A stretch of 64,000 nt of DNA, taken from NCBI RefSeq assembly GCF_010729485.1, contig NZ_AP022609.1, forward strand, positions 3,534,001-3,598,000, given 5' to 3'. How positions within the stretch are numbered: the first letter of the stretch is position 1; every line of letters begins with the position of its first letter. This document shows, in pieces, positions 1-64,000 of this stretch. The position numbers and the translations under genes were made by a program. This DNA comes from Mycolicibacter hiberniae (GTDB lineage: Bacteria > Actinomycetota > Actinomycetes > Mycobacteriales > Mycobacteriaceae). The notes below the pieces were generated by a model. The model ran no database searches. It was not told where the DNA came from and saw only the letters and a list, made by a program, of their open reading frames with translations.

Positions 1-416
1 GTGGCGTCCAGCTTCGCAGCCGCCTCTTTGGCGATCTTTTCGAGCTTTGCCCAGGCCTGCTCTGACACGTCGACATTCTGCGCAATGGCGTTGGGGAGGA
101 AGTACCGTTTGCCGTCGGTCTGCTCATAGGGCCGCTCGCATCGACCGCCCGAACCCTCGTGGATGGTCTCCCAGCTGACAGATGAGATGACCTCGCTTGC
201 GGCCGTGGTTATCTCGTCCATCGCCGCCTGTACCTGGGTTTGGGTCTCCTCGAAGGACGGCAGAGATCTGAGCACGTCCAGGGCCTCTGCGGCCACGCTG
301 GGCGGAGTGGGTTCATAAGGTTGAGACACGTGACATCCTGCGGTTAGTGCGGCGATGGCCAAGACAGCGGACAGGCATCGTCGCGGCTGGGGTGGGGATA
401 TGTGGTGATCCGTCAA
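1..416 (-). CDS. Putative lipoprotein, LppV/LppA-like (truncated by window edge)
   Basis: The minus strand reads an open frame from a TTG codon at 416 to the window start without a stop, about 138 codons. The N-terminus has basic residues (PRR, 11-13), a hydrophobic stretch and a lipobox LTAGC with the lipidated Cys at residue 28, so a lipid-anchored envelope protein is expected. The rest is soluble and charged, with a segment reading RCERPYEQTDGKRYFLP. The TTG overlaps the TGA of the upstream DUF1023 hydrolase gene (TTGA), suggesting translational coupling. A lipoprotein following a DUF1023 hydrolase matches my memory of the M. tuberculosis Rv2797c-Rv2796c (lppV) pair. The biochemical role is unknown. 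The C-terminus lies outside the window. Confidence 0.75.
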   Translation of the reverse strand, partial: MTDHHISPPQPRRCLSAVLAIAALTAGCHVSQPYEPTPPSVAAEALDVLRSLPSFEETQTQVQAAMDEITTAASEVISSVSWETIHEGSGGRCERPYEQTDGKRYFLPNAIAQNVDVSEQAWAKLEKIAKEAAAKLDA

Positions 417-2326
417 TTTCCTCGAACCGCCTTGTCGCCGAGACCGGCCAGGACCGCGGCGATGTTGTAGTTGGTCGTCCGAATTCCTCCTCCGTCGGGG
501 AAGCGCGGGTAATCGCTGTGGCCGTGCGCTTCCTGCAGCACGATGGCGCCGCCATGCCCGTCGGGCACGCTAGCGGCACCGGTGGCCAGTCGGGTGAATT
601 CGGGGTTGGTGGCCGGGTTCGATCCGAAATCGCCGAATTCGTTGTTGAGGTAGGTGCCCAGGATCGGAATGCCCTGGCCCACCGCCCTGGCGTCGTAGGC
701 CCATTGGATGGGGTCATCGGGGGTTTCCATCGCGTAGACCTGGCCGGCGTGCAGCTGCAGTTGCTCCGGCGTGGAGGCTGCGATTCCGGGGGACCCGTAG
801 AACAGCGCCCGCGATACCCCGTGATCACCGGCCTCCTGCAGCGCCAGCCCGGTGGTCAGTGAACCGTAGGAATGCCCGATCGCGGTCAGATCGGCGGGAC
901 CGCCGAGGTGCGAGGCCTGTATCCCGTCGTAGAAGCGGGCCAGATCGCGGGCGCCGGCCCGGGCAAGCTCGTCGTGGGCGACGCCCCAGATCCCGGACAG
1001 GGAAGCGGTTTTGTCGTCGAAGCCGGGCACCTGCGGCGGGTCGTAACCGATCCAGGCGATCGTCGAAACGGAATCTGTTGCGTGCCCGGGGGTAAGTCCC
1101 AACTGCCGCAGGGCCTCTTGCTGGAGGTTGGTCGCCTCTTCGGTCATTCCCCCGATGCTGCCGTGCACCGTGGTGTTGAGTCCGGGGGCGGTGACCGATA
1201 CGTGGGTCGCCTTATCCGGATCGCCGACCGCGATGGCGGCACGGGCCTGCGTGCCGCTTTCGGTGTCCAACAGCATCAGCTTGCGGTCCGGGCTGGCACT
1301 GACAGCCGAATCGACGGCCTGCAGGTCGGCCAGATACTTCGAGCCATCGCGCGCGGCGTCGTACTGGCGCTGCCAGTTCTCGTAGGCCACCCGGTCGTCG
1401 AATATTGCGCCCGGCTTGTTGGGACGCGGAATATTCTCGCCGGCAGCCCAGTCCGGGTGCTGGTTCTGCAACGCCTGCGCCTGCGCCGCGGCGGACTGTG
1501 CGCGCGCGAGTTCCTCGGCCAGGTGCCGCTTGTTGTAGTGGTCGTAGCCCAGGCCGTCCGGCGGGTCACAGGGCATCCCCGGATGGTTGCCGATGTTGTT
1601 GTCGGAGTTGTAGAGCCACTCCTTCTGTCCGGGCGTCAGGCTGTTCCAGAAGTCGTGGAACTGCTGTGGATCGTCGGGCACCGGTCCCGGTGGCGGCGCC
1701 GGAGCATCCGCGTCGAACCCGTCCAGGGCGTCGGCGGCGTCGTAGCCACCCTTCTCCCGCAGGTTCGTCAGGCCCTGCTGCAGTGTTTTGGCATAGGTGG
1801 TGCGGATGACGGTGCCGTTGTGCAGGGCGGTCGCGGTGTCGTCCTGAGCAAGCCGGCGGCACTGGGCGATCTCGGCGGCGTAGTCGTGGCCCTGGCTCTC
1901 CAGTTCCAGGCACTGCCCGATGCGGGCGTCCAGGACGATCAGGTTGGCGTTGAGTGCGGTGATGTTGGCCTGGGATGCGGCGCGGGCTTGGGCCAGGGTT
2001 GCGGCGATGACGCCCAGGTCGGCGGCGATCTGGCCGAGTTGCGCGTTGGTGGCGTGCAGGCCGTCTTTGACGCGCTGGACTTCGGCGCCGTCGTTGATGG
2101 GTTGCTCGCCGTTTTCGCGGTTGTACTGCGTGAAGTGTTCTTGGGCGGCTTGGAAGGCATCTTCGGCGGCGGTGGCCGAGCCGGCAGCGGAGTGAAAGGC
2201 CTTGGCCAGGAAGTTGATCTGGGTGGGGCTGCCCGCCTGCAGGCTGTCGTCGATCGCCCACGGGTCACCGCCGGCCTGTCCGATGAGGTCGCCGATCTGC
2301 AGGTGCGCGAGGGCGGGACGGCTCAC
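413..2326 (-). CDS. DUF1023 alpha/beta-hydrolase
   Basis: A 637-residue protein. The N-terminal half (about 1-300) is helical, Ala/Gln-rich and coiled-coil-like, with DLIGQAGGDPWAIDDSLQAG near the start. The C-terminal half carries the hydrolase core, with nucleophile elbow GHSYGS (Ser about 486), a likely acid in TPDDP and a His in HGHSDY. No signal peptide is visible. This is the DUF1023 family typical of mycobacteria; Rv2797c is the likely counterpart. The substrate is unknown. I chose the GTG at 2326 because it overlaps the stop of a 15-codon ORF that has a strong ribosome-binding site. The GTG at 2380 in the same frame would add 18 mostly Arg-rich residues. The 3' end overlaps the lipoprotein start, so the two genes are probably cotranslated. 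Confidence 0.85.
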   Translation of the reverse strand: MSRPALAHLQIGDLIGQAGGDPWAIDDSLQAGSPTQINFLAKAFHSAAGSATAAEDAFQAAQEHFTQYNRENGEQPINDGAEVQRVKDGLHATNAQLGQIAADLGVIAATLAQARAASQANITALNANLIVLDARIGQCLELESQGHDYAAEIAQCRRLAQDDTATALHNGTVIRTTYAKTLQQGLTNLREKGGYDAADALDGFDADAPAPPPGPVPDDPQQFHDFWNSLTPGQKEWLYNSDNNIGNHPGMPCDPPDGLGYDHYNKRHLAEELARAQSAAAQAQALQNQHPDWAAGENIPRPNKPGAIFDDRVAYENWQRQYDAARDGSKYLADLQAVDSAVSASPDRKLMLLDTESGTQARAAIAVGDPDKATHVSVTAPGLNTTVHGSIGGMTEEATNLQQEALRQLGLTPGHATDSVSTIAWIGYDPPQVPGFDDKTASLSGIWGVAHDELARAGARDLARFYDGIQASHLGGPADLTAIGHSYGSLTTGLALQEAGDHGVSRALFYGSPGIAASTPEQLQLHAGQVYAMETPDDPIQWAYDARAVGQGIPILGTYLNNEFGDFGSNPATNPEFTRLATGAASVPDGHGGAIVLQEAHGHSDYPRFPDGGGIRTTNYNIAAVLAGLGDKAVRGN

Positions 2327-2370
2327 GCGGAGCCACCGGCGGCAGCACCGGCGCCGGTGTCGACCGACAT
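2323..2370 (-). CDS. Possible 15-codon leader ORF coupled to the DUF1023 gene
   Basis: ATG at 2370 is preceded by a strong purine-rich site (GGAGGTGGGAGG). It encodes only MSVDTGAGAAAGGSA and stops in a TGA that overlaps the GTG start of the hydrolase (GTGA). It could be a leader peptide driving coupled translation. Alternatively the ribosome-binding site may serve the hydrolase from an upstream start in another frame. No function is claimed. Confidence 0.35.
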   Translation of the reverse strand: MSVDTGAGAAAGGSA

Positions 2371-2450
2371 CGCCTCCCACCTCCGTATCACCTCGGCGGT
2401 TGCAGTGAGACTACCGGCACCCACCGGGTCGCGCGCTAGCCTTGAGAGCC

Positions 2451-3173
2451 ATGACCGGCCTGCTCGATGTGCGACGGGCCGCCGAACGCGCCGCCACCCG
2501 CACTCCGTGGCTGACCTCGCGGCATTCGTTTTCGTTCAACGACTACTACGACCCGGACAACACCCATCACGGCTTGCTGCTGGTCAACAACGATGACCTC
2601 GTCGCGCCGTCCGCCGGATTCGACACCCATCCCCACCGTGACGCCGAGATCGTCACGTGGGTGTTGTCCGGGGCGTTGAGTCATCGCGATTCGATCGGCA
2701 ACGCCGGCGTCATCCATCCCGGCCTGGCGCAGCGCATGTCGGCGGGCACCGGAATTCTGCATTCGGAGCGCAACGAATCAGCTTCCGAGCCGGTGCATTT
2801 CGTCCAGATGTGGGTCATGCCGGACGCGCCGGGACGCGAACCGGCCTACCAGCAGCGCGAGATCGGGGACGCGCTGGCGGGCGGGCGCCTGGTAACGGTC
2901 GCCTCAGGCCGCGATCCGGACGCCATGATCGGCGTGGGCAACGCCGACGCCACCTTTTACGCCGCTCGCCTGCGTCCCGGCGACCGCATCGCGGTGCCCG
3001 ATGCGCCGTACACGCATCTGTTCGTCGCGCTGGGCCGGGCCGAACTCGAGGGTGCCGGAGCCCTGGGGGCCGGTGACGCGGTCCGTTTCAGCGGCGGCGG
3101 CGGTCAGCGCCTGTCTGCGATCACGGCGGCCGAAGTGCTCATCTGGGCGATGGCAGCTCGCCTGGGCGGCTGA
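2451..3173 (+). CDS. Pirin family protein (cupin, quercetinase-like)
   Basis: A 240-residue two-domain cupin. The N-terminal pirin domain contains FDTHPHRDAEIVTW and GILHSERNES, giving the classic metal set His60, His62, His104 and Glu106. The C-terminal domain has the PYTHLFVALG strand pattern of pirins. Pirins bind Fe(II) and some, such as E. coli YhhW, have quercetin 2,3-dioxygenase activity; the cellular role in mycobacteria is not established. The ATG at 2451 is preferred over an upstream in-frame TTG at 2442 that adds only MRA. It is divergent from the DUF1023 gene and convergent with the next gene, so it is probably monocistronic. Confidence 0.9.
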   Translation: MTGLLDVRRAAERAATRTPWLTSRHSFSFNDYYDPDNTHHGLLLVNNDDLVAPSAGFDTHPHRDAEIVTWVLSGALSHRDSIGNAGVIHPGLAQRMSAGTGILHSERNESASEPVHFVQMWVMPDAPGREPAYQQREIGDALAGGRLVTVASGRDPDAMIGVGNADATFYAARLRPGDRIAVPDAPYTHLFVALGRAELEGAGALGAGDAVRFSGGGGQRLSAITAAEVLIWAMAARLGG

Positions 3174-3183
3174 CCCAGCGCAC

Positions 3184-3876
3184 TCAGGGCATGTCCACCT
3201 TGGCGGCCAGCCAGCGCCCGTTCACCTTTTCCATGGTGATCACGATGCGACTGCGGTCGATCTGCACCTGTGGGCTGGCTTTGTTGCTCACCGCCTGATC
3301 GACGAACAGCAGCACCTCGACCTTGTTCTTGGTGGCGGATTTGACCGCGGATTCGATGACGGTGCCGTGCGCCGTCGCCTTGTTGTCGATCAGCAGTTGG
3401 CGGAGCTGCTCACTGGATGTGCTGTAGAGGTCCTTGAACTCGCCGGTGGCACCGTCGAGGATCTCGGCGAAGTTCTTGTCGATCGCCGTGGGGTCCACAC
3501 TGGTGAGCGCCAGGGTGTACTTCTCGGCTGTCTCCAGTGCCTGCGCGGCGGCCACGTTGCGCTGGTGGTGGGCGTACAGCAGCCAGCCCTCGTAGGCCGC
3601 CCCGATCACACCCAGCGCCAGCACCGCCACCGCGATCCATCGCCGCTTGGGAACACCGGCCTTGGACCGGTCCGGCTCTGCGGCGGCCTCGTCATCGGCG
3701 GCATCGGCTGCGCCGGTGTCCTGTGCGTCGTCGGCCGGCGGTGTTGGTGCCCCACCGTCCGCGGACTCGCCGTCGGCAGATTCGGCGTCAGCAGACGGGG
3801 CTTCGGTCTCGGCATCGGCGGTCTCGGCCGCCGGTTCGACGGCGTCGGCTTCCTGCTGGTCCTCACGGTCCGGCAC
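3184..3876 (-). CDS. Mce-associated membrane protein
   Basis: A 230-residue protein with an acidic Ala/Asp/Glu-rich cytoplasmic N-terminus (about 1-85), one membrane helix (RRWIAVAVLALGVIGAAYEG) and an extracytoplasmic domain of about 130 residues. The C-terminus (AHGTVIESAVKSATKNKV, then DRSRIVITMEKVNGRWLA) closely parallels that of the protein at 14084-14734, so the two are paralogues at either end of the mce operon. Mas proteins are thought to support assembly or stability of Mce transport complexes. The GTG at 3876 is chosen because GAGAGG lies 8 nt upstream. The frame is open further upstream but would add a less plausible leader. Confidence 0.8.
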   Translation of the reverse strand: MPDREDQQEADAVEPAAETADAETEAPSADAESADGESADGGAPTPPADDAQDTGAADAADDEAAAEPDRSKAGVPKRRWIAVAVLALGVIGAAYEGWLLYAHHQRNVAAAQALETAEKYTLALTSVDPTAIDKNFAEILDGATGEFKDLYSTSSEQLRQLLIDNKATAHGTVIESAVKSATKNKVEVLLFVDQAVSNKASPQVQIDRSRIVITMEKVNGRWLAAKVDMP

Positions 3877-3963
3877 CTGCACTACCTCTCGTCGTCCGCA
3901 GCGCGGGGCCGTTCGGCCCACAACGCACCCCGAACCTACCAACCCGCTCGGGCGGGCACGTCG

Positions 3964-4560
3964 TTAGATGCAGGCCCCGGAACTCCGCAGGGCGTCGCCC
4001 CACCCGAACGCGGAATCGATGTGGGGACGGGTGAAGCCCGCCAGCTGCTTCTTACGGATGCTGTCGGCGATCCGCGACAGCTGGAACAGCACGCCGGTAA
4101 TCTGTTCGCCACCGTAAATCGGGGAGTACGCGCCGTAGTTGTCCGGGGTGTTGCGAATCGTCAGCGGCTGCACCCGCGGCCCAAGAAAGCCGGTCGAGCG
4201 GTCGAGGTTGGCCACCACCGCATCCGCCTGCGACTGCAGGCCGTCGTAGACGTCATGGCGATCGGCAAGAGAGCGGTTGAAAGCGGCGACCTGCCCCATC
4301 AGCGGGTCGAACTGCGCGTTGAACCACTGGCACGAGTCCGACATGCCACTGATCATCTCCGGCGTCACCTGGTAGGTGAAGGTGGTGTAGGGCCAGATGT
4401 CCATGCGCGGCGACCAGTCGCTGGGCGCGGGCGCGAACTCCGGGAGTGCCGGTGCCGTGTCCGGTTCGGCGGCCGCGAAGCCCGGGGTCAACACGGCGGC
4501 CGCCGCCATCACGCCCACGACAACGGACGCAATCTGAGTCCAGCCTCCCTGTATCGGCAC
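3964..4560 (-). CDS. Secreted mycobacterial protein of unknown function
   Basis: A 198-residue protein with a Sec-type signal peptide (IASVVVGVMAAAAVLTPG) and a probable cleavage after GFAAA. The mature part has ITxPYTTFTYQVTPEM-like and PHIDSAFGWGDALRSSGAC segments and two Cys (SDSCQW and the C-terminal GAC), which could pair. I do not recognise a characterised family. Start GTG at 4560 follows AAGGGAG by about 8 nt; an ATG at 4620 in frame would put a charged stretch before the signal. It lies upstream of and antiparallel to the mce operon, with the Mas-like gene downstream on the same strand, so a link to Mce function is possible but only from context. Confidence 0.75.
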   Translation of the reverse strand: MPIQGGWTQIASVVVGVMAAAAVLTPGFAAAEPDTAPALPEFAPAPSDWSPRMDIWPYTTFTYQVTPEMISGMSDSCQWFNAQFDPLMGQVAAFNRSLADRHDVYDGLQSQADAVVANLDRSTGFLGPRVQPLTIRNTPDNYGAYSPIYGGEQITGVLFQLSRIADSIRKKQLAGFTRPHIDSAFGWGDALRSSGACI

Positions 4561-4933
4561 CGTCCCGACTCCCTTCCACTCGTTGCGCTCGTCCCGGAGC
4601 GTATCGCCATAGAACCCCATGTGGGGGCGCCAAAACCGCGAAACTGGGGGCTACCCGCCAGTAACCCACCCATAACCGATGTCATGTTGCCCGAAGCACC
4701 CTTGCCAGGGCATTGTGTCCGACATCATGTCCGGATGAAAGGACTCGGCGGATACCCATGTGCTCTACCCCGACCGCCGCGATGCGTATCCTTTCTGCCA
4801 ACCCACCAGTTGGTCCGAGAAGCACAGAACCGAACAGCGGAGTAAGAACCCTGACTATGGTGCCCGCAATGGATCATCAGCCACGCGCACAATCGGCTAC
4901 CCACGGTGATCTCCCGACCCCGAACGGCGATCG
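4561..4933 (+). promoter_or_regulatory. Divergent control region upstream of the first mce operon
   Basis: This 373-bp stretch separates the minus-strand secreted protein from yrbEA. It holds direct repeats TGTCCGACA and TGTCCGGAT near 4718-4736, an inverted repeat at 4798-4813, and a short ORF running into yrbEA. No clear sigma-70 -35/-10 pair could be fixed by eye. Confidence 0.5.
4798..4813. promoter_or_regulatory. Inverted repeat, possible TetR-type operator
   Basis: CCAAC-N6-GTTGG is a perfect 5-bp dyad about 120 bp before yrbEA. Its size fits a TetR- or GntR-family operator. The regulator is unknown, and no regulator gene lies next to this operon. Confidence 0.4.
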
Positions 4934-4937
4934 ATGA
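4869..4937 (+). CDS. Possible short upstream ORF coupled to yrbEA
   Basis: An open frame that can start at ATG 4857 or 4869 encodes about 22 residues beginning MDHQPRAQSATHG. It ends in a TGA that overlaps the yrbEA ATG (ATGA). The overlap pattern is the same one used between many genes of this operon. The peptide has no recognisable features, so a leader role is only an inference. Confidence 0.3.
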   Translation: MDHQPRAQSATHGDLPTPNGDR

Positions 4938-5803
4938 CTCCCCCGGACAACCGCGATCTCACCGATGCGGCCCCACTCGACGGCGTCGCCGCCATCCAGG
5001 ACTGGACCGCCGGCTATGTCGATCGCCACCCGCTGGCATCCCTGACCACCGTGGGCGAGCAGTGCGTGCTGGCCGTGCGCACCGTGCAGTACTTCTTCTC
5101 CGACCTGTTCGGCGGTCGTTTCCAATGGGGTGAGTTCGTCCGGCAGAGCGCGTTCATGGCCAACACCGCGGTGTTGCCCACCATCCTGGTGGCACTGCCC
5201 ATCGGGGTCACCCTCTCCGTTCAGTTCGCCCTGCTGGCCAATCAGGTCGGCGCGACCTCGCTGGCCGGCGCGGCCGCTGGACTGGCCGTCATCCGGCAGG
5301 CCGCCTCGCTGGTCGCGGCCATGCTGATGGCCGCCGCGGTCGGCTCGGCCATCACTGCCGACCTGGGTTCGCGAACCATGCGCGAGGAGACCGACGCCAT
5401 GGAAGTCATGGGCGTCTCGGTGATCCGCCGACTGGTGGTCCCCCGCTTCGCGGCGGCCATCATGATCGGTGTCGCGCTGACCGGAATCACCTGCTTCGTC
5501 GGCTTTTTGGCCAGCTACCTGTTCAACGTGTACTTCCAAAAAGGTGCGCCCGGCAGCTTCGTGGCCACCTTCTCATCATTCGCCACCACCGGTGACATGA
5601 TCGTCGCGTTGCTCAAGGCCGTGGTGTACGGCGCGATCGTGGCGGTGGTCTCGTGCCAGAAGGGGCTGTCCACCCGAGGCGGTCCGGCCGGCGTGGCCAA
5701 CTCCGTGAACGCCTCAGTGGTGGAGTCGATCCTGGTGCTGATGATCGTCAACGTCGGTATCAGCGAGCTCTACAACGTGCTGTTCCCCCGGACGGGACTG
5801 TGA
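4934..5803 (+). CDS. yrbEA: YrbEA, permease subunit of Mce lipid transporter
   Basis: A 289-residue MlaE/YrbE-family integral membrane protein with an N-terminal amphipathic segment (QYFFSDLFGGRFQWGEFVRQ) followed by about five hydrophobic helices. The family signature EETDAMEVMGVSVIRRLVVPR, a cytoplasmic coupling loop, is intact near residues 150-170. With YrbEB it should form the membrane channel that pairs with an MceG-type ATPase, not encoded here, and with the Mce hexamer outside the membrane to import lipids. It is the first gene of an operon; the next ATG is 2 nt after its stop. Its sequence differs clearly from the YrbE1A copy at 28131-28934, so this is a separate mce locus. Confidence 0.95.
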   Translation: MTPPDNRDLTDAAPLDGVAAIQDWTAGYVDRHPLASLTTVGEQCVLAVRTVQYFFSDLFGGRFQWGEFVRQSAFMANTAVLPTILVALPIGVTLSVQFALLANQVGATSLAGAAAGLAVIRQAASLVAAMLMAAAVGSAITADLGSRTMREETDAMEVMGVSVIRRLVVPRFAAAIMIGVALTGITCFVGFLASYLFNVYFQKGAPGSFVATFSSFATTGDMIVALLKAVVYGAIVAVVSCQKGLSTRGGPAGVANSVNASVVESILVLMIVNVGISELYNVLFPRTGL

Positions 5804-5804
5804 C

Positions 5805-6662
5805 ATGACTGCCTCTTCGTACGTCCCGGCATTCGCACGCCCACTGCTGCGCGTCTACCGGATCGCGACAGAGCCGACCATACGGCTGGGGCACATGCTG
5901 GTGTTCTTCGGGCGCGCCGCGGCCGGCGTCCCGACGGTGCTGCGCCATTACCGCAAGGAATTCCTGCGGCTGCTGTCCGACATCGCCTGGGGCAACGGGT
6001 CCATCGTGGTCGGTGGCGGCACCGCCGGGGTGGCCGTGGTGCTCGGCTTCACCGCCGGCGCGCTGGTCGCCATCGAGGGCTACAACTTCCTGAACCTGCT
6101 GGGGCTCGGACCGGCCACCGGAATCATCTCCTCGCTGGTCAACACCCGCGAACTGGCGCCGATCATGGCGTCGCTGGCATTCGCGATGCAGGCCGGCTGC
6201 CGTTTCACCGCGCAGCTGGGCGCCATGCGGATCTCCGAGGAGATCGACGCGCTCGAATCGATCGCGATCCGGCCGATCCCGTTCCTGGTCACCACCCGCC
6301 TGCTGGCCTCGACCATCGCCGTGATCCCGCTCTACGTTGCATGCCTGGCGATCACCTACCTGACCTGCCAACTGGTCACGGGCCTGATCGGCGGGGGTTC
6401 GATCGGCCCCTACCTGCACTACTTCACGATGATGCTCAGCGGCCAGGACATCCTCTACTCGGTGCTCAAGTGTGTGGTGTTCGTCTGGCTGGCCTCGACT
6501 GTGCAGTGCTACTACGGCTTCTACGCCTCCGGCGGACCCGAGGGCGTCGGGGTGGCCGCCGGCCGAGCTATGCGTGCCAGCATCACCGTCGTGATCATGG
6601 TCAACATGCTGCTGACGATGGCTCTGTGGAGCATCGACGCCGGCGCAAGGTTCGGAGGCTGA
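5805..6662 (+). CDS. yrbEB: YrbEB, permease subunit of Mce lipid transporter
   Basis: A 285-residue MlaE-family permease. A cytoplasmic N-terminus includes LRHYRKEFLRLLSDIAWG, followed by about five membrane helices. The conserved loop reads MRISEEIDALESIAIRPIPF, then the LVTTRLLAS helix. The C-terminal half ends with the GFYASGGPEGVGVAAG motif typical of YrbEB proteins. It is expected to heterodimerise with YrbEA. Start ATG 5805 is one nucleotide past the yrbEA stop, and mceA follows one nucleotide after its own stop, so these genes are one transcript. Confidence 0.95.
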   Translation: MTASSYVPAFARPLLRVYRIATEPTIRLGHMLVFFGRAAAGVPTVLRHYRKEFLRLLSDIAWGNGSIVVGGGTAGVAVVLGFTAGALVAIEGYNFLNLLGLGPATGIISSLVNTRELAPIMASLAFAMQAGCRFTAQLGAMRISEEIDALESIAIRPIPFLVTTRLLASTIAVIPLYVACLAITYLTCQLVTGLIGGGSIGPYLHYFTMMLSGQDILYSVLKCVVFVWLASTVQCYYGFYASGGPEGVGVAAGRAMRASITVVIMVNMLLTMALWSIDAGARFGG

Positions 6663-6663
6663 C

Positions 6664-8256
6664 ATGGCCAATTCCCTGGATACCGACGGACGCGGACCTT
6701 CCGAGCAACAGCTGCTGGGCGCGGGAATCGCGGTCCTGCTGGTGATAGCCCTGACCACCGCCGGTCTGCTGGCCAAGTCCACCGGCATGCTCAACTCCTA
6801 CGTCCGCGTTATCGCCGACTTGATCAACGTCGGCGACGGACTGCCCGCGCAGTCCGACGTCAAATATCACGGGCTGCTGGTCGGCAGCGTCACCGACGTG
6901 ATTCCCGCCGCCTACGGCAAGCCCAACTACGTCCACATCAACCTCAAACCCGAATACGCCAAGGACATTCCGGGGTCGGTGACGGCGCGGGTGGTGCCGT
7001 CCAACGTGTTCGCCGTGTCTTCGATCCAACTGGTGGACTCCGGAGACGGCGGCCAGACCATCCGCGACGGCGCCCACATCGCTGAGAACGGCGAGCTGTC
7101 GACGGTGATCTTCCAGACCACGGTGTCGAAGCTGCGGGACATCCTGGCCGCCACCGGCCGCGGGCGCGAAGACCACAGTCTGGGCATTCTGGCCGCGGTC
7201 GGCGCGGCTACCGACAACCGGCGCGTCAAACTGCTCAATGCCGGCGCGCACATGTCCCGGCTGCTGGATCAGCTCAACGGGATCGTCGCCACCGAGCCGG
7301 GGCCGTCCACCGTCTCGGCGCTGCTCGACGCCACCCACGGACTGCAGGCCACCGCGCCCGACCTCGTCGACGCGCTGCACCAGGCCGTCGAACCGATGCG
7401 GGCGTTCGCCGAGAAGCGCGCCGAGTTGGCTTCACTGGTCACCGGCGGTCAGCACACCGTGGGGGTCACTCGCGCGGCGTTCGACAACCACATCGACCAG
7501 TTGATTCAGATCACCCACGACTTCACGCCCGTGGTAGGCGTGCTGGCCAACAACGCCGACAAGTTCGTCCCGATCTTCACCCGGGTCAACCAGCTCAACG
7601 AGAAGTTCTTCGAAAACCTCTACCACCCCAAGTTGATCACCAAGAACATGCGGGCCAATCTGTCCTTCACCCCGCTGCACACCTACACCAGAGCGGACTG
7701 TCCGCAGTATGGCGAGGTGAAGGGACCGAGCTGCTTCACCGCGCCGATGATCTCCGTGCGGTCCGAACTGCCCGAGAACTTGCTGCCGCAGAACTACCGC
7801 TTCCCCGCCGGCCTCGAACCACCGCCCGGTACCGAGATCGGCCCCGATGGAAACCTGCATGCGGTCGGGCCACCCGTGATCAACCCGAATCGCAGCCTGG
7901 AGGACACCAACCCGCCGCTGCCGTGGTGGACCGGGCCGTTCCCCCGGGTACCCGGCACTGCCGATCCGCTCGACCCGGCTCCCCCGCCCCCACCGAGCCC
8001 TCCCATCCCGGTGCAGCCCCATGCGCCGGAGTGGCGGCCGGCTGCGCCGGTGGCCCCGGCGTCCTACGGCGGCAACGTGGGTCCCGTCGGCAGCCAAACC
8101 GAACGTACCCAGCTCGGCCTGCTCACCGGACAGGGCGGACCGGCATCGGTGGCGACTCAGCTGCTGCTCGGCCCCGTCGCGCGCGGAAACGCCGTCTCCG
8201 TCTCCGTCTCCACGGCGGCCGAACCCGACCCGCCGAAAGCAGGTGGCAACAAATGA
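6664..8256 (+). CDS. mceA: MceA, Mce-domain lipid-binding protein with Pro-rich tail
   Basis: A 530-residue protein with an N-terminal signal-anchor (LLGAGIAVLLVIALTTAGLLA), an MCE domain around residues 45-135 (DVKYHGLLVGSVTDV) and a helical needle region to about 340. A Cys pair occurs in TRADCPQY...GPSCFT. A strongly Pro-rich segment near 420-460 (DPAPPPPPSPP) precedes a low-complexity tail. MceA-F proteins form a hexameric tunnel across the periplasm. The protein is longer than the Mce1A of this window (406 residues); the extra length is the Pro-rich tail, which may interact with the cell wall. The stop overlaps the mceB start (ATGA). I could not assign the operon to a numbered mce family by eye, only exclude mce1. 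Confidence 0.93.
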   Translation: MANSLDTDGRGPSEQQLLGAGIAVLLVIALTTAGLLAKSTGMLNSYVRVIADLINVGDGLPAQSDVKYHGLLVGSVTDVIPAAYGKPNYVHINLKPEYAKDIPGSVTARVVPSNVFAVSSIQLVDSGDGGQTIRDGAHIAENGELSTVIFQTTVSKLRDILAATGRGREDHSLGILAAVGAATDNRRVKLLNAGAHMSRLLDQLNGIVATEPGPSTVSALLDATHGLQATAPDLVDALHQAVEPMRAFAEKRAELASLVTGGQHTVGVTRAAFDNHIDQLIQITHDFTPVVGVLANNADKFVPIFTRVNQLNEKFFENLYHPKLITKNMRANLSFTPLHTYTRADCPQYGEVKGPSCFTAPMISVRSELPENLLPQNYRFPAGLEPPPGTEIGPDGNLHAVGPPVINPNRSLEDTNPPLPWWTGPFPRVPGTADPLDPAPPPPPSPPIPVQPHAPEWRPAAPVAPASYGGNVGPVGSQTERTQLGLLTGQGGPASVATQLLLGPVARGNAVSVSVSTAAEPDPPKAGGNK

Positions 8257-9332
8257 GATTCCGGGGTCCCTTGATCGGACTGTCGTTGTTCATGGTCGTC
8301 TCGATGGCACTGACCTGGCTGGTCTACGCCACCTTGCGCCGCGACGTGGCCGGAGCCACCACGCCCTACGCCGCGATGTTCACCGACGTCTTCGGGCTGC
8401 GCGAAGGCGACGACGTCCGGATGGCCGGAGTCCGGGTGGGCCGGGTGGAGAAGGTCGCACTGGACGGAAAGTTGGCGAAGGTCTCCTTCATCGTCCAAAG
8501 CGATCAGAGGCTGTACGGCAACACCGTCGCATCGGTCACCTACCAAAACATCATCGGTCAGCGCTATCTCGGGCTGTCGTTGGGTAGCACCGGAAGTACC
8601 GAAGAACTGCCCCGCGGCAGCGTGATCGGGGTGGAACAGACCGACCCCTCTTTCGACGTCGGCACCCTGCTCAACGGCTTCAAACCGCTGATGTCGCTGC
8701 TGGACCCCAAACAGGCCGACGATCTGACCAAGGGTGTCATTCAGTCGCTACAGGGCGATCAGGACTCGATGGCCACGTTGGTGGAACAGTCGTCAACGCT
8801 CACCGCGACGCTGGCCGGGCGCGACGAGGTACTCGGAGACCTCATCACCAGCCTCAACAAGGTGACTGGGACCATCGCCGGGCAGAACGACCAGTTGGAT
8901 CACGCGCTGACACAGGCGCGCCGGGCAGTCGCCGACCTGGACTCCCGGCGACCGGCGTTGCAGTCCTCGGTCGGGTCGCTGGCCCAGGTGACGCGACAGC
9001 TCGCGAACATCACCGATGAGGTCTTCCCGTCCTTCGAAGAGATGATCAACCGCGAACCCGGTTTCACCAAGCACCTGGCCAGCATCGAACCGCAGCTGGC
9101 ATTCAACGGCGCCAACCTGCCCCTGCTGCTCAAGGGCTTCGCCCGAATGTTCGGAGAAGGGGCCTACGGCATCGCCTACCTGTGTGATTTGAACGCCACC
9201 GGTTTCCTGCCGGGGCAAAACGACCTCACCACGATGATCATCAACGCTGCGACTCCCGGCAACGCACGCCCGCTCACCGCAGAGAATCTCGCCTGGTTCA
9301 CTCCGAGATGCAGGAATACCGTCGATGGCTAA
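8253..9332 (+). CDS. mceB: MceB, Mce-domain protein
   Basis: A 359-residue Mce protein. A short N-terminus (MRFRG) leads into a membrane anchor (LIGLSLFMVVSMALTWLVYATL), then the MCE domain (FGLREGDDVRMAGVRVGRVEKV, about 45-125) with the QNIIGQRYLGLSLG strand typical of MceB. A helical region with repeated heptad-like Leu/Val follows, ending with a Cys-containing tail (AYLCDLN...PRCRNT). The ATG at 8253 overlaps the mceA stop, and the gene overlaps mceC by 8 nt. It is one of six subunits of the predicted periplasmic lipid tunnel. Confidence 0.93.
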   Translation: MRFRGPLIGLSLFMVVSMALTWLVYATLRRDVAGATTPYAAMFTDVFGLREGDDVRMAGVRVGRVEKVALDGKLAKVSFIVQSDQRLYGNTVASVTYQNIIGQRYLGLSLGSTGSTEELPRGSVIGVEQTDPSFDVGTLLNGFKPLMSLLDPKQADDLTKGVIQSLQGDQDSMATLVEQSSTLTATLAGRDEVLGDLITSLNKVTGTIAGQNDQLDHALTQARRAVADLDSRRPALQSSVGSLAQVTRQLANITDEVFPSFEEMINREPGFTKHLASIEPQLAFNGANLPLLLKGFARMFGEGAYGIAYLCDLNATGFLPGQNDLTTMIINAATPGNARPLTAENLAWFTPRCRNTVDG

Positions 9333-10374
9333 CATCAAACGACTTGTCCGTCAGTGGCGCAGTCGGCCGCTGGAGTCCTACAACACCACCTGGCTGGGGT
9401 TCGGAGCACTGGCCGTGGTGGCCGTGGTCGTGGCTGCGGCACTGTTCGTCAAGGTCGTCGGCTTCGGCTACACCCGCTATACCGCGGAGTTCGCCCAAGC
9501 CGCCGCGCTGACACCCGGAAACCCGATCATGGTGGCCGGCATTGAGGTGGGTCGGGTGTCGAGCATGCGGCTCGCCGGTGACCACGTCGAGGCCGGTCTC
9601 ACAGTTCGCAACGACGTCGCGCTGGGCAAGGACACCCGGGCGAAGATCCAGGTGATGACGATCCTCGGTTCGCGCTACCTCAAGCTCGAGCCCGAGGGGA
9701 CGGGATCGCTGCCCGGTAAGCGGATTCCCCTGGCCCACACCGAAGTCCCCTACGACCTCGAGTCACTGCTGGAAGACGCCACCACCACGTTCGACCAGAT
9801 CGACTCCGACCAATTCGCCCAGTCCCTGGCAGTGCTCGGCCGACAGATGAGCGGCCTTCCGCCGGTGGTTCCCCAGGCGATGGCCAATCTGCACGCACTC
9901 GCGAAGGTCACCGCCGATCGACGCGACGAACTCGGCACCTTGTTGGCCAGCACCCAGCGGGTGGCCAATACGCTGCACAACCAGCAGGCCAGCCTGGGCA
10001 ACCTGGTCGATCAGGGCCAGGATTTCCTGGGGGAACTGGTGGCGCGGCAGAACACCTTCCACGCCATGTTGGCGGCCCTGACCACGCTGGCAGGCCAACT
10101 CAACAACGTTGTGGTCAAGGACCGGTCGATGCTCGACGACATGCTGGTCAACATTCGTGCGCTTTCGGACATGCTCGGTCAGCATGACGACCTGGTGCGC
10201 AGCCTGCTCCAAGCCGCACCACCGGCGTTACGGGGTGCGACGAACGCGACCGGCTACGGGCCCGGTATCGAGTTCTTCGCCGGAAACGGGCTCCTGAACG
10301 ACTCGTGGATGTGTGCGATCAGCGGACGTGCCAAGCAATTCGGCATGATCGAATACTTTAAGGACTGCAAATGA
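9325..10374 (+). CDS. mceC: MceC, Mce-domain protein
   Basis: A 349-residue Mce subunit. After a basic N-terminus (RLVRQWRSRPLESYN) comes an anchor helix (WLGFGALAVVAVVVAAALFVKV), then the MCE domain (LTPGNPIMVAGIEVGRVSSM, about 65-145) including GSRYLKLEPEG. The helical needle domain carries a conserved DQIDSDQFAQSLAVL region. Two Cys lie near the end (WMCAIS and KDCK). The protein lacks the long Pro-rich tail of the Mce1C copy in this window (534 residues). Start ATG 9325 overlaps mceB; the stop overlaps the mceD start (ATGA). Confidence 0.93.
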   Translation: MANIKRLVRQWRSRPLESYNTTWLGFGALAVVAVVVAAALFVKVVGFGYTRYTAEFAQAAALTPGNPIMVAGIEVGRVSSMRLAGDHVEAGLTVRNDVALGKDTRAKIQVMTILGSRYLKLEPEGTGSLPGKRIPLAHTEVPYDLESLLEDATTTFDQIDSDQFAQSLAVLGRQMSGLPPVVPQAMANLHALAKVTADRRDELGTLLASTQRVANTLHNQQASLGNLVDQGQDFLGELVARQNTFHAMLAALTTLAGQLNNVVVKDRSMLDDMLVNIRALSDMLGQHDDLVRSLLQAAPPALRGATNATGYGPGIEFFAGNGLLNDSWMCAISGRAKQFGMIEYFKDCK

Positions 10375-11567
10375 GCGCGCCTCCGACTACCGCCGACGAT
10401 CCGATCGAAGATCCGGCCGACACAGAGCCCACGCCAACTCAGCCCGTCACGGCGCCCAAGAAGAGGCGCAGCGTCAAGGGGTTGACCACAGCGCTGATCG
10501 TCGGTGCAGCGGTTGCCGTCGCCGTGACCGTCTCCCAGTTCAGTCCGTTCGGCGGGCACATCACCGTCACCGCTCAGTTCGACAGTGCCGCGGGGCTTTA
10601 CGAGGACAATGTGGTCGCGGTTCTCGGCATGCCGGTCGGCAAAGTCAAGAAGGTCACTCCCAAGGGCGAATACGTCGAGGCGGAATTCACCGTCGACCGG
10701 CGAGTGAAGATCCCCGCCGACGTGAACGCCGTGACCATCAACACCTCGATTCTGACCGCACGTCAGATCGAGCTGACCCCGGCCTACGCCGGGGGGCCGG
10801 TGCTGGCCAACCACTCCACGATCGGCCTCAACCGCACCCGGACGCCGGTCGCGTTCGACCGCGTTCTGGACATGCTGGACAAGGTCTCCAAATCCCTCGG
10901 CGGCGACGGCAAGGGCAACGGGCCGGTGGCCGACGTGATCAACGCCGGCGCCGACATCGCCGACGGCAACGGCGAGCAGATCAAATCAGCGTTGGGCGAA
11001 CTGTCGCGCGCGCTACGACTCAGCTCCGACCGCGGCGAGGCGACCGGCGATCAGCTGACCACCATCATCACCAACCTCAGCTCCCTGATGGACGCCGCGT
11101 CGCGCAATGACGAGAAACTGCGGCAGTTCGGTTCCACCACCCGGCAGCTGAGTCAGATGCTCGCCGACGAGGACTTCGGCACCGGGCGCACCGGCCGGAT
11201 GTTCAACGAGATCGTGACCCAGGCGACGTCGTTGATGCAGGCCAACCGGGACCACCTCAAGCAGAGTGTGCTCAACGGCGACACCACCCTGACCACCATG
11301 GTGGACAAGCGGCGCGAGTTGACCGAGCTCATCGATGTGCTGCCGATGACGTTGGAGAACCTCTACAACGCCATCGACCGCGACAACGGCGCAGTCCGCC
11401 TGCATGCGCTGGTCGACAAGATCCTCGTCGAGACCCAAAGCACCAAAGAAATGTGCAACATGATGCACCTGCGGCAATTGGGTTGCGGTACGGGGACTTT
11501 GGCCGACTACGGACCGGACTTCGGCCTCACCTATATCCTCGACGGACTTTCGATGATGGGACAGTAG
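10371..11567 (+). CDS. mceD: MceD, Mce-domain protein
   Basis: A 398-residue Mce subunit. It starts with an acidic cytoplasmic tail of about 25 residues and a basic patch (KKRRSVKG), then the anchor helix (LTTALIVGAAVAVAVTV). The MCE domain follows (AAGLYEDNVVAVLGMPVGKV, about 60-140), with a long helical region containing an NDEKLRQFGSTTRQLSQML segment. The C-terminal NMMHLRQLGCGTGTLADYGPDFGL stretch is characteristic of MceD proteins. It is coupled to mceC by ATGA overlap; mceE begins 2 nt after its stop. Confidence 0.93.
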   Translation: MSAPPTTADDPIEDPADTEPTPTQPVTAPKKRRSVKGLTTALIVGAAVAVAVTVSQFSPFGGHITVTAQFDSAAGLYEDNVVAVLGMPVGKVKKVTPKGEYVEAEFTVDRRVKIPADVNAVTINTSILTARQIELTPAYAGGPVLANHSTIGLNRTRTPVAFDRVLDMLDKVSKSLGGDGKGNGPVADVINAGADIADGNGEQIKSALGELSRALRLSSDRGEATGDQLTTIITNLSSLMDAASRNDEKLRQFGSTTRQLSQMLADEDFGTGRTGRMFNEIVTQATSLMQANRDHLKQSVLNGDTTLTTMVDKRRELTELIDVLPMTLENLYNAIDRDNGAVRLHALVDKILVETQSTKEMCNMMHLRQLGCGTGTLADYGPDFGLTYILDGLSMMGQ

Positions 11568-11569
11568 AC

Positions 11570-12817
11570 GTGACATCACGATCGCGAAGAGCACCGAGGA
11601 CTGCCGTGGCGCTGCTGTGCAGCGCGGTCATCGCCTCGTCGGTGGCCGGCTGCGGCACCAGTGGGCTGGACAGCCTGCCGCTTCCGGCGCCAGGGATCGG
11701 CCGCGGCGGTTATCTGATCACCGCGGTGTTCTCCAATGCCCTGAACCTGCCCGGGCGCGCCAAGGTCAAGCTTGCCGGCGCCGACATCGGTCAGATGGAG
11801 TCGATGGTCGCCCGCAACTACACGGCCGTCACCACGCTGCGCATCATGGACGGTGTCCGGATTCCCGCGGGCAGCACTGCCGAGTTGCGTTCGGCGACTC
11901 CGCTCGGTGACGTGTTCGTGTCGATCAAGCCGCCGGTACCGGTAGATCCCTCGGCGCCGCTGCTCAAGGGTGGCGACGCTATCGGCCTGGATTCCACCTC
12001 CTCGGCCGCCACCGTCGAGTCGGTGTTGAGTTCGGCGGCGCTGCTGGTCAACGGCGGCGCAGTGCAGAACTTCACCAACATCGTCAACGGCGCCGGTAAG
12101 GCGACCGGTGACCAGGGCCAGGCGTTCGGCAGACTCATCACCCAGTCGAACGACCTGCTGCGAAAGCTCAACGCCCGGTCGGGTGAGATCGAGACATCGC
12201 TGCGCGAAACCAGTCAGCTCGCCGAGCGGCTCGATTCCCGCAGCGCTGCGCTGACCGAGGTGCTCAACGTCGCGGGTCCCGCCACCGACACCATGGTCGA
12301 CAACACCGGCCAGATCGCCGACCTCGTCGAACAACTCGGTGCCACCAGCCGACAGCTGGCGCGGTTCCCGTCGATTGCCGGGACCGACGACTCCGGGCAC
12401 AGTTTCATCAAGGACGCCAACGTGCTCGCCAGCGCCTGGAATGACATGGCAACCGATCCCAACACCAGCCTGTACGCACTGAACCGGCTGATGGCACCGA
12501 TGATCAAGATCACGGCCGGCAGCGGGGCGGCGGTGCACGCCAGCATCGACCGTCTGGTGTGGGGTTCGATGCCCGACGCCGGGTTTAAGGGCGACCCCGC
12601 GTTCCACGGCCCGAAGCGCTACGACTGGGCCAAGATGGCCGGATCGATCAAATACGCGCTGTGGCGACTGCAGGAGCGCGTCGTCGGGCGCGGGCCGGAC
12701 TCTGACATGGGTCAGGCACCGTGGACCGCGATCGGACCGCCGATGCCGCCCACGCCTGCCGAGCTTGAGATGGAAGCCGCACAGGCCGGCCTGGTCGAAC
12801 CGGGGCCGCGGCCATGA
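11570..12817 (+). CDS. mceE: MceE, Mce-domain lipoprotein (LprN/LprK-like)
   Basis: A 415-residue Mce subunit with a lipoprotein signal. Residues SRSRRAPR precede a hydrophobic core and the lipobox SVAGC, giving lipidated Cys28. The MCE domain spans about 45-125 (ALNLPGRAKVKLAGADIGQM), with the helical needle region after it. MceE is the lipoprotein of every mce operon and probably seats the complex on the membrane. The GTG at 11570 is chosen because it places the signal peptide at the N-terminus and lies just after the mceD stop; the frame is open upstream but without meaning. The stop overlaps the mceF start (ATGA). Confidence 0.93.
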   Translation: MTSRSRRAPRTAVALLCSAVIASSVAGCGTSGLDSLPLPAPGIGRGGYLITAVFSNALNLPGRAKVKLAGADIGQMESMVARNYTAVTTLRIMDGVRIPAGSTAELRSATPLGDVFVSIKPPVPVDPSAPLLKGGDAIGLDSTSSAATVESVLSSAALLVNGGAVQNFTNIVNGAGKATGDQGQAFGRLITQSNDLLRKLNARSGEIETSLRETSQLAERLDSRSAALTEVLNVAGPATDTMVDNTGQIADLVEQLGATSRQLARFPSIAGTDDSGHSFIKDANVLASAWNDMATDPNTSLYALNRLMAPMIKITAGSGAAVHASIDRLVWGSMPDAGFKGDPAFHGPKRYDWAKMAGSIKYALWRLQERVVGRGPDSDMGQAPWTAIGPPMPPTPAELEMEAAQAGLVEPGPRP

Positions 12818-14064
12818 TCGACGCGCTGAGCCGGCGAGTTGTCGCCCTGGTCCGAGCTGGTTACCGCCGCAAGAACCTGCTCTCGAGCATCGCTCTCGTG
12901 ATGACTCTGGTGGTCGCGTCCGGGTATCTGCTGGTGGGTGCACTGCGGGTGAATCCGGCGCGGTCTACGTACCAGATCACCATTGCACTACCCGATTCCG
13001 GCGGACTACTCGCCAATCAGGACGTGTCGGTGCGCGGCGTGCCGGTGGGCCGCATCGAGTCGCTGCGCGTCACCAGTGGTGGCGTCGATGCGGTCATCAA
13101 CATCGACTCCAAGGTCAAGATTCCCGCCGCCAGCGCGGTGCGCGTCTCCGGCCTCTCGGCTGCCGGTGAGCAGTACATCGACTTCGAGCCGCCGTCGAGT
13201 TCCGGGCCTTACCTGGCGCGCGGCAGCGTGGTCTCGCGGGATCGCGCCACCACCCCGATCCCGATTTCGCAGTTACTCGCCGACGCGGACGGCATGCTGG
13301 CCCAGACCGACACCCGCAAGATGGAACTGATCAAGAAGGAACTCAGCCTTTCCGACGAAGGACCGAGCAAACTCGCAGACCTGTTCGACGGTGGCGCTTT
13401 CCTGCTGTCAACGCTGGACTCGGTGCTGCCGGAGACGGTGAGCCTGCTCAGATCGAGCCGCGTGGTGCTGACCATGCTCAGCGACGTCAACAACGGCATG
13501 GCCGCAACCGCCGCGAACCTGGACAAGGTGTTTCGGGGAATCACTCCGATGATCGGCGGTTACAGCCGCCTGCTCGATCAGGGGCCCGGAATGTTGTCGG
13601 CCGTCGACACCGTCTTCGACGACAACTCCGACGTCATGGTGGGCCTGTTGGGTAACCTGGCCACCGCGTCTCAGCTGCTCTACGTCCGCGTACCGGCGCT
13701 CAACGCGCTGTTCCCCAACTACCGCGGTTCGACGTTGGAAGCGCTCAGTTCGGTGATCCGCGAGGATGGGATGTGGGCCACCGTCGACATCTACCCCCGC
13801 TATACGTGCGACTACGGCTTGCCGCGGCATCCACCTTCAGCGGCGGACTTCCCCGAGCCGTACCTGTACGGCTACTGCCGCGACACCGACCAGTCCGTGT
13901 TGGTGCGGGGCGCCCACAATGCCCCACGCCCACCGGGAGACGACACCGCCGGTCCCCCGCCGGGTGCTGACCTCGTGGCGACTACAGATCCCACCCCCAA
14001 GGGCAGGTACACGATTCCGACCCCATACGGCGGCCCGCCGCTGTTGATCGAACCGCCACGCTGA
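12814..14064 (+). CDS. mceF: MceF, Mce-domain protein
   Basis: A 416-residue Mce subunit. A basic N-terminus (SRRVVALVRAGYRRKNL) precedes the anchor helix (IALVMTLVVASGYLLVGAL). The MCE domain covers about 50-130 (GGLLANQDVSVRGVPVGRIESL, GEQYIDFEPP), followed by a helical region. A Tyr/Cys-rich stretch (YPRYTCDYGLP, YLYGYCRDTDQ) and a Pro-rich tail end the protein. MceF closes the set of six. Downstream, 19 nt later, the Mas gene starts, so the operon continues. Confidence 0.93.
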   Translation: MIDALSRRVVALVRAGYRRKNLLSSIALVMTLVVASGYLLVGALRVNPARSTYQITIALPDSGGLLANQDVSVRGVPVGRIESLRVTSGGVDAVINIDSKVKIPAASAVRVSGLSAAGEQYIDFEPPSSSGPYLARGSVVSRDRATTPIPISQLLADADGMLAQTDTRKMELIKKELSLSDEGPSKLADLFDGGAFLLSTLDSVLPETVSLLRSSRVVLTMLSDVNNGMAATAANLDKVFRGITPMIGGYSRLLDQGPGMLSAVDTVFDDNSDVMVGLLGNLATASQLLYVRVPALNALFPNYRGSTLEALSSVIREDGMWATVDIYPRYTCDYGLPRHPPSAADFPEPYLYGYCRDTDQSVLVRGAHNAPRPPGDDTAGPPPGADLVATTDPTPKGRYTIPTPYGGPPLLIEPPR

Positions 14065-14083
14065 TGTTCAAGGAGACACCGCG

Positions 14084-14734
14084 GTGAGCACCGCTGATGA
14101 ACCGACGTCGGACCGCGCCGAGACCGAGGAACCGACCGCCGATGAAACAGATGTGTCGGTGTCGCTGACGGTAACCGAGTCCGCTGACGCCGAAGTTGCC
14201 GATGGTGACGAAGCCGGCGACGCCGCACCGGCGACGGCCACGGTGCCGCTGTGGAAGCGCCGGCAGCTGTGGCGGGCCGTGGCCGTCGCGGCGGTCTACG
14301 GCGTGGTGTTCGGGTCGGTTACCGGGCTGGGCTGGAAGCTGTGGCAACAGCATCAGGTGTCCTCAGCGGAGGCGGTCGGGCGAGCGGCAGCCGTGGACTA
14401 CGCCCAGGTGTTGACCAGCATTGACGCCAACCAGGTCGATGATGACTTCTCCGCTGTGCTCAACGGCGCCACCGGCGAGTTCAAGGACACCTACACCAAG
14501 GCCAGCGTGCAGCTGCGGCAGTTGCTGATCGACAACAAGGCCGCGGCGCACGGCACCGTGGTGGAGTCGGCGGTGCAGTCCGGTTCCAAGGACAAGGTGG
14601 TGGTGCTGCTGATGGTCAACCAGACGATCACCAACTCCACCCGCCCGGACCCCCGGGTGGACCGGAGCCGGATGAAGATGACGATGGAAAAGGTCGACGG
14701 CCGTTGGCTGGCGAGCAAAGTCGAATTGCCGTAG
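14084..14734 (+). CDS. Mce-associated membrane protein
   Basis: A 216-residue protein. The cytoplasmic N-terminus (1-58) is Glu/Asp/Thr-rich and is followed by a single helix (LWRAVAVAAVYGVVFGSVTGLG) and an extracytoplasmic NTF2-like domain. The C-terminal region (AAHGTVVESAVQSGSKDKV; DRSRMKMTMEKVDGRWLA) matches the paralogue at 3184-3876 almost position by position. Start GTG 14084 has AAGGAGA about 9 nt upstream. Mas proteins accompany mce operons and probably stabilise the transporter. The gene belongs to the first mce operon. Confidence 0.88.
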   Translation: MSTADEPTSDRAETEEPTADETDVSVSLTVTESADAEVADGDEAGDAAPATATVPLWKRRQLWRAVAVAAVYGVVFGSVTGLGWKLWQQHQVSSAEAVGRAAAVDYAQVLTSIDANQVDDDFSAVLNGATGEFKDTYTKASVQLRQLLIDNKAAAHGTVVESAVQSGSKDKVVVLLMVNQTITNSTRPDPRVDRSRMKMTMEKVDGRWLASKVELP

Positions 14735-14744
14735 GAGGGAAGCT

Positions 14745-15530
14745 ATGTGGGCGACGCGGCTCTTGACGGGCATGCTTGCCGCAACGTTTGCGGTGTCTGC
14801 GGCCCCGGCGGCCGGCGCTTCGGCGCCGTCGTTCTGCAGCGGGTTGGGCGGCAACTGGGACGGGCACTACTGCACCTCTGAGGTGCACTCGGAACGGTTG
14901 GCCACCCGCTACATCCGGATGGCGGTACCCGGCGACCTCGTCGACCACCCCGTCGCCGGTCCCCCGATCCGCGAGTACCTGTCGAAGTTGTTCACCAACT
15001 GGCGCACCAAGGGCGCCTCGATGGTCGCCGACAGCTGGGGCAACGAGAACTACGAGGTGTTCCAGCACGGCAAGGCCCTGAGCGTGGTCTTCCACGAGGA
15101 CTACCACTCCGACGGGCCCTACATCAACAACGCCTACCGGACGTTTACCTTCGATATGGGCGCGGGCGGCCGGCAGCTGCAATTGGCGGACATCACCAAA
15201 CCCGGAGTCGACCCGCTCGCGGTGATCCCGCAACTGGGTGAGCCCTACATCGTAGAGGCGCTGGACCGGGCGTTCTGGGAGCACCGTCCGGGGGACTACC
15301 CGTTCGTCGCGGAGCGCTTCACACCCGACAAGGTCTTCTCGGGCGGATACCGGTCCTGGGCTCTGACCCCCGATGAGCTGATTCTGTACATGCCCGACTA
15401 TCCGGTCGGCCACGACAGTCCGATTCAGTACAACCAGATGCAGTGGTTCATGGACGGCGGCAACGTGCAGGCGCACATTCCGCTGTCGGCACTGAGTCCG
15501 ATCCTGCGTCCGGAGTACGGCGGTTCCTAA
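14745..15530 (+). CDS. Secreted MPT64/RsiV-like protein
   Basis: A 261-residue exported protein. The signal peptide (LLTGMLAATFAVSAAPAAGASA) is followed by a Cys pair (FCSGLGGNWDGHYC). The mature domain has the DUF3298/RsiV layout of mycobacterial MPT64: YRTFTFDMGAGG, then LQLADITKPGVDPL and a C-terminal PLSALSPILRPEY that mirrors the end of MPT64. It is not a known enzyme. AGGAGGGA lies just upstream of ATG 14745, 10 nt after the Mas stop, so it is the last gene of the first mce operon. It may help envelope or lipid handling; this is inferred from context only. Confidence 0.8.
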   Translation: MWATRLLTGMLAATFAVSAAPAAGASAPSFCSGLGGNWDGHYCTSEVHSERLATRYIRMAVPGDLVDHPVAGPPIREYLSKLFTNWRTKGASMVADSWGNENYEVFQHGKALSVVFHEDYHSDGPYINNAYRTFTFDMGAGGRQLQLADITKPGVDPLAVIPQLGEPYIVEALDRAFWEHRPGDYPFVAERFTPDKVFSGGYRSWALTPDELILYMPDYPVGHDSPIQYNQMQWFMDGGNVQAHIPLSALSPILRPEYGGS

Positions 15531-15547
15531 AAGACGCTGGCGGCGGT

Positions 15548-16216
15548 CTATCCGTAGCGAAAGAGGGCCAGGCTCACCAGCACCACCGCACCTGCCATCG
15601 CGATGATGGGCGCCACGAACACGTGCGTGAGTGTCGCGCCGACTACGGCGCCCAGGATCATCACGAAAACGACTGCGTAGCGCAGGTTTTGGCGGTCCGC
15701 CGTCCCCCCGGCCAGCCGGCTGTCCACACCGATGCCGACGATCGTCGAGGTGAGCACCGTGGTGTAGAGCTCCTGGATGCCGAATTGGCGGGCAGTCGAG
15801 TTCTGTACGCCGAACGCCACGGCCAGGCCGGCGATCAACACGAACTTGCTGGTGTCGGCGTAGCGCAACACCCCGAGGCCGGCCACGGCGGCCAGTAGCA
15901 GGAGCAGTACCGCCTCCAGACTCAAAGCAACCGTCAGCCAATGGCGGGGGTTGGGGTTGCCGTACCTCCGGAACAGACGGCCGCTGATCACCGCGCCGGT
16001 GAGGAATCCGCCAATCGCGACAACCGCGGCGGTCAGGTCGAAGCCGGTGCCGGGCACGAACAGAAAACCCAGGAAGATCGCGTTGCCGGTCATATTCGCC
16101 ACGAAGACGCGTCCGAGCACCAGCACACTGACCGCGTCGACAAGGCCGGTGGCGAACGTCAGCAACAGCAGGGCCACCATGGTGCGCCGTCGCGACAACG
16201 GCGACGCGATCGGCAT
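15548..16216 (-). CDS. DUF1275 (YoaK-type) membrane protein
   Basis: A 222-residue polytopic membrane protein with about six helices. The family-defining N-terminal segment is FATGLVDAVSVLVLGRVFVANMTGNAIFLG. A central GVQNSTARQFGI and a TSTIVGIGVDSRLAGG loop also match DUF1275 proteins. The function of the family is unknown, though a transporter-like role is usually assumed. It lies 31 nt downstream of the last mce1 operon gene on the same strand and might be cotranscribed with it. It converges with the first mce operon with a 17-nt gap. Confidence 0.85.
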   Translation of the reverse strand: MPIASPLSRRRTMVALLLLTFATGLVDAVSVLVLGRVFVANMTGNAIFLGFLFVPGTGFDLTAAVVAIGGFLTGAVISGRLFRRYGNPNPRHWLTVALSLEAVLLLLLAAVAGLGVLRYADTSKFVLIAGLAVAFGVQNSTARQFGIQELYTTVLTSTIVGIGVDSRLAGGTADRQNLRYAVVFVMILGAVVGATLTHVFVAPIIAMAGAVVLVSLALFRYG

Positions 16217-16247
16217 GCTCCCCGCTACCTCCGCCCGGCGCCCGCGC

Positions 16248-16966
<719 letters not shown>

Positions 16967-16970
<4 letters not shown>

Positions 16971-17515
16971 AGCACCTGGTTCAGATTGCTGATCTTCCAC
17001 TGGTCCCCTTCCTTCTGCGCCGTCGCCAGCCATCGGGTGGCGACCCGGGCATCGTGCTTGCCGTCCGGCGACTTGCCGCTGTTCTCCACGGCCACCAGCA
17101 TGGTCACGCTGCCCTCGTCGTTCCACCGTTCGACACCCGCCGCGGTCACCGTTCCGGTGGTCGGCTCACTGCGGGCCACGGCGATCAGGATCTGATTGGC
17201 CTTCTCCTGATACTGCTGAGCGAAATCCCCGGTGGCATTGTCCAGCACATGGGCCAGATAGTCATTGGCGTGGAACGGATCCGGCGAGGTAAACATCGTC
17301 ATGAACGACTCCACGGCCGCCAGCGCCTCGACATCACGCAAGGCCGCACGACGGTGCTGCTCATGGGTCACCAAGGTCACCGCGCAGATGGCGATCGCCG
17401 CGGCGGCCACCACCAGCGAACCGACGATCACCATCGGAAACCGCCGACGGCGCGGCACCGCACGCTCGACGTAGAGCGGCTGATCCTGCGGCTGCACGCG
17501 GCGGCGCGGGCTCAT
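16967..17515 (-). CDS. Mce1-associated protein, Rv0177-like
   Basis: A 182-residue protein. The basic cytoplasmic tail (SPRRRVQPQ ... PRRRRFP) leads into one membrane helix (MVIVGSLVVAAAAIAICAVTLV) and an extracytoplasmic NTF2-like domain with DNATGDFAQQYQEKANQI and the terminal WKISNLNQVL. These features place it in the Mas family; the order and size fit Rv0177. It overlaps its neighbours on both sides by 4 nt (ATGA and GTGA), so it is tightly coupled within the mce1 transcript. Confidence 0.9.
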
Positions 17516-18477
17516 CTGTCCCCCTCGGCGGGCAGCGGCTTACTGACGACGATCAGATCGTCGACCCGCCACGTTCCCGACTGGGCAGCGAAGGCCACCC
17601 GCACGGTGGCACTGATCAACCGCTCGTCGCCGGCGACGCCCCGCTGGCCCTGCAGGAACAGCAACATCGTGGCCCGGCGCGGCGCGGCGTCGAGCACCGC
17701 GGCATCGGTCACCCGGTAGAAGTTGGGCACCGGTTTGGAATTGCGGATCGCATCCTGCTGCGGCAGCAGTTGCTCACGATACTTGTCGGTGACCAACGAC
17801 TGCGCGCGCTCGAAATCGTCCTGCAATGTCTCCGGGTCGTAGGACAGCATGTCCGCCACGATCTTCGGGCCTTGGCGGGCGATCTGCGATCGTGCCTGGT
17901 CGGTTTCTTGGTCGCGCTGGTAGACCATCCCATAGGCGCCGGCGGCACTGAGAAGCGACAGGGCGGCCGATCCGATGAAGACAGCCATGGTCCACCGTCT
18001 GATGTCGGCGGGCCGCTCCCGTGTCGCCGGGCGTACCTGGGTACGCGCCACCATGTCGGCAAAGGTACGTCCGCGCTTGTCGCGCAGCGGCCACAACCAG
18101 CCGAGCGGAACCGGGATCGTGTCGAGAAGATGCGCCAATTCCCGGACGAGAAAGCGTCTGGGTCCCACACCCGGTCCCGGCTCCGCGGCGGCATCGGTGG
18201 CCACGCGGGCCACCTCGATCCCGGTGAGCGCCCGGCCCAGACTCCAGCCGGTGATTGCGGGCAGCAGAATCCGGTTGACCGTAGTCGCCAGGAACGCCAA
18301 CGCGGCAACAATTGTTGCGGCCCAGCGCCACACGCTGTCGCCCGGCAAGGACAGGGCAAGCATGCCCATGCTGGCCACCACCACCGCCCCGGGCAGCAGG
18401 TCGATCGCCAGGGCCGTCGCGCGGGTACGCCAACGGGCCGGTTCGCTGTGCGGCACCGTGGCCACGGGATCGGTCAC
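17512..18477 (-). CDS. RDD-domain Mce1-associated membrane protein, Rv0176-like
   Basis: A 321-residue protein in two parts. Residues about 15-140 form an RDD domain (WRTRATALAIDLLPG, then helices and SLGRALTGIEVAR) with roughly three membrane helices. A further helix near 165-185 precedes an extracytoplasmic Mas-like domain (DNFRAQSLV-type segment YDPETLQDDFERAQSLVTDKYREQLLPQQ). The fusion of RDD and Mas parts is typical of Rv0176. It may anchor other Mas proteins to the YrbE permease; that is inference. Start and stop overlap the neighbouring genes by 4 nt. Confidence 0.9.
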   Translation of the reverse strand: MTDPVATVPHSEPARWRTRATALAIDLLPGAVVVASMGMLALSLPGDSVWRWAATIVAALAFLATTVNRILLPAITGWSLGRALTGIEVARVATDAAAEPGPGVGPRRFLVRELAHLLDTIPVPLGWLWPLRDKRGRTFADMVARTQVRPATRERPADIRRWTMAVFIGSAALSLLSAAGAYGMVYQRDQETDQARSQIARQGPKIVADMLSYDPETLQDDFERAQSLVTDKYREQLLPQQDAIRNSKPVPNFYRVTDAAVLDAAPRRATMLLFLQGQRGVAGDERLISATVRVAFAAQSGTWRVDDLIVVSKPLPAEGDR

Positions 18478-19130
18478 CGGGCCACCTGGTCGAGCTTGGC
18501 GATTCGGTATTGACCGTCTTCGCGCATCATCTTCGCGCGCAACCGGTATCCCACCTCTTTGCCCTGCGTCTCGATGTTGTCGATCCTGACCCGGAAGGCC
18601 ACCAGGATGTCCACCGAGCCGTCTGGATTGTTGCGCTCCACCGCGGCGCCCATCTCGGTGAGCTCGACCTGGACCTTCGCCGCCTGATAGGCGTGGACGA
18701 ACATCTCGGCGTACAGGGCCACCTGGGTGCGGAACTCGCCGGCCGTGCAGTTCAGGATCTTCTGCTGCGCCAGCGCGATATCACGCCCGTCCGGCGCCTG
18801 AGTGGCCAAGACGCATTCCTTGGCCGCGGCGATCGCTTCGGCGTTGTCCCGCGCCAGCGCCTGGCTTGCCGCGTGGTCCCGCAGACCCACCAGGCCGGCG
18901 GCCACCAATCCGGCAGCCAGCAGCAGCAACAGCGCACAGATACCCACCTGCTGGCGACGGCCGAGACGCGACGGTGCCGGCCCGGTGAGTCCTTCCGCCG
19001 AGCCGGCCGCCTCCTGCGGAGCGTCCGCCTCGATGTCCGTCACCGCGTCTTCAGCGTCCTTCGCCGAGGTATCTGCGGTCTGCTGGTCCTCGTCCGTGCT
19101 CAGCGGAACGGTGCCAGCATCCCCTTCCAT
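18474..19130 (-). CDS. Mce1-associated protein, Rv0175-like
   Basis: A 218-residue protein. An acidic N-terminus (about 1-60, DEDQQTADTSAKDAED) is followed by a helix (VGICALLLLLAAGLVAAGLVGL). An extracytoplasmic domain has a Cys pair (AAKECVLATQ and KILNCTAGEF) that could form a disulfide. The last segment reads MREDGQYRIAKLDQVAR. The order after mce1F and the size match Rv0175 (about 213). ATG 19130 has AGGAG about 8 nt upstream and overlaps mce1F by 31 nt. The longer in-frame ORF to 19274 lies inside mce1F and is rejected. Confidence 0.9.
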   Translation of the reverse strand: MEGDAGTVPLSTDEDQQTADTSAKDAEDAVTDIEADAPQEAAGSAEGLTGPAPSRLGRRQQVGICALLLLLAAGLVAAGLVGLRDHAASQALARDNAEAIAAAKECVLATQAPDGRDIALAQQKILNCTAGEFRTQVALYAEMFVHAYQAAKVQVELTEMGAAVERNNPDGSVDILVAFRVRIDNIETQGKEVGYRLRAKMMREDGQYRIAKLDQVAR

Positions 19131-20692
19131 CCGTCGTCTCCTAGGTTCATCGAGTTCTCGACGGAGTATTCGACGCCGTCTGGCCCCACCGCCTGGCCAC
19201 TCTGCGGATTGTAGATCGCGGCAGGCCCCCCACCGGGGGTGTAGATGCAGGGGTTGGGTTGTTGCCCGTTGCACTGCACGGTACCCGTCCCGGGCCGCGT
19301 GAGTGGATCGTTGCGCGGCGGCGGCGACGCCGGCACCATGTCTGCCGGCAGCGGGTTGAGGCCGGTGTTGACCGACGGGGCCGGAATCACGTGGCCCGGT
19401 TCGATCGGCTGGTCACAGCGCGCACCCAGGGCCGGGCAGTTCCGGATCTGGTTCGGGTCGCCGTACCACGGGTTGGTACCCAGCGGAACGTACGGCTTGT
19501 CGCTGCGGCACTCCTTGGGCGTGGGAGCCCGCTTACCCGGCACGTCCACACACGGGATGTTGCGAACACCGCGAACATTGTTGGCCGGAGTGTCCTGCGG
19601 AATACGGCACGACACGTCCGGGAGCTCTGCCGGGCTGGTGTCGGCGAACGCCCGCCACTCAGATGCCGGCAGGTACCCGGTCAGACACGGCGCCGGGTAA
19701 TTCAGGCTCAAGCCCGGAATCGGAACCGGGAAGACCGGGCCCGGGAAGGCACCCAACGCCACGCCCAGCGACGCCCGGCCCGGGAAGGTCGAGCTCACCG
19801 TCTGGATGATCGAGCCGGCTTGCGGCAGGAAGACCAGGATCTGCTCGGTGTTGCGGTTGTAGCGCTTGGCCATCTCGGTCAGGATCGCCATGTTGGCCAT
19901 CAGCTGCGGCAGGCTGTCCCTGGTCTCGCTGAACACGGTGTGCACCTGGTCGATCAGCGGGGGCAGGTCGGAGATGATGTGCTTGACTGTTTCGTCTCGG
20001 CTGGCCGCTTGGCCCGCCAAGATATTCAGGTTGCGCGCCCATTGGTGGATGGCATCGCCGGAATCGACCTGACTCTCGATGATCGGCGCCGCCTTCTCCA
20101 CGATGTCGTCGACGTCGGCGAGGTTCTCCTTGAAGTCGCCGGCTATCGCCTGCGTCGCGTCGACGAGCCGCTGTAGTGACGGGCCCAGCCCGCCGACGGC
20201 TGTCGCCGTCTCGTCGAGCAGGGCAGAGATCTTGCCGGCCGGCAACGCCGCCAGACCCCGGTTGGCGGTGTCCAGCGCCGGTCCGATCGCCGCCGGGACC
20301 GTTCCCGTGGTGATCGTCTGGCCCTGCTTGAGGTATTGGCCCGAGTTGCCCGACGACACCAGATCCAGGTACTGCTCACCGATGGCTGACACCGAATGCA
20401 CGTTGGCGCTGGCGTCGACGGGGATCTTGTACTTGCTGGAGATCTGGAAGGTCGCCTGCGCACCGTTCTCGGTCGGTTCCACACTGGTGACCCGCCCGAT
20501 GATAGTGCCGCGGTAGGTGACGTTCGCCGTCTTGTACAGGCCGCCCGCTTCGGGCAGGTCGGCCTTGAGGGTGTACTGCCCCAGTCCCGCCATGGTCGGC
20601 AGCCGCAGGTAGTAGACGCCCAACACCAGCAGCGCCGCCGCGGTCAGGACGCTGAAGATGACGAGTTGACGCTTGATCTGTGGTTTCAGCAA
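19100..20692 (-). CDS. mce1F: Mce1F, Mce-domain protein
   Basis: A 530-residue Mce subunit. The anchor helix (QLVIFSVLTAAALLVLGVYYL) begins near residue 9 and the MCE domain runs to about 125 (GGLYKTANVTYRGTIIGRVTSV, GEQYLDLVSSG). A long helical region follows (DQVHTVFSETRDSLPQLM). The C-terminal third is Cys/Pro-rich and extended, with several Cys (CLTGYLP, DVSCRIP, IPCVDVP, RNCPALGARCDQ), and ends in a VGPDGVEYSVENSMN segment. This layout and position match mce1F. It overlaps mce1E by 7 nt and the Rv0175-like gene by 31 nt. Confidence 0.95.
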   Translation of the reverse strand: MLKPQIKRQLVIFSVLTAAALLVLGVYYLRLPTMAGLGQYTLKADLPEAGGLYKTANVTYRGTIIGRVTSVEPTENGAQATFQISSKYKIPVDASANVHSVSAIGEQYLDLVSSGNSGQYLKQGQTITTGTVPAAIGPALDTANRGLAALPAGKISALLDETATAVGGLGPSLQRLVDATQAIAGDFKENLADVDDIVEKAAPIIESQVDSGDAIHQWARNLNILAGQAASRDETVKHIISDLPPLIDQVHTVFSETRDSLPQLMANMAILTEMAKRYNRNTEQILVFLPQAGSIIQTVSSTFPGRASLGVALGAFPGPVFPVPIPGLSLNYPAPCLTGYLPASEWRAFADTSPAELPDVSCRIPQDTPANNVRGVRNIPCVDVPGKRAPTPKECRSDKPYVPLGTNPWYGDPNQIRNCPALGARCDQPIEPGHVIPAPSVNTGLNPLPADMVPASPPPRNDPLTRPGTGTVQCNGQQPNPCIYTPGGGPAAIYNPQSGQAVGPDGVEYSVENSMNLGDDGWKGMLAPFR

Positions 20693-21855
20693 TTCCGGTC
20701 AGCCCTTTCCACATACGGACCGCCGGGTGCGGTAGCCGGGTTCGGTGTGTACCGAACGTCCGGGATCATCTTCTCCGGGTCGTGACCGAAGGACTGCTCC
20801 AGTGCCCGCAGCATGCCGGAGAATCCGGTACCGGTCAGGATCGCGTTGTCGATGGACGCGTAGGTGAGGTCGACCACCAACGAGGTATTGATGAAGTCAC
20901 CACGCACGGCCTTGAAGGCACCGTCGACGTGGTACGGCGCGGTGATCATCACCTGCAACAGGTCGGGCAGGTAAGGCGAGGACTTCCGCAGCTCCCGCGC
21001 CGGGCACTGGAAGGAGGTCAACACCTGGTGCAGGTCCGACCGCGCGGGCGCGATCTGCTGGTTGACCTGGGTGCCCATCGCCCCCAACCCGTCCACGGCG
21101 TTGATGAAGATCGCCTGCTGGGTGTTGAAGTACTTGAACAGCGGCGGGAAGTCGGTCAGCGCCTTCTCGATGGTGTCGTTGTGCGCACCGAAGTAGCTCA
21201 GCAGCCGGTTGCTCGAGTCGATCGCCCGGGTGATGTCCTCACGCTGGTCGTTGAGGTTGCCGATGAACGTGTCCAGCTTGGTCAGGAAGGCGCGGATCTG
21301 GTCGCCCCGGCCATAGGACAGGGCGGCGAACTCGGTGGTGATGGTGTCCAGGTCCGACAGGCCGCCGCGCTGCAGCAGCAGCGCCAAACCCGCCAGGGTG
21401 CGTTCGATGGTCGGGTACGACGTCGAGTTGTTCAGGGCGATCGTGTCGCCGTTGCGCAGTTCGCCCTCGGCGTCCGCCGGGGCGGTCAGCTCGATGTGCT
21501 GCGATCCCAGCAAGCTGGTCTGGCCGATCTTCGCGGTGGCGTTGCGCGGCAGGTGAACGTCCTTGTTCAGCCGCAGCTTCAGCGTGGCGATCCAGTTCTT
21601 CAGCTCGATCCGCTCGACCGCACCGACGAAGACGTCGGCGACCAGGACGCGGCTGTTGCCGTTGAGCGCCAGCGTGTCGGGCACCTGGACGTACACCGTG
21701 TAGGCGCCCGGTCCGCTGCCCGGTCCGCCCGGCAACGGCACGTTGGCGATACCGCGCCAGCTGCTGCACGACGAGAGCGTCAGGGCGGCCATCAGCAGCA
21801 CCAGAGCCTGCCAGCCGCGCCGGCTGACCGTCTTCATTGCTGTCCTCCGTCTCAT
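20686..21855 (-). CDS. lprK: Mce1E, Mce-domain lipoprotein LprK
   Basis: A 389-residue lipoprotein Mce subunit. The lipobox LTLSSC ends at Cys30. The MCE domain follows (NGNSRVLVADVFVGAVERI, then TAKIGQTSLLGSQHIEL). The C-terminal stretch from GTGFSGMLRALEQSFG to the last residues (VERADRNC) matches M. tuberculosis LprK closely as I remember it; this is the firmest single clue that the operon is mce1. The ATG at 21855 overlaps the mce1D stop. A second ATG at 21837 has a better ribosome-binding site (CGGAGG) and would still leave a good signal peptide. Confidence 0.95.
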   Translation of the reverse strand: MRRRTAMKTVSRRGWQALVLLMAALTLSSCSSWRGIANVPLPGGPGSGPGAYTVYVQVPDTLALNGNSRVLVADVFVGAVERIELKNWIATLKLRLNKDVHLPRNATAKIGQTSLLGSQHIELTAPADAEGELRNGDTIALNNSTSYPTIERTLAGLALLLQRGGLSDLDTITTEFAALSYGRGDQIRAFLTKLDTFIGNLNDQREDITRAIDSSNRLLSYFGAHNDTIEKALTDFPPLFKYFNTQQAIFINAVDGLGAMGTQVNQQIAPARSDLHQVLTSFQCPARELRKSSPYLPDLLQVMITAPYHVDGAFKAVRGDFINTSLVVDLTYASIDNAILTGTGFSGMLRALEQSFGHDPEKMIPDVRYTPNPATAPGGPYVERADRNC

Positions 21856-23420
21856 CAGCCTTGACCCCGCGGGGGAAGCGGCGCCACGGGACCCGGAATG
21901 ACGTTCGGTCCCGGCGGCGGCGGCGCTATCGGTCCCACCCCGGGCGGCTGGCCGATGAACGGCAGCGGACCGGGTGCCTCGTCGTAGGAGTTCGGCGGAC
22001 CAGGCGGCGTCTGGTACTGCGAGTCGACCGGCGCCGGGTCCGGGCCGCCCATCAGCTGCGCGAGAGACTCCGGGGTGAGCAGTCGCGCCGTGTCATGTCC
22101 AGGCTCCACACCCTGCATGCCGGGCGCGGTGATCCATCCGGGCTGGGTGTTGCGGTGCGAGAACGGGGTGTCGGGAACCCAGATACCCGGGACGGTGGTG
22201 TCCTTGTACCCCGGCGGCGGCTGAAGCCGCGGCTCGGAGTAGGCGATCTGCTTGGGCAGGGTGTACGCGCTGGTCCAGATGTTGATACCGAACGGCAGGT
22301 AGTTGAACTTGATCGCGTCGGCCACCGGAGCCAGGTACTCCGCGCACAGCTCGGCGGAGTCCTGGTAACCGAGCCTGCTGCCGGCCTGGATGGCGCTGCA
22401 GATGAACTCCATCGGGTTCGCGAAGTTCACCAGCACCGGAGAGCCGAGCACCATGCCCTGCGCCGGGTGGTAGATCTCGCCGACGGCGGACAACACGTTC
22501 GGCAGGATGTGCAGCGCGGTCTCGAAGCCGTCGAGGGCGTCGGGCTGGGTGATGGCGGTGGTCGTCTCTGCCACATTGTTGATGGTCTGCACCAACGGCT
22601 TTGCGTTCTGGCTGAGGAACGCCTTGATGATCGTCATGGTGGCATAGAACTGGTCGGTGGCCGTCGCCAGCGCCTGGTCGGTGCTGTTGAGGTTGCTGGT
22701 GAATTTCGCCAGGTCCCGGTTCAGCGTGACGAACTGCTGGTCGTTGTGGTCGAGCGCCTTGACGAACAGCGACAGGCTGCGCACCACCGCGAAGAAGTCG
22801 CCGCGGCCCTTGTTCAGGGCGGTCAGGGCCTCCGACAGGTTGTCGAACGCCGTGTTGATCTCCTGGCCCTTCCCGGCCAGCCCGTCGGCGAACGATTCGA
22901 TGACCTCGCCGATCGGCCCGGTCGGCTGCTCGGCGGTCGGACCGAGCTTGTTGATGATGTTGGTGACATCGTTGCGCAGCGTGTCCCACTCCACCGGAAC
23001 CTCGGTCCGGTCCTCGGGGATCACCGCATTGTTGGCCAGCACCGCGCCGCCGCGGTACGGCGGCTCCAACTGGATGGTGCGCGACGCGACCAGAGTCGGG
23101 TTCAAGATGATCGCCTTGGCCTCGGCGGGCACCTTGTACTTGTTGTTGTAGTGCAGGGTGACCTTCATCTTGTCGCCCGCCGGCTCGATCTTGTCGATCG
23201 CGCCGACGCGGACGCCCATGATCTGCACCGCGTCGCCGGGGTACAAAGCGTCGGTCTGCGGGAAGTACGCCACGACGGTGTTGCTGTTCAGCTTGCGGAA
23301 CAGCTGCACTCCCCCGAAGGCGGCCACCAAAGCCAGGGCCAGCAGCAGGGATCCGATGATCACCGCCTTCCGGGAGCGCTCCGGCAGTCGCAGGTTGCGA
23401 ACATCAAAGACGGTACTCAC
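21855..23420 (-). CDS. mce1D: Mce1D, Mce-domain protein
   Basis: A 521-residue Mce subunit. A basic N-terminus (LRLPERSRK) precedes the anchor helix (AVIIGSLLLALALVAAFGGV). The MCE domain covers about 40-125 (ALYPGDAVQIMGVRVGAIDKI; ASRTIQLEPPYRGG). The helical part contains FSSNLNS-like heptads (DLAKFTSNLNSTDQALATATDQF). A Tyr/Pro-rich C-terminus follows, with PLPFIGQPPGVGPIAPPPPG near the end. The GTG start overlaps the mce1C stop (GTGA). It forms one subunit of the Mce1 lipid-import tunnel, linked in M. tuberculosis to fatty-acid and mycolic-acid uptake. Confidence 0.95.
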   Translation of the reverse strand: MSTVFDVRNLRLPERSRKAVIIGSLLLALALVAAFGGVQLFRKLNSNTVVAYFPQTDALYPGDAVQIMGVRVGAIDKIEPAGDKMKVTLHYNNKYKVPAEAKAIILNPTLVASRTIQLEPPYRGGAVLANNAVIPEDRTEVPVEWDTLRNDVTNIINKLGPTAEQPTGPIGEVIESFADGLAGKGQEINTAFDNLSEALTALNKGRGDFFAVVRSLSLFVKALDHNDQQFVTLNRDLAKFTSNLNSTDQALATATDQFYATMTIIKAFLSQNAKPLVQTINNVAETTTAITQPDALDGFETALHILPNVLSAVGEIYHPAQGMVLGSPVLVNFANPMEFICSAIQAGSRLGYQDSAELCAEYLAPVADAIKFNYLPFGINIWTSAYTLPKQIAYSEPRLQPPPGYKDTTVPGIWVPDTPFSHRNTQPGWITAPGMQGVEPGHDTARLLTPESLAQLMGGPDPAPVDSQYQTPPGPPNSYDEAPGPLPFIGQPPGVGPIAPPPPGPNVIPGPVAPLPPRGQG

Positions 23421-25021
23421 GGCCGCTCACTCCCTCTTGCGCCGCCGCCGCCACCCGGCTGGCTGTTCCCGCCTTCGCCGGGCGTGATGAACGGTGCCGG
23501 CAGCTGGTTTCCGGGGCCGGGCGGGGCCGGCGGACCGGGTGCCCGCGGTGCCGGCGGTGGTGCCGCGCCCGGGTTTGCCGGTGCCGGACCGGCGACCGGG
23601 CCCATGGGCTCCGATCGTGCTCCGGGGTTGGCGTCGGGCATCGGAACCGGGGTGCCCGGCACCACCGGCGGAGTCTCGCCGGGGCGACCCGCGATCGAGA
23701 TGCCCGGCGACGCCGGCAGACCGTCGGGGTTGGGCGGCGAGAACAGCACATCGGTCGGCCCGGGGTAAGGACCGCTCGGCCCGAAGGGACCGGCGCTGGG
23801 GTCGACGTTCGCACACGGCAGCGGGTTGCCCGGGGTCGGGAACATGCCGGCTGCGGGCGCATAGGAGCAGGGCGATCCGGGTGCGACGGCAGGCCCGGGG
23901 TGCTCGGGCGTGCCCTCGATCACCTGCGGAGCAGGCGGCGGCGCACCGTTGGCGAACCTCGTCCCGTTGGGGTCGGGGTAGCGGAACTCCGGCAGGCCCG
24001 CGTTGCGCCAGAACTCCTCCGGTGAGATGCCGCGCTTCTTGAACGCGGCGTCGACCCAGGGCTGCAGGATCCAGAACGGGACCAGGTTCAGAGTCGACAC
24101 CTTGAAGTACGGGCCCGACGCGACCGCGTCGTTCACGATCGTCAGGTAGCGGCCCAAGATGGTGAACATCTCCATCAGGTCTTCTTTACGGCGCACCAAC
24201 ATGTCGGTGATGTTGGATGCCTCTTCGAACACATGGTTCAGGTCCAGGTTGGGGTTGTCCCGGACTAGGCCTTGAACCTGCTCGCCGAAGTACGCGATGT
24301 TGCCCAGCAACGCCGAGATCGCCTGGCTGCGCTGGTTGACCGCGGCCGACAGGGTCTGGGTGTTACGCAGCAGGGCGTCGATCTGCTCGCTGCGGGCGCC
24401 GATGACGCTGGCCACCTGGTTCGTCTGCGCCAGCAGGTGGGTGATCTCCTCGTCGCGTTTGCCGATGGTGTCGGAGAACTTCGCGACACCGTCGAGGGCG
24501 GAGCTCAGCTCGGGGTAGGTCTGATCGACGGTTTCCGCGAGCACCTTCAGCGACTTCTTGACCGTGTCGATGTCCCAGCCCGAGGCGGCCTTGGTGGCGT
24601 CGAAGACCGCGTCGTAGAGCTGGTAGGGCGTGGTGCTCTGGCCCAGGGGCAGCACGCTCTGCGGGGTCAGCCGACGCTCGCCCTTGGGCTCGATGGACAA
24701 CACCTTCTTGCCCAGGATGGTGTCGGTCTTGACGCCGATCCGGCTGTCGCCGCCGATCGGGTTGGCCCCCACCGAGAATTTCACCAGGACGTGGTCGCCG
24801 GCGATCGACAGGTCCTGGACCTTGCCGACGTCGACACCTGAGATGCGCACCTTGTCGCCGGCGGTCAGGCCGCCGGTGTCGGAGAGCTCGCCGTAGTAGC
24901 TCGGCTCGGCGAAGAGCATCGGCACCGTGGTGAAGCTCTGCCCCACCAGCGTCACCAAGATGACCGAGGCAACGCCGATGATGCCGATCCGTGCCCGGTT
25001 GGGCGGTTCCAGGGTCCTCAC
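23417..25021 (-). CDS. mce1C: Mce1C, Mce-domain protein with long Pro-rich tail
   Basis: A 534-residue Mce subunit. The anchor helix (IGIIGVASVILVTLVGQSF) starts near residue 12. The MCE domain runs to about 120 (LTAGDKVRISGVDVGKVQDL, KVLSIEPKG). A helical region to about 330 carries LLAQTNQVASVIGARSEQID. The remaining 190 residues are Pro/Gly-rich and disordered, ending in a PPAPRAPGPPAPPGPG segment, which probably reaches into the cell wall. GTG 25021 overlaps the mce1B stop (GTGA) and is preferred over an ATG at 25054 that lies inside mce1B. The stop overlaps the mce1D start. Confidence 0.95.
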   Translation of the reverse strand: MRTLEPPNRARIGIIGVASVILVTLVGQSFTTVPMLFAEPSYYGELSDTGGLTAGDKVRISGVDVGKVQDLSIAGDHVLVKFSVGANPIGGDSRIGVKTDTILGKKVLSIEPKGERRLTPQSVLPLGQSTTPYQLYDAVFDATKAASGWDIDTVKKSLKVLAETVDQTYPELSSALDGVAKFSDTIGKRDEEITHLLAQTNQVASVIGARSEQIDALLRNTQTLSAAVNQRSQAISALLGNIAYFGEQVQGLVRDNPNLDLNHVFEEASNITDMLVRRKEDLMEMFTILGRYLTIVNDAVASGPYFKVSTLNLVPFWILQPWVDAAFKKRGISPEEFWRNAGLPEFRYPDPNGTRFANGAPPPAPQVIEGTPEHPGPAVAPGSPCSYAPAAGMFPTPGNPLPCANVDPSAGPFGPSGPYPGPTDVLFSPPNPDGLPASPGISIAGRPGETPPVVPGTPVPMPDANPGARSEPMGPVAGPAPANPGAAPPPAPRAPGPPAPPGPGNQLPAPFITPGEGGNSQPGGGGGARGSERP

Positions 25022-26046
25022 TGCGGCGTGCACCTCCCGGTCGGCTGCTGCCACAATCGGACGTTTCGCACCGGTCCGCCTGGCTGCAAGCCGGGAAGCT
25101 TGATGGTCGCGTCGCAGATGTAGAAGTTGAAGAAGTCACCGTAGACACCGGTGCGGCCAATCAGCTTCAAGGCCTTCGGAATCTTCTGGAACAGCTCGTC
25201 GACGTCGTTGAGCCGGTCCGGTGGCTCGGGGCCTGCCACCGGGAACAGGCTGTGCAGCTGCGTGCGGTTGTCGGCCAGCAGGTCTGCCAGATTGCCCGCG
25301 GCGTTGCCGAACTCCGCGGTCCCGTTGGCCAGGCCGTCGGCGTGGTTGTTCAAGCCCTTGACCAGCTTGTCGAAATTGTCGACCGTCTCGTCGAATGTCT
25401 GGCGGTGCCGGACCGCGGTGTCGAGCACCACGTTCAGATTCCGGACAACCTCGCCGATGGCCGCATCACGGTCGGCGATGTGGGCGGTCAGCTGGGCGGT
25501 CTGCTCCAGGATGTCGTTGATGGTTCCGCCCTGGCCCTGGAACACCGTGACGATGGTCGAGGCAATGGTGTTGATCTTTTCCGGGTCCAACGCCCGAAAG
25601 ACCGGCTTGAAGCCGCCGATCAACGCGTCCAGGTCCAGCGCCGGCTCGGTCCGGGAGGCGGGAATGAACCCGCCCATGGGCAACCGCTCGTCGGCGCCCT
25701 GACCCTCGCCCCGCTTGAGCTCCAGGTAGCGGTTGCCGATGAGGTCGGCGTACCGGATCTGTGCGGTGGTCGAATGGAAGAGCGGCAAGGATCGGTCGAC
25801 GTCGAAATCCACCACGGCGCGTCGGCCGCCGTCGACCAGACGGATCCGTTTGACCTTGCCGATCTCCACACCGGAGGCGCGGACGAACTGGCCTGGGCGC
25901 AGCCCGCTGGCATTGCTGAATTCCGCGGAGTAGCGGGCAGTCCGGTCGAACCGGATCTGCCCGAACACCACGACGAGGCCGACCGTGAAGAGCAGCAGCA
26001 CCGAGCCGACGGCGCCGAGTTTGATAGCGGTTCTGGTGATGTTCAT
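25018..26046 (-). CDS. mce1B: Mce1B, Mce-domain protein
   Basis: A 342-residue Mce subunit. The anchor helix (LGAVGSVLLLFTVGLVVVFG) is near the N-terminus. The MCE domain (GLRPGQFVRASGVEIGKVKRI, about 40-125) contains DLIGNRYLELKRG, the MceB-type strand. The helical region follows, with two Cys near the end (FYICDATIKLP and TGRCTPQ). ATG 26046 overlaps the mce1A stop, and the stop overlaps mce1C. It functions as part of the Mce1 hexamer. Confidence 0.95.
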   Translation of the reverse strand: MNITRTAIKLGAVGSVLLLFTVGLVVVFGQIRFDRTARYSAEFSNASGLRPGQFVRASGVEIGKVKRIRLVDGGRRAVVDFDVDRSLPLFHSTTAQIRYADLIGNRYLELKRGEGQGADERLPMGGFIPASRTEPALDLDALIGGFKPVFRALDPEKINTIASTIVTVFQGQGGTINDILEQTAQLTAHIADRDAAIGEVVRNLNVVLDTAVRHRQTFDETVDNFDKLVKGLNNHADGLANGTAEFGNAAGNLADLLADNRTQLHSLFPVAGPEPPDRLNDVDELFQKIPKALKLIGRTGVYGDFFNFYICDATIKLPGLQPGGPVRNVRLWQQPTGRCTPQ

Positions 26047-27263
26047 GGGTTGATCGTGTTATCCCCGACTTGGCGACCCCAGACGTAATCAACGGCCAGG
26101 GGCGATCCGGTATCAAAGTGGTTGTACGGCGCTTGGCTGACTCCCGTGTCGGCCACCAGGTAAGGCGCCGGCCAGAAATCGTGGGTGATCTCCTGCCAGC
26201 AACCCGGCGCGCCGCCAGGACCACCGCGGGCGTTGTACCGCGGCAGGTTCTCGGGGTAGATGTACGGGTTGGCCGGGCCGACCAGTTCACTGACGGTGTC
26301 GAGCGCGTAGCCGTCGCCGCCGAGGAACTCGTAGACCTTGGGCGCGCCCTCGGCAAGGTTGCGGATGGCGCAGAACAACTCCGGGCTGTACTCGTCCAGC
26401 AGCGCCGAGACCGGAACCAGATCGGCGAACTGGGCCCGGAAGTACGGACCGAACCGCCCGGTGATGTCCGCCCCGAGGTTGCCCACCCCGGCGGCGCCCA
26501 GCAACGCGGCGTCCAGTTCCTTCTGCTGGTTGGTGATCGTCTTGACGGTCACCACCGAGCTGTCCAAGAAGCCGATCAGATCCGGCGCCCCGTCGGCGTA
26601 AACCTCGCCCAAGTTGGCGAAACCCTTGAGGTCGCGCCGGAACAACGGCATCCGCTCATTGGCGTCATCGAGGATCGTATTGGCGTTGACCAGGGATTCG
26701 CCGAGCTTGTCGCCCAGCCCGGTCAGTGCCTCCGCCGCGGCGTGCAGCGTCAGGTTCAGTTTGATCGGGTCGATGTGTTCGGACAGGTTGTTGATCGTCT
26801 CGAACAGCGTGTTGAGCTCGGTAGTCACCGAGGTCGCGATGATGTTCTTGCTGGTGATGCGTTCCCGCGCAGGGTGTTCCGGCGCGGTCAGCGAGACGTA
26901 CTTGTTGCCGAACAGCGTGGTCGCCATGATGTCGGCCTTGACGTTCGACGGAATGAGCTTGAGGTACTTCGGGTTCACGTCGAGGGCGAACTTGGCGGCC
27001 GGCTTGCTCTCGTACTCGGTCGGCGTGATGCTCGAGACGCGCCCGATCTGGACCCCGTTGTAGGTCACCGGGCCGCCCGGATCCATCACCAGACCGGCGC
27101 GCGGGGCCACCATGGTCAATGTCGTCGTCTTGGTGAAAGCGCCACGGAACTGGCCGTAGACGAGGCCGGCGATGAGCGCCAGGACCGCGAAGGTCACCAG
27201 GCCCGCGAGCCGGTACGGCGGGTTGTGGACTTTGTTCTGCTTCCCGTTTGCCATCCGCGTCAC
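26043..27263 (-). CDS. mce1A: Mce1A, Mce-domain protein
   Basis: A 406-residue Mce subunit. The anchor helix (LAGLVTFAVLALIAGLVYGQF) is followed by the MCE domain (about 45-130; GGPVTYNGVQIGRVSSI, FGNKYVSLTAPEHP). The helical needle contains NLSEHIDPIKLNLTLHAAAEAL. A C-terminal Cys pair is seen in SPELFCAIRNL and GAPGCWQEI. It is shorter than M. tuberculosis Mce1A (about 454 residues), lacking an extended tail. The GTG at 27263 overlaps the yrbE1B stop (GTGA); an in-frame ATG at 27254 is a second choice. In M. tuberculosis this protein has been linked to cell entry, but transport is the accepted main role. Confidence 0.95.
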   Translation of the reverse strand: MTRMANGKQNKVHNPPYRLAGLVTFAVLALIAGLVYGQFRGAFTKTTTLTMVAPRAGLVMDPGGPVTYNGVQIGRVSSITPTEYESKPAAKFALDVNPKYLKLIPSNVKADIMATTLFGNKYVSLTAPEHPARERITSKNIIATSVTTELNTLFETINNLSEHIDPIKLNLTLHAAAEALTGLGDKLGESLVNANTILDDANERMPLFRRDLKGFANLGEVYADGAPDLIGFLDSSVVTVKTITNQQKELDAALLGAAGVGNLGADITGRFGPYFRAQFADLVPVSALLDEYSPELFCAIRNLAEGAPKVYEFLGGDGYALDTVSELVGPANPYIYPENLPRYNARGGPGGAPGCWQEITHDFWPAPYLVADTGVSQAPYNHFDTGSPLAVDYVWGRQVGDNTINP

Positions 27264-28129
27264 ATCGTTAGGTTGAAGTTGGGGTCGACGCCGTAGAGCG
27301 CCAACGCGGCGAGCAGCACGACAGTGGGCACGGTGATCAGGGACAGGCGCATCGACTGGCCGACCGCGCTGCCCACGCCGACCGGACCGCCGCTGGCGTT
27401 GAAGCCGTAATAGCAGTGGGTGATCATGACCACCACCGCGATCAATATGGTCTCGATGAAGGACCAGAACACGTCATCTGGCCGCAGGAACGTTCGGAAG
27501 TAGTGCTCGTAGGTGCCCGAGGACTGGCCGAAGAACAATGTGGTGACGATCTGCGGTGCAGCGAACGCCATGATCAGTGCGAGCGCGTAGAGCGGAATGA
27601 TCACGGTGAAACCGGCCACCACCCGCGTCGACACCAGGTAGGCGATCGAGTTGATCCCCATCACTTCGAGGGCGTCGATCTCCTCGCTGATGCGCATCGC
27701 GCCCAACTCAGCGGTCGCGCCCGCTCCCACGGTGGCCGCCAAGGCGATTCCGGCGTTGACCGGGCCGACCACGCGAACGTTGACCAGGGCCGCGGCGAAG
27801 CCGGTGTAGGTCTCGACCCCGATGTTGCCCAGCGAGGTGAAGCCCTGGATGGCGATCAGCGAGCCGCCGGCCAGCATCACGAAGCCCATGATCGCGACGG
27901 TGCCGCCGATCACCGCCATGGCTCCGGTGCCCATCCCCAATTCGGCGACCAGACGCAGCGTCTCGGTGCGGTACCGGCGCAGCGCCCACGGAATCTGCCG
28001 AAGGGCGGCCACCGAGAACCAACCGAGCCGACCGCTCTTCTCCAGCGCGCCGCCGGCTACCCCGACGTAGCGCTGATAGTTGGCGACCAGTCCGGGAAAG
28101 CGACCTCGCACCACCGCTGATGTCGACAT
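27260..28129 (-). CDS. yrbE1B: YrbE1B, permease subunit of Mce1 transporter
   Basis: A 289-residue MlaE-family permease. A cytoplasmic N-terminal region (LRQIPWALRRYRTETLRL) precedes about five membrane helices. The coupling loop reads AMRISEEIDALEVMGINSIAYL and the end has CYYGFNASGGPVGVGSAVGQSM, as expected for YrbEB. With YrbE1A it forms the inner-membrane channel of Mce1; the ATPase (MceG) is normally encoded elsewhere. The ATG lies one nucleotide past the yrbE1A stop. Confidence 0.96.
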   Translation of the reverse strand: MSTSAVVRGRFPGLVANYQRYVGVAGGALEKSGRLGWFSVAALRQIPWALRRYRTETLRLVAELGMGTGAMAVIGGTVAIMGFVMLAGGSLIAIQGFTSLGNIGVETYTGFAAALVNVRVVGPVNAGIALAATVGAGATAELGAMRISEEIDALEVMGINSIAYLVSTRVVAGFTVIIPLYALALIMAFAAPQIVTTLFFGQSSGTYEHYFRTFLRPDDVFWSFIETILIAVVVMITHCYYGFNASGGPVGVGSAVGQSMRLSLITVPTVVLLAALALYGVDPNFNLTM

Positions 28130-28130
28130 G

Positions 28131-28934
28131 TCAGGTCCCCGTTCCGAACTTCACGCCGATGGTGGTCAGCACCACGTTCACGGCGAACAACGCAAGCACG
28201 CACAGCACGACGGTCTCGTTCACGGCGGTGCCCAGGCCTTTGGATCCGCCTCGGACGGTAAGACCTCGATAGCAACCGACTAAGCCGGCGATGAGTCCGA
28301 ACACACTCGCCTTCACCGTCGAGATGATCACCTCGGGCAACCCGGTCAGCAGAGTCAACGTCGACAGGTAGGCGCCGCCGGACACGTTCTGCAGATAGAC
28401 ACCGAACAGGAAGCCGCCGGCCAGGCCGATCACGATCACCAGCGCGTTGAGCAGCAGGGCCACCACGGTCGCGGCGATCACCCTGGGGACCACCAGGCGA
28501 TGGATGGGGTCGATACCGAGGACCTCCATCGCGTCGATCTCCTCGCGAATGGTCCGGGCCCCCAGGTCGGCGCAGATCGCGGTAGACCCGGCGCCGGCAA
28601 CCACCAGCACGGTGACCAGCGGCCCCAACTGGGTGACGGCCGCGATACCTGCGCCGGCACCGGACACATCTGCGGCACCGAACTGCGCCAACAAGATATT
28701 GAGCGTGAAGACCAGCAGCACGGTCAGCGGGATGGCGACCGCGATGGTCGGGATGATGGCGACGCTGGTGATGAACCAGCCCTGTTGCAGCGTCTCGCGC
28801 CACTGGAAGGGCCGGACGAACAGGGCCCGGGCAGTCAGGGCACACATCCGGAAGAAACCGCCGACCATGATCAGCGGCGGCAGCACTCGATCCCGGAGGA
28901 AGTCGGCGACACGGGGACGCGCTGGAGCGGTCAC
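28131..28934 (-). CDS. yrbE1A: YrbE1A, permease subunit of Mce1 transporter
   Basis: A 267-residue MlaE-family permease with an N-terminal amphipathic segment (TARALFVRPFQWRETLQQGW), about five membrane helices and the signature loop REEIDAMEVLGIDPIHRLVVPR. The C-terminal CYRGLTVRGGSKGLGTAVNETVV is typical of YrbEA. The start is a GTG preceded by GAGGGGG. It opens the core mce1 gene run, 255 bp after fadD5, so it may have its own promoter in that gap as well as read-through from fadD5. Confidence 0.96.
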   Translation of the reverse strand: MTAPARPRVADFLRDRVLPPLIMVGGFFRMCALTARALFVRPFQWRETLQQGWFITSVAIIPTIAVAIPLTVLLVFTLNILLAQFGAADVSGAGAGIAAVTQLGPLVTVLVVAGAGSTAICADLGARTIREEIDAMEVLGIDPIHRLVVPRVIAATVVALLLNALVIVIGLAGGFLFGVYLQNVSGGAYLSTLTLLTGLPEVIISTVKASVFGLIAGLVGCYRGLTVRGGSKGLGTAVNETVVLCVLALFAVNVVLTTIGVKFGTGT

Positions 28935-29189
28935 ACCACCCCCCTCACCAAAGATCCCGCCGCACGACTCAGCAACAAACCGCGTCGCACAGTGTCTTCT
29001 CCCGTCCGTCGATCAGCGAGACCGGCGTCACCTTTTCGGCCCCAAGTGCCTTTGGCGACCATCGGACCATACCTGATGGCTCCGTGAGAGGAACATTGAA
29101 CGGGCGGAACCTACGCGCGTTTCCTACCGGGCAGTAACGCCCTGCCACCTCACTGATCGCCATAGTGAAAGCCCGTGCACCTATTCGGT
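28935..29189 (-). promoter_or_regulatory. fadD5-yrbE1A gap with a small dyad
   Basis: This 255-bp non-coding stretch lies between fadD5 and yrbE1A. GGGC-AGTAAC-GCCC at 29129-29142 forms a short hairpin, too weak to call a terminator. The gap could carry an internal mce1 promoter; no -10/-35 pair is assigned. Confidence 0.4.
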
Positions 29190-30803
29190 TCAGCGGCCCG
29201 AACCGAACTGTGTTCGCAGTTCGGTTTTGAGCACCTTGCCCGCCGGGTTGCGGGGCAGGGCCACCACGATCTCCAGTGCCTTGGGGTGCTTGTAGCGCGC
29301 CAAGCGCTCGGTCATGAACACCTCGAGCTCGGCTAGGGTCAGCCCCTCGCGGGACAATGCAGCGACCGCCACCGGCACCTCGCCCCACCGTTCGTCCGGG
29401 CGGCCGATGACGGCCACCTCGACGATGTCCGGGTGATCGGCCAGCACGTTCTCCACTTCGGCGCAGTACACGTTCTCGCCGCCGGAGATGATCATGTCCT
29501 TCTTGCGGTCGACCACCCAGACGTAGCCTTCCTCGTCCATGCGGACCAGGTCTCCGGAGTGGAACCAGCCGCCGGCGAAGGCCTCTGCGGTGGCCTGCGG
29601 GTTGTTCCAATAGCCGCTCATCAGGGTGGGCGCCCGGTACACGATCTCGCCGACTTCACCGATGGGCACGTCGTTCATCTGCTCGTCGACAACGCGGGCG
29701 CTGACCGTCGGGATCACGGTGCCGACCGAACCGAGCTTTCTGATGGCGTCCTCGCCCAGCAGGATGCAGGTCACCGGCGACATCTCGGTCTGCCCGAAGG
29801 CCGCCAGGATCTTGGTGCCCGGGAAGGTCTCCGCCATCTGCCGCAGCAGGGCATCCGAGGCCGGCGCCGCGCCCCACGACATGGTTCGCAGACAGATGTC
29901 TCGCGGGTTGGCCTGCTGCTCGGCGCAGACCGCCTGCCACTGGGCCGGCACCAGGAAGATCCCGGTCACCCGCTCGGCGGCCAGCACGTCGAGCAGTTGG
30001 CCGGCGTCGAACGCCCCGAGCGGGTTGATGACGGTCGGGATGCCCAGCCACATGCCGGGCAGCAGGTTGCCCACCCCGGCGATGTGGAAGAACGGCACCC
30101 CGATGAACGCCACGTCGCCGGTGCCGGTCCCGGAGGTGTGCAGCGCCGTCATCGTCTGGCCCAGCAGGTTGGTGTGGGTGAGCACCGCGCCCTTGGGCAG
30201 GCCGGTGGTCCCCGAGGTGTAGATGATCAGGGCCGGGGAGTCGTTGGGGATGTCGACCGGCGCGTGCGGTTCGCCGGTCTCGTCGATGAGGTCTTCGTAA
30301 CCGATCAGACCCGCATCGATGTCACTGGGAGCACCGGCCACCACCACGGTCTCCAGCAGCTCGGTCAGCTCGCGCACGCCGGTGGCGACCGGCACCAGCG
30401 CCGGTTCGGTGATCAACACCCTGGCTTCGCAGTCGCTGACCAGGTAGGCGATCTCCGGCGGGGTGAGCCGGAAGTTCACCGGGACCGCGATTCCGCCGAG
30501 CATGTTGGCGGCCAGCACCGACTCGACGAACTCGGTGCGGTTGAGCATCAGGATCATCACCCGATCGCCGGCGCGGACCCCGCGACGGCTCAGAGCGTCG
30601 GCCAGCGCCGCGACCCGGTCCCGCAACTGGGCCCAGGTGGTGGTCTGGCCGAGGAAGCGCAGCGCCGTCGCGTTCGGCTGCATCAGCGCGTGCCGGTCCA
30701 ACTGGTTGACCCAGTTCTGTCGACGAGCACGGTACGGCTGCTCGGCGGGATCGACGGTTGCGTGGCTCAATTCGGATCTCCCGCTTCGTGTTGACGACGA
30801 CAC
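29190..30803 (-). CDS. fadD5: FadD5, fatty-acid-CoA ligase
   Basis: A 537-residue acyl-activating enzyme that forms acyl-CoA from fatty acid, ATP and CoA. The AMP-binding motif YTSGTTGLPKG is near residue 205. Other motifs follow: FGQTEMSP, GYWNNPQATAEAF, the GWFHSGDLVRMDEEGYVWVVDRKKD hinge block and the C-terminal RNPAGKVLKTELR with its catalytic Lys. The start region PYRARRQNWVNQLDRHALMQP and the linkage to mce1 identify FadD5. It is thought to activate fatty acids delivered by, or recycled through, Mce1. GTG 30803 is used; TTG at 30770 has a better ribosome-binding site (GGGAGA). Unlike in M. tuberculosis, no mce1R gene separates it from TB18.5. Confidence 0.95.
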   Translation of the reverse strand: MSSSTRSGRSELSHATVDPAEQPYRARRQNWVNQLDRHALMQPNATALRFLGQTTTWAQLRDRVAALADALSRRGVRAGDRVMILMLNRTEFVESVLAANMLGGIAVPVNFRLTPPEIAYLVSDCEARVLITEPALVPVATGVRELTELLETVVVAGAPSDIDAGLIGYEDLIDETGEPHAPVDIPNDSPALIIYTSGTTGLPKGAVLTHTNLLGQTMTALHTSGTGTGDVAFIGVPFFHIAGVGNLLPGMWLGIPTVINPLGAFDAGQLLDVLAAERVTGIFLVPAQWQAVCAEQQANPRDICLRTMSWGAAPASDALLRQMAETFPGTKILAAFGQTEMSPVTCILLGEDAIRKLGSVGTVIPTVSARVVDEQMNDVPIGEVGEIVYRAPTLMSGYWNNPQATAEAFAGGWFHSGDLVRMDEEGYVWVVDRKKDMIISGGENVYCAEVENVLADHPDIVEVAVIGRPDERWGEVPVAVAALSREGLTLAELEVFMTERLARYKHPKALEIVVALPRNPAGKVLKTELRTQFGSGR

Positions 30804-30820
30804 ACGGCTTCGCCGCTTAA

Positions 30821-31003
30821 TCGACGCTGAGGGTACGGCGCCGACCCGCTGCGCCCGGCTTCGCCGCGCTTGCGATCGACGCTGAGGGTACGGCGCCGAC
30901 CCGCTGCGCCCGGCTTCGCCGCGCTTGCGATCGACGCTGAGGGTACGGGTACGGCGCCGACCCGCTGCGCCCGGCTTCGCCGCGCTTGCGATCGACGCTG
31001 AGG
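30821..31003. repeat. Tandem repeat, three copies of 55/55/61 bp plus a partial copy
   Basis: Units begin with TCGACGCTGAGGGTACG at 30821, 30876 and 30931; a truncated fourth copy starts at 30992. The third unit is 6 bp longer because GGGTAC is doubled. Each contains a CGGC-TTC-GCCG hairpin (30856-30866 in the first). Part of the unit also occurs just upstream (30805-30820). It fills the space between fadD5 and the TB18.5 gene. No protein coding is inferred. Confidence 0.9.
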
Positions 31004-31444
31004 CTAGCCTGCCGCGAGTGCTTCGGCGCGCCGTTTGAGATTGTCGGCCAGATAGTCCAGGGCGTTGTTGAAGGCCTTCTTGAGCATCGGCTTGGGCACC
31101 GGCATCTCGGTCTCGACATTCATGTCGACGGTGAGCAACGTCGTGGGACCGATCTCGACCACGGAGAACAGCTGCTCCTGCTTGCTGAACAGGTCACCCT
31201 GCTGCAGGACGGTCTGGATTTGGGTCTCGCTGGGGTAGTACACGGCCTGGATGAAGGTTCCGTCGAAGCCGGAGTAGGACGCGTCCAGGCGCAGCTGGCT
31301 GGGCCGGCCGTCGTCGTAACGGGCCAGCACCCAAATCCCTTTGACCTCTTCGTTCCATTGTGGATACGCCTCGAAGTCGGCCACGATACCCATGATCGTG
31401 GCGGCGTCGGCGGCGACTTCAACGGTCTTGCTCACGAGCGGCAC
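31004..31444 (-). CDS. TB18.5 family SRPBCC protein (Rv0164-like)
   Basis: A 146-residue START/polyketide-cyclase-like protein. It opens with SKTVEVAADAATIMGIVADFEAYPQWNEEVKG, the helix-grip entry of the SRPBCC fold, and contains WVLARYDDGRPSQLRLD and LFSKQEQLFSVVE. Rv0164 (TB18.5), as I remember it, shares these segments. Such proteins bind hydrophobic ligands in a deep pocket; the ligand is unknown. GTG 31444 is used. In M. tuberculosis it lies just before mce1R and mce1, so the neighbourhood is conserved apart from the regulator. Confidence 0.92.
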   Translation of the reverse strand: MPLVSKTVEVAADAATIMGIVADFEAYPQWNEEVKGIWVLARYDDGRPSQLRLDASYSGFDGTFIQAVYYPSETQIQTVLQQGDLFSKQEQLFSVVEIGPTTLLTVDMNVETEMPVPKPMLKKAFNNALDYLADNLKRRAEALAAG

Positions 31445-31480
31445 CCGCCGAGCATAGCCACCGGCCGGACAACCGCCGAG

Positions 31481-31963
31481 CTAAACCTGGGCGGTGGTCA
31501 GCAGCGCGCGGATACCGTCGGGAATCGGCACGGGCCGCCGGGTGGTGCGGTCGACATAGACGTGGACCCAGTGCCCGAGCGCGGCAAGCGGCTCCCCCGC
31601 TGCGGTCTCGGCGCCGCGGTCGTCCGGGGCCCGGAACACCGCGAGCCGGTAGGTGACGCTGCTCCGCCCGAGCCGGGTCACGGCCAGCCCGACCGCCAGC
31701 CGGTCCGGGAAGGCGAGTTCGCCCAGAAAGCGGCAACCCGACTCGGCCACCACCCCCAGCTGCGGTGCGGCGACCGGATCGATGTCCACATGGGCGGCGA
31801 TCCAGCCGTTGATGGCGGTGTCGAACAGCTGGTAGTACACCGCGTTGTTGAGATGGCCGAACATGTCGTTGTCGGCCCAGCGGGTCAGCACCGGCCAGTG
31901 CACCGGGAAGTCCTGGCTGGTCAAGCCTTCCGGCGCGGGCGGGACCGCTGCGTCCGAACTCAT
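31481..31963 (-). CDS. Hotdog-fold acyl-CoA thioesterase (Rv0163-like)
   Basis: A 160-residue single-hotdog protein of the 4HBT family. The active-site strand and helix read WPVLTRWADNDMFGHLNNAVYYQLFDTAIN, with the Asp-x-x-x-His-x-x-Asn pattern of 4-hydroxybenzoyl-CoA and YbgC-type thioesterases. It probably hydrolyses an acyl-CoA. The ATG at 31963 is chosen because the reading frame upstream lies in the divergent dehydrogenase gene. Only 14 nt separate the two start codons, so promoters must overlap the coding starts. TB18.5 follows 36 nt after the stop. Confidence 0.88.
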   Translation of the reverse strand: MSSDAAVPPAPEGLTSQDFPVHWPVLTRWADNDMFGHLNNAVYYQLFDTAINGWIAAHVDIDPVAAPQLGVVAESGCRFLGELAFPDRLAVGLAVTRLGRSSVTYRLAVFRAPDDRGAETAAGEPLAALGHWVHVYVDRTTRRPVPIPDGIRALLTTAQV

Positions 31964-31977
31964 GGTTGTATTCCAGC

Positions 31978-33093
31978 ATGACCACGATCCGCGGGGCGGT
32001 GCTGGAGCGGATCGGGGCGCCGCGCCCGTATGCCGCCTCACGCCCGCTGACGGTGGCACAGGTGGAGCTGGACCCGCCCGGGCCGGGCGAACTGCTGGTG
32101 CGGATCGAGGCCGCCGGAGTCTGTCACTCCGATCTGTCGGTGGTCGACGGGAACCGGGTGCGACCGGTGCCGATGCTGCTCGGCCACGAGGCCGCCGGCA
32201 TCGTCGATGCGGTCGGTGCGGGAGTCACCGCGGTGCGAATCGGACAGCGGGTGGTACTGGCCTTCCTGCCCCGCTGCGGCGCCTGCCCGGCGTGCGCCAC
32301 CGACGGCATGGCGCCGTGTGAGCCCGGCAGCGCCGCCAACGGCGCGGGAACCCTGCTCGGCGGTGGGCTGCGCCTGCACCGCGGCGACCAGACCGTCTAT
32401 CACCACCTCGGGGTCTCCGGGTTCGCCACGCATGCGGTGGTCAACCAGGCGAGCGCGGTGCCGGTCCCCGACGACGTACCTCCGGCGGTGGCGGCCCTCC
32501 TGGGCTGCGCGGTGCTGACTGGTGGCGGTGCCGTGCTCAACGTGGGCCGTCCGGGCCCCGGTGAGACCGTCGTGGTGGTCGGGCTCGGCGGGGTGGGGAT
32601 GGCCGCGGTGCTGACCGCACTGGCCTACGACGAGGTGCAGGTGGTCGCCGTCGACCGGCTGCCGGACAAGCTGACGGCCGCGGCCGAGCTGGGCGCGCAC
32701 CGGACGTACACCCCCGAGCAGGCCCTCGCCGCCGGCGTGCGCGCCCCGGTGGTGATCGAGGCGGCGGGGCACCCCGCCGCGTTGGAGGCCGCGATCGGCC
32801 TGACCGCGCCCGGCGGGCGCACCATCACCGTCGGCCTGCCGGCTCCGGACGCCCGGATCAGCGTGTCGCCGCTGGGGCTGGTCGCCGAGGGCCGCTCGCT
32901 GATCGGCAGCTATCTGGGGTCAGCGGTTCCCGCGCGCGACATCCCCCGTTTCGTCCAAATGTGGCGGGCCGGCCGGCTTCCGGTGGAGCGCTTGGTGTCG
33001 TCCATCTTGCCCCTGGAGCGGATCAACGAGGCCATGGACGCACTCGCCGACGGCGTCGCTGTGCGGCAGATCATCACCTTCGGTCGGCCCTGA
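31978..33093 (+). CDS. Zinc-type alcohol dehydrogenase (AdhE1/Rv0162c-like)
   Basis: A 371-residue class III-like MDR alcohol dehydrogenase. Catalytic zinc ligands are Cys49 (GVCHSD), His70 with Glu71 (GHEAAG) and a Cys near 175 (LLGCAVLTGGGA). The structural zinc lobe has Cys100, 103, 106 and 114. The Rossmann motif is GLGGVG. It oxidises alcohols or reduces aldehydes with NAD, possibly with a mycothiol adduct. The position next to thioesterase and TB18.5 matches adhE1 (Rv0162c). Its last 20 nt overlap the convergent monooxygenase gene, marking the border of the accessory cluster. Confidence 0.92.
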   Translation: MTTIRGAVLERIGAPRPYAASRPLTVAQVELDPPGPGELLVRIEAAGVCHSDLSVVDGNRVRPVPMLLGHEAAGIVDAVGAGVTAVRIGQRVVLAFLPRCGACPACATDGMAPCEPGSAANGAGTLLGGGLRLHRGDQTVYHHLGVSGFATHAVVNQASAVPVPDDVPPAVAALLGCAVLTGGGAVLNVGRPGPGETVVVVGLGGVGMAAVLTALAYDEVQVVAVDRLPDKLTAAAELGAHRTYTPEQALAAGVRAPVVIEAAGHPAALEAAIGLTAPGGRTITVGLPAPDARISVSPLGLVAEGRSLIGSYLGSAVPARDIPRFVQMWRAGRLPVERLVSSILPLERINEAMDALADGVAVRQIITFGRP

Positions 33094-34576
33094 CCGCCGG
33101 TTCGAAGGTGAAGTCGGCGGGCCGGAACCTGCGGGTCATGGCCCAGAAGGCACCGGCGCTACGCGGCCACTGCGTCACCACGCGTCCGTTTGCCGCCCGA
33201 AAATAGTTGCTGCATCGGGAGGTCCACACCGTGTTGCGCATCCACCGGTCGACTTTGGCGATGAATTCCGTCAGCGCGGGGGGCCGCACGGCGACATAGG
33301 ACTTGCGGGTACGCCGCAGATGCTTGAACACCCGCACGATGTACCGCGCCTGGGCTTCCAGCACGAAGATCACGCTGTTGGACCCGACGTTGGTGTTGGG
33401 TCCGTAGAGCATGAAGAAGTTGGGGAAACCGGGCATCGCCATACCCAGATAGGCGCGCGGCCCGTCGCGCCAGGCCTGCTTGAGCGTGGTTCCCCCCTCA
33501 CCGGTCACCTCGATCTGACCCAGGTAGTCCGCGGCCGCGTACCCGGTGGCGCAGACCACCACGTCGACTTCGCATTCGGTGCCGTCCTCGGCGACCACCG
33601 ATCGGGCACGCAACGCTGCGGCCGGGCTGTTCACCACTTCGACGTTGGCGCGGGCCAGCGCCGGCAGGTACTCCGAGGAGAAGACCAGACGCTTGCAGCC
33701 CAACGGGTGATCGGGCGTGAGCTCCGCGCGCAGGCTCGCGTCGGAGATGTTGGTGTCCAGCAGTTTTCGCGCGACATCGGTCAGCTCCCGGGTCCTGTCG
33801 CTGCCGCTCTCGATCACCGAGATGTTCGCTTCGCTGCGCAGCCACAGCCGCAGCCGATACAGCCGCTTGGCCAAGGGGACGCGGGCGAATACCCAACGCT
33901 GCAGCGGCGTGTAGGGACGGTCGGGCTTGGGCAGGATCCAGGTGGGCGACCGCTGCAGCGAGTACACCTTCTCGGCAACCTCGGCCAGCTCCGGCAGCAG
34001 TTGCGCCGCAGTCGAACCGGTCCCCAGCACGGCGACCTTCGCCCCGGCGATCGGCACCGAATGGTCCCACCGCGCCGAGTGCATGACGGTGCCGGTGAAG
34101 GGCTGCTCTTCGAGCAGATCCGGCAGCACCGGCCGGGTGAACAGGCCGACCGCCGAGACCACCGCGTCGAACCGGTACTCGGCGCCGTCGCGGGCACCCA
34201 GGCACCACTGGCGCCGGTCTTCCTCCCAGCGGGCCGAACAGATCTCCGTGCGCAGCCGCAGGTGTTCGGTCAGCCCGTGCTCGGCGGCGCAACGCTCGAA
34301 GTAGGCGAGGATCTCCGGCTGCTGCGACCATTGCCGCGACCAATGGGCGTTCAGGTCGAAAGAGTAGGAGTACAGGTGCGACCTGACATCGCATGCCAAC
34401 CCCGGATAGGTGTTGATCCGCCAGGTTCCCCCGACCCCGTCCTCCCGGTCGAAAATGGTGAAGTCGAAAAAGCCCGCACGCCGCAACAGGATTCCCAATG
34501 CCAGGCCGCCCGGACCGGCGCCGATGACGCCGATCGACAGCCCCTTTCCGGGCAGCCTCACCGGATCTGCAGACAT
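33074..34576 (-). CDS. Baeyer-Villiger-type flavin monooxygenase
   Basis: A 500-residue class B flavoprotein monooxygenase that inserts oxygen next to a ketone using NADPH and FAD. FAD-binding GAGPGG is near residue 20 (IGVIGAGPGGLALG). The BVMO-type fingerprint F-x-G-x3-H-x3-W-D is present as FTGTVMHSARWDHS, followed by the NADPH motif VLGTGSTAAQ. The VVCATGYAA segment is the usual second flavin motif. It is last in a seven-gene minus-strand operon. ATG 34576 overlaps the SDR gene by 19 nt; GTG 34561 would give a 4-nt overlap instead. The ketone substrate is unknown, but a cyclic one is suggested by the lactonase gene in the same cluster. Confidence 0.9.
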   Translation of the reverse strand: MSADPVRLPGKGLSIGVIGAGPGGLALGILLRRAGFFDFTIFDREDGVGGTWRINTYPGLACDVRSHLYSYSFDLNAHWSRQWSQQPEILAYFERCAAEHGLTEHLRLRTEICSARWEEDRRQWCLGARDGAEYRFDAVVSAVGLFTRPVLPDLLEEQPFTGTVMHSARWDHSVPIAGAKVAVLGTGSTAAQLLPELAEVAEKVYSLQRSPTWILPKPDRPYTPLQRWVFARVPLAKRLYRLRLWLRSEANISVIESGSDRTRELTDVARKLLDTNISDASLRAELTPDHPLGCKRLVFSSEYLPALARANVEVVNSPAAALRARSVVAEDGTECEVDVVVCATGYAAADYLGQIEVTGEGGTTLKQAWRDGPRAYLGMAMPGFPNFFMLYGPNTNVGSNSVIFVLEAQARYIVRVFKHLRRTRKSYVAVRPPALTEFIAKVDRWMRNTVWTSRCSNYFRAANGRVVTQWPRSAGAFWAMTRRFRPADFTFEPAVRADRR

Positions 34577-35289
34577 TGGCCGCCGTCCACGATCAGTTCG
34601 GCCCCGGTGATGAACGACGCGGCCTGCGAGACCAGAAATGCCACCGCATCGGCCACCTCGCCGGGGCGGCCGATCCGGCCACTGGCCGCCACCGCGGCCA
34701 GTCGCTGTTGCGTGACGTCGTCGAGCATCGGGGTGGAGATCGGCCCGGGAAACACCGCGTTGACCCGGATTCCCGCCGGGGCCAGTTCGGCGGCGACGGT
34801 CTGGGTCAGCCCGCGCAGCGCCCATTTCGACGAACCATAGGCACTGTGCTGGGGGAACGGGCGGATCGCCCCGGTGCTGCAGGTGTTGACTATGGCGGCA
34901 CCTTCGCACTGCCGCAGCTGCCCCAGAACCGCTTGGATGCCCAGAAAGGGGCCGAGGCAGTTGACCCGCCAGGCCCTTTCGAAGTCCTCGGGGGTCTCGT
35001 CGGCGATCGGCGCCCGGTGCAGGGTCCCGGCGTTGTTGATCAGCGTCGTCAACGCGCCGAACCGGCGCACAGTGGCGGCCACGGCAGCGTCCCACTGCTC
35101 GGGGCAGGTCACGTCCAGCTCAATGCCGATCAGCGCGTCGTCGTTGCGCGCGGCGACGGCGGCATCGAGCTCGGCCCGGTTCACGTCGCACGCGGCCACC
35201 GCGAATCCTTCCGCCCGTAGCCGTTCTGCGATCGCCCAGCCCTGGCCGCGGGCCGCACCGGTGACCAGGGCCACGCGTGGTTGACTCAT
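34558..35289 (-). CDS. Short-chain dehydrogenase/reductase
   Basis: A 243-residue classical SDR. The cofactor motif is TGAARGQG (residues 9-16), then NNAG near 90, a catalytic Ser in NTCSTGAIR and the Tyr-Lys pair in SAYGSSKWAL. The C-terminus follows the FabG pattern (RIGRPGEVADAVAFLVSQAASFITG). An Asp-poor position after strand two (ACDVNRAE) suggests NAD preference. It probably oxidises or reduces a hydroxyl or keto intermediate of the cluster pathway. ATG 35289 overlaps the stop of the aldolase gene (ATGA). Confidence 0.92.
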   Translation of the reverse strand: MSQPRVALVTGAARGQGWAIAERLRAEGFAVAACDVNRAELDAAVAARNDDALIGIELDVTCPEQWDAAVAATVRRFGALTTLINNAGTLHRAPIADETPEDFERAWRVNCLGPFLGIQAVLGQLRQCEGAAIVNTCSTGAIRPFPQHSAYGSSKWALRGLTQTVAAELAPAGIRVNAVFPGPISTPMLDDVTQQRLAAVAASGRIGRPGEVADAVAFLVSQAASFITGAELIVDGGQCLQIR

Positions 35290-36035
35290 CGGCCCCTCGC
35301 CTCGTCGAGGTGGTCGGCGGCTCCGCGCCGCAGTGCCTGCGACTCCGCGGCCAGCGTGATCATCTGGTATCCCAGGCCGGCCAGCGCCGCACCAGCGGTG
35401 CCCGAGCCGGCGTGAATCGCCGCTGTCACGCCCGCCTCGGATGCGGCGCGCTGAATCCGGGCCATCGCTGTCAGCATGCCGGGATCCGTGGTGGCCCGGC
35501 CGACGTCGACCCCCATCGAGATGGCCAGGTCGGCGGGCCCGACGTAGACACCGGCCAGTCCGGGGACCGCGCAGATCCGCTCCAGGTCGGCCAATGCCGC
35601 TGCGGTCTCGATCATGGCGAACACGTCCGCGCGCGCCTCCAGGGCACCCAGGTCGCGGCCCAATGCGGCCCGCAGGGGCCCGAAGCTGCGGTTGCCCGCC
35701 GGCGGATAGCGGGTCGCGGCGACCGCGGCCGCTGCCTGTTCGGCCGTCTCGATGAGCGCCACGATGACTGCGTCGGCTCCGGCGTCGAGCACCCGGCCGA
35801 TGGGGGCCGGATCGGCGTTGGGCACCCGGACCGCCGTCGCGATCGGCAGGTGCTCGGTGTACCGCAGCATCGAGGCGATCCGGGCGTCGTCGAGGTAGCT
35901 GTGCTGGGCGTCGAAGCCCACGTAGTCGTATCCGGCGCGGGCGAACTCCTCGGGCCCCAACACCGTTGGACCGGTGATCCAGCCGCCCCAGAGCGGTGCC
36001 CGCTGCGCCAGCGCGTCGCCCAACGCCGACATCAT
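35286..36035 (-). CDS. HpcH/HpaI family aldolase
   Basis: A 249-residue class II aldolase of the 2-oxo-acid HpcH/HpaI/citE group. The N-terminus reads LWGGWITGPTVLGPEEFARAG, followed by the catalytic His region GFDAQHSYLDD, Arg in TAVRVPNAD, metal ligand Glu in FAMIETAAALADLE and Asp in VYVGPADLAISMG. Family members split 4-hydroxy-2-oxo acids or acyl-CoA-like substrates to pyruvate plus an aldehyde. In this cluster it may cleave a ring-opened product. ATG 36035 overlaps the preceding stop (ATGA); the longer in-frame ORF to 36110 overlaps the dehydrogenase gene and is rejected. Confidence 0.9.
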   Translation of the reverse strand: MMSALGDALAQRAPLWGGWITGPTVLGPEEFARAGYDYVGFDAQHSYLDDARIASMLRYTEHLPIATAVRVPNADPAPIGRVLDAGADAVIVALIETAEQAAAAVAATRYPPAGNRSFGPLRAALGRDLGALEARADVFAMIETAAALADLERICAVPGLAGVYVGPADLAISMGVDVGRATTDPGMLTAMARIQRAASEAGVTAAIHAGSGTAGAALAGLGYQMITLAAESQALRRGAADHLDEARGR

Positions 36036-37000
36036 GCGACCATCGCAATCTTGACGCGGCCTGGAACCGGTCGTGCCGCCAGCTCGAAGGCGTCCTGCGC
36101 TTGGTGGCAACCGAAGACATGGGTGACGTAGTCGCCCAGCAGTTCGGGATGGTCGGCGGCGAAGCGGGCTGCGGCCGACAGCATCCGCCGACGGTCGTGG
36201 GTGATCCCGGAGATCAACGTCAGATTGTTGCGCAGCATGGCGCGCATGTTGATCGGATAACTGTCGTCGTCGGGGACTCCGAAGTAGAACACCGTCCCGC
36301 CGGGTGCGGCGGCCTCGATGGCGTGGCCCAGGGTGGCGACCTGGTGGCCCACCGCCTCGATCACGATCTCCGGCCGGTCGGCGGGGTCCAGGTGGCGCAG
36401 CCAGCGGTCGCTGGTCGCCTGGACGACGGAGTCGACGCCGAACGCGGCGGCCACATCGCGGCGGTCGACCGGGTCCACCCCGGTGACCCGACGTGCGCCG
36501 GCGGCTTTGGCCACGACGCTGAACAGCAGGCCGATCGAGCCCTGACCGATCACCGCGACGTGGCGCCCGGCGAGGTCGGGCAGCTGTTCGACGGCGTAGA
36601 GCACACAGGCCAGCGGCTGCAGACCCACCGCGCGGGCGGGATCCAGTGCTGGGTCATAGCCCAGCAGCCCGTCGCCGTCACTGACCACCCGCTCCATCAG
36701 GCCGTCGAAGCCCGACGCCCAGCCGACGACGCGGTCTCCGGGCCGATGCTGTGGATGCCGGCTGACGATGACGTCGCCGACGATCTCGTGGATCGGGAAG
36801 CCGAGCTTCTCGGCGGCGCCGGCACCGTCGTCACCGGGCAGCCTGCCCTGTGCGCCGCGAAAGGCCGGCAGGTCGCTGCCGCACACTCCGGCAGCGACGA
36901 ACCGCAGCAGCACCTGGCCCGGGCCGATCTGTTGTTCGGCGGGTTCGGCAACCTCGACCCGCTCGAACTGATACGGCGCGATCAACCGGTGTGCCCACAT
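36032..37000 (-). CDS. MDR-family dehydrogenase without structural-zinc lobe
   Basis: A 322-residue medium-chain dehydrogenase. The catalytic zinc motif is GVCGSDLP near residue 40 and a second ligand region reads GFPIHEIVGDV, so His/Glu are present. The usual four-Cys structural lobe is absent, as in some polyol- and threonine-dehydrogenase relatives. The Rossmann motif is VIGQGSIG. It should convert an alcohol to a ketone or aldehyde with NAD(P). Start ATG 37000 is 3 nt after the P450 stop, so it is cotranslated with its neighbours. It is a good candidate for making the ketone used by the Baeyer-Villiger enzyme. Confidence 0.88.
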   Translation of the reverse strand: MWAHRLIAPYQFERVEVAEPAEQQIGPGQVLLRFVAAGVCGSDLPAFRGAQGRLPGDDGAGAAEKLGFPIHEIVGDVIVSRHPQHRPGDRVVGWASGFDGLMERVVSDGDGLLGYDPALDPARAVGLQPLACVLYAVEQLPDLAGRHVAVIGQGSIGLLFSVVAKAAGARRVTGVDPVDRRDVAAAFGVDSVVQATSDRWLRHLDPADRPEIVIEAVGHQVATLGHAIEAAAPGGTVFYFGVPDDDSYPINMRAMLRNNLTLISGITHDRRRMLSAAARFAADHPELLGDYVTHVFGCHQAQDAFELAARPVPGRVKIAMVA

Positions 37001-37003
37001 GTC

Positions 37004-38233
37004 CTACACCTCCACCGGAATGCTGTTCCAGCCCCACTGGAAGCTGGACGGCAGCCTGGTCGCGCCGTCCTCGATGATGCGGTACTCCCCGACACGGCGC
37101 AGCCATTCCTGCACCAGGACCGTGACTTCCAGCCGGGCCAGGTGATAACCGATACAGAAATGCTGTCCGCGCCCGAAAGCCAGCGACCTTTCTATCTTTC
37201 GGTCCCAATGGAATTCGTCGGGATCGGGGTACTGGCGCTCGTCCCGGTTGGCCGATGCCAACAGGGCGATGATGCGCTGACCGGGCCCGATCGTCCTGCC
37301 GTGCAATGCGAAGGGTTTGCGGGCGGTGCGGGCGAACCATTGCGCGGGGGCGCAGTAGCGGATCATCTCCTCGCGTGCGCGCGGCACGGCGCTGGTGGGA
37401 TCCGACCGCACCGCGGCCAGTTGGTCCGGCCGGCGGGCCAGCTCCCACAGTCCGTGCGCCACGATTTTGGGTACCGTTTCGGTGCCGCCGATGAAGATGC
37501 ACAGCAGTTGCGTGGCGGCTTCGACATCGTCGAGGTCGCTGCCGTCCGGTAAGCGGTAGGACAGCATTCCGTCGACGATCGGCAGTGCGCCGCGATCCCG
37601 CGCGGCGCGGCGGCGCTGCACGGCCGGGATGAGGTACTGCAGATAGTTGGGCCGCGCCGCGGCCGTGTCCACCCCGCTGCCGGCCTGCGCGAGGCTGCCG
37701 GCGTTGACCGCGGCCAGCACCTCCGCGGCGAGGTCGGTGGGAATGCCCAGTAGTTCGCACACCACCTGGGCCACCACTATTCCGCCATAGTCACAGGTCA
37801 AGTCGAAGCGGCCGCGCGGAAGCAGTTCATCGAGCCGCTGGTTGGCCAGGGCACGCACGCGGTCTTGCCAGTCGGCCACCGACCGGGGCCGGAATGCCGG
37901 CGACTGCAGCCGACGGATGTCGTCATAGATCGGCTTGTCGAAGACGGCGTGAAAGGGCAGCGGATGCAGGGGCGGGTCGGGTACCGGACCGCTGTTGTGG
38001 TGTGCCAACACACTAGCCGCCGGCAGGGTGCCCTCGGAGGCCACGAAGGTTCCGTCGCCGACCGCCAGCGCCTCCCAGATGTCGTCGAATCGGGATAGTG
38101 CGTAGAGATCCCACTGCGGCACGTAGTAGAGCGGGTGGCGGTCGCGCAGCACGCGATAGTACGGCAGCGGGTCGGCCATCACCGCCGGATCGAAGGGGTC
38201 ATAGGAGAACTCCGGGGCCGCAACGCTTGTCAC
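37004..38233 (-). CDS. Cytochrome P450
   Basis: A 409-residue soluble bacterial P450. The heme loop FGRGQHFCIGYHLAR places the thiolate at Cys360. The I-helix oxygen motif is IFIGGTETVPK, with Glu instead of the more common Asp, and ExxR is in EEMIRY. The meander shows PDPDEFHWDR. It hydroxylates an organic substrate using a ferredoxin that is not encoded nearby. No ferredoxin or reductase gene is seen in the cluster, so a chromosomal one must serve. The start GTG/ATG region overlaps the downstream alpha/beta-barrel gene by 4 nt. It likely catalyses the first oxidation of the cluster pathway. Confidence 0.93.
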   Translation of the reverse strand: MTSVAAPEFSYDPFDPAVMADPLPYYRVLRDRHPLYYVPQWDLYALSRFDDIWEALAVGDGTFVASEGTLPAASVLAHHNSGPVPDPPLHPLPFHAVFDKPIYDDIRRLQSPAFRPRSVADWQDRVRALANQRLDELLPRGRFDLTCDYGGIVVAQVVCELLGIPTDLAAEVLAAVNAGSLAQAGSGVDTAAARPNYLQYLIPAVQRRRAARDRGALPIVDGMLSYRLPDGSDLDDVEAATQLLCIFIGGTETVPKIVAHGLWELARRPDQLAAVRSDPTSAVPRAREEMIRYCAPAQWFARTARKPFALHGRTIGPGQRIIALLASANRDERQYPDPDEFHWDRKIERSLAFGRGQHFCIGYHLARLEVTVLVQEWLRRVGEYRIIEDGATRLPSSFQWGWNSIPVEV

Positions 38234-38946
38234 GTGTTGTCTCGCTGTAGCGGCGAGGGGGGCAAGGCCTGCAGGATCGAGTCCTCCCAGCCGTCACGCA
38301 AGGCGGGGGCCACACTCATCCAGGTCACGATCTCGGCCGGCGGATGGTCTTTCCACGACGGGTAGTGCTCGGCGAAGCAATCCCATCCGCCGTCGAGCGC
38401 CCAGTAGTGGATGACCTCGTTGAAGCGGAACGTGGTGGTGAACGAACCGAGCCAGCGCTTTCCGGTGCGCTCCGACCACGGCACGTACAGCCGCTCCAGC
38501 TCGCGAATGTAGTCGTCCTGGCGACCGGGCTTGGTCTGCATGATTTCCTGAATCACCACGGTCGCGTCGAAGCCGGATTCGCACAACGCAGACAGCGTCT
38601 TGTTGCGCGGCCCCGGATACATGATGCGGCCCTCCCCCGAGGCACCGATGCCGGCCAGGTAAGCCGACCAATCGGCCGCGGGTTGGGCGTGGCTGCCGCC
38701 CCGGCTCTGTGCCCGCCCGATCCGGGCGTAGTCGGCGAACGCGTCGATCTCCCAGATGACGGTGACCTGCGGCCAATGCCCGTTGTAGGCGGTGGACTCC
38801 CACAGTCCGAAGAGGCGGGCGCCGAGCTCGGTCATCATGGGCTGGTAGGTCTCGGTGAAGTTGCGGGTGAAGTCGCCGCTGGTGCCGCGGCCCAGATCGA
38901 TCGTCTCGTGCAGATACAGCAGGGTGTGGTCGTAGTACTTGCGCAT
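38230..38946 (-). CDS. Duplicated alpha/beta-barrel (NIPSNAP/ABM-like) protein
   Basis: A 238-residue protein made of two similar halves, each with a beta strand, helix and Trp-rich segment (ETYQPMMTELGARLFGLWES; RELERLYVPWSERTGKRWLG). This is the pattern of dimeric alpha/beta-barrel folds such as NIPSNAP and ABM monooxygenases. No catalytic residue can be named. Such proteins often sit in oxidative catabolic operons, where they bind hydrophobic ligands. ATG 38946 overlaps the upstream stop (TGATG), and the stop overlaps the P450 gene by 4 nt. The ORF extension to 38985 is rejected for that reason. Confidence 0.7.
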   Translation of the reverse strand: MRKYYDHTLLYLHETIDLGRGTSGDFTRNFTETYQPMMTELGARLFGLWESTAYNGHWPQVTVIWEIDAFADYARIGRAQSRGGSHAQPAADWSAYLAGIGASGEGRIMYPGPRNKTLSALCESGFDATVVIQEIMQTKPGRQDDYIRELERLYVPWSERTGKRWLGSFTTTFRFNEVIHYWALDGGWDCFAEHYPSWKDHPPAEIVTWMSVAPALRDGWEDSILQALPPSPLQRDNT

Positions 38947-39500
38947 CAGCCGACCGAGACCAGATCGGAAGTCACCGGCAGGCAATGACTCTGGTCGCTA
39001 CGGAATCTCTCCGGTCCGTCGATGCGCGCCACCTCCCCGCCGGCGGCGGCAAGCGCCCGACGTTTGAACGCCCGTCCCGCCACGGAGGGCGTGTGCTGGA
39101 CCGTGCGCAGCCGGCGATCCAGCTCCAGCGTCGCGGGCCGCCCCCACACCACGAGCTCCGTCAGGCTGCAACGCAGCGCCTGCTGCACCCGCTGGTGGAT
39201 CCGCGCGTCAGCGCGGAGCGCATCGGCGGCCACCGCCAGGGCGTGCCCGGGCGGCTCGCACTCGGGCGCGGCAAGGTGGGCCTCCAGGTCGTCGGCGGTC
39301 AGACCGAGGATCTGCAACGGCCGCAGGTCCAGGTGCGCGGGCACCAGCACGCGCACGTCCCAGCCGGTCGCCGCCCGCTGATACAGCCAGCCGCCGGCGC
39401 TGTGCACCAGGCCGGCGACGTCGCGGGCGATGACGTCGAGTCGGTAGCGCAGACACTGATCGCGCGCCGAGGAACCAAGGGCCGCAGCGGTACTCGTCAT
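38946..39500 (-). CDS. Hypothetical protein, first gene of the oxidative operon
   Basis: A 184-residue soluble protein rich in Ala, Arg and Leu. It has YRLDVIARDVAGLVHSAGGWLYQRAATGWDVRVLVP followed by DLRPLQILGLTADDLEAHLA; the rest has no motif I recognise. The start ATG at 39500 has GGGAAG just upstream; the longer frame to 39578 runs through the control region. It is the first gene of the seven-gene minus operon, 105 bp from a TTTGTAAAGT operator. Because it leads a catabolic operon it may be a binding or accessory protein, but nothing in the sequence proves it. Confidence 0.65.
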   Translation of the reverse strand: MTSTAAALGSSARDQCLRYRLDVIARDVAGLVHSAGGWLYQRAATGWDVRVLVPAHLDLRPLQILGLTADDLEAHLAAPECEPPGHALAVAADALRADARIHQRVQQALRCSLTELVVWGRPATLELDRRLRTVQHTPSVAGRAFKRRALAAAGGEVARIDGPERFRSDQSHCLPVTSDLVSVG

Positions 39501-39605
39501 CACATCTTCCCAGCTCGTCGCGAGGACCATCAGACGGTGCCGCCGGTCCGACGAGCCCGGTCCGTCCGCGCAGCACAACTTCCGGTGATATTACAGTTGG
39601 AGCAG

Positions 39606-39617
39606 AATTTGTAAAGT
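39606..39617. promoter_or_regulatory. TTTGTAAAGT operator, copy 1
   Basis: AATTTGTAAAGT lies between the divergent minus operon (start 39500) and the DUF427 gene (start 39659). It matches the sites at 41274 and 43179 over ten consecutive bases. An inverted TTACA half occurs about 15 bp away (39591-39595). Confidence 0.65.
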
Positions 39618-39658
39618 CGAATTCGGCGGAACACGACTGGGGCGAGGGGTGAGGGCAC

Positions 39659-40354
39659 GTGAGTCTGGTTGCCGGAGATGGTCCGCTCAGCACTGAGCGG
39701 GCCGGTTGGTTCGCGCCGGAGATCACCGGCGCTTTGGTCTACGTCGAGCCGCATCCGCGCCGGGTGCAGGCGATCCGCGCACAGCGCTGCGTGATCGACA
39801 CCGAAGAGGTGCTGCTGGTCCATCGCCAGGGCGAGCCGTTGAGCTACGCCTTTCGCGAGGACGCCGTTCGCGGGCTGCCGTATCGGGCGCTGCCGGAGGC
39901 GCCCGGCTTCGTGCAGGTCGCCTGGGACGCCGTGGACACCTGGTTCGAGGAGGGCCGTCAGCTGGTGCACTACCCGCCGAACCCCTATCACCGGATCGAT
40001 TGCCGCCCTACCCGGCGAGCCTTGCGGGTCGAGGTCGCCGGCATGGCACTGGTGGACACCGACGACACGGTCATCCTGTTCGAGACCGCCCTGGCCCCAC
40101 GGCTCTACGTCACCGCGAACCACGTGCGCACCGACCTGCTGCAGGCATCGACGACGTCGACGTATTGCAACTACAAGGGCTACGCCAGCTACTGGAGCGC
40201 GGTCGTCGGCGACACCGTCATACCGGACCTGGCGTGGGCCTACCTGGACCCGCTCCCCGAAAGTGCAGCCATTTCCGGGCTTTTCAGCTTCGATCTGTCA
40301 CGGGCAGCCGGTTTCGCCGAGTTGCCGAAACCGGCTGGGCGTCTGCCGCTATAG
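39659..40354 (+). CDS. DUF427 protein
   Basis: A 231-residue protein with the DUF427 core. Residues 118-190 read RALRVEVAGMALVDTDDTVILFETAL, then STTSTYCNYKGYASYWSAVVGD, the family hallmark. The N-terminal 110 residues form a second, related but degenerate domain. DUF427 has a beta-sandwich fold of unknown function; members are common near oxidative metabolism genes. GTG 39659 is chosen because it is close behind GAGGGG. It sits divergent to the P450 operon with the shared operator between them. Its stop overlaps the convergent thioesterase stop. Confidence 0.85.
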   Translation: MSLVAGDGPLSTERAGWFAPEITGALVYVEPHPRRVQAIRAQRCVIDTEEVLLVHRQGEPLSYAFREDAVRGLPYRALPEAPGFVQVAWDAVDTWFEEGRQLVHYPPNPYHRIDCRPTRRALRVEVAGMALVDTDDTVILFETALAPRLYVTANHVRTDLLQASTTSTYCNYKGYASYWSAVVGDTVIPDLAWAYLDPLPESAAISGLFSFDLSRAAGFAELPKPAGRLPL

Positions 40355-41248
40355 CCGCGAGTGCTCGGCGATGGTGTTGTCGCTGGTACGCAATGGCCGG
40401 ATCAGGCCATCCTGGGCGAAGGAGGCGATGAGTTCGCCCTCCTCGGTGTGCACCGTTCCGCGAACGTAGGACATGCCCGCGCCCACCTGCGTGCTCTCGT
40501 GACTGTAGAGGAGCCAGCCGTCCCAGCGCACCTGCTCGTGGAAGCTCACCGTGACGGTCATGGGAGCCGTCGACACCGTCACGTGCGACTGGCTCGTTCC
40601 GATCCCGGCATGCGCGCGCATCGTGGTTGAGATCCCCAAATGTCCTGTGAAGTAAGCGATCAGCGCCTTGGCGAGATCATCACGGGCAGGAATAGGGTCA
40701 TAGTGCAGCCAGGCGTAGAGCTCCGGGGGCCCAACCTCGTCAGGACTGTTGACGTCCACCACGTCGACAAGGCGCACCTCTCGTCCAGCCATCGGCATGG
40801 CGCAGGGGTTGGCCTCCGCCGGGGCGGTGACGTCCGGGCGGGGAAGGTGGTGGGTGATGATGTCGGCCGACGGCACATCGGCGAGCACCGTGATGGTTGC
40901 GCAGCGTTTGCCGTTCTGCAGGACCGAGATCACCGCGGCGGCCGTGGAGCGCCCCTCGCTGACGACATCGATGGCGTATTCCGCCGGCGGCCCCACCAGA
41001 ACAGCCCGGGCGAACACCGCGTGCACCGATCGGATCGACTTGTCCGCGAACCGTTGCGCCGCCGCCATGATGGCCTGCGCGACCAACTGGGTGCCCTCCA
41101 CCACCTGGCGCTCGTCCCCACCGGCCAGCCCGGTGGCGCCGACGAAGCGGTCCGGACCGTCGGCAACCACCTCGAACAGGTCCAGCAGGCCGCTTACCGA
41201 CCAGTGCGTCGCAGGGGAAGTCTCGGTTGTCGCGGATATTTCAGACAT
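40349..41248 (-). CDS. Acyl-CoA thioesterase II-like (double hotdog, TesB)
   Basis: A 299-residue protein with two hotdog repeats. The N-terminal half has GATGLAGGDERQVVEGTQLVAQAIMAA, matching the TesB helix with its active-site residues, and the second half has AYFTGHLGISTTMRAHAG and TVSFHEQVRWDGWLLYSHES, the TesB C-terminal block. It would release free acids from acyl-CoA intermediates. ATG 41248 lies 26 bp from the TTTGTAAAGT operator, so it is divergent from the SMP-30 gene under common control. A longer in-frame ORF into the SMP-30 gene is rejected. Confidence 0.88.
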   Translation of the reverse strand: MSEISATTETSPATHWSVSGLLDLFEVVADGPDRFVGATGLAGGDERQVVEGTQLVAQAIMAAAQRFADKSIRSVHAVFARAVLVGPPAEYAIDVVSEGRSTAAAVISVLQNGKRCATITVLADVPSADIITHHLPRPDVTAPAEANPCAMPMAGREVRLVDVVDVNSPDEVGPPELYAWLHYDPIPARDDLAKALIAYFTGHLGISTTMRAHAGIGTSQSHVTVSTAPMTVTVSFHEQVRWDGWLLYSHESTQVGAGMSYVRGTVHTEEGELIASFAQDGLIRPLRTSDNTIAEHSRL

Positions 41249-41273
41249 TCCGCGAGCGTGACATTTTGGGCGC

Positions 41274-41285
41274 ATTTTGTAAAGT
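41274..41285. promoter_or_regulatory. TTTGTAAAGT operator, copy 2
   Basis: ATTTTGTAAAGT lies between the divergent thioesterase (start 41248) and SMP-30 (start 41328) genes. It shares TTTGTAAAGT with the sites at 39606 and 43179. Confidence 0.65.
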
Positions 41286-41327
41286 GTGTGCAAGCCGCGC
41301 CCAGGGCGGCCGGACAGGAGGGCGACA

Positions 41328-42197
41328 GTGTTGGGTTTCGCCGAGACGGGTTCGCAGCCAGCCGTGGACGCCTCGTCGTCGACGCCGGCGCCCCTGGCGG
41401 GCGGCTTCTGCTTCGGGGAAGGGCCCCGCTGGTTCGAGGGCTTGTTGTGGTTTTCGGACATGCTCGGCGAGGCGATCCACACCGTCACGCTGAACGGCTC
41501 GATGACAACGGTTCCCCTGCCGGGCCACAGCCCCAGCGGGTTGGGCTTCCGGCCGGACGGCACCCTGCTGGTCGCCTCGGCCGCAGATCGTCAGGTGCTC
41601 TGCTACGACGGCGACTCGGTCACCACGCTGGTCGATCTGGCTGACCGCGTGCCGGCCGATCTCGGCGACATGGTGGTGGACGCGGCCGGCCGCAGCTACA
41701 TCGGGTCACAGGCCCCCTCCGGTGGGGTGCTCGTACGCGTGGATCCGGACGCGAGCGTGCGCATAGTCGCCGAGGACCTCGACTTTCCGAATGGGATGGT
41801 GATCTCCCCGGACGGGACCACGCTGACCGTCGCCGAATCGATGGGCCGTCGGCTCACCCGGTTCACCATCGACGCCGACGGCGGACTGCAAGCCCGCCGC
41901 ACCTTCGCCGACGGGCTGGACGGACCACCGGATGGCATCGCGCTCGACGCCGCCGGAGGGGTCTGGACGGCGATGACGCTGGCGAATCAGTTCGAACGCA
42001 TCGTCGAGGGCGGCATCGTGACCGACCGCATTGCGACCGGCGGCCGGGCCGCGATCGCCTGCGCGCTGGGCGGCCGCCAGCGCCGCACCCTGTTTCTGCT
42101 GACAAGTCCCAGCGCCTACCCCAAGCGGCTGATGGGGACCCGCGACTCACGGCTGGACACGGTGACCGTGGAGATTCCCGGCGCCGGATTGCCCTGA
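41328..42197 (+). CDS. SMP-30/gluconolactonase family lactonase
   Basis: A 289-residue six-bladed beta-propeller hydrolase. Metal-binding residues sit in FGEGPRWF (Glu), DFPNGMVIS (Asn) and GPPDGIALD (Asp), the standard set of gluconolactonase/SMP-30 enzymes. Blades are marked by repeated GLGFRPDGTL-type segments. It would open a lactone, the kind of product made by the Baeyer-Villiger enzyme of the same regulon. GTG 41328 follows AGGAGGG; the frame upstream runs into the operator. The next gene begins 10 nt after its stop. Confidence 0.9.
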   Translation: MLGFAETGSQPAVDASSSTPAPLAGGFCFGEGPRWFEGLLWFSDMLGEAIHTVTLNGSMTTVPLPGHSPSGLGFRPDGTLLVASAADRQVLCYDGDSVTTLVDLADRVPADLGDMVVDAAGRSYIGSQAPSGGVLVRVDPDASVRIVAEDLDFPNGMVISPDGTTLTVAESMGRRLTRFTIDADGGLQARRTFADGLDGPPDGIALDAAGGVWTAMTLANQFERIVEGGIVTDRIATGGRAAIACALGGRQRRTLFLLTSPSAYPKRLMGTRDSRLDTVTVEIPGAGLP

Positions 42198-42207
42198 AAG
42201 AGATGCC

Positions 42208-43014
42208 ATGACCGACGCCTACTACGAGCTGCTGGACCCCGACGACTCCCGCGGCGAGAGGTTCGCGGCCACCGATTTCGTCCGAGGAACCTGGTCAGCT
42301 CAGATTCAGCACGCCGCGCCGGTGTCGGCGCTGCTGGTCCGGGCGCTGGAGCGCCTGGATGCCCGCGACGACACCCGGCTCAGCCGGGTCACCATCGACC
42401 TGCTGGGACCGGTACCGGCCGAGGGTGACCTGTGGGTGCGCTGCCAGGTGGACCGCCCCGGCAAGCAGATCGAACTGGTCAGCGCTCAAATGCTGGCAGC
42501 GGGGCCTGACCGGCTCCTGCGGCCGGTCGCCCGGGCGACCGGTTGGCGGCTCCAGAAACTGGACACCTCCGAGGTGCAGCACGCCTCGGCGCCTCCCCTG
42601 CGGCCGGTCCACGAGGCGCGCGGCATGGACATGCAGCGCAAGTGGGACCGCAACTACGTGCACAGCCTGGATTGGCGGTGGTTGACCACGCCGCTGGCAC
42701 CGGGGGCCGGCGAGTCGTGGATCTCGCCGATCGTCGACCTGGTCAACGGCGAGGCGATGACACCACTGCAGCGGCTGTTCGCGGTGGCCGACGACGCCAA
42801 CGGCGTCGGCACCAAGCTCGACATCACCACGTGGACGTTCCTCAACACCGACCTGGTGGTGCACGTGCACCGGATTCCCGACGGCGAATGGATCGGGATC
42901 CGCGCCGAGACCAACTACGGCCCGGACGGCATCGGGACGACCATCGGCACGCTGTTCGACCAGCGCGGCGCGGTTGCCGGCATCCAGCAGTCGGTCCTGG
43001 TGCGCCGTCGTTGA
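42208..43014 (+). CDS. Acyl-CoA thioesterase-like protein (double hotdog)
   Basis: A 268-residue thioesterase-superfamily (4HBT_3/TesB-like) protein. The first hotdog contains GTWSAQIQHAAPVSALLVRALER and the second DWRWLTTPLAPGAGESWISPIVDLVNGE, followed by LDITTWTFLNTDLVVHVHRIPDGEWIGI. The Asp-x-Asn in WTFLNTDL may be catalytic. It is distinct from the thioesterase at 40349. It is cotranscribed with the lactonase gene, so it probably acts on CoA esters from the same pathway. Confidence 0.85.
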   Translation: MTDAYYELLDPDDSRGERFAATDFVRGTWSAQIQHAAPVSALLVRALERLDARDDTRLSRVTIDLLGPVPAEGDLWVRCQVDRPGKQIELVSAQMLAAGPDRLLRPVARATGWRLQKLDTSEVQHASAPPLRPVHEARGMDMQRKWDRNYVHSLDWRWLTTPLAPGAGESWISPIVDLVNGEAMTPLQRLFAVADDANGVGTKLDITTWTFLNTDLVVHVHRIPDGEWIGIRAETNYGPDGIGTTIGTLFDQRGAVAGIQQSVLVRRR

Positions 43015-43178
43015 CCGCCCCCGGCAGTCCTGCCTATCCCCGGTCATCGCGACAGCTCCCGCTTATCGGATGTGACGCCAGGCGCCTCGATCGCGATAAT
43101 CGACTCACGGTCCGGCCCGGGACCCACGACGGCGAGGAACGATGTCCAAGCACCGAACTCCCGTGACACTCGCTCCCT

Positions 43179-43190
43179 ACTTTGTAAAGT
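43179..43190. promoter_or_regulatory. TTTGTAAAGT operator, copy 3 (autoregulatory)
   Basis: ACTTTGTAAAGT (arms ACTTT and AAAGT around GT) ends 7 nt before the TetR ATG. It matches the sites at 39606 and 41274, so it probably lets the TetR protein repress its own gene. Confidence 0.7.
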
Positions 43191-43197
43191 TTGCGCA

Positions 43198-43731
43198 ATG
43201 ACCCCTTCGGTGGACCCCCCCGACAACTCGACGCGGCAGCGGATCCTCGCGGCCACCGCCGAGGTGCTCGGGCGCAACGGGATGACCAAACTCAGCCTGT
43301 CCGAGGTGGCCGCCCAGGCCGGGGTCTCCCGCCCGACCCTGTATCGGTGGTTCCCGTCGAAGGAAGAACTGATCTCAGCGTTCTCCCGCTACGAGCGGCA
43401 CATCTTCGACAGCGGTCTGGCGAGCGCCACCGAAGGACTTAAGGGAGCCGAAAAACTCGACGCTGCACTGCGTTTCATCGTCGACTACCAGCACTCCTCG
43501 ACGGGCGTGCGAATGATCGACATCGAACCCAAGCACGTGCTGGCCGATTTCTCCCGGATCATCGTGCCGATGCGCGAGGGCCTGCAGCGCATGCTGACCG
43601 GACCTGATGCCGCAGTGAAGGCGGCCGCGGCCATCCGGATCGCCATCTCGCACTACATCATTCGCAGCGACGACTCTGAGCAGTTCCTCGCTCAGCTGCG
43701 CCAGGCCGTCGGCAGCAGGCACCGCGACTAG
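43198..43731 (+). CDS. TetR-family regulator of the oxidative cluster
   Basis: A 177-residue TetR protein. The DNA-binding region reads ILAATAEVLGRNG, then LSEVAAQAGVSRPTLYRWFPSKEELI. The C-terminal ligand domain is short (about 110 residues). ATG 43198 is taken because the operator lies right before it; the frame is open to 43072 without a good start. The gap after the thioesterase gene is 183 bp. With an operator copy in front of itself and of two other divergent promoters, it is the best candidate for the cluster repressor. The inducer is unknown. Confidence 0.88.
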   Translation: MTPSVDPPDNSTRQRILAATAEVLGRNGMTKLSLSEVAAQAGVSRPTLYRWFPSKEELISAFSRYERHIFDSGLASATEGLKGAEKLDAALRFIVDYQHSSTGVRMIDIEPKHVLADFSRIIVPMREGLQRMLTGPDAAVKAAAAIRIAISHYIIRSDDSEQFLAQLRQAVGSRHRD

Positions 43732-45092
43732 TCGAAGAGCACCGCGGCATTGAGATACCCGGTCGGATCGAACGCTGCCTTGATCGTCTGCATCGCCGCG
43801 ATGTCGGCCGGCCCGCGCGACATCGACAGGTAGGCCCGTTTTCGGCTTCCCACCCCGTGTTCGGAGCTGACGTTGCCGCCGCACCCGGCGATGAGCTCCA
43901 TCATCGCCGCATACAGGGCAGCCTCGGCTGATTCCGAGCAGCGCAGCACGTTGAAATGCAGGTTTCCCTCGCCGATATGACCGAACAGCAACGGAAGCGC
44001 CTCCGGTGCATGGCGCTGCACCAGCGTGCTCGCCGCCGCAGCGAATCCGGCGACGGCCGCCAGGGGCAGCGAGACATCGAACTTCAGTGGGGGGCCGAAC
44101 GCTCCCAGTACGTCGGCCACCGCTTCGCGCACCCGCCAGAGTCGCTGCTGGGTCGCGAGGTCAGACCCCACCGCCGGCTCCGCGCAGGATCGCACCCGTG
44201 CCAGCAGGCCCTCGAGGCGATCGGTCTGGTCATGATCGCCGGTCAGCTCCGCCACCAACAACCACTCGCCGGCAACCGGCGCGGGCACGCCGAGCCGCTC
44301 CCCCGTCAAGGCCGCGGCGCGGGCATCGATCACTTCGAGGGCGGCGACGCCGTCCAGGTCGCGAAAGACCCGGGCGGCCTCGACCAGGGCCTCGAGCTCG
44401 GCAAAGCCGCAGACGACGGTCACCCGGTGCGCCGGAATGGGATGCAGTCTCAGGTCGAGTCCGGTGATGACACCCAACGTCCCTTCGGCCCCCACGAACA
44501 GCGCCGGCAGGTTGTAGCCGGTGTTGTCGCTTCGCACCGAGCTGTGCCGGTTCACCAGCGTGCCGTCCGGCAGTGCCACCTGCAGGCCCAGCACCTGTTC
44601 GCCCATGTTGCCGTAGTGCACCGTGTACAGCCCGCCGGCATTGGTGGAGGCCATTCCGCCGACGGTGGCGCTGTCGCGGGCGCTCAGATCGACCCCGAAG
44701 ATCAGCCCGGCGCCGGCCGCGGCGCGCTGGACCGCCGACAGGGTCGCACCGGCGCCCGCCTGCACCCGGCGCTCGACGGCATCGACCTCACCGACGGTGT
44801 TCAGCCGCTCGGTGGACAGCAGCACGTCGTCGTACTCCGGGACGGTGCCGGCCACCAGGGAGGTACGCCCGCCCTGAATGGTGACGTGGGCGCCGGCGTC
44901 GCGGCAGAGCCGCAGCACCGCGGCAACATGCTCCGGCGATCCGGGCCGCACCAGCGCGCCGGCCCGGCCCCGGTAGCGGCCGGTGTAGTCGACGCTGCGG
45001 CCGGCCAGTACGTCGCGATCGTCGGTGACGTGGGCGGGACCCACCACCTCTGCCAGATTCCGCATCAGGCTCGCGGTCACCGTCCCGGTCAC
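43728..45092 (-). CDS. FAD-linked oxidase, GlcD/D-lactate dehydrogenase type (Rv0161-like)
   Basis: A 454-residue FAD-binding oxidase. The PCMH-type FAD domain is in residues about 35-210, with VTIQGGRTSLVAG, then SARDSATVGGMASTNAGG and AEGTLGVITGL. The C-terminal GlcD domain ends with the metal/substrate region FGHIGEGNLHFNV and SSEHGVGSRKR. It oxidises a 2-hydroxy acid such as D-lactate or 2-hydroxyglutarate. M. tuberculosis Rv0161 is the positional match by order. The start is GTG 45092, 36 nt from the divergent hydrolase gene. Its stop overlaps the TetR stop, marking the right border of the inserted block. Confidence 0.9.
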   Translation of the reverse strand: MTGTVTASLMRNLAEVVGPAHVTDDRDVLAGRSVDYTGRYRGRAGALVRPGSPEHVAAVLRLCRDAGAHVTIQGGRTSLVAGTVPEYDDVLLSTERLNTVGEVDAVERRVQAGAGATLSAVQRAAAGAGLIFGVDLSARDSATVGGMASTNAGGLYTVHYGNMGEQVLGLQVALPDGTLVNRHSSVRSDNTGYNLPALFVGAEGTLGVITGLDLRLHPIPAHRVTVVCGFAELEALVEAARVFRDLDGVAALEVIDARAAALTGERLGVPAPVAGEWLLVAELTGDHDQTDRLEGLLARVRSCAEPAVGSDLATQQRLWRVREAVADVLGAFGPPLKFDVSLPLAAVAGFAAAASTLVQRHAPEALPLLFGHIGEGNLHFNVLRCSESAEAALYAAMMELIAGCGGNVSSEHGVGSRKRAYLSMSRGPADIAAMQTIKAAFDPTGYLNAAVLFD

Positions 45093-45128
45093 GAAGCCGG
45101 TCTATCACACACCGGGCTACCTTGAAGC

Positions 45129-46028
45129 ATGGCTACCCGCGAAGACATCTCGTTCCGTTCCGGCGCGGACCGCATCAGCGCATGGTTGTACCGCCCCGAT
45201 GACTCCGGCCCGAACGGCGCACCGCTGCTGGTCATGGCGCATGGCCTGGGCGCGGTGCGGACCATGCGCCTGGACGCCTATGCCGAGCGATTCGCCGCGG
45301 CCGGTTACGCCTGCCTGGTATTCGACTACCGCAACTTCGGCGACAGCGACGGCGCTCCGCGCCAGTTGCTCGACGTGGGCATGCAGCTGGCGGACTGGTC
45401 GGCCGCGGTCGACTTCGCGCATACCCTGCGCGGCGTCGACCGCAACCGGATCGGCCTGTGGGGCACCTCGTTCGGCGGTGGGCACGTGATCGCCACCGCG
45501 GCCCGGCTGCCGGTGGCGGCGGTGGTGGCGCAATGCCCGTTCACCGATGGAATCGCTTCGGCGCGCTGCATTCCGCCGTTGACCACCGCGCGGATCAGCG
45601 TGCTGGCCTTGCGTGATCTGGCCGCGGCCCGGCTGGGCAATCCGCCGGTGATGGTGGCAACCGCCGGTCGCCCCGGCGATGTCGCGCTGATGAGTACGCC
45701 CGACTCCTACCCGGGTTACCTGAAGCTGGCTCCGCCGGGACAGAACCTGCGCAACGAGGTTGCCGCCCGCATCGGGATGAAGATCCTGGCCTACCGCCCA
45801 GGCCGGCTGGCAGCCAAGGTGTCATGCCCGATTCTGTTCTGCGTCTGCGACACCGATTCGGTCGCCCCGCCGGGGCCGACCCTGCGCTACGCCGCAAAAG
45901 CCCCCCGCGGCATCGTCAAGAGATATCCCGAGGGCCACTTCGACATCTACGTCGGCGATGCCTTCGAGCGGGTGGTCGCCGATCAGCTGGAGTTCTTGGA
46001 CCGCAACCTCGCCTCGCCGTCGGGGTAA
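45129..46028 (+). CDS. Alpha/beta-hydrolase
   Basis: A 299-residue serine hydrolase. The nucleophile elbow GTSFGG is near residue 115 (RIGLWGTSFGGGHV), preceded by the oxyanion turn VMAHGLGAVRTM. A charge-relay Asp is likely in FCVCDTDSVAP and His in PEGHFDIY. No signal peptide is visible. The substrate is unknown; a carboxylic ester or thioester is likely. It is divergent from the FAD oxidase and convergent with the TetR gene, which it overlaps by 46 nt. Confidence 0.85.
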   Translation: MATREDISFRSGADRISAWLYRPDDSGPNGAPLLVMAHGLGAVRTMRLDAYAERFAAAGYACLVFDYRNFGDSDGAPRQLLDVGMQLADWSAAVDFAHTLRGVDRNRIGLWGTSFGGGHVIATAARLPVAAVVAQCPFTDGIASARCIPPLTTARISVLALRDLAAARLGNPPVMVATAGRPGDVALMSTPDSYPGYLKLAPPGQNLRNEVAARIGMKILAYRPGRLAAKVSCPILFCVCDTDSVAPPGPTLRYAAKAPRGIVKRYPEGHFDIYVGDAFERVVADQLEFLDRNLASPSG

Positions 46029-46678
46029 ACCCCCAGCGGCGACTCGACCCGGATCGTCTCGTCGCGGATCAGGCCACGCAGCAGCGCGGTGCTGAACTCC
46101 GCGGCGATCTCCTTGGCACTGCGGCGCCCGCTGGGCCGCAACCATCGATAGGCCCCCAGCGTCATGCCGATGTAGCCCAGTGCCAGCACGTGCGAATCGC
46201 AGGGGTAGAACTCGCCGCTGGCGATACCACGGTCGATCAGGCCGTGCACGTGCTCGTAGACCTGGGCTTCCTTCTCCCGGATCGCGGCCACCTGCTCCTC
46301 GGTGAACCACTCGGTGATGTAGGGCTGCTCCTGGAAGTAGACCGCCGCGCCTTCTGGATTGACCGCGATCTGGTCGAGCAGGCGCACCGTGTACTGGTAC
46401 AACGCCTCACGCGCGGTCCAGGACGGGTCGTCGTGCACGGCTGCCAGCGTCCGTTCCGCGGCCCCCTGGTAGATGTCGTACAGGATCAACGACTTGCTGG
46501 CGTAGTAGTGGTAGACGGTCGCTTTGTTGAGCCCCACCACCTCGGCGACGTCATCCATGCGGGTGCCGTGGTAACCACGGGCGGCGAACAACTTGGTGGC
46601 GACCGCGAGCAGCTCTTCGCGACGGGAAGGGCTCTGGGTCGACCCCCCGGACGTGGCCTTGCCGTTTGTCATGTCCAC
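45983..46678 (-). CDS. TetR-family regulator (Rv0158-like)
   Basis: A 231-residue TetR regulator. The HTH region is ELLAVATKLFAARGYHGTRMDDVAEVVGLNKATVYHYYASKSLIL. The ligand-binding domain contains FQEQPYITEWFTEEQVAAIREKEA. Upstream lies a CAAC-N2-GTTG dyad (46717-46726) that fits autoregulation. The position relative to ptpB and the Rv0161-like oxidase fits Rv0158. The 3' end overlaps the hydrolase gene convergently by 46 nt. Confidence 0.88.
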   Translation of the reverse strand: MDMTNGKATSGGSTQSPSRREELLAVATKLFAARGYHGTRMDDVAEVVGLNKATVYHYYASKSLILYDIYQGAAERTLAAVHDDPSWTAREALYQYTVRLLDQIAVNPEGAAVYFQEQPYITEWFTEEQVAAIREKEAQVYEHVHGLIDRGIASGEFYPCDSHVLALGYIGMTLGAYRWLRPSGRRSAKEIAAEFSTALLRGLIRDETIRVESPLGVYPDGEARLRSKNSS

Positions 46679-46716
46679 TCACTCTTCGGCCAGGCCGGTG
46701 TCATCGGCGAATCAAT

Positions 46717-46726
46717 CAACTGGTTG
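46717..46726. promoter_or_regulatory. Possible TetR operator
   Basis: CAACTGGTTG: CAAC and GTTG arms 2 bp apart, 39 bp before the TetR start. It may serve that gene or the small gene downstream at 46807. Confidence 0.35.
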
Positions 46727-46806
46727 GAAGGATTCTAGGCAGTCCGCTGTGGTGGTGTTGACCGGCCGACTAAACTTGGTGGAATCCAAGCTAAGGGGTT
46801 GACGAC

Positions 46807-46950
46807 ATGGGTCCTGGTTACGGTTACGATCCGAATCCGGATTACGAGATGAGCGATGAAGCCGAGTTCTTCTTCAAATATCTGACCTGGGGCCTGCGCG
46901 GCGTCGAGAGCGGTGGCGGCTACCCCCCGCAGAACTACCCGCCGATCTAA
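46807..46950 (+). CDS. Small Tyr/Pro/Gly-rich protein, 47 residues
   Basis: An ATG preceded by AAGGGG (9 nt) opens a 47-codon frame. The protein starts MGPGYGYDPNPDYEMSDEAE, has a central FFFKYLTWGLRGVE and ends ESGGGYPPQNYPPI. There is one Trp, five Tyr and no Cys. The middle could form an amphipathic helix flanked by disordered Pro/Tyr-rich ends. A strong terminator follows 22 nt after the stop, so it looks like a real monocistronic gene. I do not recognise a family. It does not have the C-terminus of mycofactocin precursor peptides. Confidence 0.65.
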   Translation: MGPGYGYDPNPDYEMSDEAEFFFKYLTWGLRGVESGGGYPPQNYPPI

Positions 46951-46971
46951 GCCTGAAAACCGACCCGACGG

Positions 46972-46995
46972 CCCCTGATCCAGCTGGATCGGGGG
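46972..46995 (+). terminator. Rho-independent-like terminator after the small gene
   Basis: CCCCTGATCCAG pairs with CTGGATCGGGGG; the core GATCCAGCTGGATC is a perfect palindrome. It is followed by TCGTTTG rather than a long T run, as is common for mycobacterial terminators. Confidence 0.75.
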
Positions 46996-47048
46996 TCGTT
47001 TGACGTCTGCCCACGAAGTCCGGCGGCCCGGTGTCCTATCGTGGCCGG

Positions 47049-47864
47049 GTGACCTCCCAGCCGAATCTGCCCGGGGCCTGGAATTTCCGCGACGTCTCGG
47101 AGTCGACCGGCGCGCTACGCCCGGGCCGCCTGTTCCGCTCCAGCGAACTGAGCCGCCTGGAGCAGGGCGGCCGCGAGGAACTGTTGCGCCTGGGGGTGGC
47201 CGACGTGGCCGACCTGCGATCGCCGCGCGAAGTCACCCGCCGCGGACCCGGCCTGGTGCCCGACGGCATCGGCATCCACCTGCTGCCCTTCCCGGATCTG
47301 GCCGGCGACCAGTCACCGGACAGCTCGGCGCCACACGAGGACGCGTTCCGCAACATGATGGCCCAGAAGCCTGACGAGGACTCCGCGGCCGACGTCGCCG
47401 CCCGCTACATGACCGAGGAGTACGCGCGGTTCCCCACTCTCGCCGGATCTCGCCGCGCGGTGCAGCGGGTGGTGTCCCTGCTGGCCCAGGGCCGGCCGGT
47501 TCTGACGCACTGCTTCGCCGGAAAGGACCGCACCGGATTCGTCGTCTCGGTGGTGCTGCGGGCGGCCGGGGTGGACCAGGACGCCGTCATCGAGGACTAC
47601 CTGCGCAGCAATGCCGCGGTCCCGGCGTTGCGCGACCGGCTCATGGAAATCATCCGGCAGCGACCCGAGTCCGAGATCACGCCGGAGATGCTGACCTTCA
47701 CCGAGGCGCGCCTCTCCGACGAAGTGCTCGGTGTGCGGACCGACTATCTGGATGCCGCCGATCGCTCGATTGCCGAGAACTTCGGGACGCTGGACGGTTT
47801 CCTGCAGGCCGCCGGAGTCACCGACACCGACCTCGACGCGCTGCGCAGGGCGCTTCGCGACTGA
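47049..47864 (+). CDS. ptpB: Protein phosphatase PtpB (Rv0153c-like)
   Basis: A 271-residue dual-specificity/lipid phosphatase. The P-loop HCFAGKDRTG puts the nucleophile at Cys155 and Arg at 161. The N-terminus (LPGAWNFRDVSES, LRPGRLFRSSELSRLEQ) and the PHEDAF lid region match M. tuberculosis PtpB, which dephosphorylates phosphotyrosine and phosphoinositides in the host. Here secretion cannot be judged, as PtpB lacks a signal peptide. GTG 47049 gives the expected N-terminus. In an environmental species this gene is not by itself a sign of virulence. Confidence 0.95.
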   Translation: MTSQPNLPGAWNFRDVSESTGALRPGRLFRSSELSRLEQGGREELLRLGVADVADLRSPREVTRRGPGLVPDGIGIHLLPFPDLAGDQSPDSSAPHEDAFRNMMAQKPDEDSAADVAARYMTEEYARFPTLAGSRRAVQRVVSLLAQGRPVLTHCFAGKDRTGFVVSVVLRAAGVDQDAVIEDYLRSNAAVPALRDRLMEIIRQRPESEITPEMLTFTEARLSDEVLGVRTDYLDAADRSIAENFGTLDGFLQAAGVTDTDLDALRRALRD

Positions 47865-47896
47865 GGCGGGCGACGGTAACTCCGGCGCTCGAACCG

Positions 47897-48760
47897 CTAC
47901 TGCAGGGAGAAGTTGGCTGCCTTGGCTTGCGACAGGTCGGCGATGTCCGACCACGCAGCCGCGATGTCGTCGACCGACGGCGGGTTCTCGAACACCGCGC
48001 CCGCGTTCTCAAACAGGGCCGCCCGCTGCACCTTGCCGCCGCCGGCGATGAACACCGAGCCGGTCTCGGCAACTTCTTCGGTGCACAGGTAGGCCACCAC
48101 CGGGGCCACGTATTCGGGCTTGAGCTTGGCCAGCACCTCTGGGGGCAGGATGTCTTCGGTCATCCGGGTAGCCGCGATGGGAGCGATGGCGTTGGCCTTG
48201 ATGTTGTACTTGGCACCCTCGATGGCCAGCGTGTTGATCAGGCCGACCAGGCCGAGCTTGGCCGCGCCGTAGTTGGCCTGGCCGAAGTTGCCGAACAGCC
48301 CACTGGTGGACGTGGCAACCACCACGCGGCCGAAGCTCTGCTCACGGAAGTGCGGCCACGCCGCCCGCACCACGTTGTAGCCACCGTAGAGGTGCACCTG
48401 CAGTACGGCGTCCCAGTTCTCCGACGTCATCTTGTGGAAGGTGCCGTCGCGCAGGATTCCGGCGTTGCTGACCACGCCGTCGACCTTGCCGAACTCCTCG
48501 ACTGCGGTCTTGATGATGTTGGCGGCGCCCTCGGCGTCGGCGACACTGTCGTAGTTGGCGACGGCCCGGCCGCCTGCCTCTTTGATCTCAGCGACCACCT
48601 GGTCAGCCATGTTGTGCCCGGCCCCGGTGCCGTCGCGGGCACCACCGAGATCGTTGACCACCACAGCGGCACCTTCGCGAGCCAGGGTCAGGGCGTACTC
48701 ACGACCCAGCCCACCACCGGCCCCGGTGACGACGACAACACGATCCTGCACTCCGGACAT
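47897..48760 (-). CDS. Short-chain dehydrogenase (Rv0148-like, MFE-type SDR)
   Basis: A 287-residue SDR with the longer cofactor motif TGAGGGLGREYALTLA, NDLGGARDGTGAG (typical of multifunctional-enzyme (R)-3-hydroxyacyl-CoA dehydrogenases), SNAG, Ser in ATSTSG and the Tyr-Lys pair in QANYGAAKLGL. It probably oxidises (3R)-hydroxyacyl-CoA in beta-oxidation. Size and order near ptpB match Rv0148 (286 residues, from memory). Convergent with ptpB, and apparently monocistronic. Confidence 0.92.
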   Translation of the reverse strand: MSGVQDRVVVVTGAGGGLGREYALTLAREGAAVVVNDLGGARDGTGAGHNMADQVVAEIKEAGGRAVANYDSVADAEGAANIIKTAVEEFGKVDGVVSNAGILRDGTFHKMTSENWDAVLQVHLYGGYNVVRAAWPHFREQSFGRVVVATSTSGLFGNFGQANYGAAKLGLVGLINTLAIEGAKYNIKANAIAPIAATRMTEDILPPEVLAKLKPEYVAPVVAYLCTEEVAETGSVFIAGGGKVQRAALFENAGAVFENPPSVDDIAAAWSDIADLSQAKAANFSLQ

Positions 48761-48886
48761 CAGTTTCCTTCCTCGATTCCATCGCCACGCTAGAACAGCC
48801 CTCGGAAGGGCCTAGCGCCAACTTCCAGGTCTTCTCTGTATACGGGGGACGAATCGAGTCCGCTATGCCGGGTCGACTGTGACCGG

Positions 48887-49840
<954 letters not shown>

Positions 49841-49889
49841 TCACGGCCGATGTCGAAGACCATGCTACCGACGAAAGTTAGCCGGGCTA

Positions 49890-50531
49890 TTAACCCCGCC
49901 TGTCCACCGGCTGACGCAACCGCCAGAGATCCTGCGCCAGCAGCGCCTGAAAACTGTCCACCACGCCCGCCGAGGCACCCACCAGGGAGATGTAGGACGT
50001 GACCCCCCACAACACGGCCAGCAGCATCTCGGTCAACTCGGCGACGCCCGAGTCGGTGACCAGCTCTCCCCGCTCGATCGCCTCGCTGAGCGCCTCGACC
50101 AGGAATGATTGCGTCGGCAGTTGAATGGCACCGACCAGCGACCGCAAGGCGGGATCACGCTGGGCGTCCACCACGGCGGTGACCACGAACGCCGCCACCG
50201 TGTGGTTTTCTTCGGCGAGCCGGACGAACGACGCCACCACCGACGACAGCTGCCCCACCAGGGTGCGTTGCGAACGCGCCTCCTCGACGGCCTTCTGGAG
50301 CAGGGCCGCCGCCTGGGTCAGAACCTCCTGATAGAGCAGCTGCTTGCGCGGGAAGTAATGGTTGACGGCCGGCCGGGTGACCTGCGCGCGTTCCGCCACG
50401 GCCTGAAACGTCGTTGCGTGGTAACCGACTTCGCCGAACACACCGCTGGCGGCGGACACGATGCGCTCACGCGTCACGCCGGAGCGCGCCCCCCGAGGCC
50501 GCCCCACTCTGCGGAATGCAGAATTCGGCAC
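49890..50531 (-). CDS. TetR-family regulator (Rv0144-like)
   Basis: A 213-residue TetR regulator. The HTH spans RIVSAASGVFGEVGYHATTFQAVAERAQVTRPAVNHYFPRKQLLY. The C-terminal domain has AAFVVTAVVDAQRDPALRSLV and LAVLWGVTSYISLVG. Its basic N-terminus (RRVGRPRGARSG) is typical for mycobacterial TetR proteins. It is followed by the methyltransferase gene after 67 bp on the same strand and is divergent from a second TetR gene with a 114-bp shared region. Confidence 0.9.
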   Translation of the reverse strand: MPNSAFRRVGRPRGARSGVTRERIVSAASGVFGEVGYHATTFQAVAERAQVTRPAVNHYFPRKQLLYQEVLTQAAALLQKAVEEARSQRTLVGQLSSVVASFVRLAEENHTVAAFVVTAVVDAQRDPALRSLVGAIQLPTQSFLVEALSEAIERGELVTDSGVAELTEMLLAVLWGVTSYISLVGASAGVVDSFQALLAQDLWRLRQPVDRRG

Positions 50532-50588
50532 CGGACAAGTGTTTCACGGGCAGGGCTGGTGTCCACCCGGAATTGCAAAATGCAGATT

Positions 50589-50600
50589 AACTTAATAGTT
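50589..50600. promoter_or_regulatory. AACTTAATAGTT dyad between divergent TetR genes
   Basis: AACT-TAAT-AGTT lies in the 114-bp gap between the TetR genes at 49890 and 50646. A related AACTAAAGT element occurs at 50631-50639. One or both regulators may bind here. Confidence 0.4.
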
Positions 50601-50645
50601 CGCTGTGCTGTATACCAATGGCGTCCGGCCAACTAAAGTCAACTT

Positions 50646-51236
50646 ATGGCCGCGATTCTCTCCCGTCAGGCGTACTTCGAGACAGGACTCGAGGTGCTTG
50701 CCGAGCTTGGCCACGGGGGCCTCAAGCTGGCCGAAGTGTGCAATCGGCTCGGCGTGACGACGGGCTCGTTCTACCACTACTTCACCAGTTGGCCGGTGTA
50801 CACGCGCGAGCTGGTCCAGCACTGGCGGGAAGTCCGCACGATCCAGCAGGCGGAGTCCGCGCGGGCGATACCCGATCCCCGGCAGCGCCTCGACACCCTG
50901 ATCCAGCTCGGACTGACGTTGCCGCACAGCGCCGAATCCGCGATCCGCGCCTGGGGCTCGGCGGATCCCCGAGTCCATGCGGTGCAGGCCGAGGTGGATC
51001 AGCACCGCTACGACATCGTCTTCGAGTCGGCCCTGGAAATCCTGCATAACCAGCGCTCGGCGCATCTGTTCGCCAGCTGCGCGATGTACCTGCTGGTGGG
51101 CTACGAGCAGGCTCTGCTGCCCCGCGACAACTCCACGATGGCGTGGATCACCGCACAGTTGCTCACTGCGCTCGACACCGGCCGGTTTCCCGCCGGCATC
51201 GACAGCCCCCGCGGGGCGTCGTCTACAACGAGCTGA
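50646..51236 (+). CDS. TetR-family regulator
   Basis: A 196-residue TetR protein. The HTH block reads FETGLEVLAELGHGGLKLAEVCNRLGVTTGSFYHYFTSW. The C-terminal domain contains WGSADPRVHAVQAEVDQHRYD, as in TetR_C-type small regulators. The short N-terminus (MAAILSRQA) starts right at the first helix. It converges with the glycosylase gene, overlapping by 14 nt. I recall no M. tuberculosis counterpart at this position. Its targets are unknown. Confidence 0.88.
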   Translation: MAAILSRQAYFETGLEVLAELGHGGLKLAEVCNRLGVTTGSFYHYFTSWPVYTRELVQHWREVRTIQQAESARAIPDPRQRLDTLIQLGLTLPHSAESAIRAWGSADPRVHAVQAEVDQHRYDIVFESALEILHNQRSAHLFASCAMYLLVGYEQALLPRDNSTMAWITAQLLTALDTGRFPAGIDSPRGASSTTS

Positions 51237-52209
51237 TGCGTTGTAGCGCCAATCGCGGGCCACGTCGTTGACTCACAGCCAGACCGCTTTCGATCAGCAA
51301 CCGCACCACCCGGTGCCGGTGCGGCCGCATCGGCTCCAGAAGTTCGGTCATCGCGGCGTCATCGATCGGATGCCCGAGTAGCGTACGGCCGACCATCGTT
51401 GCCAGGTGATAGTCGCCGACCGACAGGGCATCGGCATCGCCGAATGCCCGCTGCGCGGTTTCGGCCGCGGTCCACTGCCCCACGCCGGGCAGCGACATCA
51501 GCGCCGCACGGGCCTGGGCGGCGGGGCGGCTCGCCAGCTTTTCCAAGGCGACCGCACGTTGCGCGCAACCCACGATGGTGCGGGCCCGTCCCCCATCAAC
51601 GTTGGCGCGGTGGAACTTCCACGATGGGATGCTCCGCCAGGTCTGCGCCGGCGGCGGCACCCGCATGAGTTCCGGCGCCGGGCCGGGTGCCGGCGAGCCG
51701 AACTCGGTGACCAGCATCCGCCAGGCCTGAAAGGCATCGACCCCGGGCACTCGTTGCTCGAGCACCGCGGGGATGAGCGACTCGAGCACTCGGCCGGTGC
51801 GGCCGAGCCGCAGGTGCGGCACCCGCCGGTGGGCGGCACGCACCGTCGGCTCGGTCGGGGCGAAGTCCGCCGCCTCGTCATGGACGCCCAGCAAACCCGG
51901 TAACCCTTCGAGGAACTCCGCGGCACCGGCGCCCCACGCAGCACAGTCCACCGCGTCGGGAGCCGCTCGGGTGATGCGCGCAGTCACCGGCCCGCTGGGC
52001 ATCAGGCTGGTTCGCCAGATCGCGCCGTCGGCCATCTGCAGGCACGGGTCGCCCGGCCCGCGGCGCAGCGGGGCCAACGTCAGCCCGGGACTGGCCGGGC
52101 CGGGGAAGACGACGGTGCGGCAAAGCGAAGTACTGATGACGCGATCATAAGGATTGCCGGCCCGCGTTGACCGCCGCGCGCGGCCACGCCACGATGGTGT
52201 GGTGTCCAC
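51223..52209 (-). CDS. DNA-3-methyladenine glycosylase II-like (AlkA family, Rv0142-like)
   Basis: A helix-hairpin-helix DNA glycosylase. The HhH motif is LMSLPGVGQWTAAETAQRAF, and the catalytic Asp is in LSVGDYHLATMVGRTL. The N-terminal domain (CRTVVFPGPASPGLTLAPLRRGPG) and RVLESLIPAVLEQRVPG also match. It removes alkylated bases in base-excision repair. The start is uncertain: recognisable similarity begins near 52140, but no ATG/GTG/TTG occurs there in frame. The nearest is GTG 52209, which would overlap the divergent SnoaL gene start by 8 nt. It is convergent with the TetR gene at 50646. Confidence 0.8.
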   Translation of the reverse strand: MDTTPSWRGRARRSTRAGNPYDRVISTSLCRTVVFPGPASPGLTLAPLRRGPGDPCLQMADGAIWRTSLMPSGPVTARITRAAPDAVDCAAWGAGAAEFLEGLPGLLGVHDEAADFAPTEPTVRAAHRRVPHLRLGRTGRVLESLIPAVLEQRVPGVDAFQAWRMLVTEFGSPAPGPAPELMRVPPPAQTWRSIPSWKFHRANVDGGRARTIVGCAQRAVALEKLASRPAAQARAALMSLPGVGQWTAAETAQRAFGDADALSVGDYHLATMVGRTLLGHPIDDAAMTELLEPMRPHRHRVVRLLIESGLAVSQRRGPRLALQRISSL

Positions 52210-52591
52210 CCCTTTTGATGATCCGCAGGCGGAACTGGCATGGATGTTTCTGCAGGGCCTTTGTGGCGACGATGACCTCGATGAGATCTTCACGCTGGTC
52301 AGTGACGATTTCACCTACTGGAGCATCCTGACCCGCGAGGCCATCGACAAGGACGCGCTGCGGCTGCAGGTCGAGCAGCGCCGAATGGGCCTGCGGGTGG
52401 GCCTGGACCTGCTGCGCTGCATCAACGAACACGAAACAGTCGTGATCGAAGCGTTGGGTGACTGTGTGACCGCCGACGGTTCGCACTATGACAGTCCGGT
52501 GGTGTTCATCATCGACACCCATGATGGGCGGATCGTCTCGGTCCGCGAGTTCACCGATACCCGGTACGCCGGCCAGGTGCTGGGCCTCTAG
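52202..52591 (+). CDS. SnoaL-like NTF2-fold protein (Rv0141c-like)
   Basis: A 129-residue NTF2-fold protein with DFTYWSILTREAIDKDALR, HETVVIEALGD and SPVVFIIDTHDGRIVSVREFTDT, the core strands of the SnoaL-like family. Members include polyketide cyclases and limonene-epoxide-hydrolase relatives, but many have no assigned reaction. GTG 52202 is used because the downstream sequence carries the fold from its start. The stop overlaps the convergent DUF427 stop. It matches Rv0141c by order. Confidence 0.8.
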   Translation: MSTPFDDPQAELAWMFLQGLCGDDDLDEIFTLVSDDFTYWSILTREAIDKDALRLQVEQRRMGLRVGLDLLRCINEHETVVIEALGDCVTADGSHYDSPVVFIIDTHDGRIVSVREFTDTRYAGQVLGL

Positions 52592-52968
52592 GCGTCGGCG
52601 ACGGCGATATCTGCCTTGGCCGGGTAGAACGCGATGTGTCCGGCGATATCCGCGACCGCCGGAAACGGCTGTTCGTAGGTCCACGCCGCATCGGCGACGG
52701 TCTGGCCGTCCGGGGTGTTCACGCTGTAGTAGGCGGCATCGCCCTTGAACGGGCAGTAGCTGGTGGTCGCGGTCCGAGTGAGCATGTCGCGCCGCACATC
52801 GGCCAGCGGAATGTACTGGACGGCAGGACGCGTGGATTCCTGCAGCGTCAGGGCGTCGGCGCTGTCGGCGACGAGCTCGCCGCCGATGCGCACCGTGACC
52901 CGTCGACCCGTCGGGGTCACGGTGATCGGATATTCGGCGGTCGGGGTGTGGATCGGTCGTGGGGTCAT
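52588..52968 (-). CDS. DUF427 protein (Rv0140-like)
   Basis: A 126-residue single DUF427 domain: VRIGGELVADSADALTL, then VRRDMLTRTATTSYCPFKGDAAYYSV, the hallmark motif. It is the short form, unlike the two-domain DUF427 protein at 39659-40354. The role is unknown. ATG 52968 overlaps the epimerase stop (ATGA); it is the last gene of a three-gene minus-strand operon with the epimerase and NTF2-like genes, matching Rv0138-Rv0140. Confidence 0.9.
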   Translation of the reverse strand: MTPRPIHTPTAEYPITVTPTGRRVTVRIGGELVADSADALTLQESTRPAVQYIPLADVRRDMLTRTATTSYCPFKGDAAYYSVNTPDGQTVADAAWTYEQPFPAVADIAGHIAFYPAKADIAVADA

Positions 52969-53978
52969 GCGGGGCTACCTCGCTTTCTGGCATCGCGCAG
53001 CTTCACCCAGAAACGCGCCGCCTCCCGGATCGATTCCTCGACCGGTCGTGGCTGCCAGCCGAGCTCACGTACCGCCTTGCTGTGATCCACCGGCGCCTCG
53101 GCGCGCATCATCTGAACCGACTTCAGGCTCAGCTCGGCGTCCTTGCCCGTCAACCGCGCCCGAAGGCTGCCCAGTGCGCCCAGCGCATACAGGACCGGCA
53201 CCGAGATCGAGCGCGCCGGCGGGGGCACACCGGCTTCGTCGGCCGCGATCTCTACCACCTCCTGCAGCGCAATCAGCCGCTCGGAGATCAGGTAGCGCTG
53301 TCCATTGCGGCCCCGCTCGGCGGCCAGAATCATTGCGCGGGCGGCGTCGTCGACCCCGACCACTTCAAGCTCGATCCCCTTCATGAGAAACGGCAGTTTG
53401 CCGAAGGCCGCCCCGGCGATGAACGCCCCGTGCGGCGTCCGGCCCCAGTCGCCGTCGCCGTAGGTGGTCGACACGCACATCGCCACCGCGGGCACGCCCG
53501 CCTCGGCGACGCTGCGCAGCACCAGTTCCTCGGCCTGTACCCGGGACTGCACATAGGGCGTCAGGCCAGGCTGGTCGATGATGTCGTCCTCGGTGGCCAC
53601 GCGGCCGCGGCGCCGGCCCACCGTGGCGTAGCTGCTGGTGAACACGAACCGGCGCAGCCCGGCGTCTTTGGCGACCGCCAGCACGTTGCGGGTGCCCTCA
53701 ACGTTGGTGCGAAACAGCGGGCTGGGATCGCGCAGCCAGGCGCGCGTGTCGACCACGCAGTAGTAGACGTCGTCGCAACCGGCCATCGCCTGCGCCAACG
53801 TGGCGGAGTCGAAGACGTCGCCGTGGAACCGGGTGACGTCGAGGTGGTCGATGGCGATGGTGTTGGCGTTCGGACGCACCATGACCCGCACGTCTTCGCC
53901 GGCGTCGACAAGCTGCCGCGTGACGTGCGACCCCAAAAATCCGTTGGCGCCGATGACCAGCTTGGGCTTGGGGCTCAC
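52965..53978 (-). CDS. NAD-dependent epimerase/dehydratase, 3-beta-HSD-like (Rv0139-like)
   Basis: A 337-residue extended SDR. The cofactor motif is VIGANGFLGSHV (G-x2-G-x2-G), with the acidic residue in HLDVTRF. The catalytic Ser is in FVFTSSYATVG, and a Tyr in DQPGLTPYVQSRVQAEE lies where the YxxxK pair is expected, but the Lys position is occupied by Arg (YVQSR). That missing Lys deserves checking. It may act on a hydroxysteroid or sugar-like substrate. Start GTG 53978 overlaps the NTF2-like gene stop. Confidence 0.85.
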   Translation of the reverse strand: MSPKPKLVIGANGFLGSHVTRQLVDAGEDVRVMVRPNANTIAIDHLDVTRFHGDVFDSATLAQAMAGCDDVYYCVVDTRAWLRDPSPLFRTNVEGTRNVLAVAKDAGLRRFVFTSSYATVGRRRGRVATEDDIIDQPGLTPYVQSRVQAEELVLRSVAEAGVPAVAMCVSTTYGDGDWGRTPHGAFIAGAAFGKLPFLMKGIELEVVGVDDAARAMILAAERGRNGQRYLISERLIALQEVVEIAADEAGVPPPARSISVPVLYALGALGSLRARLTGKDAELSLKSVQMMRAEAPVDHSKAVRELGWQPRPVEESIREAARFWVKLRDARKRGSPA

Positions 53979-54481
53979 GCGTTGCCTCCGAACTGCCGCA
54001 TCCAGGCGGCCGCTTCATCGTCGAGGGTGCCCAGTTCCTGGGCTTTGCGGCACCACTTCATCGTCGCGGAGACGAAGCGCAGTGGGTTGTAGACGTCCTC
54101 CTGGCGGCGCCACAGGCCGTCACCGGCGTAGGTGATGATCGAGATGTTGGTCGCGCTGATGATGGTGCCGTCGCCCGGATCGCGCATCGGATTGTCCAGT
54201 TCGCAGATGATGCGGCCGCCGGCCTCGTCGATGACCGACCACACTGACGGAAATTCGGTCATGTGGCTGCCCGGGAAGCTGGACATGGTCTTGCGGATCC
54301 AGCTGCGCACCTCGTCGCGCCCGTGCATGGTTCCCATCGCATGCTCGACATATTCGACGTCAGGGGTGTAATGGCCGGCCCAGGCGTCCCAGTCCTTGGT
54401 TTCGGCGGCGCGGGCGACGGTCTGCTCGAACACATCGAATGCGGCCGCCAGTTCTGCACGGCTGAACTGCGGATTCGTCAT
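53975..54481 (-). CDS. NTF2/SnoaL-like protein (Rv0138-like)
   Basis: A 168-residue NTF2-fold protein: FDVFEQTVARAAETKDWDAWAGHYTPDVEYVEHAMGTMHGRDEVR, then NISIITYAGDGLWRRQEDVYNPL. This family is typical of small hydrolases and isomerases with a hydrophobic pocket; the active residues cannot be fixed by eye. ATG 54481 is 9 nt from a palindromic KstR-type box. First gene of the Rv0138-Rv0140-like operon. Confidence 0.88.
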   Translation of the reverse strand: MTNPQFSRAELAAAFDVFEQTVARAAETKDWDAWAGHYTPDVEYVEHAMGTMHGRDEVRSWIRKTMSSFPGSHMTEFPSVWSVIDEAGGRIICELDNPMRDPGDGTIISATNISIITYAGDGLWRRQEDVYNPLRFVSATMKWCRKAQELGTLDDEAAAWMRQFGGNA

Positions 54482-54489
54482 GCGATGAA

Positions 54490-54505
54490 CTAGAACACGT
54501 TCTAG
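54490..54505. promoter_or_regulatory. KstR-type palindrome
   Basis: CTAGAAC-AC-GTTCTAG has perfect 7-bp arms and fits the KstR consensus TNNAACNNGTTNNA at each fixed base. It lies between the divergent NTF2-like operon and the VOC operon, 9 bp from the first start codon. Confidence 0.8.
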
Positions 54506-54615
54506 CAGTGTTGTCGAGAGCGGACGCCACCGAAATCGAATCTGGGTTTAAATTCGAAACGGTGTTACGGTGGCGCCGCCGGCCCACCGCGGGCCGTGAG
54601 GAGGTAACCGCCCAC

Positions 54616-55155
54616 GTGACTGCCCCCAAACCCGCCGTCGGCCTGCATCACGCGGCCTACGCCTGCGCAGACCTGGAAGCCACTCACCATTTCTACGAGG
54701 ACCTGCTGGGATTCCCGCTGGTGCACACCGAGGTCGAGCACCTGCAGGACGGCTACTTCCGGCATGTGTTCTACGACCTCGGCGACGGATCCTGCATCGC
54801 CTTCTTCGACCTGCACGGAGTCGGCGAGAAGCCCGACTGGTCGAGTTCGCTCTCACGCCCGAACGGGCTGCCGGTCTGGGTGAATCACGTGGCCTTCCGG
54901 GCAACCGAGGAGAAGCAGAACGAAGTCCGGGCCCGCATGGACGCCGCCGGGGTCAAGGCGTTGATGGATGTCGACCACGGCTGGTGCCACTCGCTGTACT
55001 ACCTGGATCCCAACGGGATCATGGTCGAATTGTGCCGCGACACACCCGGTTTCGAAAGCGACCCGGAGAAGGCGCGCGCCTTGCTGACAAGCACCGCCCG
55101 AGCGGCGGATCCCAAAGTGGTCACGTCGAGCTCGACCACCACCCGCCTCGGCTGA
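54616..55155 (+). CDS. VOC/glyoxalase-superfamily dioxygenase-like protein
   Basis: A 179-residue VOC protein with paired beta-alpha-beta-beta-beta modules. His in AVGLHHAAYACADL, His in RHVFYDL with DLGDGSCIAFFDL, and Glu in GIMVELCRDTPGF sit where metal ligands are expected. A WVNHVAFRA module opens the second half. The family covers glyoxalases, ring-cleaving dioxygenases and fosfomycin-resistance enzymes; the exact activity is open. GTG 54616 has GAGGAGG about 11 nt upstream. First gene of a five-gene plus-strand operon under the KstR-type box. Confidence 0.8.
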   Translation: MTAPKPAVGLHHAAYACADLEATHHFYEDLLGFPLVHTEVEHLQDGYFRHVFYDLGDGSCIAFFDLHGVGEKPDWSSSLSRPNGLPVWVNHVAFRATEEKQNEVRARMDAAGVKALMDVDHGWCHSLYYLDPNGIMVELCRDTPGFESDPEKARALLTSTARAADPKVVTSSSTTTRLG

Positions 55156-55166
55156 GCCCGCACCCC

Positions 55167-56000
55167 ATGGGCCTGGATTCGCTGACCACGCTGGCCGTCA
55201 CCCGCACCGGGCCGGCGGTTCGAGTGCTCATCGATCACGGCGAGATCAACATGATGGACGCCGCGATGATGGGCGACCTGTGGCGCCTGGTGAATTGGTT
55301 GCGGTCACCGGCCGGCCGGGACATCCGGGTGGTGGTACTGGAAAGTGCAAACCCCGACTTCTTCATCGCCCACGTCGACCTGGCTCTGCTGGCCGCCTCG
55401 GTCGACGACCCCGAGGCGGCCGTCGGCTCTTTTCAAGACCTGGCCGGCGCCTTCCGTGCACTCGACCAGGTCACCGTGGGGGTGGTCGCCGGGCGGGTGG
55501 CCGGCGGCGGGATGGAGCTGCTGGTCAACCTCGATCTGCGGTTCGCTGTCACCGGCCGGGCGGTGTTCAATCAGATCGAGACCGGGATCGGGGTCATCCC
55601 GGCCGGTTCGGGTCCGCAGCACCTGCTTCGGCTGCTGGGACGGGGCCGCGCGTTGGAGGTCATCCTCGCCCATGACGACCTCGATGCCGGGCTGGCCGAA
55701 CGCTACGGGCTGGTCAACCGGGCACTGGCCCCCGACGCCGTCGCACCGTTCCTCGACCGGCTGGTGACCCGGATCGCCACGGTGCCGCTGGCCGACATCG
55801 CCGACATCAAGACCACCCTGGCCGCCCCGGACGTCGCCGCGGGCCTGGCGGCGGAGCGCTCGGCGTTCGCGTCGGTGCTCGGCCGTGGTGCCGCGCTGCC
55901 GAAGATGCGGCGTTTCCTGGCCGCGGGCGGTCAGACACCCGCCGGTGAACGCCGGCTGGCGGACCTGGTAGCCGACCTGGACCGGACGGAACCGGGATGA
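55167..56000 (+). CDS. Enoyl-CoA hydratase/isomerase family protein
   Basis: A 277-residue crotonase-fold protein. The oxyanion segment is AGRVAGGGMELLVNLDLRFA, and the active-site region is FNQIETGIGVIPAGSG. The first Glu and second Glu of classical hydratases are only partly evident, so an isomerase or hydrolase role is possible. The N-terminal sequence has INMMDAAMMGDL in place of the usual N-x-L motif. It starts 11 nt after the VOC gene and overlaps the TetR start by 4 nt (ATGA). Confidence 0.85.
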   Translation: MGLDSLTTLAVTRTGPAVRVLIDHGEINMMDAAMMGDLWRLVNWLRSPAGRDIRVVVLESANPDFFIAHVDLALLAASVDDPEAAVGSFQDLAGAFRALDQVTVGVVAGRVAGGGMELLVNLDLRFAVTGRAVFNQIETGIGVIPAGSGPQHLLRLLGRGRALEVILAHDDLDAGLAERYGLVNRALAPDAVAPFLDRLVTRIATVPLADIADIKTTLAAPDVAAGLAAERSAFASVLGRGAALPKMRRFLAAGGQTPAGERRLADLVADLDRTEPG

Positions 56001-56650
56001 CACCGTCCGACGGCGCGCCCCCGGACGTCACGGCCGCCCGTCCCACCGTCCGCGGTCGCGACACCCAGGCGCGCCTGGAGCAGGCGGCCCGTGAGGTGAT
56101 CGCCCGCAAAGGCTTCTTCAAGACGACCATCACCGACATCACCTCGACGGCCAGGCGCTCGCCGGCGTCGTTCTATCACTATTTCGAATCCAAGGAAGAC
56201 CTGCTGGCGTCGCTGGCCGAGGATTTTCGCGCGTTGGCCAAAAGCCGTGCGGTGCAGGCCTTGCACCCGGGTCAGGATCTGCGCGAGATCATCGAGGAGT
56301 CGGTACGGGCGCACTGGAACACCTACCGCGAACATCGCGGCGTCATGGTCGGGGTGTTCCAGCTGGCAATGATCAACGACGAGTTCGCCCAGCGCTGGCG
56401 CGACATGTGCGCCGATGCGATCGACTGGGTGGCGCAGACGGTACGGATGGCGCAGCGCAAGGGCTTTGCCTCCGATGCGGACCCGGAGCTGGTCGGCTCG
56501 GCCATCGTCGCCATGCTCAACAACTTCACCTACGTCTGGCTGGTGGCGGGCGGCGACGTCGCCGGGCGCGAACTGGACGAAGAAGCAGCAATCAAGACGC
56601 TCACCGACACGTGGTACCGCTCGGTGACCTGGCGTGATGACGGTTCATGA
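55997..56650 (+). CDS. TetR-family regulator in the VOC/P450 operon
   Basis: A 217-residue TetR protein. The HTH region is LEQAAREVIARKGFFKTTITDITSTARRSPASFYHYFESKEDLLA. The C-terminal domain contains EHRGVMVGVFQLAMINDEFAQRWR. It overlaps the hydratase gene by 4 nt, so it is cotranscribed with the genes it may regulate. The operator is unknown; the KstR-type box 1.5 kb upstream could belong to it or to the global KstR. Confidence 0.88.
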   Translation: MTPSDGAPPDVTAARPTVRGRDTQARLEQAAREVIARKGFFKTTITDITSTARRSPASFYHYFESKEDLLASLAEDFRALAKSRAVQALHPGQDLREIIEESVRAHWNTYREHRGVMVGVFQLAMINDEFAQRWRDMCADAIDWVAQTVRMAQRKGFASDADPELVGSAIVAMLNNFTYVWLVAGGDVAGRELDEEAAIKTLTDTWYRSVTWRDDGS

Positions 56651-56666
56651 TCGAAGGAGTGATGTA

Positions 56667-57779
56667 GTGGCAGTAACCCGCGAATTCGTTTCGCTCACCT
56701 CGGCGTCGGGAGTGGTCAACCCCGCCGGTTATCACCCCGCCCAGGGGTTGTACTGGACGCCGAGCGGTGCCGCTCCGAAGGTGGCGGTGATCGCCAGCCA
56801 CTACAACGTGGACTTCGCCGAGCACTACCTGGCGCCGCTCATCGCCGAGCGCGGCTACGGCTTCCTGGGTTGGAACACCCGCTACCGCAGCGGCGAGTCG
56901 CTGTTTCTGCTCGAACATGCCCTGCTGGACATCGCGGCCGGGGTGCGCTGGCTGCGCGAAGAACGCGGTGTGGACGTGGTCGTCCTGCTCGGCAACTCCG
57001 GCGGCGGCTCTTTGATGGCCGCCTACCAGTCTCAGTCCGTCGACCCGCACATCACCGCCGTGGGCGGCGGCCCGGTTCCCGACGCGGTCAACGCCCTGCC
57101 CCCCGGCGACCTGTACGTCTCCACCCAGGCCCACGCCGGACGGCCGGAGGTGTTGACCGCGTGGATCGACCCCTCGGTGACCGACGAGTCCGACCCGCTG
57201 TCGTGTGATCCGTCTTTGGACATGTACGCCGAGGAGAACGCACCGCCCTACACCCCGGAATTCATCGCCCGTTACCGCCAGGCCCAGCGGGACCGCAACG
57301 ACCGGATCACCGCGTGGGCGCAGGCAGAGTTGAAGCGGCTGAAGGCAGGCGGCGCCTACGACCGCGCCTTCTCGGTGCACCGGGTGTGGGCGGACCCGCG
57401 CTACCTCGACCCCTCGCTGGACCCGTCGGACCGCCCGCTCAACCAGTGCTACCTGGGTGATCCGCGCCGCGCGAACCGCTCCCCGTACAACATCGCCGCG
57501 CACTGCACGCTGCGGACCTGGCTGTCCATGTGGAGCCTGCAGACCTCCTTCTGCCAGGGCGCCCCGCATCTAGGACGGATTACGTTGCCCTCCTTGGTGA
57601 TCCAGGGCACCGCCGACACCGGAGTCTTCCCCAGCGACGCCCACCACATCCACGACTCGCTGGCCAGCACCGACAAGCAACTCCACTTCATCGCCGGCGA
57701 TCACTACCTCGAACAACCGACGGACAGCCGGGCCGTGTGCGCGGATCTGGTGGCGTCCTGGATCGCCGAACGCACCTGA
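56667..57779 (+). CDS. Alpha/beta-hydrolase
   Basis: A 370-residue hydrolase. The nucleophile elbow is LGNSGGGSLMA near residue 115; the catalytic triad partners are likely Asp in QGTADTGVF and His in IAGDHYLEQP. The N-terminus (GYHPAQGLYWTP) and VAVIASHYNVDF suggest a dienelactone-hydrolase or esterase relative. GTG 56667 follows AAGGAG. The stop overlaps the P450 start (TGATG). It is part of the same operon as the VOC and hydratase genes. Confidence 0.85.
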   Translation: MAVTREFVSLTSASGVVNPAGYHPAQGLYWTPSGAAPKVAVIASHYNVDFAEHYLAPLIAERGYGFLGWNTRYRSGESLFLLEHALLDIAAGVRWLREERGVDVVVLLGNSGGGSLMAAYQSQSVDPHITAVGGGPVPDAVNALPPGDLYVSTQAHAGRPEVLTAWIDPSVTDESDPLSCDPSLDMYAEENAPPYTPEFIARYRQAQRDRNDRITAWAQAELKRLKAGGAYDRAFSVHRVWADPRYLDPSLDPSDRPLNQCYLGDPRRANRSPYNIAAHCTLRTWLSMWSLQTSFCQGAPHLGRITLPSLVIQGTADTGVFPSDAHHIHDSLASTDKQLHFIAGDHYLEQPTDSRAVCADLVASWIAERT

Positions 57780-58966
57780 TGGGGGAACTCGACTTCGACT
57801 TCCGGGACCCGGACCTGCATGCTGATCCGCTGGCCTACCAGCGGCGGTTCGCCGAAGCCGATCCGGTCCACCGCAACAGCCAAGGCCTGTGGGTGCTTAC
57901 CCGCTACGCCGACGTGCTGGCGATGCTGCGCGATGACCGGGTGAGCACCGATCGGCGAAATCTGTACCGCGGCAAGCTCGATCCGGGACGCCCGTACCTG
58001 GCGCACGTGGAGCACAATTTGTTCTACCGCTCCGGAGACGATCACCGCCGGCTGCGGGCACCGCTGTCCCGGGCGTTCACACCGCGGGCGCTGGCGTCCT
58101 TCGAAGCCGAAGTCGCGGCCCGCGCCCGGTCCTTGGCGGCGGGGCTGGATCGGGACGGCTTCGACTTGGTGGCGCAGTTCGCCAAGCCCTTGCCGCTGGG
58201 GGCGATCGCCACCCTGCTGGGGGTGCCCGACAGCGAACTGGACAATTTGGCGGCCTGGTCGCTGGCGCTGATCGCGGCACTGGAGCCGGCCGCACCGCGC
58301 GCGGTGTTCACCGCCGCCGATGACGCCGCCGCGGGGATGAAGGCCCTGCTCGCCGACCTGCTGGCGCTGCGCCGCACCGACCCGGGCCACGACCTGCTGT
58401 CGGTGGTGGCCACCAGCGGATTGCCGGTGTCCGATGACGAACTGCTGCACAACGCCATCTTCTTGCTGTCGGCCGGCCATGACACCACTACGGCCGTCTT
58501 GACCGGGGCGGCCGCGCTGCTGATCGGCAGCCCTGGGCAGCGCAACCTGCTGGCCGACTCCGCCGCCGCTCCGCACGCCGTCGATGAACTGGTGCGGATG
58601 ATCAGTCCGGCGCTGATGATCTCCCGGGTGGCGGGCGCACCCATCGAGATCGCCCGCGGGAACGAGACGGTGGTGATCGACACCGGCGCGCCGATCCTGC
58701 TCGGATTGGCTGCCGCCAACCGAGACCCGGCGGTCTTCCCCGAACCGGATCGGCTCGACCTGACCCGATCTCAAACCGGCCACCTGGGGTTCGGCTTCGG
58801 TCCCCACGTCTGCCTGGGCGCCCCACTGGCCCGCATGCAGATCCGGTTGGGGCTGCTGGCGCTGTTCGACCGGTTCCCGCAGCTGACAGCACAGGCCCCG
58901 CCGTATCGGGAGCCGAGCGCGGTGTTGACCAGCTACCGCTCCTATCCGCTGGCGGCACGGGGATAG
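57779..58966 (+). CDS. Cytochrome P450
   Basis: A 395-residue soluble P450. The heme loop [15 protein letters not shown] puts the thiolate at Cys345. The I-helix motif is [11 protein letters not shown], and ExxR is in DELVRM. The [13 protein letters not shown] meander is normal. It is last in the five-gene VOC/hydratase/TetR/hydrolase/P450 operon. It lacks a local ferredoxin gene. Its substrate may be steroid-like, given the KstR-type box, but that is inference. msrA follows 17 nt downstream, though probably with its own control. Confidence 0.92.
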
Positions 58967-58983
58967 CCGCGGATAATCGAGGC

Positions 58984-59487
58984 ATGACCAACTACGACAG
59001 AGCGATACTGGCCGGCGGCTGCTTCTGGGGCATGCAGGACCTGATCCGCAAGCTGCCCGGGGTGGTGTCCACCCGGGTTGGCTACACCGGCGGCGACGTG
59101 CCCAACGCCACCTACCGCAATCACGGCACCCACGCCGAAGCCATCGAGATCACCTTCGATCCCGCGGCGACCGACTACCGCAGCCTGTTGGAGTTCTTCT
59201 TCGCCATTCACGACCCGACCACCCCCAATCGGCAGGGCAATGACATCGGGACCAGCTACCGGTCGGCGATCTTCTACCTCAATGAGCAGCAGCGCCAGAT
59301 CGCGCTCGACACCATCGCCGACGTAGAGGCGTCGGGCCGATGGCCGGGCAAGGTGGTGACCGAGGTCAGCCCGGCCGGTGAGTTCTGGGAGGCCGAACCC
59401 GAGCACCAGGACTACCTGGAACGTTTCCCGGGCGGCTACACCTGTCACTACATCCGTCCGGACTGGCAGCTGGCGCCCCAGCGCTAA
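58984..59487 (+). CDS. msrA: Peptide methionine sulfoxide reductase A
   Basis: A 167-residue MsrA. The catalytic motif GCFWG contains Cys13; a resolving Cys is at 154 (YTCHYIRP). The core has [23 protein letters not shown] and [26 protein letters not shown]. It reduces methionine-S-sulfoxide with thioredoxin. It closely resembles M. tuberculosis MsrA (Rv0137c) and shares its neighbourhood. It converges with the CYP138-like gene with a 6-nt gap. Confidence 0.97.
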
Positions 59488-59493
59488 GCGGCG

Positions 59494-60843
59494 TCAGTCG
59501 CGGCGGCGCACGGTGATCCGGCCGCCGTTCTTGGGTGTGAAGGCCACACCCCGGGAGTGGAACTTCTCGCCCGGCGCTGTGGTGGGCTCGATGGCCAGGC
59601 GCTGCAGCACCGTGCGCAGCACCAGATCCATCTCCACGTTGGCGAATGTCGAGCCCGGGCACCGTCGGGTTCCGCCGCCGTAGGGCAGCCACTCGAACGC
59701 CGACGGGCTGGCGGTGAGGTAGCGCTGGGGATCGAACCCGTCGGGGTCGTCGAATGCGCCGGGGTTTCGGTGGATCTCGTTGATCGCCACGATCACCGAG
59801 TACCCCCGCGGGATCACCCACTCGCCGATCGTGACGCTGGGTGCGTAGACATGCCGTCCCGAGAAGTCGATCACGGTGCGCACCCGCTGCACCTCGCGAA
59901 TGGCGGCACGCCGCAACGCGTTACCGCCGGCATCTGCCTCAGCGGTCAGTTCGTCGAGGAGCCCTGGATGGCGACTCAGCCGCTCGAAGACCCAGGCCAT
60001 CGTCGATGCCGTGGTCTCGTGCCCGGCGGCCAGCAGGGTCAGCAACTCGTCGCCGATCTCCTTGCGGGTCATGGCCGTGCCGTCTTCGTAGGTGCTGCCC
60101 AAGAGCAGGGTCAGCACATCCGAACGGTTCTCGAAGTCGGGATCGGCGCGAACGTCGGCGATCAGCTTGTCCAAGACGACCTCGTACTCGGCGCGCCAGG
60201 CGGCCAGCCGGCCCCATGGGGTGAACCGGCCGTAGTGGCGGATCGGAATCGGCAGTGCCGCAAGGCGCGAACCCAGCGTCACCCACTTGGGCAGGCCGAT
60301 CCGCAGCTTGTCCAGGTCGGCGCCTTGCGCCCCGAAGATCGCCCGCAGGATCACGTTGATGGTGATCCTGTTCATCGGCCGAAAGGTGTCGAACGGCTCT
60401 CCGATGGGCCAGGTGGCCATCTCGCGCAGAGTCTCCTCGACGATGATCTGCTCGTAGGCCCGCACCCGCTTGCCGTGAAACGGCGGGCTCAACAGGTTGC
60501 GCCGCCGCCGATGTGCCGCACCGTCCAGGGCGAACACCGACCCTTCCCCCAGGATCCGCGACAGGTTGGGCTGGATGTTGCCCAGATCCTCCGGGCTGGT
60601 CAGCAGGACCTGCCTGGCCAATTCGGGATCGGTCACAAAGACCGTCGGCCCGAACATCGGAACGTCGAGGGTGAAGGCGGCGCCGTAGCGCCGGGTCAGA
60701 CCCAGCAGGGCCCGGCGGCGGGACACGATGAACAGCAGTCCCGCCGTCAGCTTGGAGTTACGCGGACCGGGCGGCAGGTTGATCGCCGGGGGGTCGGGGG
60801 GCTCGATGGCGTCCGCGGCCGTCCCGGCAACCATATGGGTCAT
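59494..60843 (-). CDS. Cytochrome P450, CYP138-like (Rv0136)
   Basis: A 449-residue P450 with a Pro-rich N-terminal lead (LPPGPRNSKLTAGLLF) typical of CYP138-type proteins. The heme loop YGGGTRRCPGSTFA gives the thiolate at Cys395. The I-helix motif is LLAAGHETTAST, and ExxR is in REVQRVR. ATG 60843 follows GGGAGG; a longer frame to 60900 would overlap operator sequence. The position beside msrA and a divergent TetR gene matches CYP138 in M. tuberculosis. Its substrate is not known. Confidence 0.9.
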   Translation of the reverse strand: MTHMVAGTAADAIEPPDPPAINLPPGPRNSKLTAGLLFIVSRRRALLGLTRRYGAAFTLDVPMFGPTVFVTDPELARQVLLTSPEDLGNIQPNLSRILGEGSVFALDGAAHRRRRNLLSPPFHGKRVRAYEQIIVEETLREMATWPIGEPFDTFRPMNRITINVILRAIFGAQGADLDKLRIGLPKWVTLGSRLAALPIPIRHYGRFTPWGRLAAWRAEYEVVLDKLIADVRADPDFENRSDVLTLLLGSTYEDGTAMTRKEIGDELLTLLAAGHETTASTMAWVFERLSRHPGLLDELTAEADAGGNALRRAAIREVQRVRTVIDFSGRHVYAPSVTIGEWVIPRGYSVIVAINEIHRNPGAFDDPDGFDPQRYLTASPSAFEWLPYGGGTRRCPGSTFANVEMDLVLRTVLQRLAIEPTTAPGEKFHSRGVAFTPKNGGRITVRRRD

Positions 60844-60867
60844 GCGACGCCTCCCGACGTGAGCCGT

Positions 60868-60883
60868 GGTACTGGGGCGTACC
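60868..60883. promoter_or_regulatory. GGTAC-N6-GTACC operator, copy 1
   Basis: GGTAC and GTACC arms lie 6 bp apart, 25 bp before the CYP138-like start. It pairs with a second dyad at 60901-60916. Confidence 0.55.
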
Positions 60884-60900
60884 AAATCGGTGAGGGACAC

Positions 60901-60916
60901 GGTACTCTCAAGTGCC
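60901..60916. promoter_or_regulatory. GGTACT-N4-AGTGCC operator, copy 2
   Basis: This imperfect dyad shares the GGTACT half with the site at 60868, 33 bp upstream. Both lie between the divergent P450 and TetR genes. Confidence 0.5.
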
Positions 60917-60953
60917 AGTCAGCGGCAAGGCTTACCCGCGGGGAGGTGGGGCG

Positions 60954-61562
60954 ATGACGATCCCGGCAATCGATGCCCCGGCGACCGACGCCGTCGACCC
61001 GTTCCGCCGCCGACTGCTCGACGGGCTGGCCGATTCGATCACCGAGCGCGGGTACCGGGCCAGCACCGTCGCTGAGATCGTGCGCGCCGCCCGCACCTCC
61101 AAGCGCACCTTCTACGACCACTTCGCCAGCAAGGAGGAGTGCTTCCTGGAGCTGCTGCGCGTGGACAACGAGGAATTGGCTCTGCGAATCCAGACCGCGG
61201 TGGACCCCCAGGCCGAATGGCAGGTCCAGATCCGTCAGGCGGTCCAGGCCTACGTCGCCAAGATCCGCGCGCGACCGGCGATCACCTTGAGCTGGATTCG
61301 CGATATGCCGTCGCTGGGCGAGGTTGCCCGGCCGGCCCAGCGCCACGGTCTGGAGTTGATGTCGAACCTGCTGATCGAGCTCAGCGGCAGTCCCGGGTTT
61401 CGCCGGGCGAACCTTCCGCCGTTGAGTCCGGCCCTGGCGGTGATTCTGCTGGGCGGCCTGCGCGAGCTCACCGCCCTGGCTGTCGAGGACGGCACCGATA
61501 TCGGCGTGATCACCGAGCCGGCCATCGACGCGTCGATCGCACTACTGGGCCCCCGGGGCTGA
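60954..61562 (+). CDS. TetR-family regulator (Rv0135c-like)
   Basis: A 202-residue TetR protein. The HTH block is LLDGLADSITERGYRASTVAEIVRAARTSKRTFYDHFASKEECFL. The C-terminal domain has ITLSWIRDMPSLGEVARPAQRHG. ATG 60954 has GGGGAGG before it. It is divergent from the CYP138-like gene, with two dyads in the 110-bp gap, so it probably represses that P450 and itself. The downstream desaturase gene converges with it at 1 nt. Confidence 0.9.
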   Translation: MTIPAIDAPATDAVDPFRRRLLDGLADSITERGYRASTVAEIVRAARTSKRTFYDHFASKEECFLELLRVDNEELALRIQTAVDPQAEWQVQIRQAVQAYVAKIRARPAITLSWIRDMPSLGEVARPAQRHGLELMSNLLIELSGSPGFRRANLPPLSPALAVILLGGLRELTALAVEDGTDIGVITEPAIDASIALLGPRG

Positions 61563-61563
61563 C

Positions 61564-62673
61564 TCAGCTCCAGGGCAGTGCCAGTTTGCAGATCTTGCGG
61601 ACCACGCTGCCGAACTGCTTGAGCAACGGCCCGGCGTTGTAGGGCACGCCGTAGCGCTCGCAGATCTCGCGTACCTGCGGTGCGATTTCGGCATACCGGT
61701 GCGCCGGCAGGTCGGGAAACAGGTGATGCTCGACCTGAAACGACAGGTTGCCGGTCAGGACGTGAAACCACTTGCCGCCGGTCAGGTTTGCCGAACCGAG
61801 GATCTGGCGGTAGTACCACATGCCCCGCGACTCGTTCACGGCCTCTTCGACGGTGAACTCCTGGGTGCCCTCGGGAAAGTGCCCGCAGAAAATGATCATG
61901 TAGGCCCACACGTTGCGCATCAGGTTGGCGGTCAGGTTTCCGGCAAACACCAGCGGCGCGAACGGCCCCGCCAACAGCGGGAAGGCTACATAGTCCTTGA
62001 GGGTCTGGCGCCGCACCTTCTGCCAGGTCTCCCGCAGCATTTCCCGCTTGTCGGCCAACCCGATCTCACCGGCGCGGATGCGTTCGGCTTCCAGTTCGTG
62101 CACCGCGACTCCGTACTGGAACAGCACCATCAGCAAGAAGGCGTACAGCGGGTTGCCCAGGAAGTAGGGCTCCCAGGGCTGCTTGTCGCTCATCCGCAGG
62201 ATGCCGTAGCCGACGTCGCGGTCCATCCCGACGATGTTGGTGTAGGTGTGGTGCATGTAGTTGTGCGAGTGCCGCCACTGATCGGCGGGGCAGGCAGTGT
62301 CCCACTCGAAATGCTTGCCGTACAACGCCGGTTCGCCCATCCAGTCGTACTGGCCGTGCATGACGTTGTGACCGATCTCCATGTTGTCGAGGATCTTCGA
62401 CAAGCCGAGCATGGCCGTGCCGGCCAGCCAGGCCGGCGGGAGGATGCCGAAGAACAGCAGGGCGCGCCCGCCGACCTCCAAGGCGCGCTGCGCCTTGATG
62501 ACGCGATGGATGTAGTCGGCGTCACGCTCGCCGAGGTCGTCGAGGACACGCTGACGCAGGGCGTCGAGTTCGGCGCCGAAGGCGTCGAGCCGCGCGGGCT
62601 GGTCGGTGCGAACAACCTCGGTGAGCTGTTCGGGCGCCGTCACCTGGTCGGGGGTCAGAACTGATACGGACAT
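61564..62673 (-). CDS. Acyl-CoA delta-9 desaturase, DesA3-like
   Basis: A 369-residue integral-membrane fatty-acyl desaturase. The three His boxes are HNVMH (near 105), HNYMHH (near 140) and QVEHHLFP (near 310). Hydrophobic segments lie between (LLFFGILPPAWLAGTAMLG; YAFLLMVLFQYG; FPLLAGPFAPLVFAG). It introduces a double bond into stearoyl-type acyl-CoA using electrons from the reductase encoded upstream. The pair matches M. tuberculosis Rv3229c/Rv3230c. ATG 62673 follows AAGGAG; the ORF extension to 62754 enters the reductase gene. Confidence 0.94.
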   Translation of the reverse strand: MSVSVLTPDQVTAPEQLTEVVRTDQPARLDAFGAELDALRQRVLDDLGERDADYIHRVIKAQRALEVGGRALLFFGILPPAWLAGTAMLGLSKILDNMEIGHNVMHGQYDWMGEPALYGKHFEWDTACPADQWRHSHNYMHHTYTNIVGMDRDVGYGILRMSDKQPWEPYFLGNPLYAFLLMVLFQYGVAVHELEAERIRAGEIGLADKREMLRETWQKVRRQTLKDYVAFPLLAGPFAPLVFAGNLTANLMRNVWAYMIIFCGHFPEGTQEFTVEEAVNESRGMWYYRQILGSANLTGGKWFHVLTGNLSFQVEHHLFPDLPAHRYAEIAPQVREICERYGVPYNAGPLLKQFGSVVRKICKLALPWS

Positions 62674-62686
62674 GGTTGGCTCCTTT

Positions 62687-63736
62687 CTAGAGGTCGATCT
62701 CAACGTCACCGACGGGCACCGAAACGCAGATCTGGATGTCTTCGCTCTCCGCACTGGAAAGCGCTCCCGTGATCAGGTTGCGAACCGTGCCCACGGATTT
62801 GCGGCACGTGCAGCTGTGGCAGATGCCCATCCGGCAGCCGCTGGCCGGTTTCAGTCCGGCGGCTTCGGCCTGTTCCAACAGGGGCCGGCCGTCATCGACC
62901 ACCGCGACGGTGCTGTCGAGGAATGTCACCCGCCCACCGGAGGCGCCGGCCGGCGCGAACTCCGGCGGCACGAAGCTCTCCGAGATCGCGTCGGGGCGCT
63001 GCTCGCGCACCGCTGCCACCAGGCTGGGTGGACCGCACACATAGACCGCCTCGGCGTCTGGCATGGCGGCCTGCAGGTGTTCGGCACCGAAATGGCCCCG
63101 CAGGTCGCCGGCGTCGGGCATGCGGGTGTAACCGTGCAGGACGCGGACTCGCGGCATGGCCGAGAGTTCGTCGCGGTAGCAGGCCTCCTCACTACTGCGG
63201 GCGTAGTGCAGGAACGCCACCCGGCCCGCGTATCGCTCGGCGTTGAGCGTGCGCAGCATCGACATCACCGGGGTGATGCCGCTGCCACCGGAGATCAGCA
63301 GAATCCGGCGGGGGCGGATCGCGGGAAGTACGAAGTCACCGGCGGGCCGGTCCAGGCCGACGACCATCCCGGGCCGGGCGTTGCGGTAGAGGTGCTCCGA
63401 GACCAGGCCCCCTTCGTGGCGGCCGATGGTGAGCTCGAGCAGCCGCTGGCCCTCGGCGCTTGCCGGCGAGTAGCAGCGGGTGCGCCGGCGCCCGTCAATG
63501 TCGACGGACAGGTTGACGTGTTGGCCGGCCTTGAAACCAGCGAACGCGTCGTTGGGTTGCAGGAGCAGCGTCACGCTGCGCGGGGTACTGCGGCGGACCT
63601 CCACCACCCGGGCGCGGGCATGTCGCGACCATGTCGGCGACACCAGTTCGGTGTAGCGGTCGACCCCGTGGGGGCCGGTGAGCAGATCGACCAGGCTGGA
63701 ACCCAGGACCCGCCGCGTCAACGTTTGAGTGAACAT
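62687..63736 (-). CDS. Desaturase electron-transfer reductase (Rv3230c-like)
   Basis: A 349-residue FNR-type protein. The FAD domain carries RRTRCYSPAS near residue 85, the NADPH motif is ISGGSGITPVMSML, and the C-terminus is a plant-type 2Fe-2S ferredoxin with Cys in GCRMGICHSCTCRKS plus one in IQICVSVP. This is the known partner that passes NADPH electrons to DesA3. It lies 13 nt upstream of the desaturase gene in an operon. The ATG at 63736 is 11 bp from a GTGAAC-type operator. Confidence 0.94.
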   Translation of the reverse strand: MFTQTLTRRVLGSSLVDLLTGPHGVDRYTELVSPTWSRHARARVVEVRRSTPRSVTLLLQPNDAFAGFKAGQHVNLSVDIDGRRRTRCYSPASAEGQRLLELTIGRHEGGLVSEHLYRNARPGMVVGLDRPAGDFVLPAIRPRRILLISGGSGITPVMSMLRTLNAERYAGRVAFLHYARSSEEACYRDELSAMPRVRVLHGYTRMPDAGDLRGHFGAEHLQAAMPDAEAVYVCGPPSLVAAVREQRPDAISESFVPPEFAPAGASGGRVTFLDSTVAVVDDGRPLLEQAEAAGLKPASGCRMGICHSCTCRKSVGTVRNLITGALSSAESEDIQICVSVPVGDVEIDL

Positions 63737-63746
63737 ATGTACACAG

Positions 63747-63762
63747 TGAACACTCGTTCACA
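63747..63762. promoter_or_regulatory. GTGAAC-N4-GTTCAC operator, copy 1
   Basis: A perfect 6-bp dyad lies 10 bp upstream of the reductase start, in the 69-bp region shared with the divergent TetR gene. Confidence 0.75.
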
Positions 63763-63796
63763 ACGAGTCAAGGCTTCTTTGCCCGATGTGTTACGC

Positions 63797-63810
63797 TTCA
63801 CAACAGTGAA
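63797..63810. promoter_or_regulatory. TTCAC-N4-GTGAA operator, copy 2
   Basis: An inverted form of the same half-site spans the GTG start of the divergent TetR gene (63806). It would block that gene when occupied. Confidence 0.65.
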
Positions 63811-64000
63811 CAGTCGTACGCCGAATTCCAGAAGTGGGCGCACGCGGCCACCGCGGACCGAGCGTGCAGCCCGCCCTGAGCGTCCGCCGCGCCCCGAGCA
63901 GCAGCCGGAGCGGGTTTCCCGCGAGGAACGCAAGGAGGTCACCCGCCGGGCCATCATCGGCGCGGCGCTGACCCTGGTGGACGAACGTAGCTTCAGTGCG
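63806..64000 (+). CDS. TetR-family regulator, truncated by window edge (DesT-like position)
   Basis: An open frame from GTG 63806 runs to the window end (65 codons). The first 45 residues are basic and Pro-rich (RTRPPRTERAARPERPPRP), then the first TetR helix begins (RRAIIGAALTLVDERSFSA). The position, divergent from a desaturase/reductase operon with two operators in between, resembles the DesT-desBC arrangement of Pseudomonas. Only the N-terminus is visible, so the family call rests on the first helix and context. Confidence 0.7.
   Translation, partial: MNSRTPNSRSGRTRPPRTERAARPERPPRPEQQPERVSREERKEVTRRAIIGAALTLVDERSFSA

Follow-up and report, generated by a model that had tools for sequence, protein, structure and literature searches.

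A TetR-family regulator and a conserved dyad of about 30 bp as the likely switch of a catabolic gene cluster in mycobacteria

Introduction

The window, a stretch of 64,000 nucleotides from Mycolicibacter hiberniae, contains three copies of a short motif in the control regions of a gene cluster for a cytochrome P450, a Baeyer-Villiger-type monooxygenase (BVMO), a lactonase and a TetR-family regulator. This raises the question of whether the motif is the operator of the TetR and which genes it controls. The original prediction had described it as a 12-bp operator of an autoregulated TetR, with the seven-gene minus operon, the DUF427 gene, both thioesterases and the lactonase as targets. Our analysis makes it likely that the TetR acts as a repressor bound to a dyad of about 30 bp that is built into the promoters, and that it controls the cluster together with a distant SDR gene.

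Results

Organization of the cluster

The genes and the three predicted sites of the window are as follows.

33074..34492, minus strand: Baeyer-Villiger-type flavin monooxygenase, last gene of the operon (FMO-like 6.3e-16; steroid monooxygenase 4ap3 5e-58)
34558..35289, minus strand: SDR oxidoreductase (PF13561 6.4e-61)
35286..36032, minus strand: HpcH/HpaI aldolase family protein (PF03328 8.3e-28)
36032..37000, minus strand: zinc-type alcohol dehydrogenase (PF00107/PF08240)
37004..38233, minus strand: cytochrome P450 (PF00067 6.3e-19)
38230..38985, minus strand: NIPSNAP-like protein (PF07978 7.9e-06)
38946..39500, minus strand: uncharacterised protein, first gene of the seven-gene operon and first behind site 1 in relatives (no Pfam match)
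39588..39619, no strand: site 1, predicted operator/promoter between the seven-gene minus operon and DUF427
39659..40354, plus strand: DUF427 protein, divergent from the operon (PF04248 1.2e-28)
40349..41248, minus strand: TesB-like acyl-CoA thioesterase (4HBT_3/4HBT_3C; TIGR00189 under cut-off)
41255..41287, no strand: site 2, predicted operator/promoter between TesB (minus) and the lactonase (plus)
41328..42197, plus strand: SMP-30/gluconolactonase-like lactonase (PF08450 5.1e-50, scanned from 41286)
42208..43014, plus strand: TE2, second acyl-CoA thioesterase, 10 nt behind the lactonase (4HBT_3C 1e-21)
43162..43192, no strand: site 3, predicted operator/promoter ahead of TetR
43198..43731, plus strand: TetR-family regulator, proposed binder (Pfam TetR_N 1.2e-15)

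For the lactonase, the GTG at 41328, which is preceded by AGGAGGG, is more plausibly the start than 41286. The genes within each unit are presumably co-transcribed. Solved relatives of the P450, the BVMO and the lactonase were distant ones only, and no substrate could be assigned from them.

Three copies of a rare motif

On the plus strand, the 12-mer starts at 39606, 41274 and 43179. The first two copies are flanked by divergent gene pairs (38946-39500 minus and 39659-40354 plus; 40349-41248 minus and 41328-42197 plus), and the third (43179-43190) ends 7 nt ahead of the TetR ATG at 43198, so that the predicted placement in three intergenic control regions was confirmed. It had also been claimed that the window holds no further copy, and this was true even when up to one mismatch was allowed. 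In dinucleotide shuffles of the window 0.04 copies were expected, and three copies were reached in 0 of 100 shuffles. The 10-mer TTTGTAAAGT is present three times in the entire genome of 4,396,654 bp, always within the same 3.6-kb stretch, and the genome-wide search thus revealed no unrelated copies; the reversed sequence, used as a control, occurs once.

The conserved unit is a dyad

The predicted 12-mer TTTGTAAA is real and rare, but it is merely the right arm of a larger element, an inverted repeat of about 30 bp with the consensus AGCGTGACACTT-N8-ATTTGTAAAGC, in which 14 bp lie between the arms TKACA and TGTAA. At all three sites of the window, T[G/T]ACA is found exactly 12 nt 5' of TTTGTAAAG (at 39591, 41259 and 43164). 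The arms are TTACA (39591-39595) and TTTGTAAAG (39608-39616) at site 1, and AGCGTGACA (41255-41263) and TTTGTAAAGT (41276-41285) at site 2. The same exact spacing of the left arm TKACA was observed in 141 of 146 copies from 60 related loci.

For scoring, a position weight matrix (PWM) was built solely from loci outside the closest relatives (L047-L100). Sites 2, 3 and 1 reached 39.3, 37.3 and 23.7 bits, respectively, compared with 3.4 bits for the next-best position of the window, and none of 100 column-shuffled PWMs attained the score of the third site. The centre of the inverted repeat was clear-cut, with a score of 0.7 versus -12 for the runner-up, and the symmetry extends to columns outside the seed (C -1/G 26 and A -3/T 28). 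A direct repeat was rejected, its best shift scoring -13.3. A perfect palindrome within the 12-mer was also rejected: the copy at 43179, ACTTTGTAAAGT, is nearly palindromic on its own, but the C needed to pair with G (column 17) is found in just 8% of the weighted sites. Because this C is so rare, the small palindrome is probably fortuitous, and we regard the 30-bp dyad as what is conserved.

Conservation across mycobacteria

The 60 loci, one per genome, were selected by homology to TetR, starting with the best E-values, and represent 60 of the 97 TetR-bearing genomes. The presence of TetR in these loci is therefore no evidence, and closer relatives are favoured. The 60-locus counts exclude the other 36 relatives (stretches of 12, some with TetR copies, were also retrieved). 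Also excluded before counting were tblastn matches with less than 40% query coverage, SDR and P450 matches with less than 50% identity, and 8 genes with a testable upstream stretch of fewer than 200 bases.

Conservation in the orthologous clusters was strong. With leave-out PWMs, the site was found ahead of the first gene of the P450 operon in 36/36 loci, ahead of TesB in 44/44 and ahead of the lactonase in 48/52. It was found ahead of the P450 gene itself in 1/40, and never ahead of eleven other genes of the region (fadD, SRPBCC, 4HBT_a, ADHp, BVMO, SDR, HpcH, ADHm, TE2, FADox and abh). The shuffled-column control yielded 0 for every gene. Among same-genus genomes, exact copies of the site were present in 88 of the 97 that encode this TetR and in none of the 21 that do not; 1 of 80 genomes of the same order also had one. 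TesB was also absent from five of the nine TetR-bearing genomes that lack an exact site. However, TesB and TetR have been lost together among the same-genus genomes, and as a result the presence profile alone cannot separate TetR from another factor that travels with the cluster.

The site thus tracks TetR and the cluster and is conserved at the operon, TesB and the lactonase, in agreement with the predicted core targets. The autoregulatory part of the prediction applies less widely, as just 31 of 71 TetR copies have a site of at least 15 bits in their own promoter (23/63 closer and 8/8 more distant ones). Of the remaining 40 copies, 22 are preceded by TE2 or the lactonase at a distance of 51-141 bp, and transcription that begins at the lactonase site could extend into them; 18 have neither gene within 150 bp upstream. 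A site tied to the DUF427 gene occurs in 7/41 loci, which include the subgenus of the window; this suggests the predicted control of DUF427 for these loci, but it is poorly conserved otherwise.

Overlap of the dyad with promoter-like hexamers

The arms of the dyad coincide with hexamers that resemble -35 and -10 elements, and the spacing of these hexamers fits at all sites of the window. Site 1 contains TTTACA-N16-TAATAT on the minus strand and the candidate ATTACA-N16-TAAAGT on the plus strand. GTGACA and TAAAGT are found at 41258-41263 and 41280-41285 in site 2, and at 43163-43168 and 43185-43190 in site 3, where the ATG follows after 7 nt. TAAAGT is present at all three sites, and its centre is 10.5 bp from the TetR ATG, so that the start codon appears to be at leaderless distance from the candidate promoter. 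For M. tuberculosis, -10 motifs of the type TANNNT centred 7-12 bp ahead of starts are described in the section of PMC3898074 considered here. Among relatives' TetR copies with TTTGTAAAG or a close variant at this place, 20/29 have exactly 8 nt from it to the first in-frame start. The final base of the -10 hexamer is T at all window sites, and C or G in many relatives. The start positions of these promoters are predictions.

Sites outside the cluster

The sites examined outside the cluster were a selection among the matches listed. One of them lies ahead of an SDR gene at 1.635 Mb of the genome, at a distance of 1.94 Mb from the cluster; this gene probably belongs to the regulon. The site is present in six of six close relatives that have the gene, the own genome included, and the orthologue of this SDR is located inside the corresponding BVMO/lactonase cluster in three genomes (G004, G018 and G053). 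The distant SDR had 28 matches, of which 19 were scanned; 0/10 of the other copies or paralogues scanned had the site. Another site (G000 2950992) precedes a thiolase gene in all six close relatives that have it, of seven searched, with 23.9-30.3 bits; the gene is absent from G077, a relative that has lost the cluster. Different TetR_N proteins are encoded beside both outlying sites. At the thiolase site this gene is convergent, and the site may belong to the neighbouring regulator; therefore, the thiolase was left out of the regulon.

The TetR protein and alternative readings of the dyad

The TetR has an N-terminal TetR helix-turn-helix (PF00440, 57.5 bits versus a cut-off of 24). The predicted structure is all-helical with nine helices (pLDDT 82.6), in keeping with the TetR architecture and its C-terminal ligand domain, and the PDB folds closest to the model are TetR-type regulators, with FasR, KstR and EthR2 among the nearest. 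Identity is higher in the DNA-binding half than in the remainder (0.86 versus 0.69), and the recognition helix is invariant across 32 aligned sequences. The protein did not reach the cut-offs of the NCBIfam equivalogs for KstR (31.4 of 280 bits), FasR (36.6 of 330) or MftR (33.4 of 224.9). A second TetR gene (45983-46678) is found close to the cluster of the window; it occurs in 4/60 loci, though many stretches end short of its place.

It is unlikely that the dyad is read by another regulator, whether a TetR paralogue or a protein encoded elsewhere, or that the TetR is an activator. The joint loss of TetR and cluster would be compatible with another regulator, as would the different TetR_N proteins beside the two outlying sites and the presence of at least two TetR copies near the sites in several relatives. 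However, the TetR has the site in its own promoter in the window and in close relatives, its recognition helix is invariant, the second TetR was rarely encountered within the stretches available, and the overlap with -35 and -10 suits repression better than activation. A shared promoter alone (-35 GTGACA, 16-nt spacer, -10 TAAAGT) for a housekeeping or alternative sigma factor would explain the hexamer spacing at all window sites and the leaderless start distance in 20/29 copies, but it is likewise unlikely, because the composite motif is reversed relative to the served gene at the relatives' P450-operon site and at the distant SDR, conservation runs dyad-symmetrically beyond the hexamers, the last T of the -10 is not conserved, and the few exact copies per genome are, save for the one same-order genome, restricted to TetR bearers.

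Discussion

We propose that the TetR (43198-43731) binds the inverted repeat and represses transcription. As the arms would also provide the target promoters with their -35 and -10 elements, binding would exclude RNA polymerase, and at sites 1 and 2 a single dyad would serve two divergent promoters. The targets would be the seven-gene P450/ADH/aldolase/SDR/BVMO operon, TesB, the lactonase-TE2 unit and TetR itself, and probably also DUF427 in the subgenus of the window and the distant SDR. The core of the predicted target list would thus be retained within a regulon that is probably larger. The TetR might be released by a ligand, perhaps a pathway metabolite or an acyl-CoA.

Such a switch would be of an ordinary kind. 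E. coli TetR, SimR and DesT are likewise local repressors beside divergent promoters. Their operators comprise 15-17 bp according to the part of PMC4150764 used here, roughly half the length of the conserved dyad. The same source gives operators of 28 bp for QacR, 32 bp for CgmR and 31 bp for Ms6564, lengths that accompany two dimers per site; by the criterion of length alone, the dyad falls within the 22-32 bp range of this dimer-of-dimers subclass. The outer arms are also about two helical turns apart, as in these three systems. In contrast to them, the targets here are catabolic genes rather than efflux pumps, and the arms coincide with promoter hexamers. With the TetR regulons of mycobacterial lipid and sterol catabolism (KstR, KstR2, FasR and others) the system shares a TetR-fold regulator adjoining catabolic enzymes and palindromic intergenic operators, whereas the protein scores far below the cut-offs for KstR, FasR and MftR.

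By title, literature searches with the motif strings yielded unrelated papers only, and those on the cluster no paper, among the matches listed; the portion of PMC3388012 covered does not contain it either. In these literature searches, the regulon was not found described; the portion of PMC4482099 covered names 30 regulators by M. tuberculosis gene number, with their motifs given as logos outside the text. We tentatively suggest, as a possibility short of an even chance, that operator and core promoter coincide in a single element, with arms that are both TetR half-sites and -35/-10 hexamers: a repressor-gated bidirectional promoter with two TetR dimers as in QacR, leaderless mRNAs, and an undescribed regulon in most mycobacteria.

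Among 118 same-genus genomes, TetR is present in 97 and a close TesB in 92. The analysis names a regulator, an operator and a set of targets that can be tested for a catabolic cluster kept in most mycobacterial genomes sampled, and these targets include a distant gene that would go unnoticed if gene neighbourhood alone were considered. The locus may also be a clean system for studying the sharing of bases between a TetR dyad and a leaderless bidirectional promoter.

In other species, further sites are located beside genes of the acyl-CoA dehydrogenase, molybdopterin oxidoreductase and wax-ester-synthase types.

A probable shared operator inside the TetR-linked cluster

The original prediction placed a local TetR in control of a P450/BVMO/lactonase cluster through one 12-bp operator. 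Its core idea was upheld, with three changes: the site is longer, the regulon is probably wider, and two of the proposed members are weaker than the others. The 12-mers were found where the prediction had put them (39606, 41274 and 43179), and all three are intergenic. With up to one mismatch allowed, the window contained no fourth copy (0.04 expected; 0 of 100 shuffles reached three). The host is a mycobacterial genome of 4.4 Mb in one contig. When the whole of it was searched for unrelated copies, TTTGTAAAGT occurred exactly three times, all inside 3.6 kb.

The 12-mer is the right arm of an inverted repeat (dyad) of about 30 bp. In 60 orthologous loci, i.e. stretches around the best TetR matches, the TetR strand carried 145 copies of TTTGTAAAG and the opposite strand one, and in 141 of these 146 copies T[G/T]ACA lay exactly 12 nt 5' of the word. 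Four scrambled control words occurred 0-2 times each in the same loci. Reverse anchoring agreed, as 100 of 119 copies of AGCGTGACA had T[T/C]TGTAAA 12 nt downstream. Weighting of 139 distinct sites to an effective number of 22.9 gave the profile AGCGTGACACTT-N8-ATTTGTAAAGC, with a single clear inverted-repeat centre. In this profile, conservation of the TKACA and TTTGTAAA columns is built in by their use as seeds; non-seed columns are also symmetric (C at -1 and G at 26, A at -3 and T at 28). With a profile from which the window's closest relatives had been excluded, the three window sites scored 39.3, 37.3 and 23.7 bits. The next-best score in the window was 3.4, and 0 of 100 column-shuffled profiles reached the third site.

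In the TesB-lactonase region of fetched stretches L049-L084, many lactonase sites had an extra T[G/T]ACA, mostly TTGACA, 22 bp 5' of the left arm (44 counts at spacing 34), possibly a third half-site or another -35. In one related group of stretches (L087 13299, L093 13337, L095 13337, L097 13325, L099 13325 and similar ones), a variant dyad, TTTACA...TTTGTAAACT, lies in front of a reading frame that looks leaderless and has a TetR copy on either side. This variant may point to a paralogous TetR whose specificity has shifted.

The regulator and its co-occurrence with the site

The TetR is a regulator of an ordinary class. It contains a TetR_N domain, its predicted structure has nine helices (pLDDT 82.6), and its nearest folds include TetR-type regulators, among them FasR, EthR2, KstR and Rv0078 (these four at 16-22% identity). 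The Mycolicibacter engbaekii TetR is 99% identical. Identity among 71 copies was 0.86 in the DNA-binding half versus 0.69 in the rest, and S44-R50 of the recognition helix was invariant in 32 sequences. The dyad arms lie about two helical turns apart, and an excerpt of PMC4150764 gives operator lengths of 22-32 bp for TetR proteins binding as two dimers and of 15-17 bp for one dimer; from this spacing and these lengths, our guess is that each dyad would take two TetR dimers.

Because all 198 genomes gave some TetR match, TetR-positive genomes were defined by a best match of E <= 1e-40, which applied to 97 of 118 same-genus genomes, the window's own included. Of the 97, 88 carried the exact pattern TGACA-N12-TTTGTAAAG; none of the other 21 did, and a single one of the 80 same-order genomes. 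The backward control of this pattern occurred once in 198 genomes. TesB was missing from the same 21 genomes (one had only a 33% match containing a stop) and also from five of the nine TetR-positive genomes without the exact site. As TesB is absent alongside TetR, the profile ties the site to the package of TetR plus cluster, not to TetR alone. Mycolicibacter arupensis (G077; stretches L046 and L128) represents a natural deletion: the stretch from BVMO to the second thioesterase (TE2) is gone here, TetR directly follows ADHp, and neither an exact site nor a TesB match was found in the genome. TetR relatives (68% and 53%) were also seen on contigs labelled Acidobacteria and Acidimicrobiales MAGs (L147, L154), for which binning error and transfer are possible readings.

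Probable target genes of the cluster

The enzyme families encoded (P450, alcohol dehydrogenases, BVMO, lactonase, thioesterases, an aldolase-family protein) suggest, by their names, degradation of a putative cyclic compound by hydroxylation and oxidation to the ketone, then formation of a lactone and its opening. Sites of at least 15 bits were counted within 260 bp upstream of each gene, with profiles omitting each locus and its near-identical sites. Conservation in orthologous clusters was near-universal for the operon's first gene (36/36 loci), TesB (44/44) and the lactonase (48/52). The proposed target DUF427 had an upstream site in only 7 of 41 loci, and the proposed site before TetR was present for 23 of 63 copies of at least 64% identity and for 8 of 8 more distant ones. 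The two divergent regions are thus near-universal targets and a dedicated TetR site is not; DUF427 is a weaker member, as is the TetR-promoter site except in some lineages. Counts were 12/39 for NIPSNAP, 1/40 for P450 and 0 for fadD, SRPBCC, 4HBT_a, ADHp, BVMO, SDR, HpcH, ADHm, TE2, FADox and abh. Shuffled-column profiles gave 0 sites upstream of every gene counted.

Forty TetR copies lack their own site. For 22 of these, TE2 or the lactonase lies 51-141 bp upstream, and the lactonase site may drive their transcription; the other 18 are not placed in this way. The TE2-TetR gap is 183 bp in the window (43015-43197); in L041-L045, from five close relatives, it spans some 760-790 bp, indicating loss or gain between them.

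Overlap of the dyad with predicted promoters

Promoter-like hexamers coincide with the dyads:
43163-43190, plus strand: site 3 dyad and predicted promoter, GTGACA-N16-TAAAGT, then 7 nt and the TetR ATG
Site 1, minus strand: predicted promoter on the other strand, TTTACA-N16-TAATAT, towards the P450 operon
Site 2, minus strand: predicted promoter on the other strand, TTTACA-N17-CACGCT, then 6 nt and the TesB ATG; the -10 is weak

Twenty-nine TetR copies have a motif shortly upstream. In 20 of them, 8 nt separate TTTGTAAAG or its variant from the first start codon in frame; in the remaining nine the distance is 1-9 nt. The M. tuberculosis -10 motif TANNNT is centred 7-12 bp before transcription starts, according to an excerpt of PMC3898074; as the -10 centre of site 3 lies 10.5 bp from the TetR ATG, a leaderless TetR message is predicted. 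No conserved -35 motif is reported for M. tuberculosis in the same excerpt; a left arm as strong as this would therefore be more than an ordinary -35. It is less likely that the motif is a promoter only, with no regulator site. Two observations speak against this: at the relatives' operon site and at a distant SDR gene, the asymmetric motif points away from the gene, and the last -10 base is not conserved among relatives. As a proposed operator overlapping a promoter, the unit appears unusually clean and, as far as the literature search reaches, undescribed. With hexamers on both strands, the dyad could gate transcription in both directions.

Sites outside the window

This SDR gene is 1.94 Mb distant in the window's genome and is preceded by AGCGTGACAGTTCAGTGCAGAATTGTAAAGC, which scores 28.4 bits. 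Six of 19 genomes searched, the window's own and five close relatives, have an orthologue of at least 83%, and the site precedes it in all six (28.4-33.6 bits). No site was found at 10 other SDR copies or paralogues scanned (best 1.5 bits); the scan took in 19 of 28 matches. The orthologue is missing from G077, where only a 53% paralogue was found. In three genomes (G004, G018, G053), a 72-73% orthologue, with an internal stop in G018, resides in the corresponding BVMO/ADH/lactonase cluster and adjoins the operon's first gene; P450 was not seen in these three stretches. The regulon probably reaches beyond the window to the distant SDR. Local control is also possible, because a different TetR_N gene lies directly 5' of it in the window's genome.

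A dyad, CTTTACA...TGTAAGG, was also observed directly before a thiolase gene (2950992 in the window's genome, G000; L101 1495-1530; L200 7487), in a geometry that reads as leaderless. It is present in six of six close relatives having the gene (23.9-30.3 bits). Its owner is ambiguous, because a convergently oriented neighbour of the thiolase encodes another TetR_N protein. In four other genomes, full dyads lie beside acyl-CoA-dehydrogenase-like genes (L157 7689, L158 8076, L160 7641, L163 7982). These genes are 64-81% identical among themselves (Pfam on three of four) and represent a possible further branch of the regulon.
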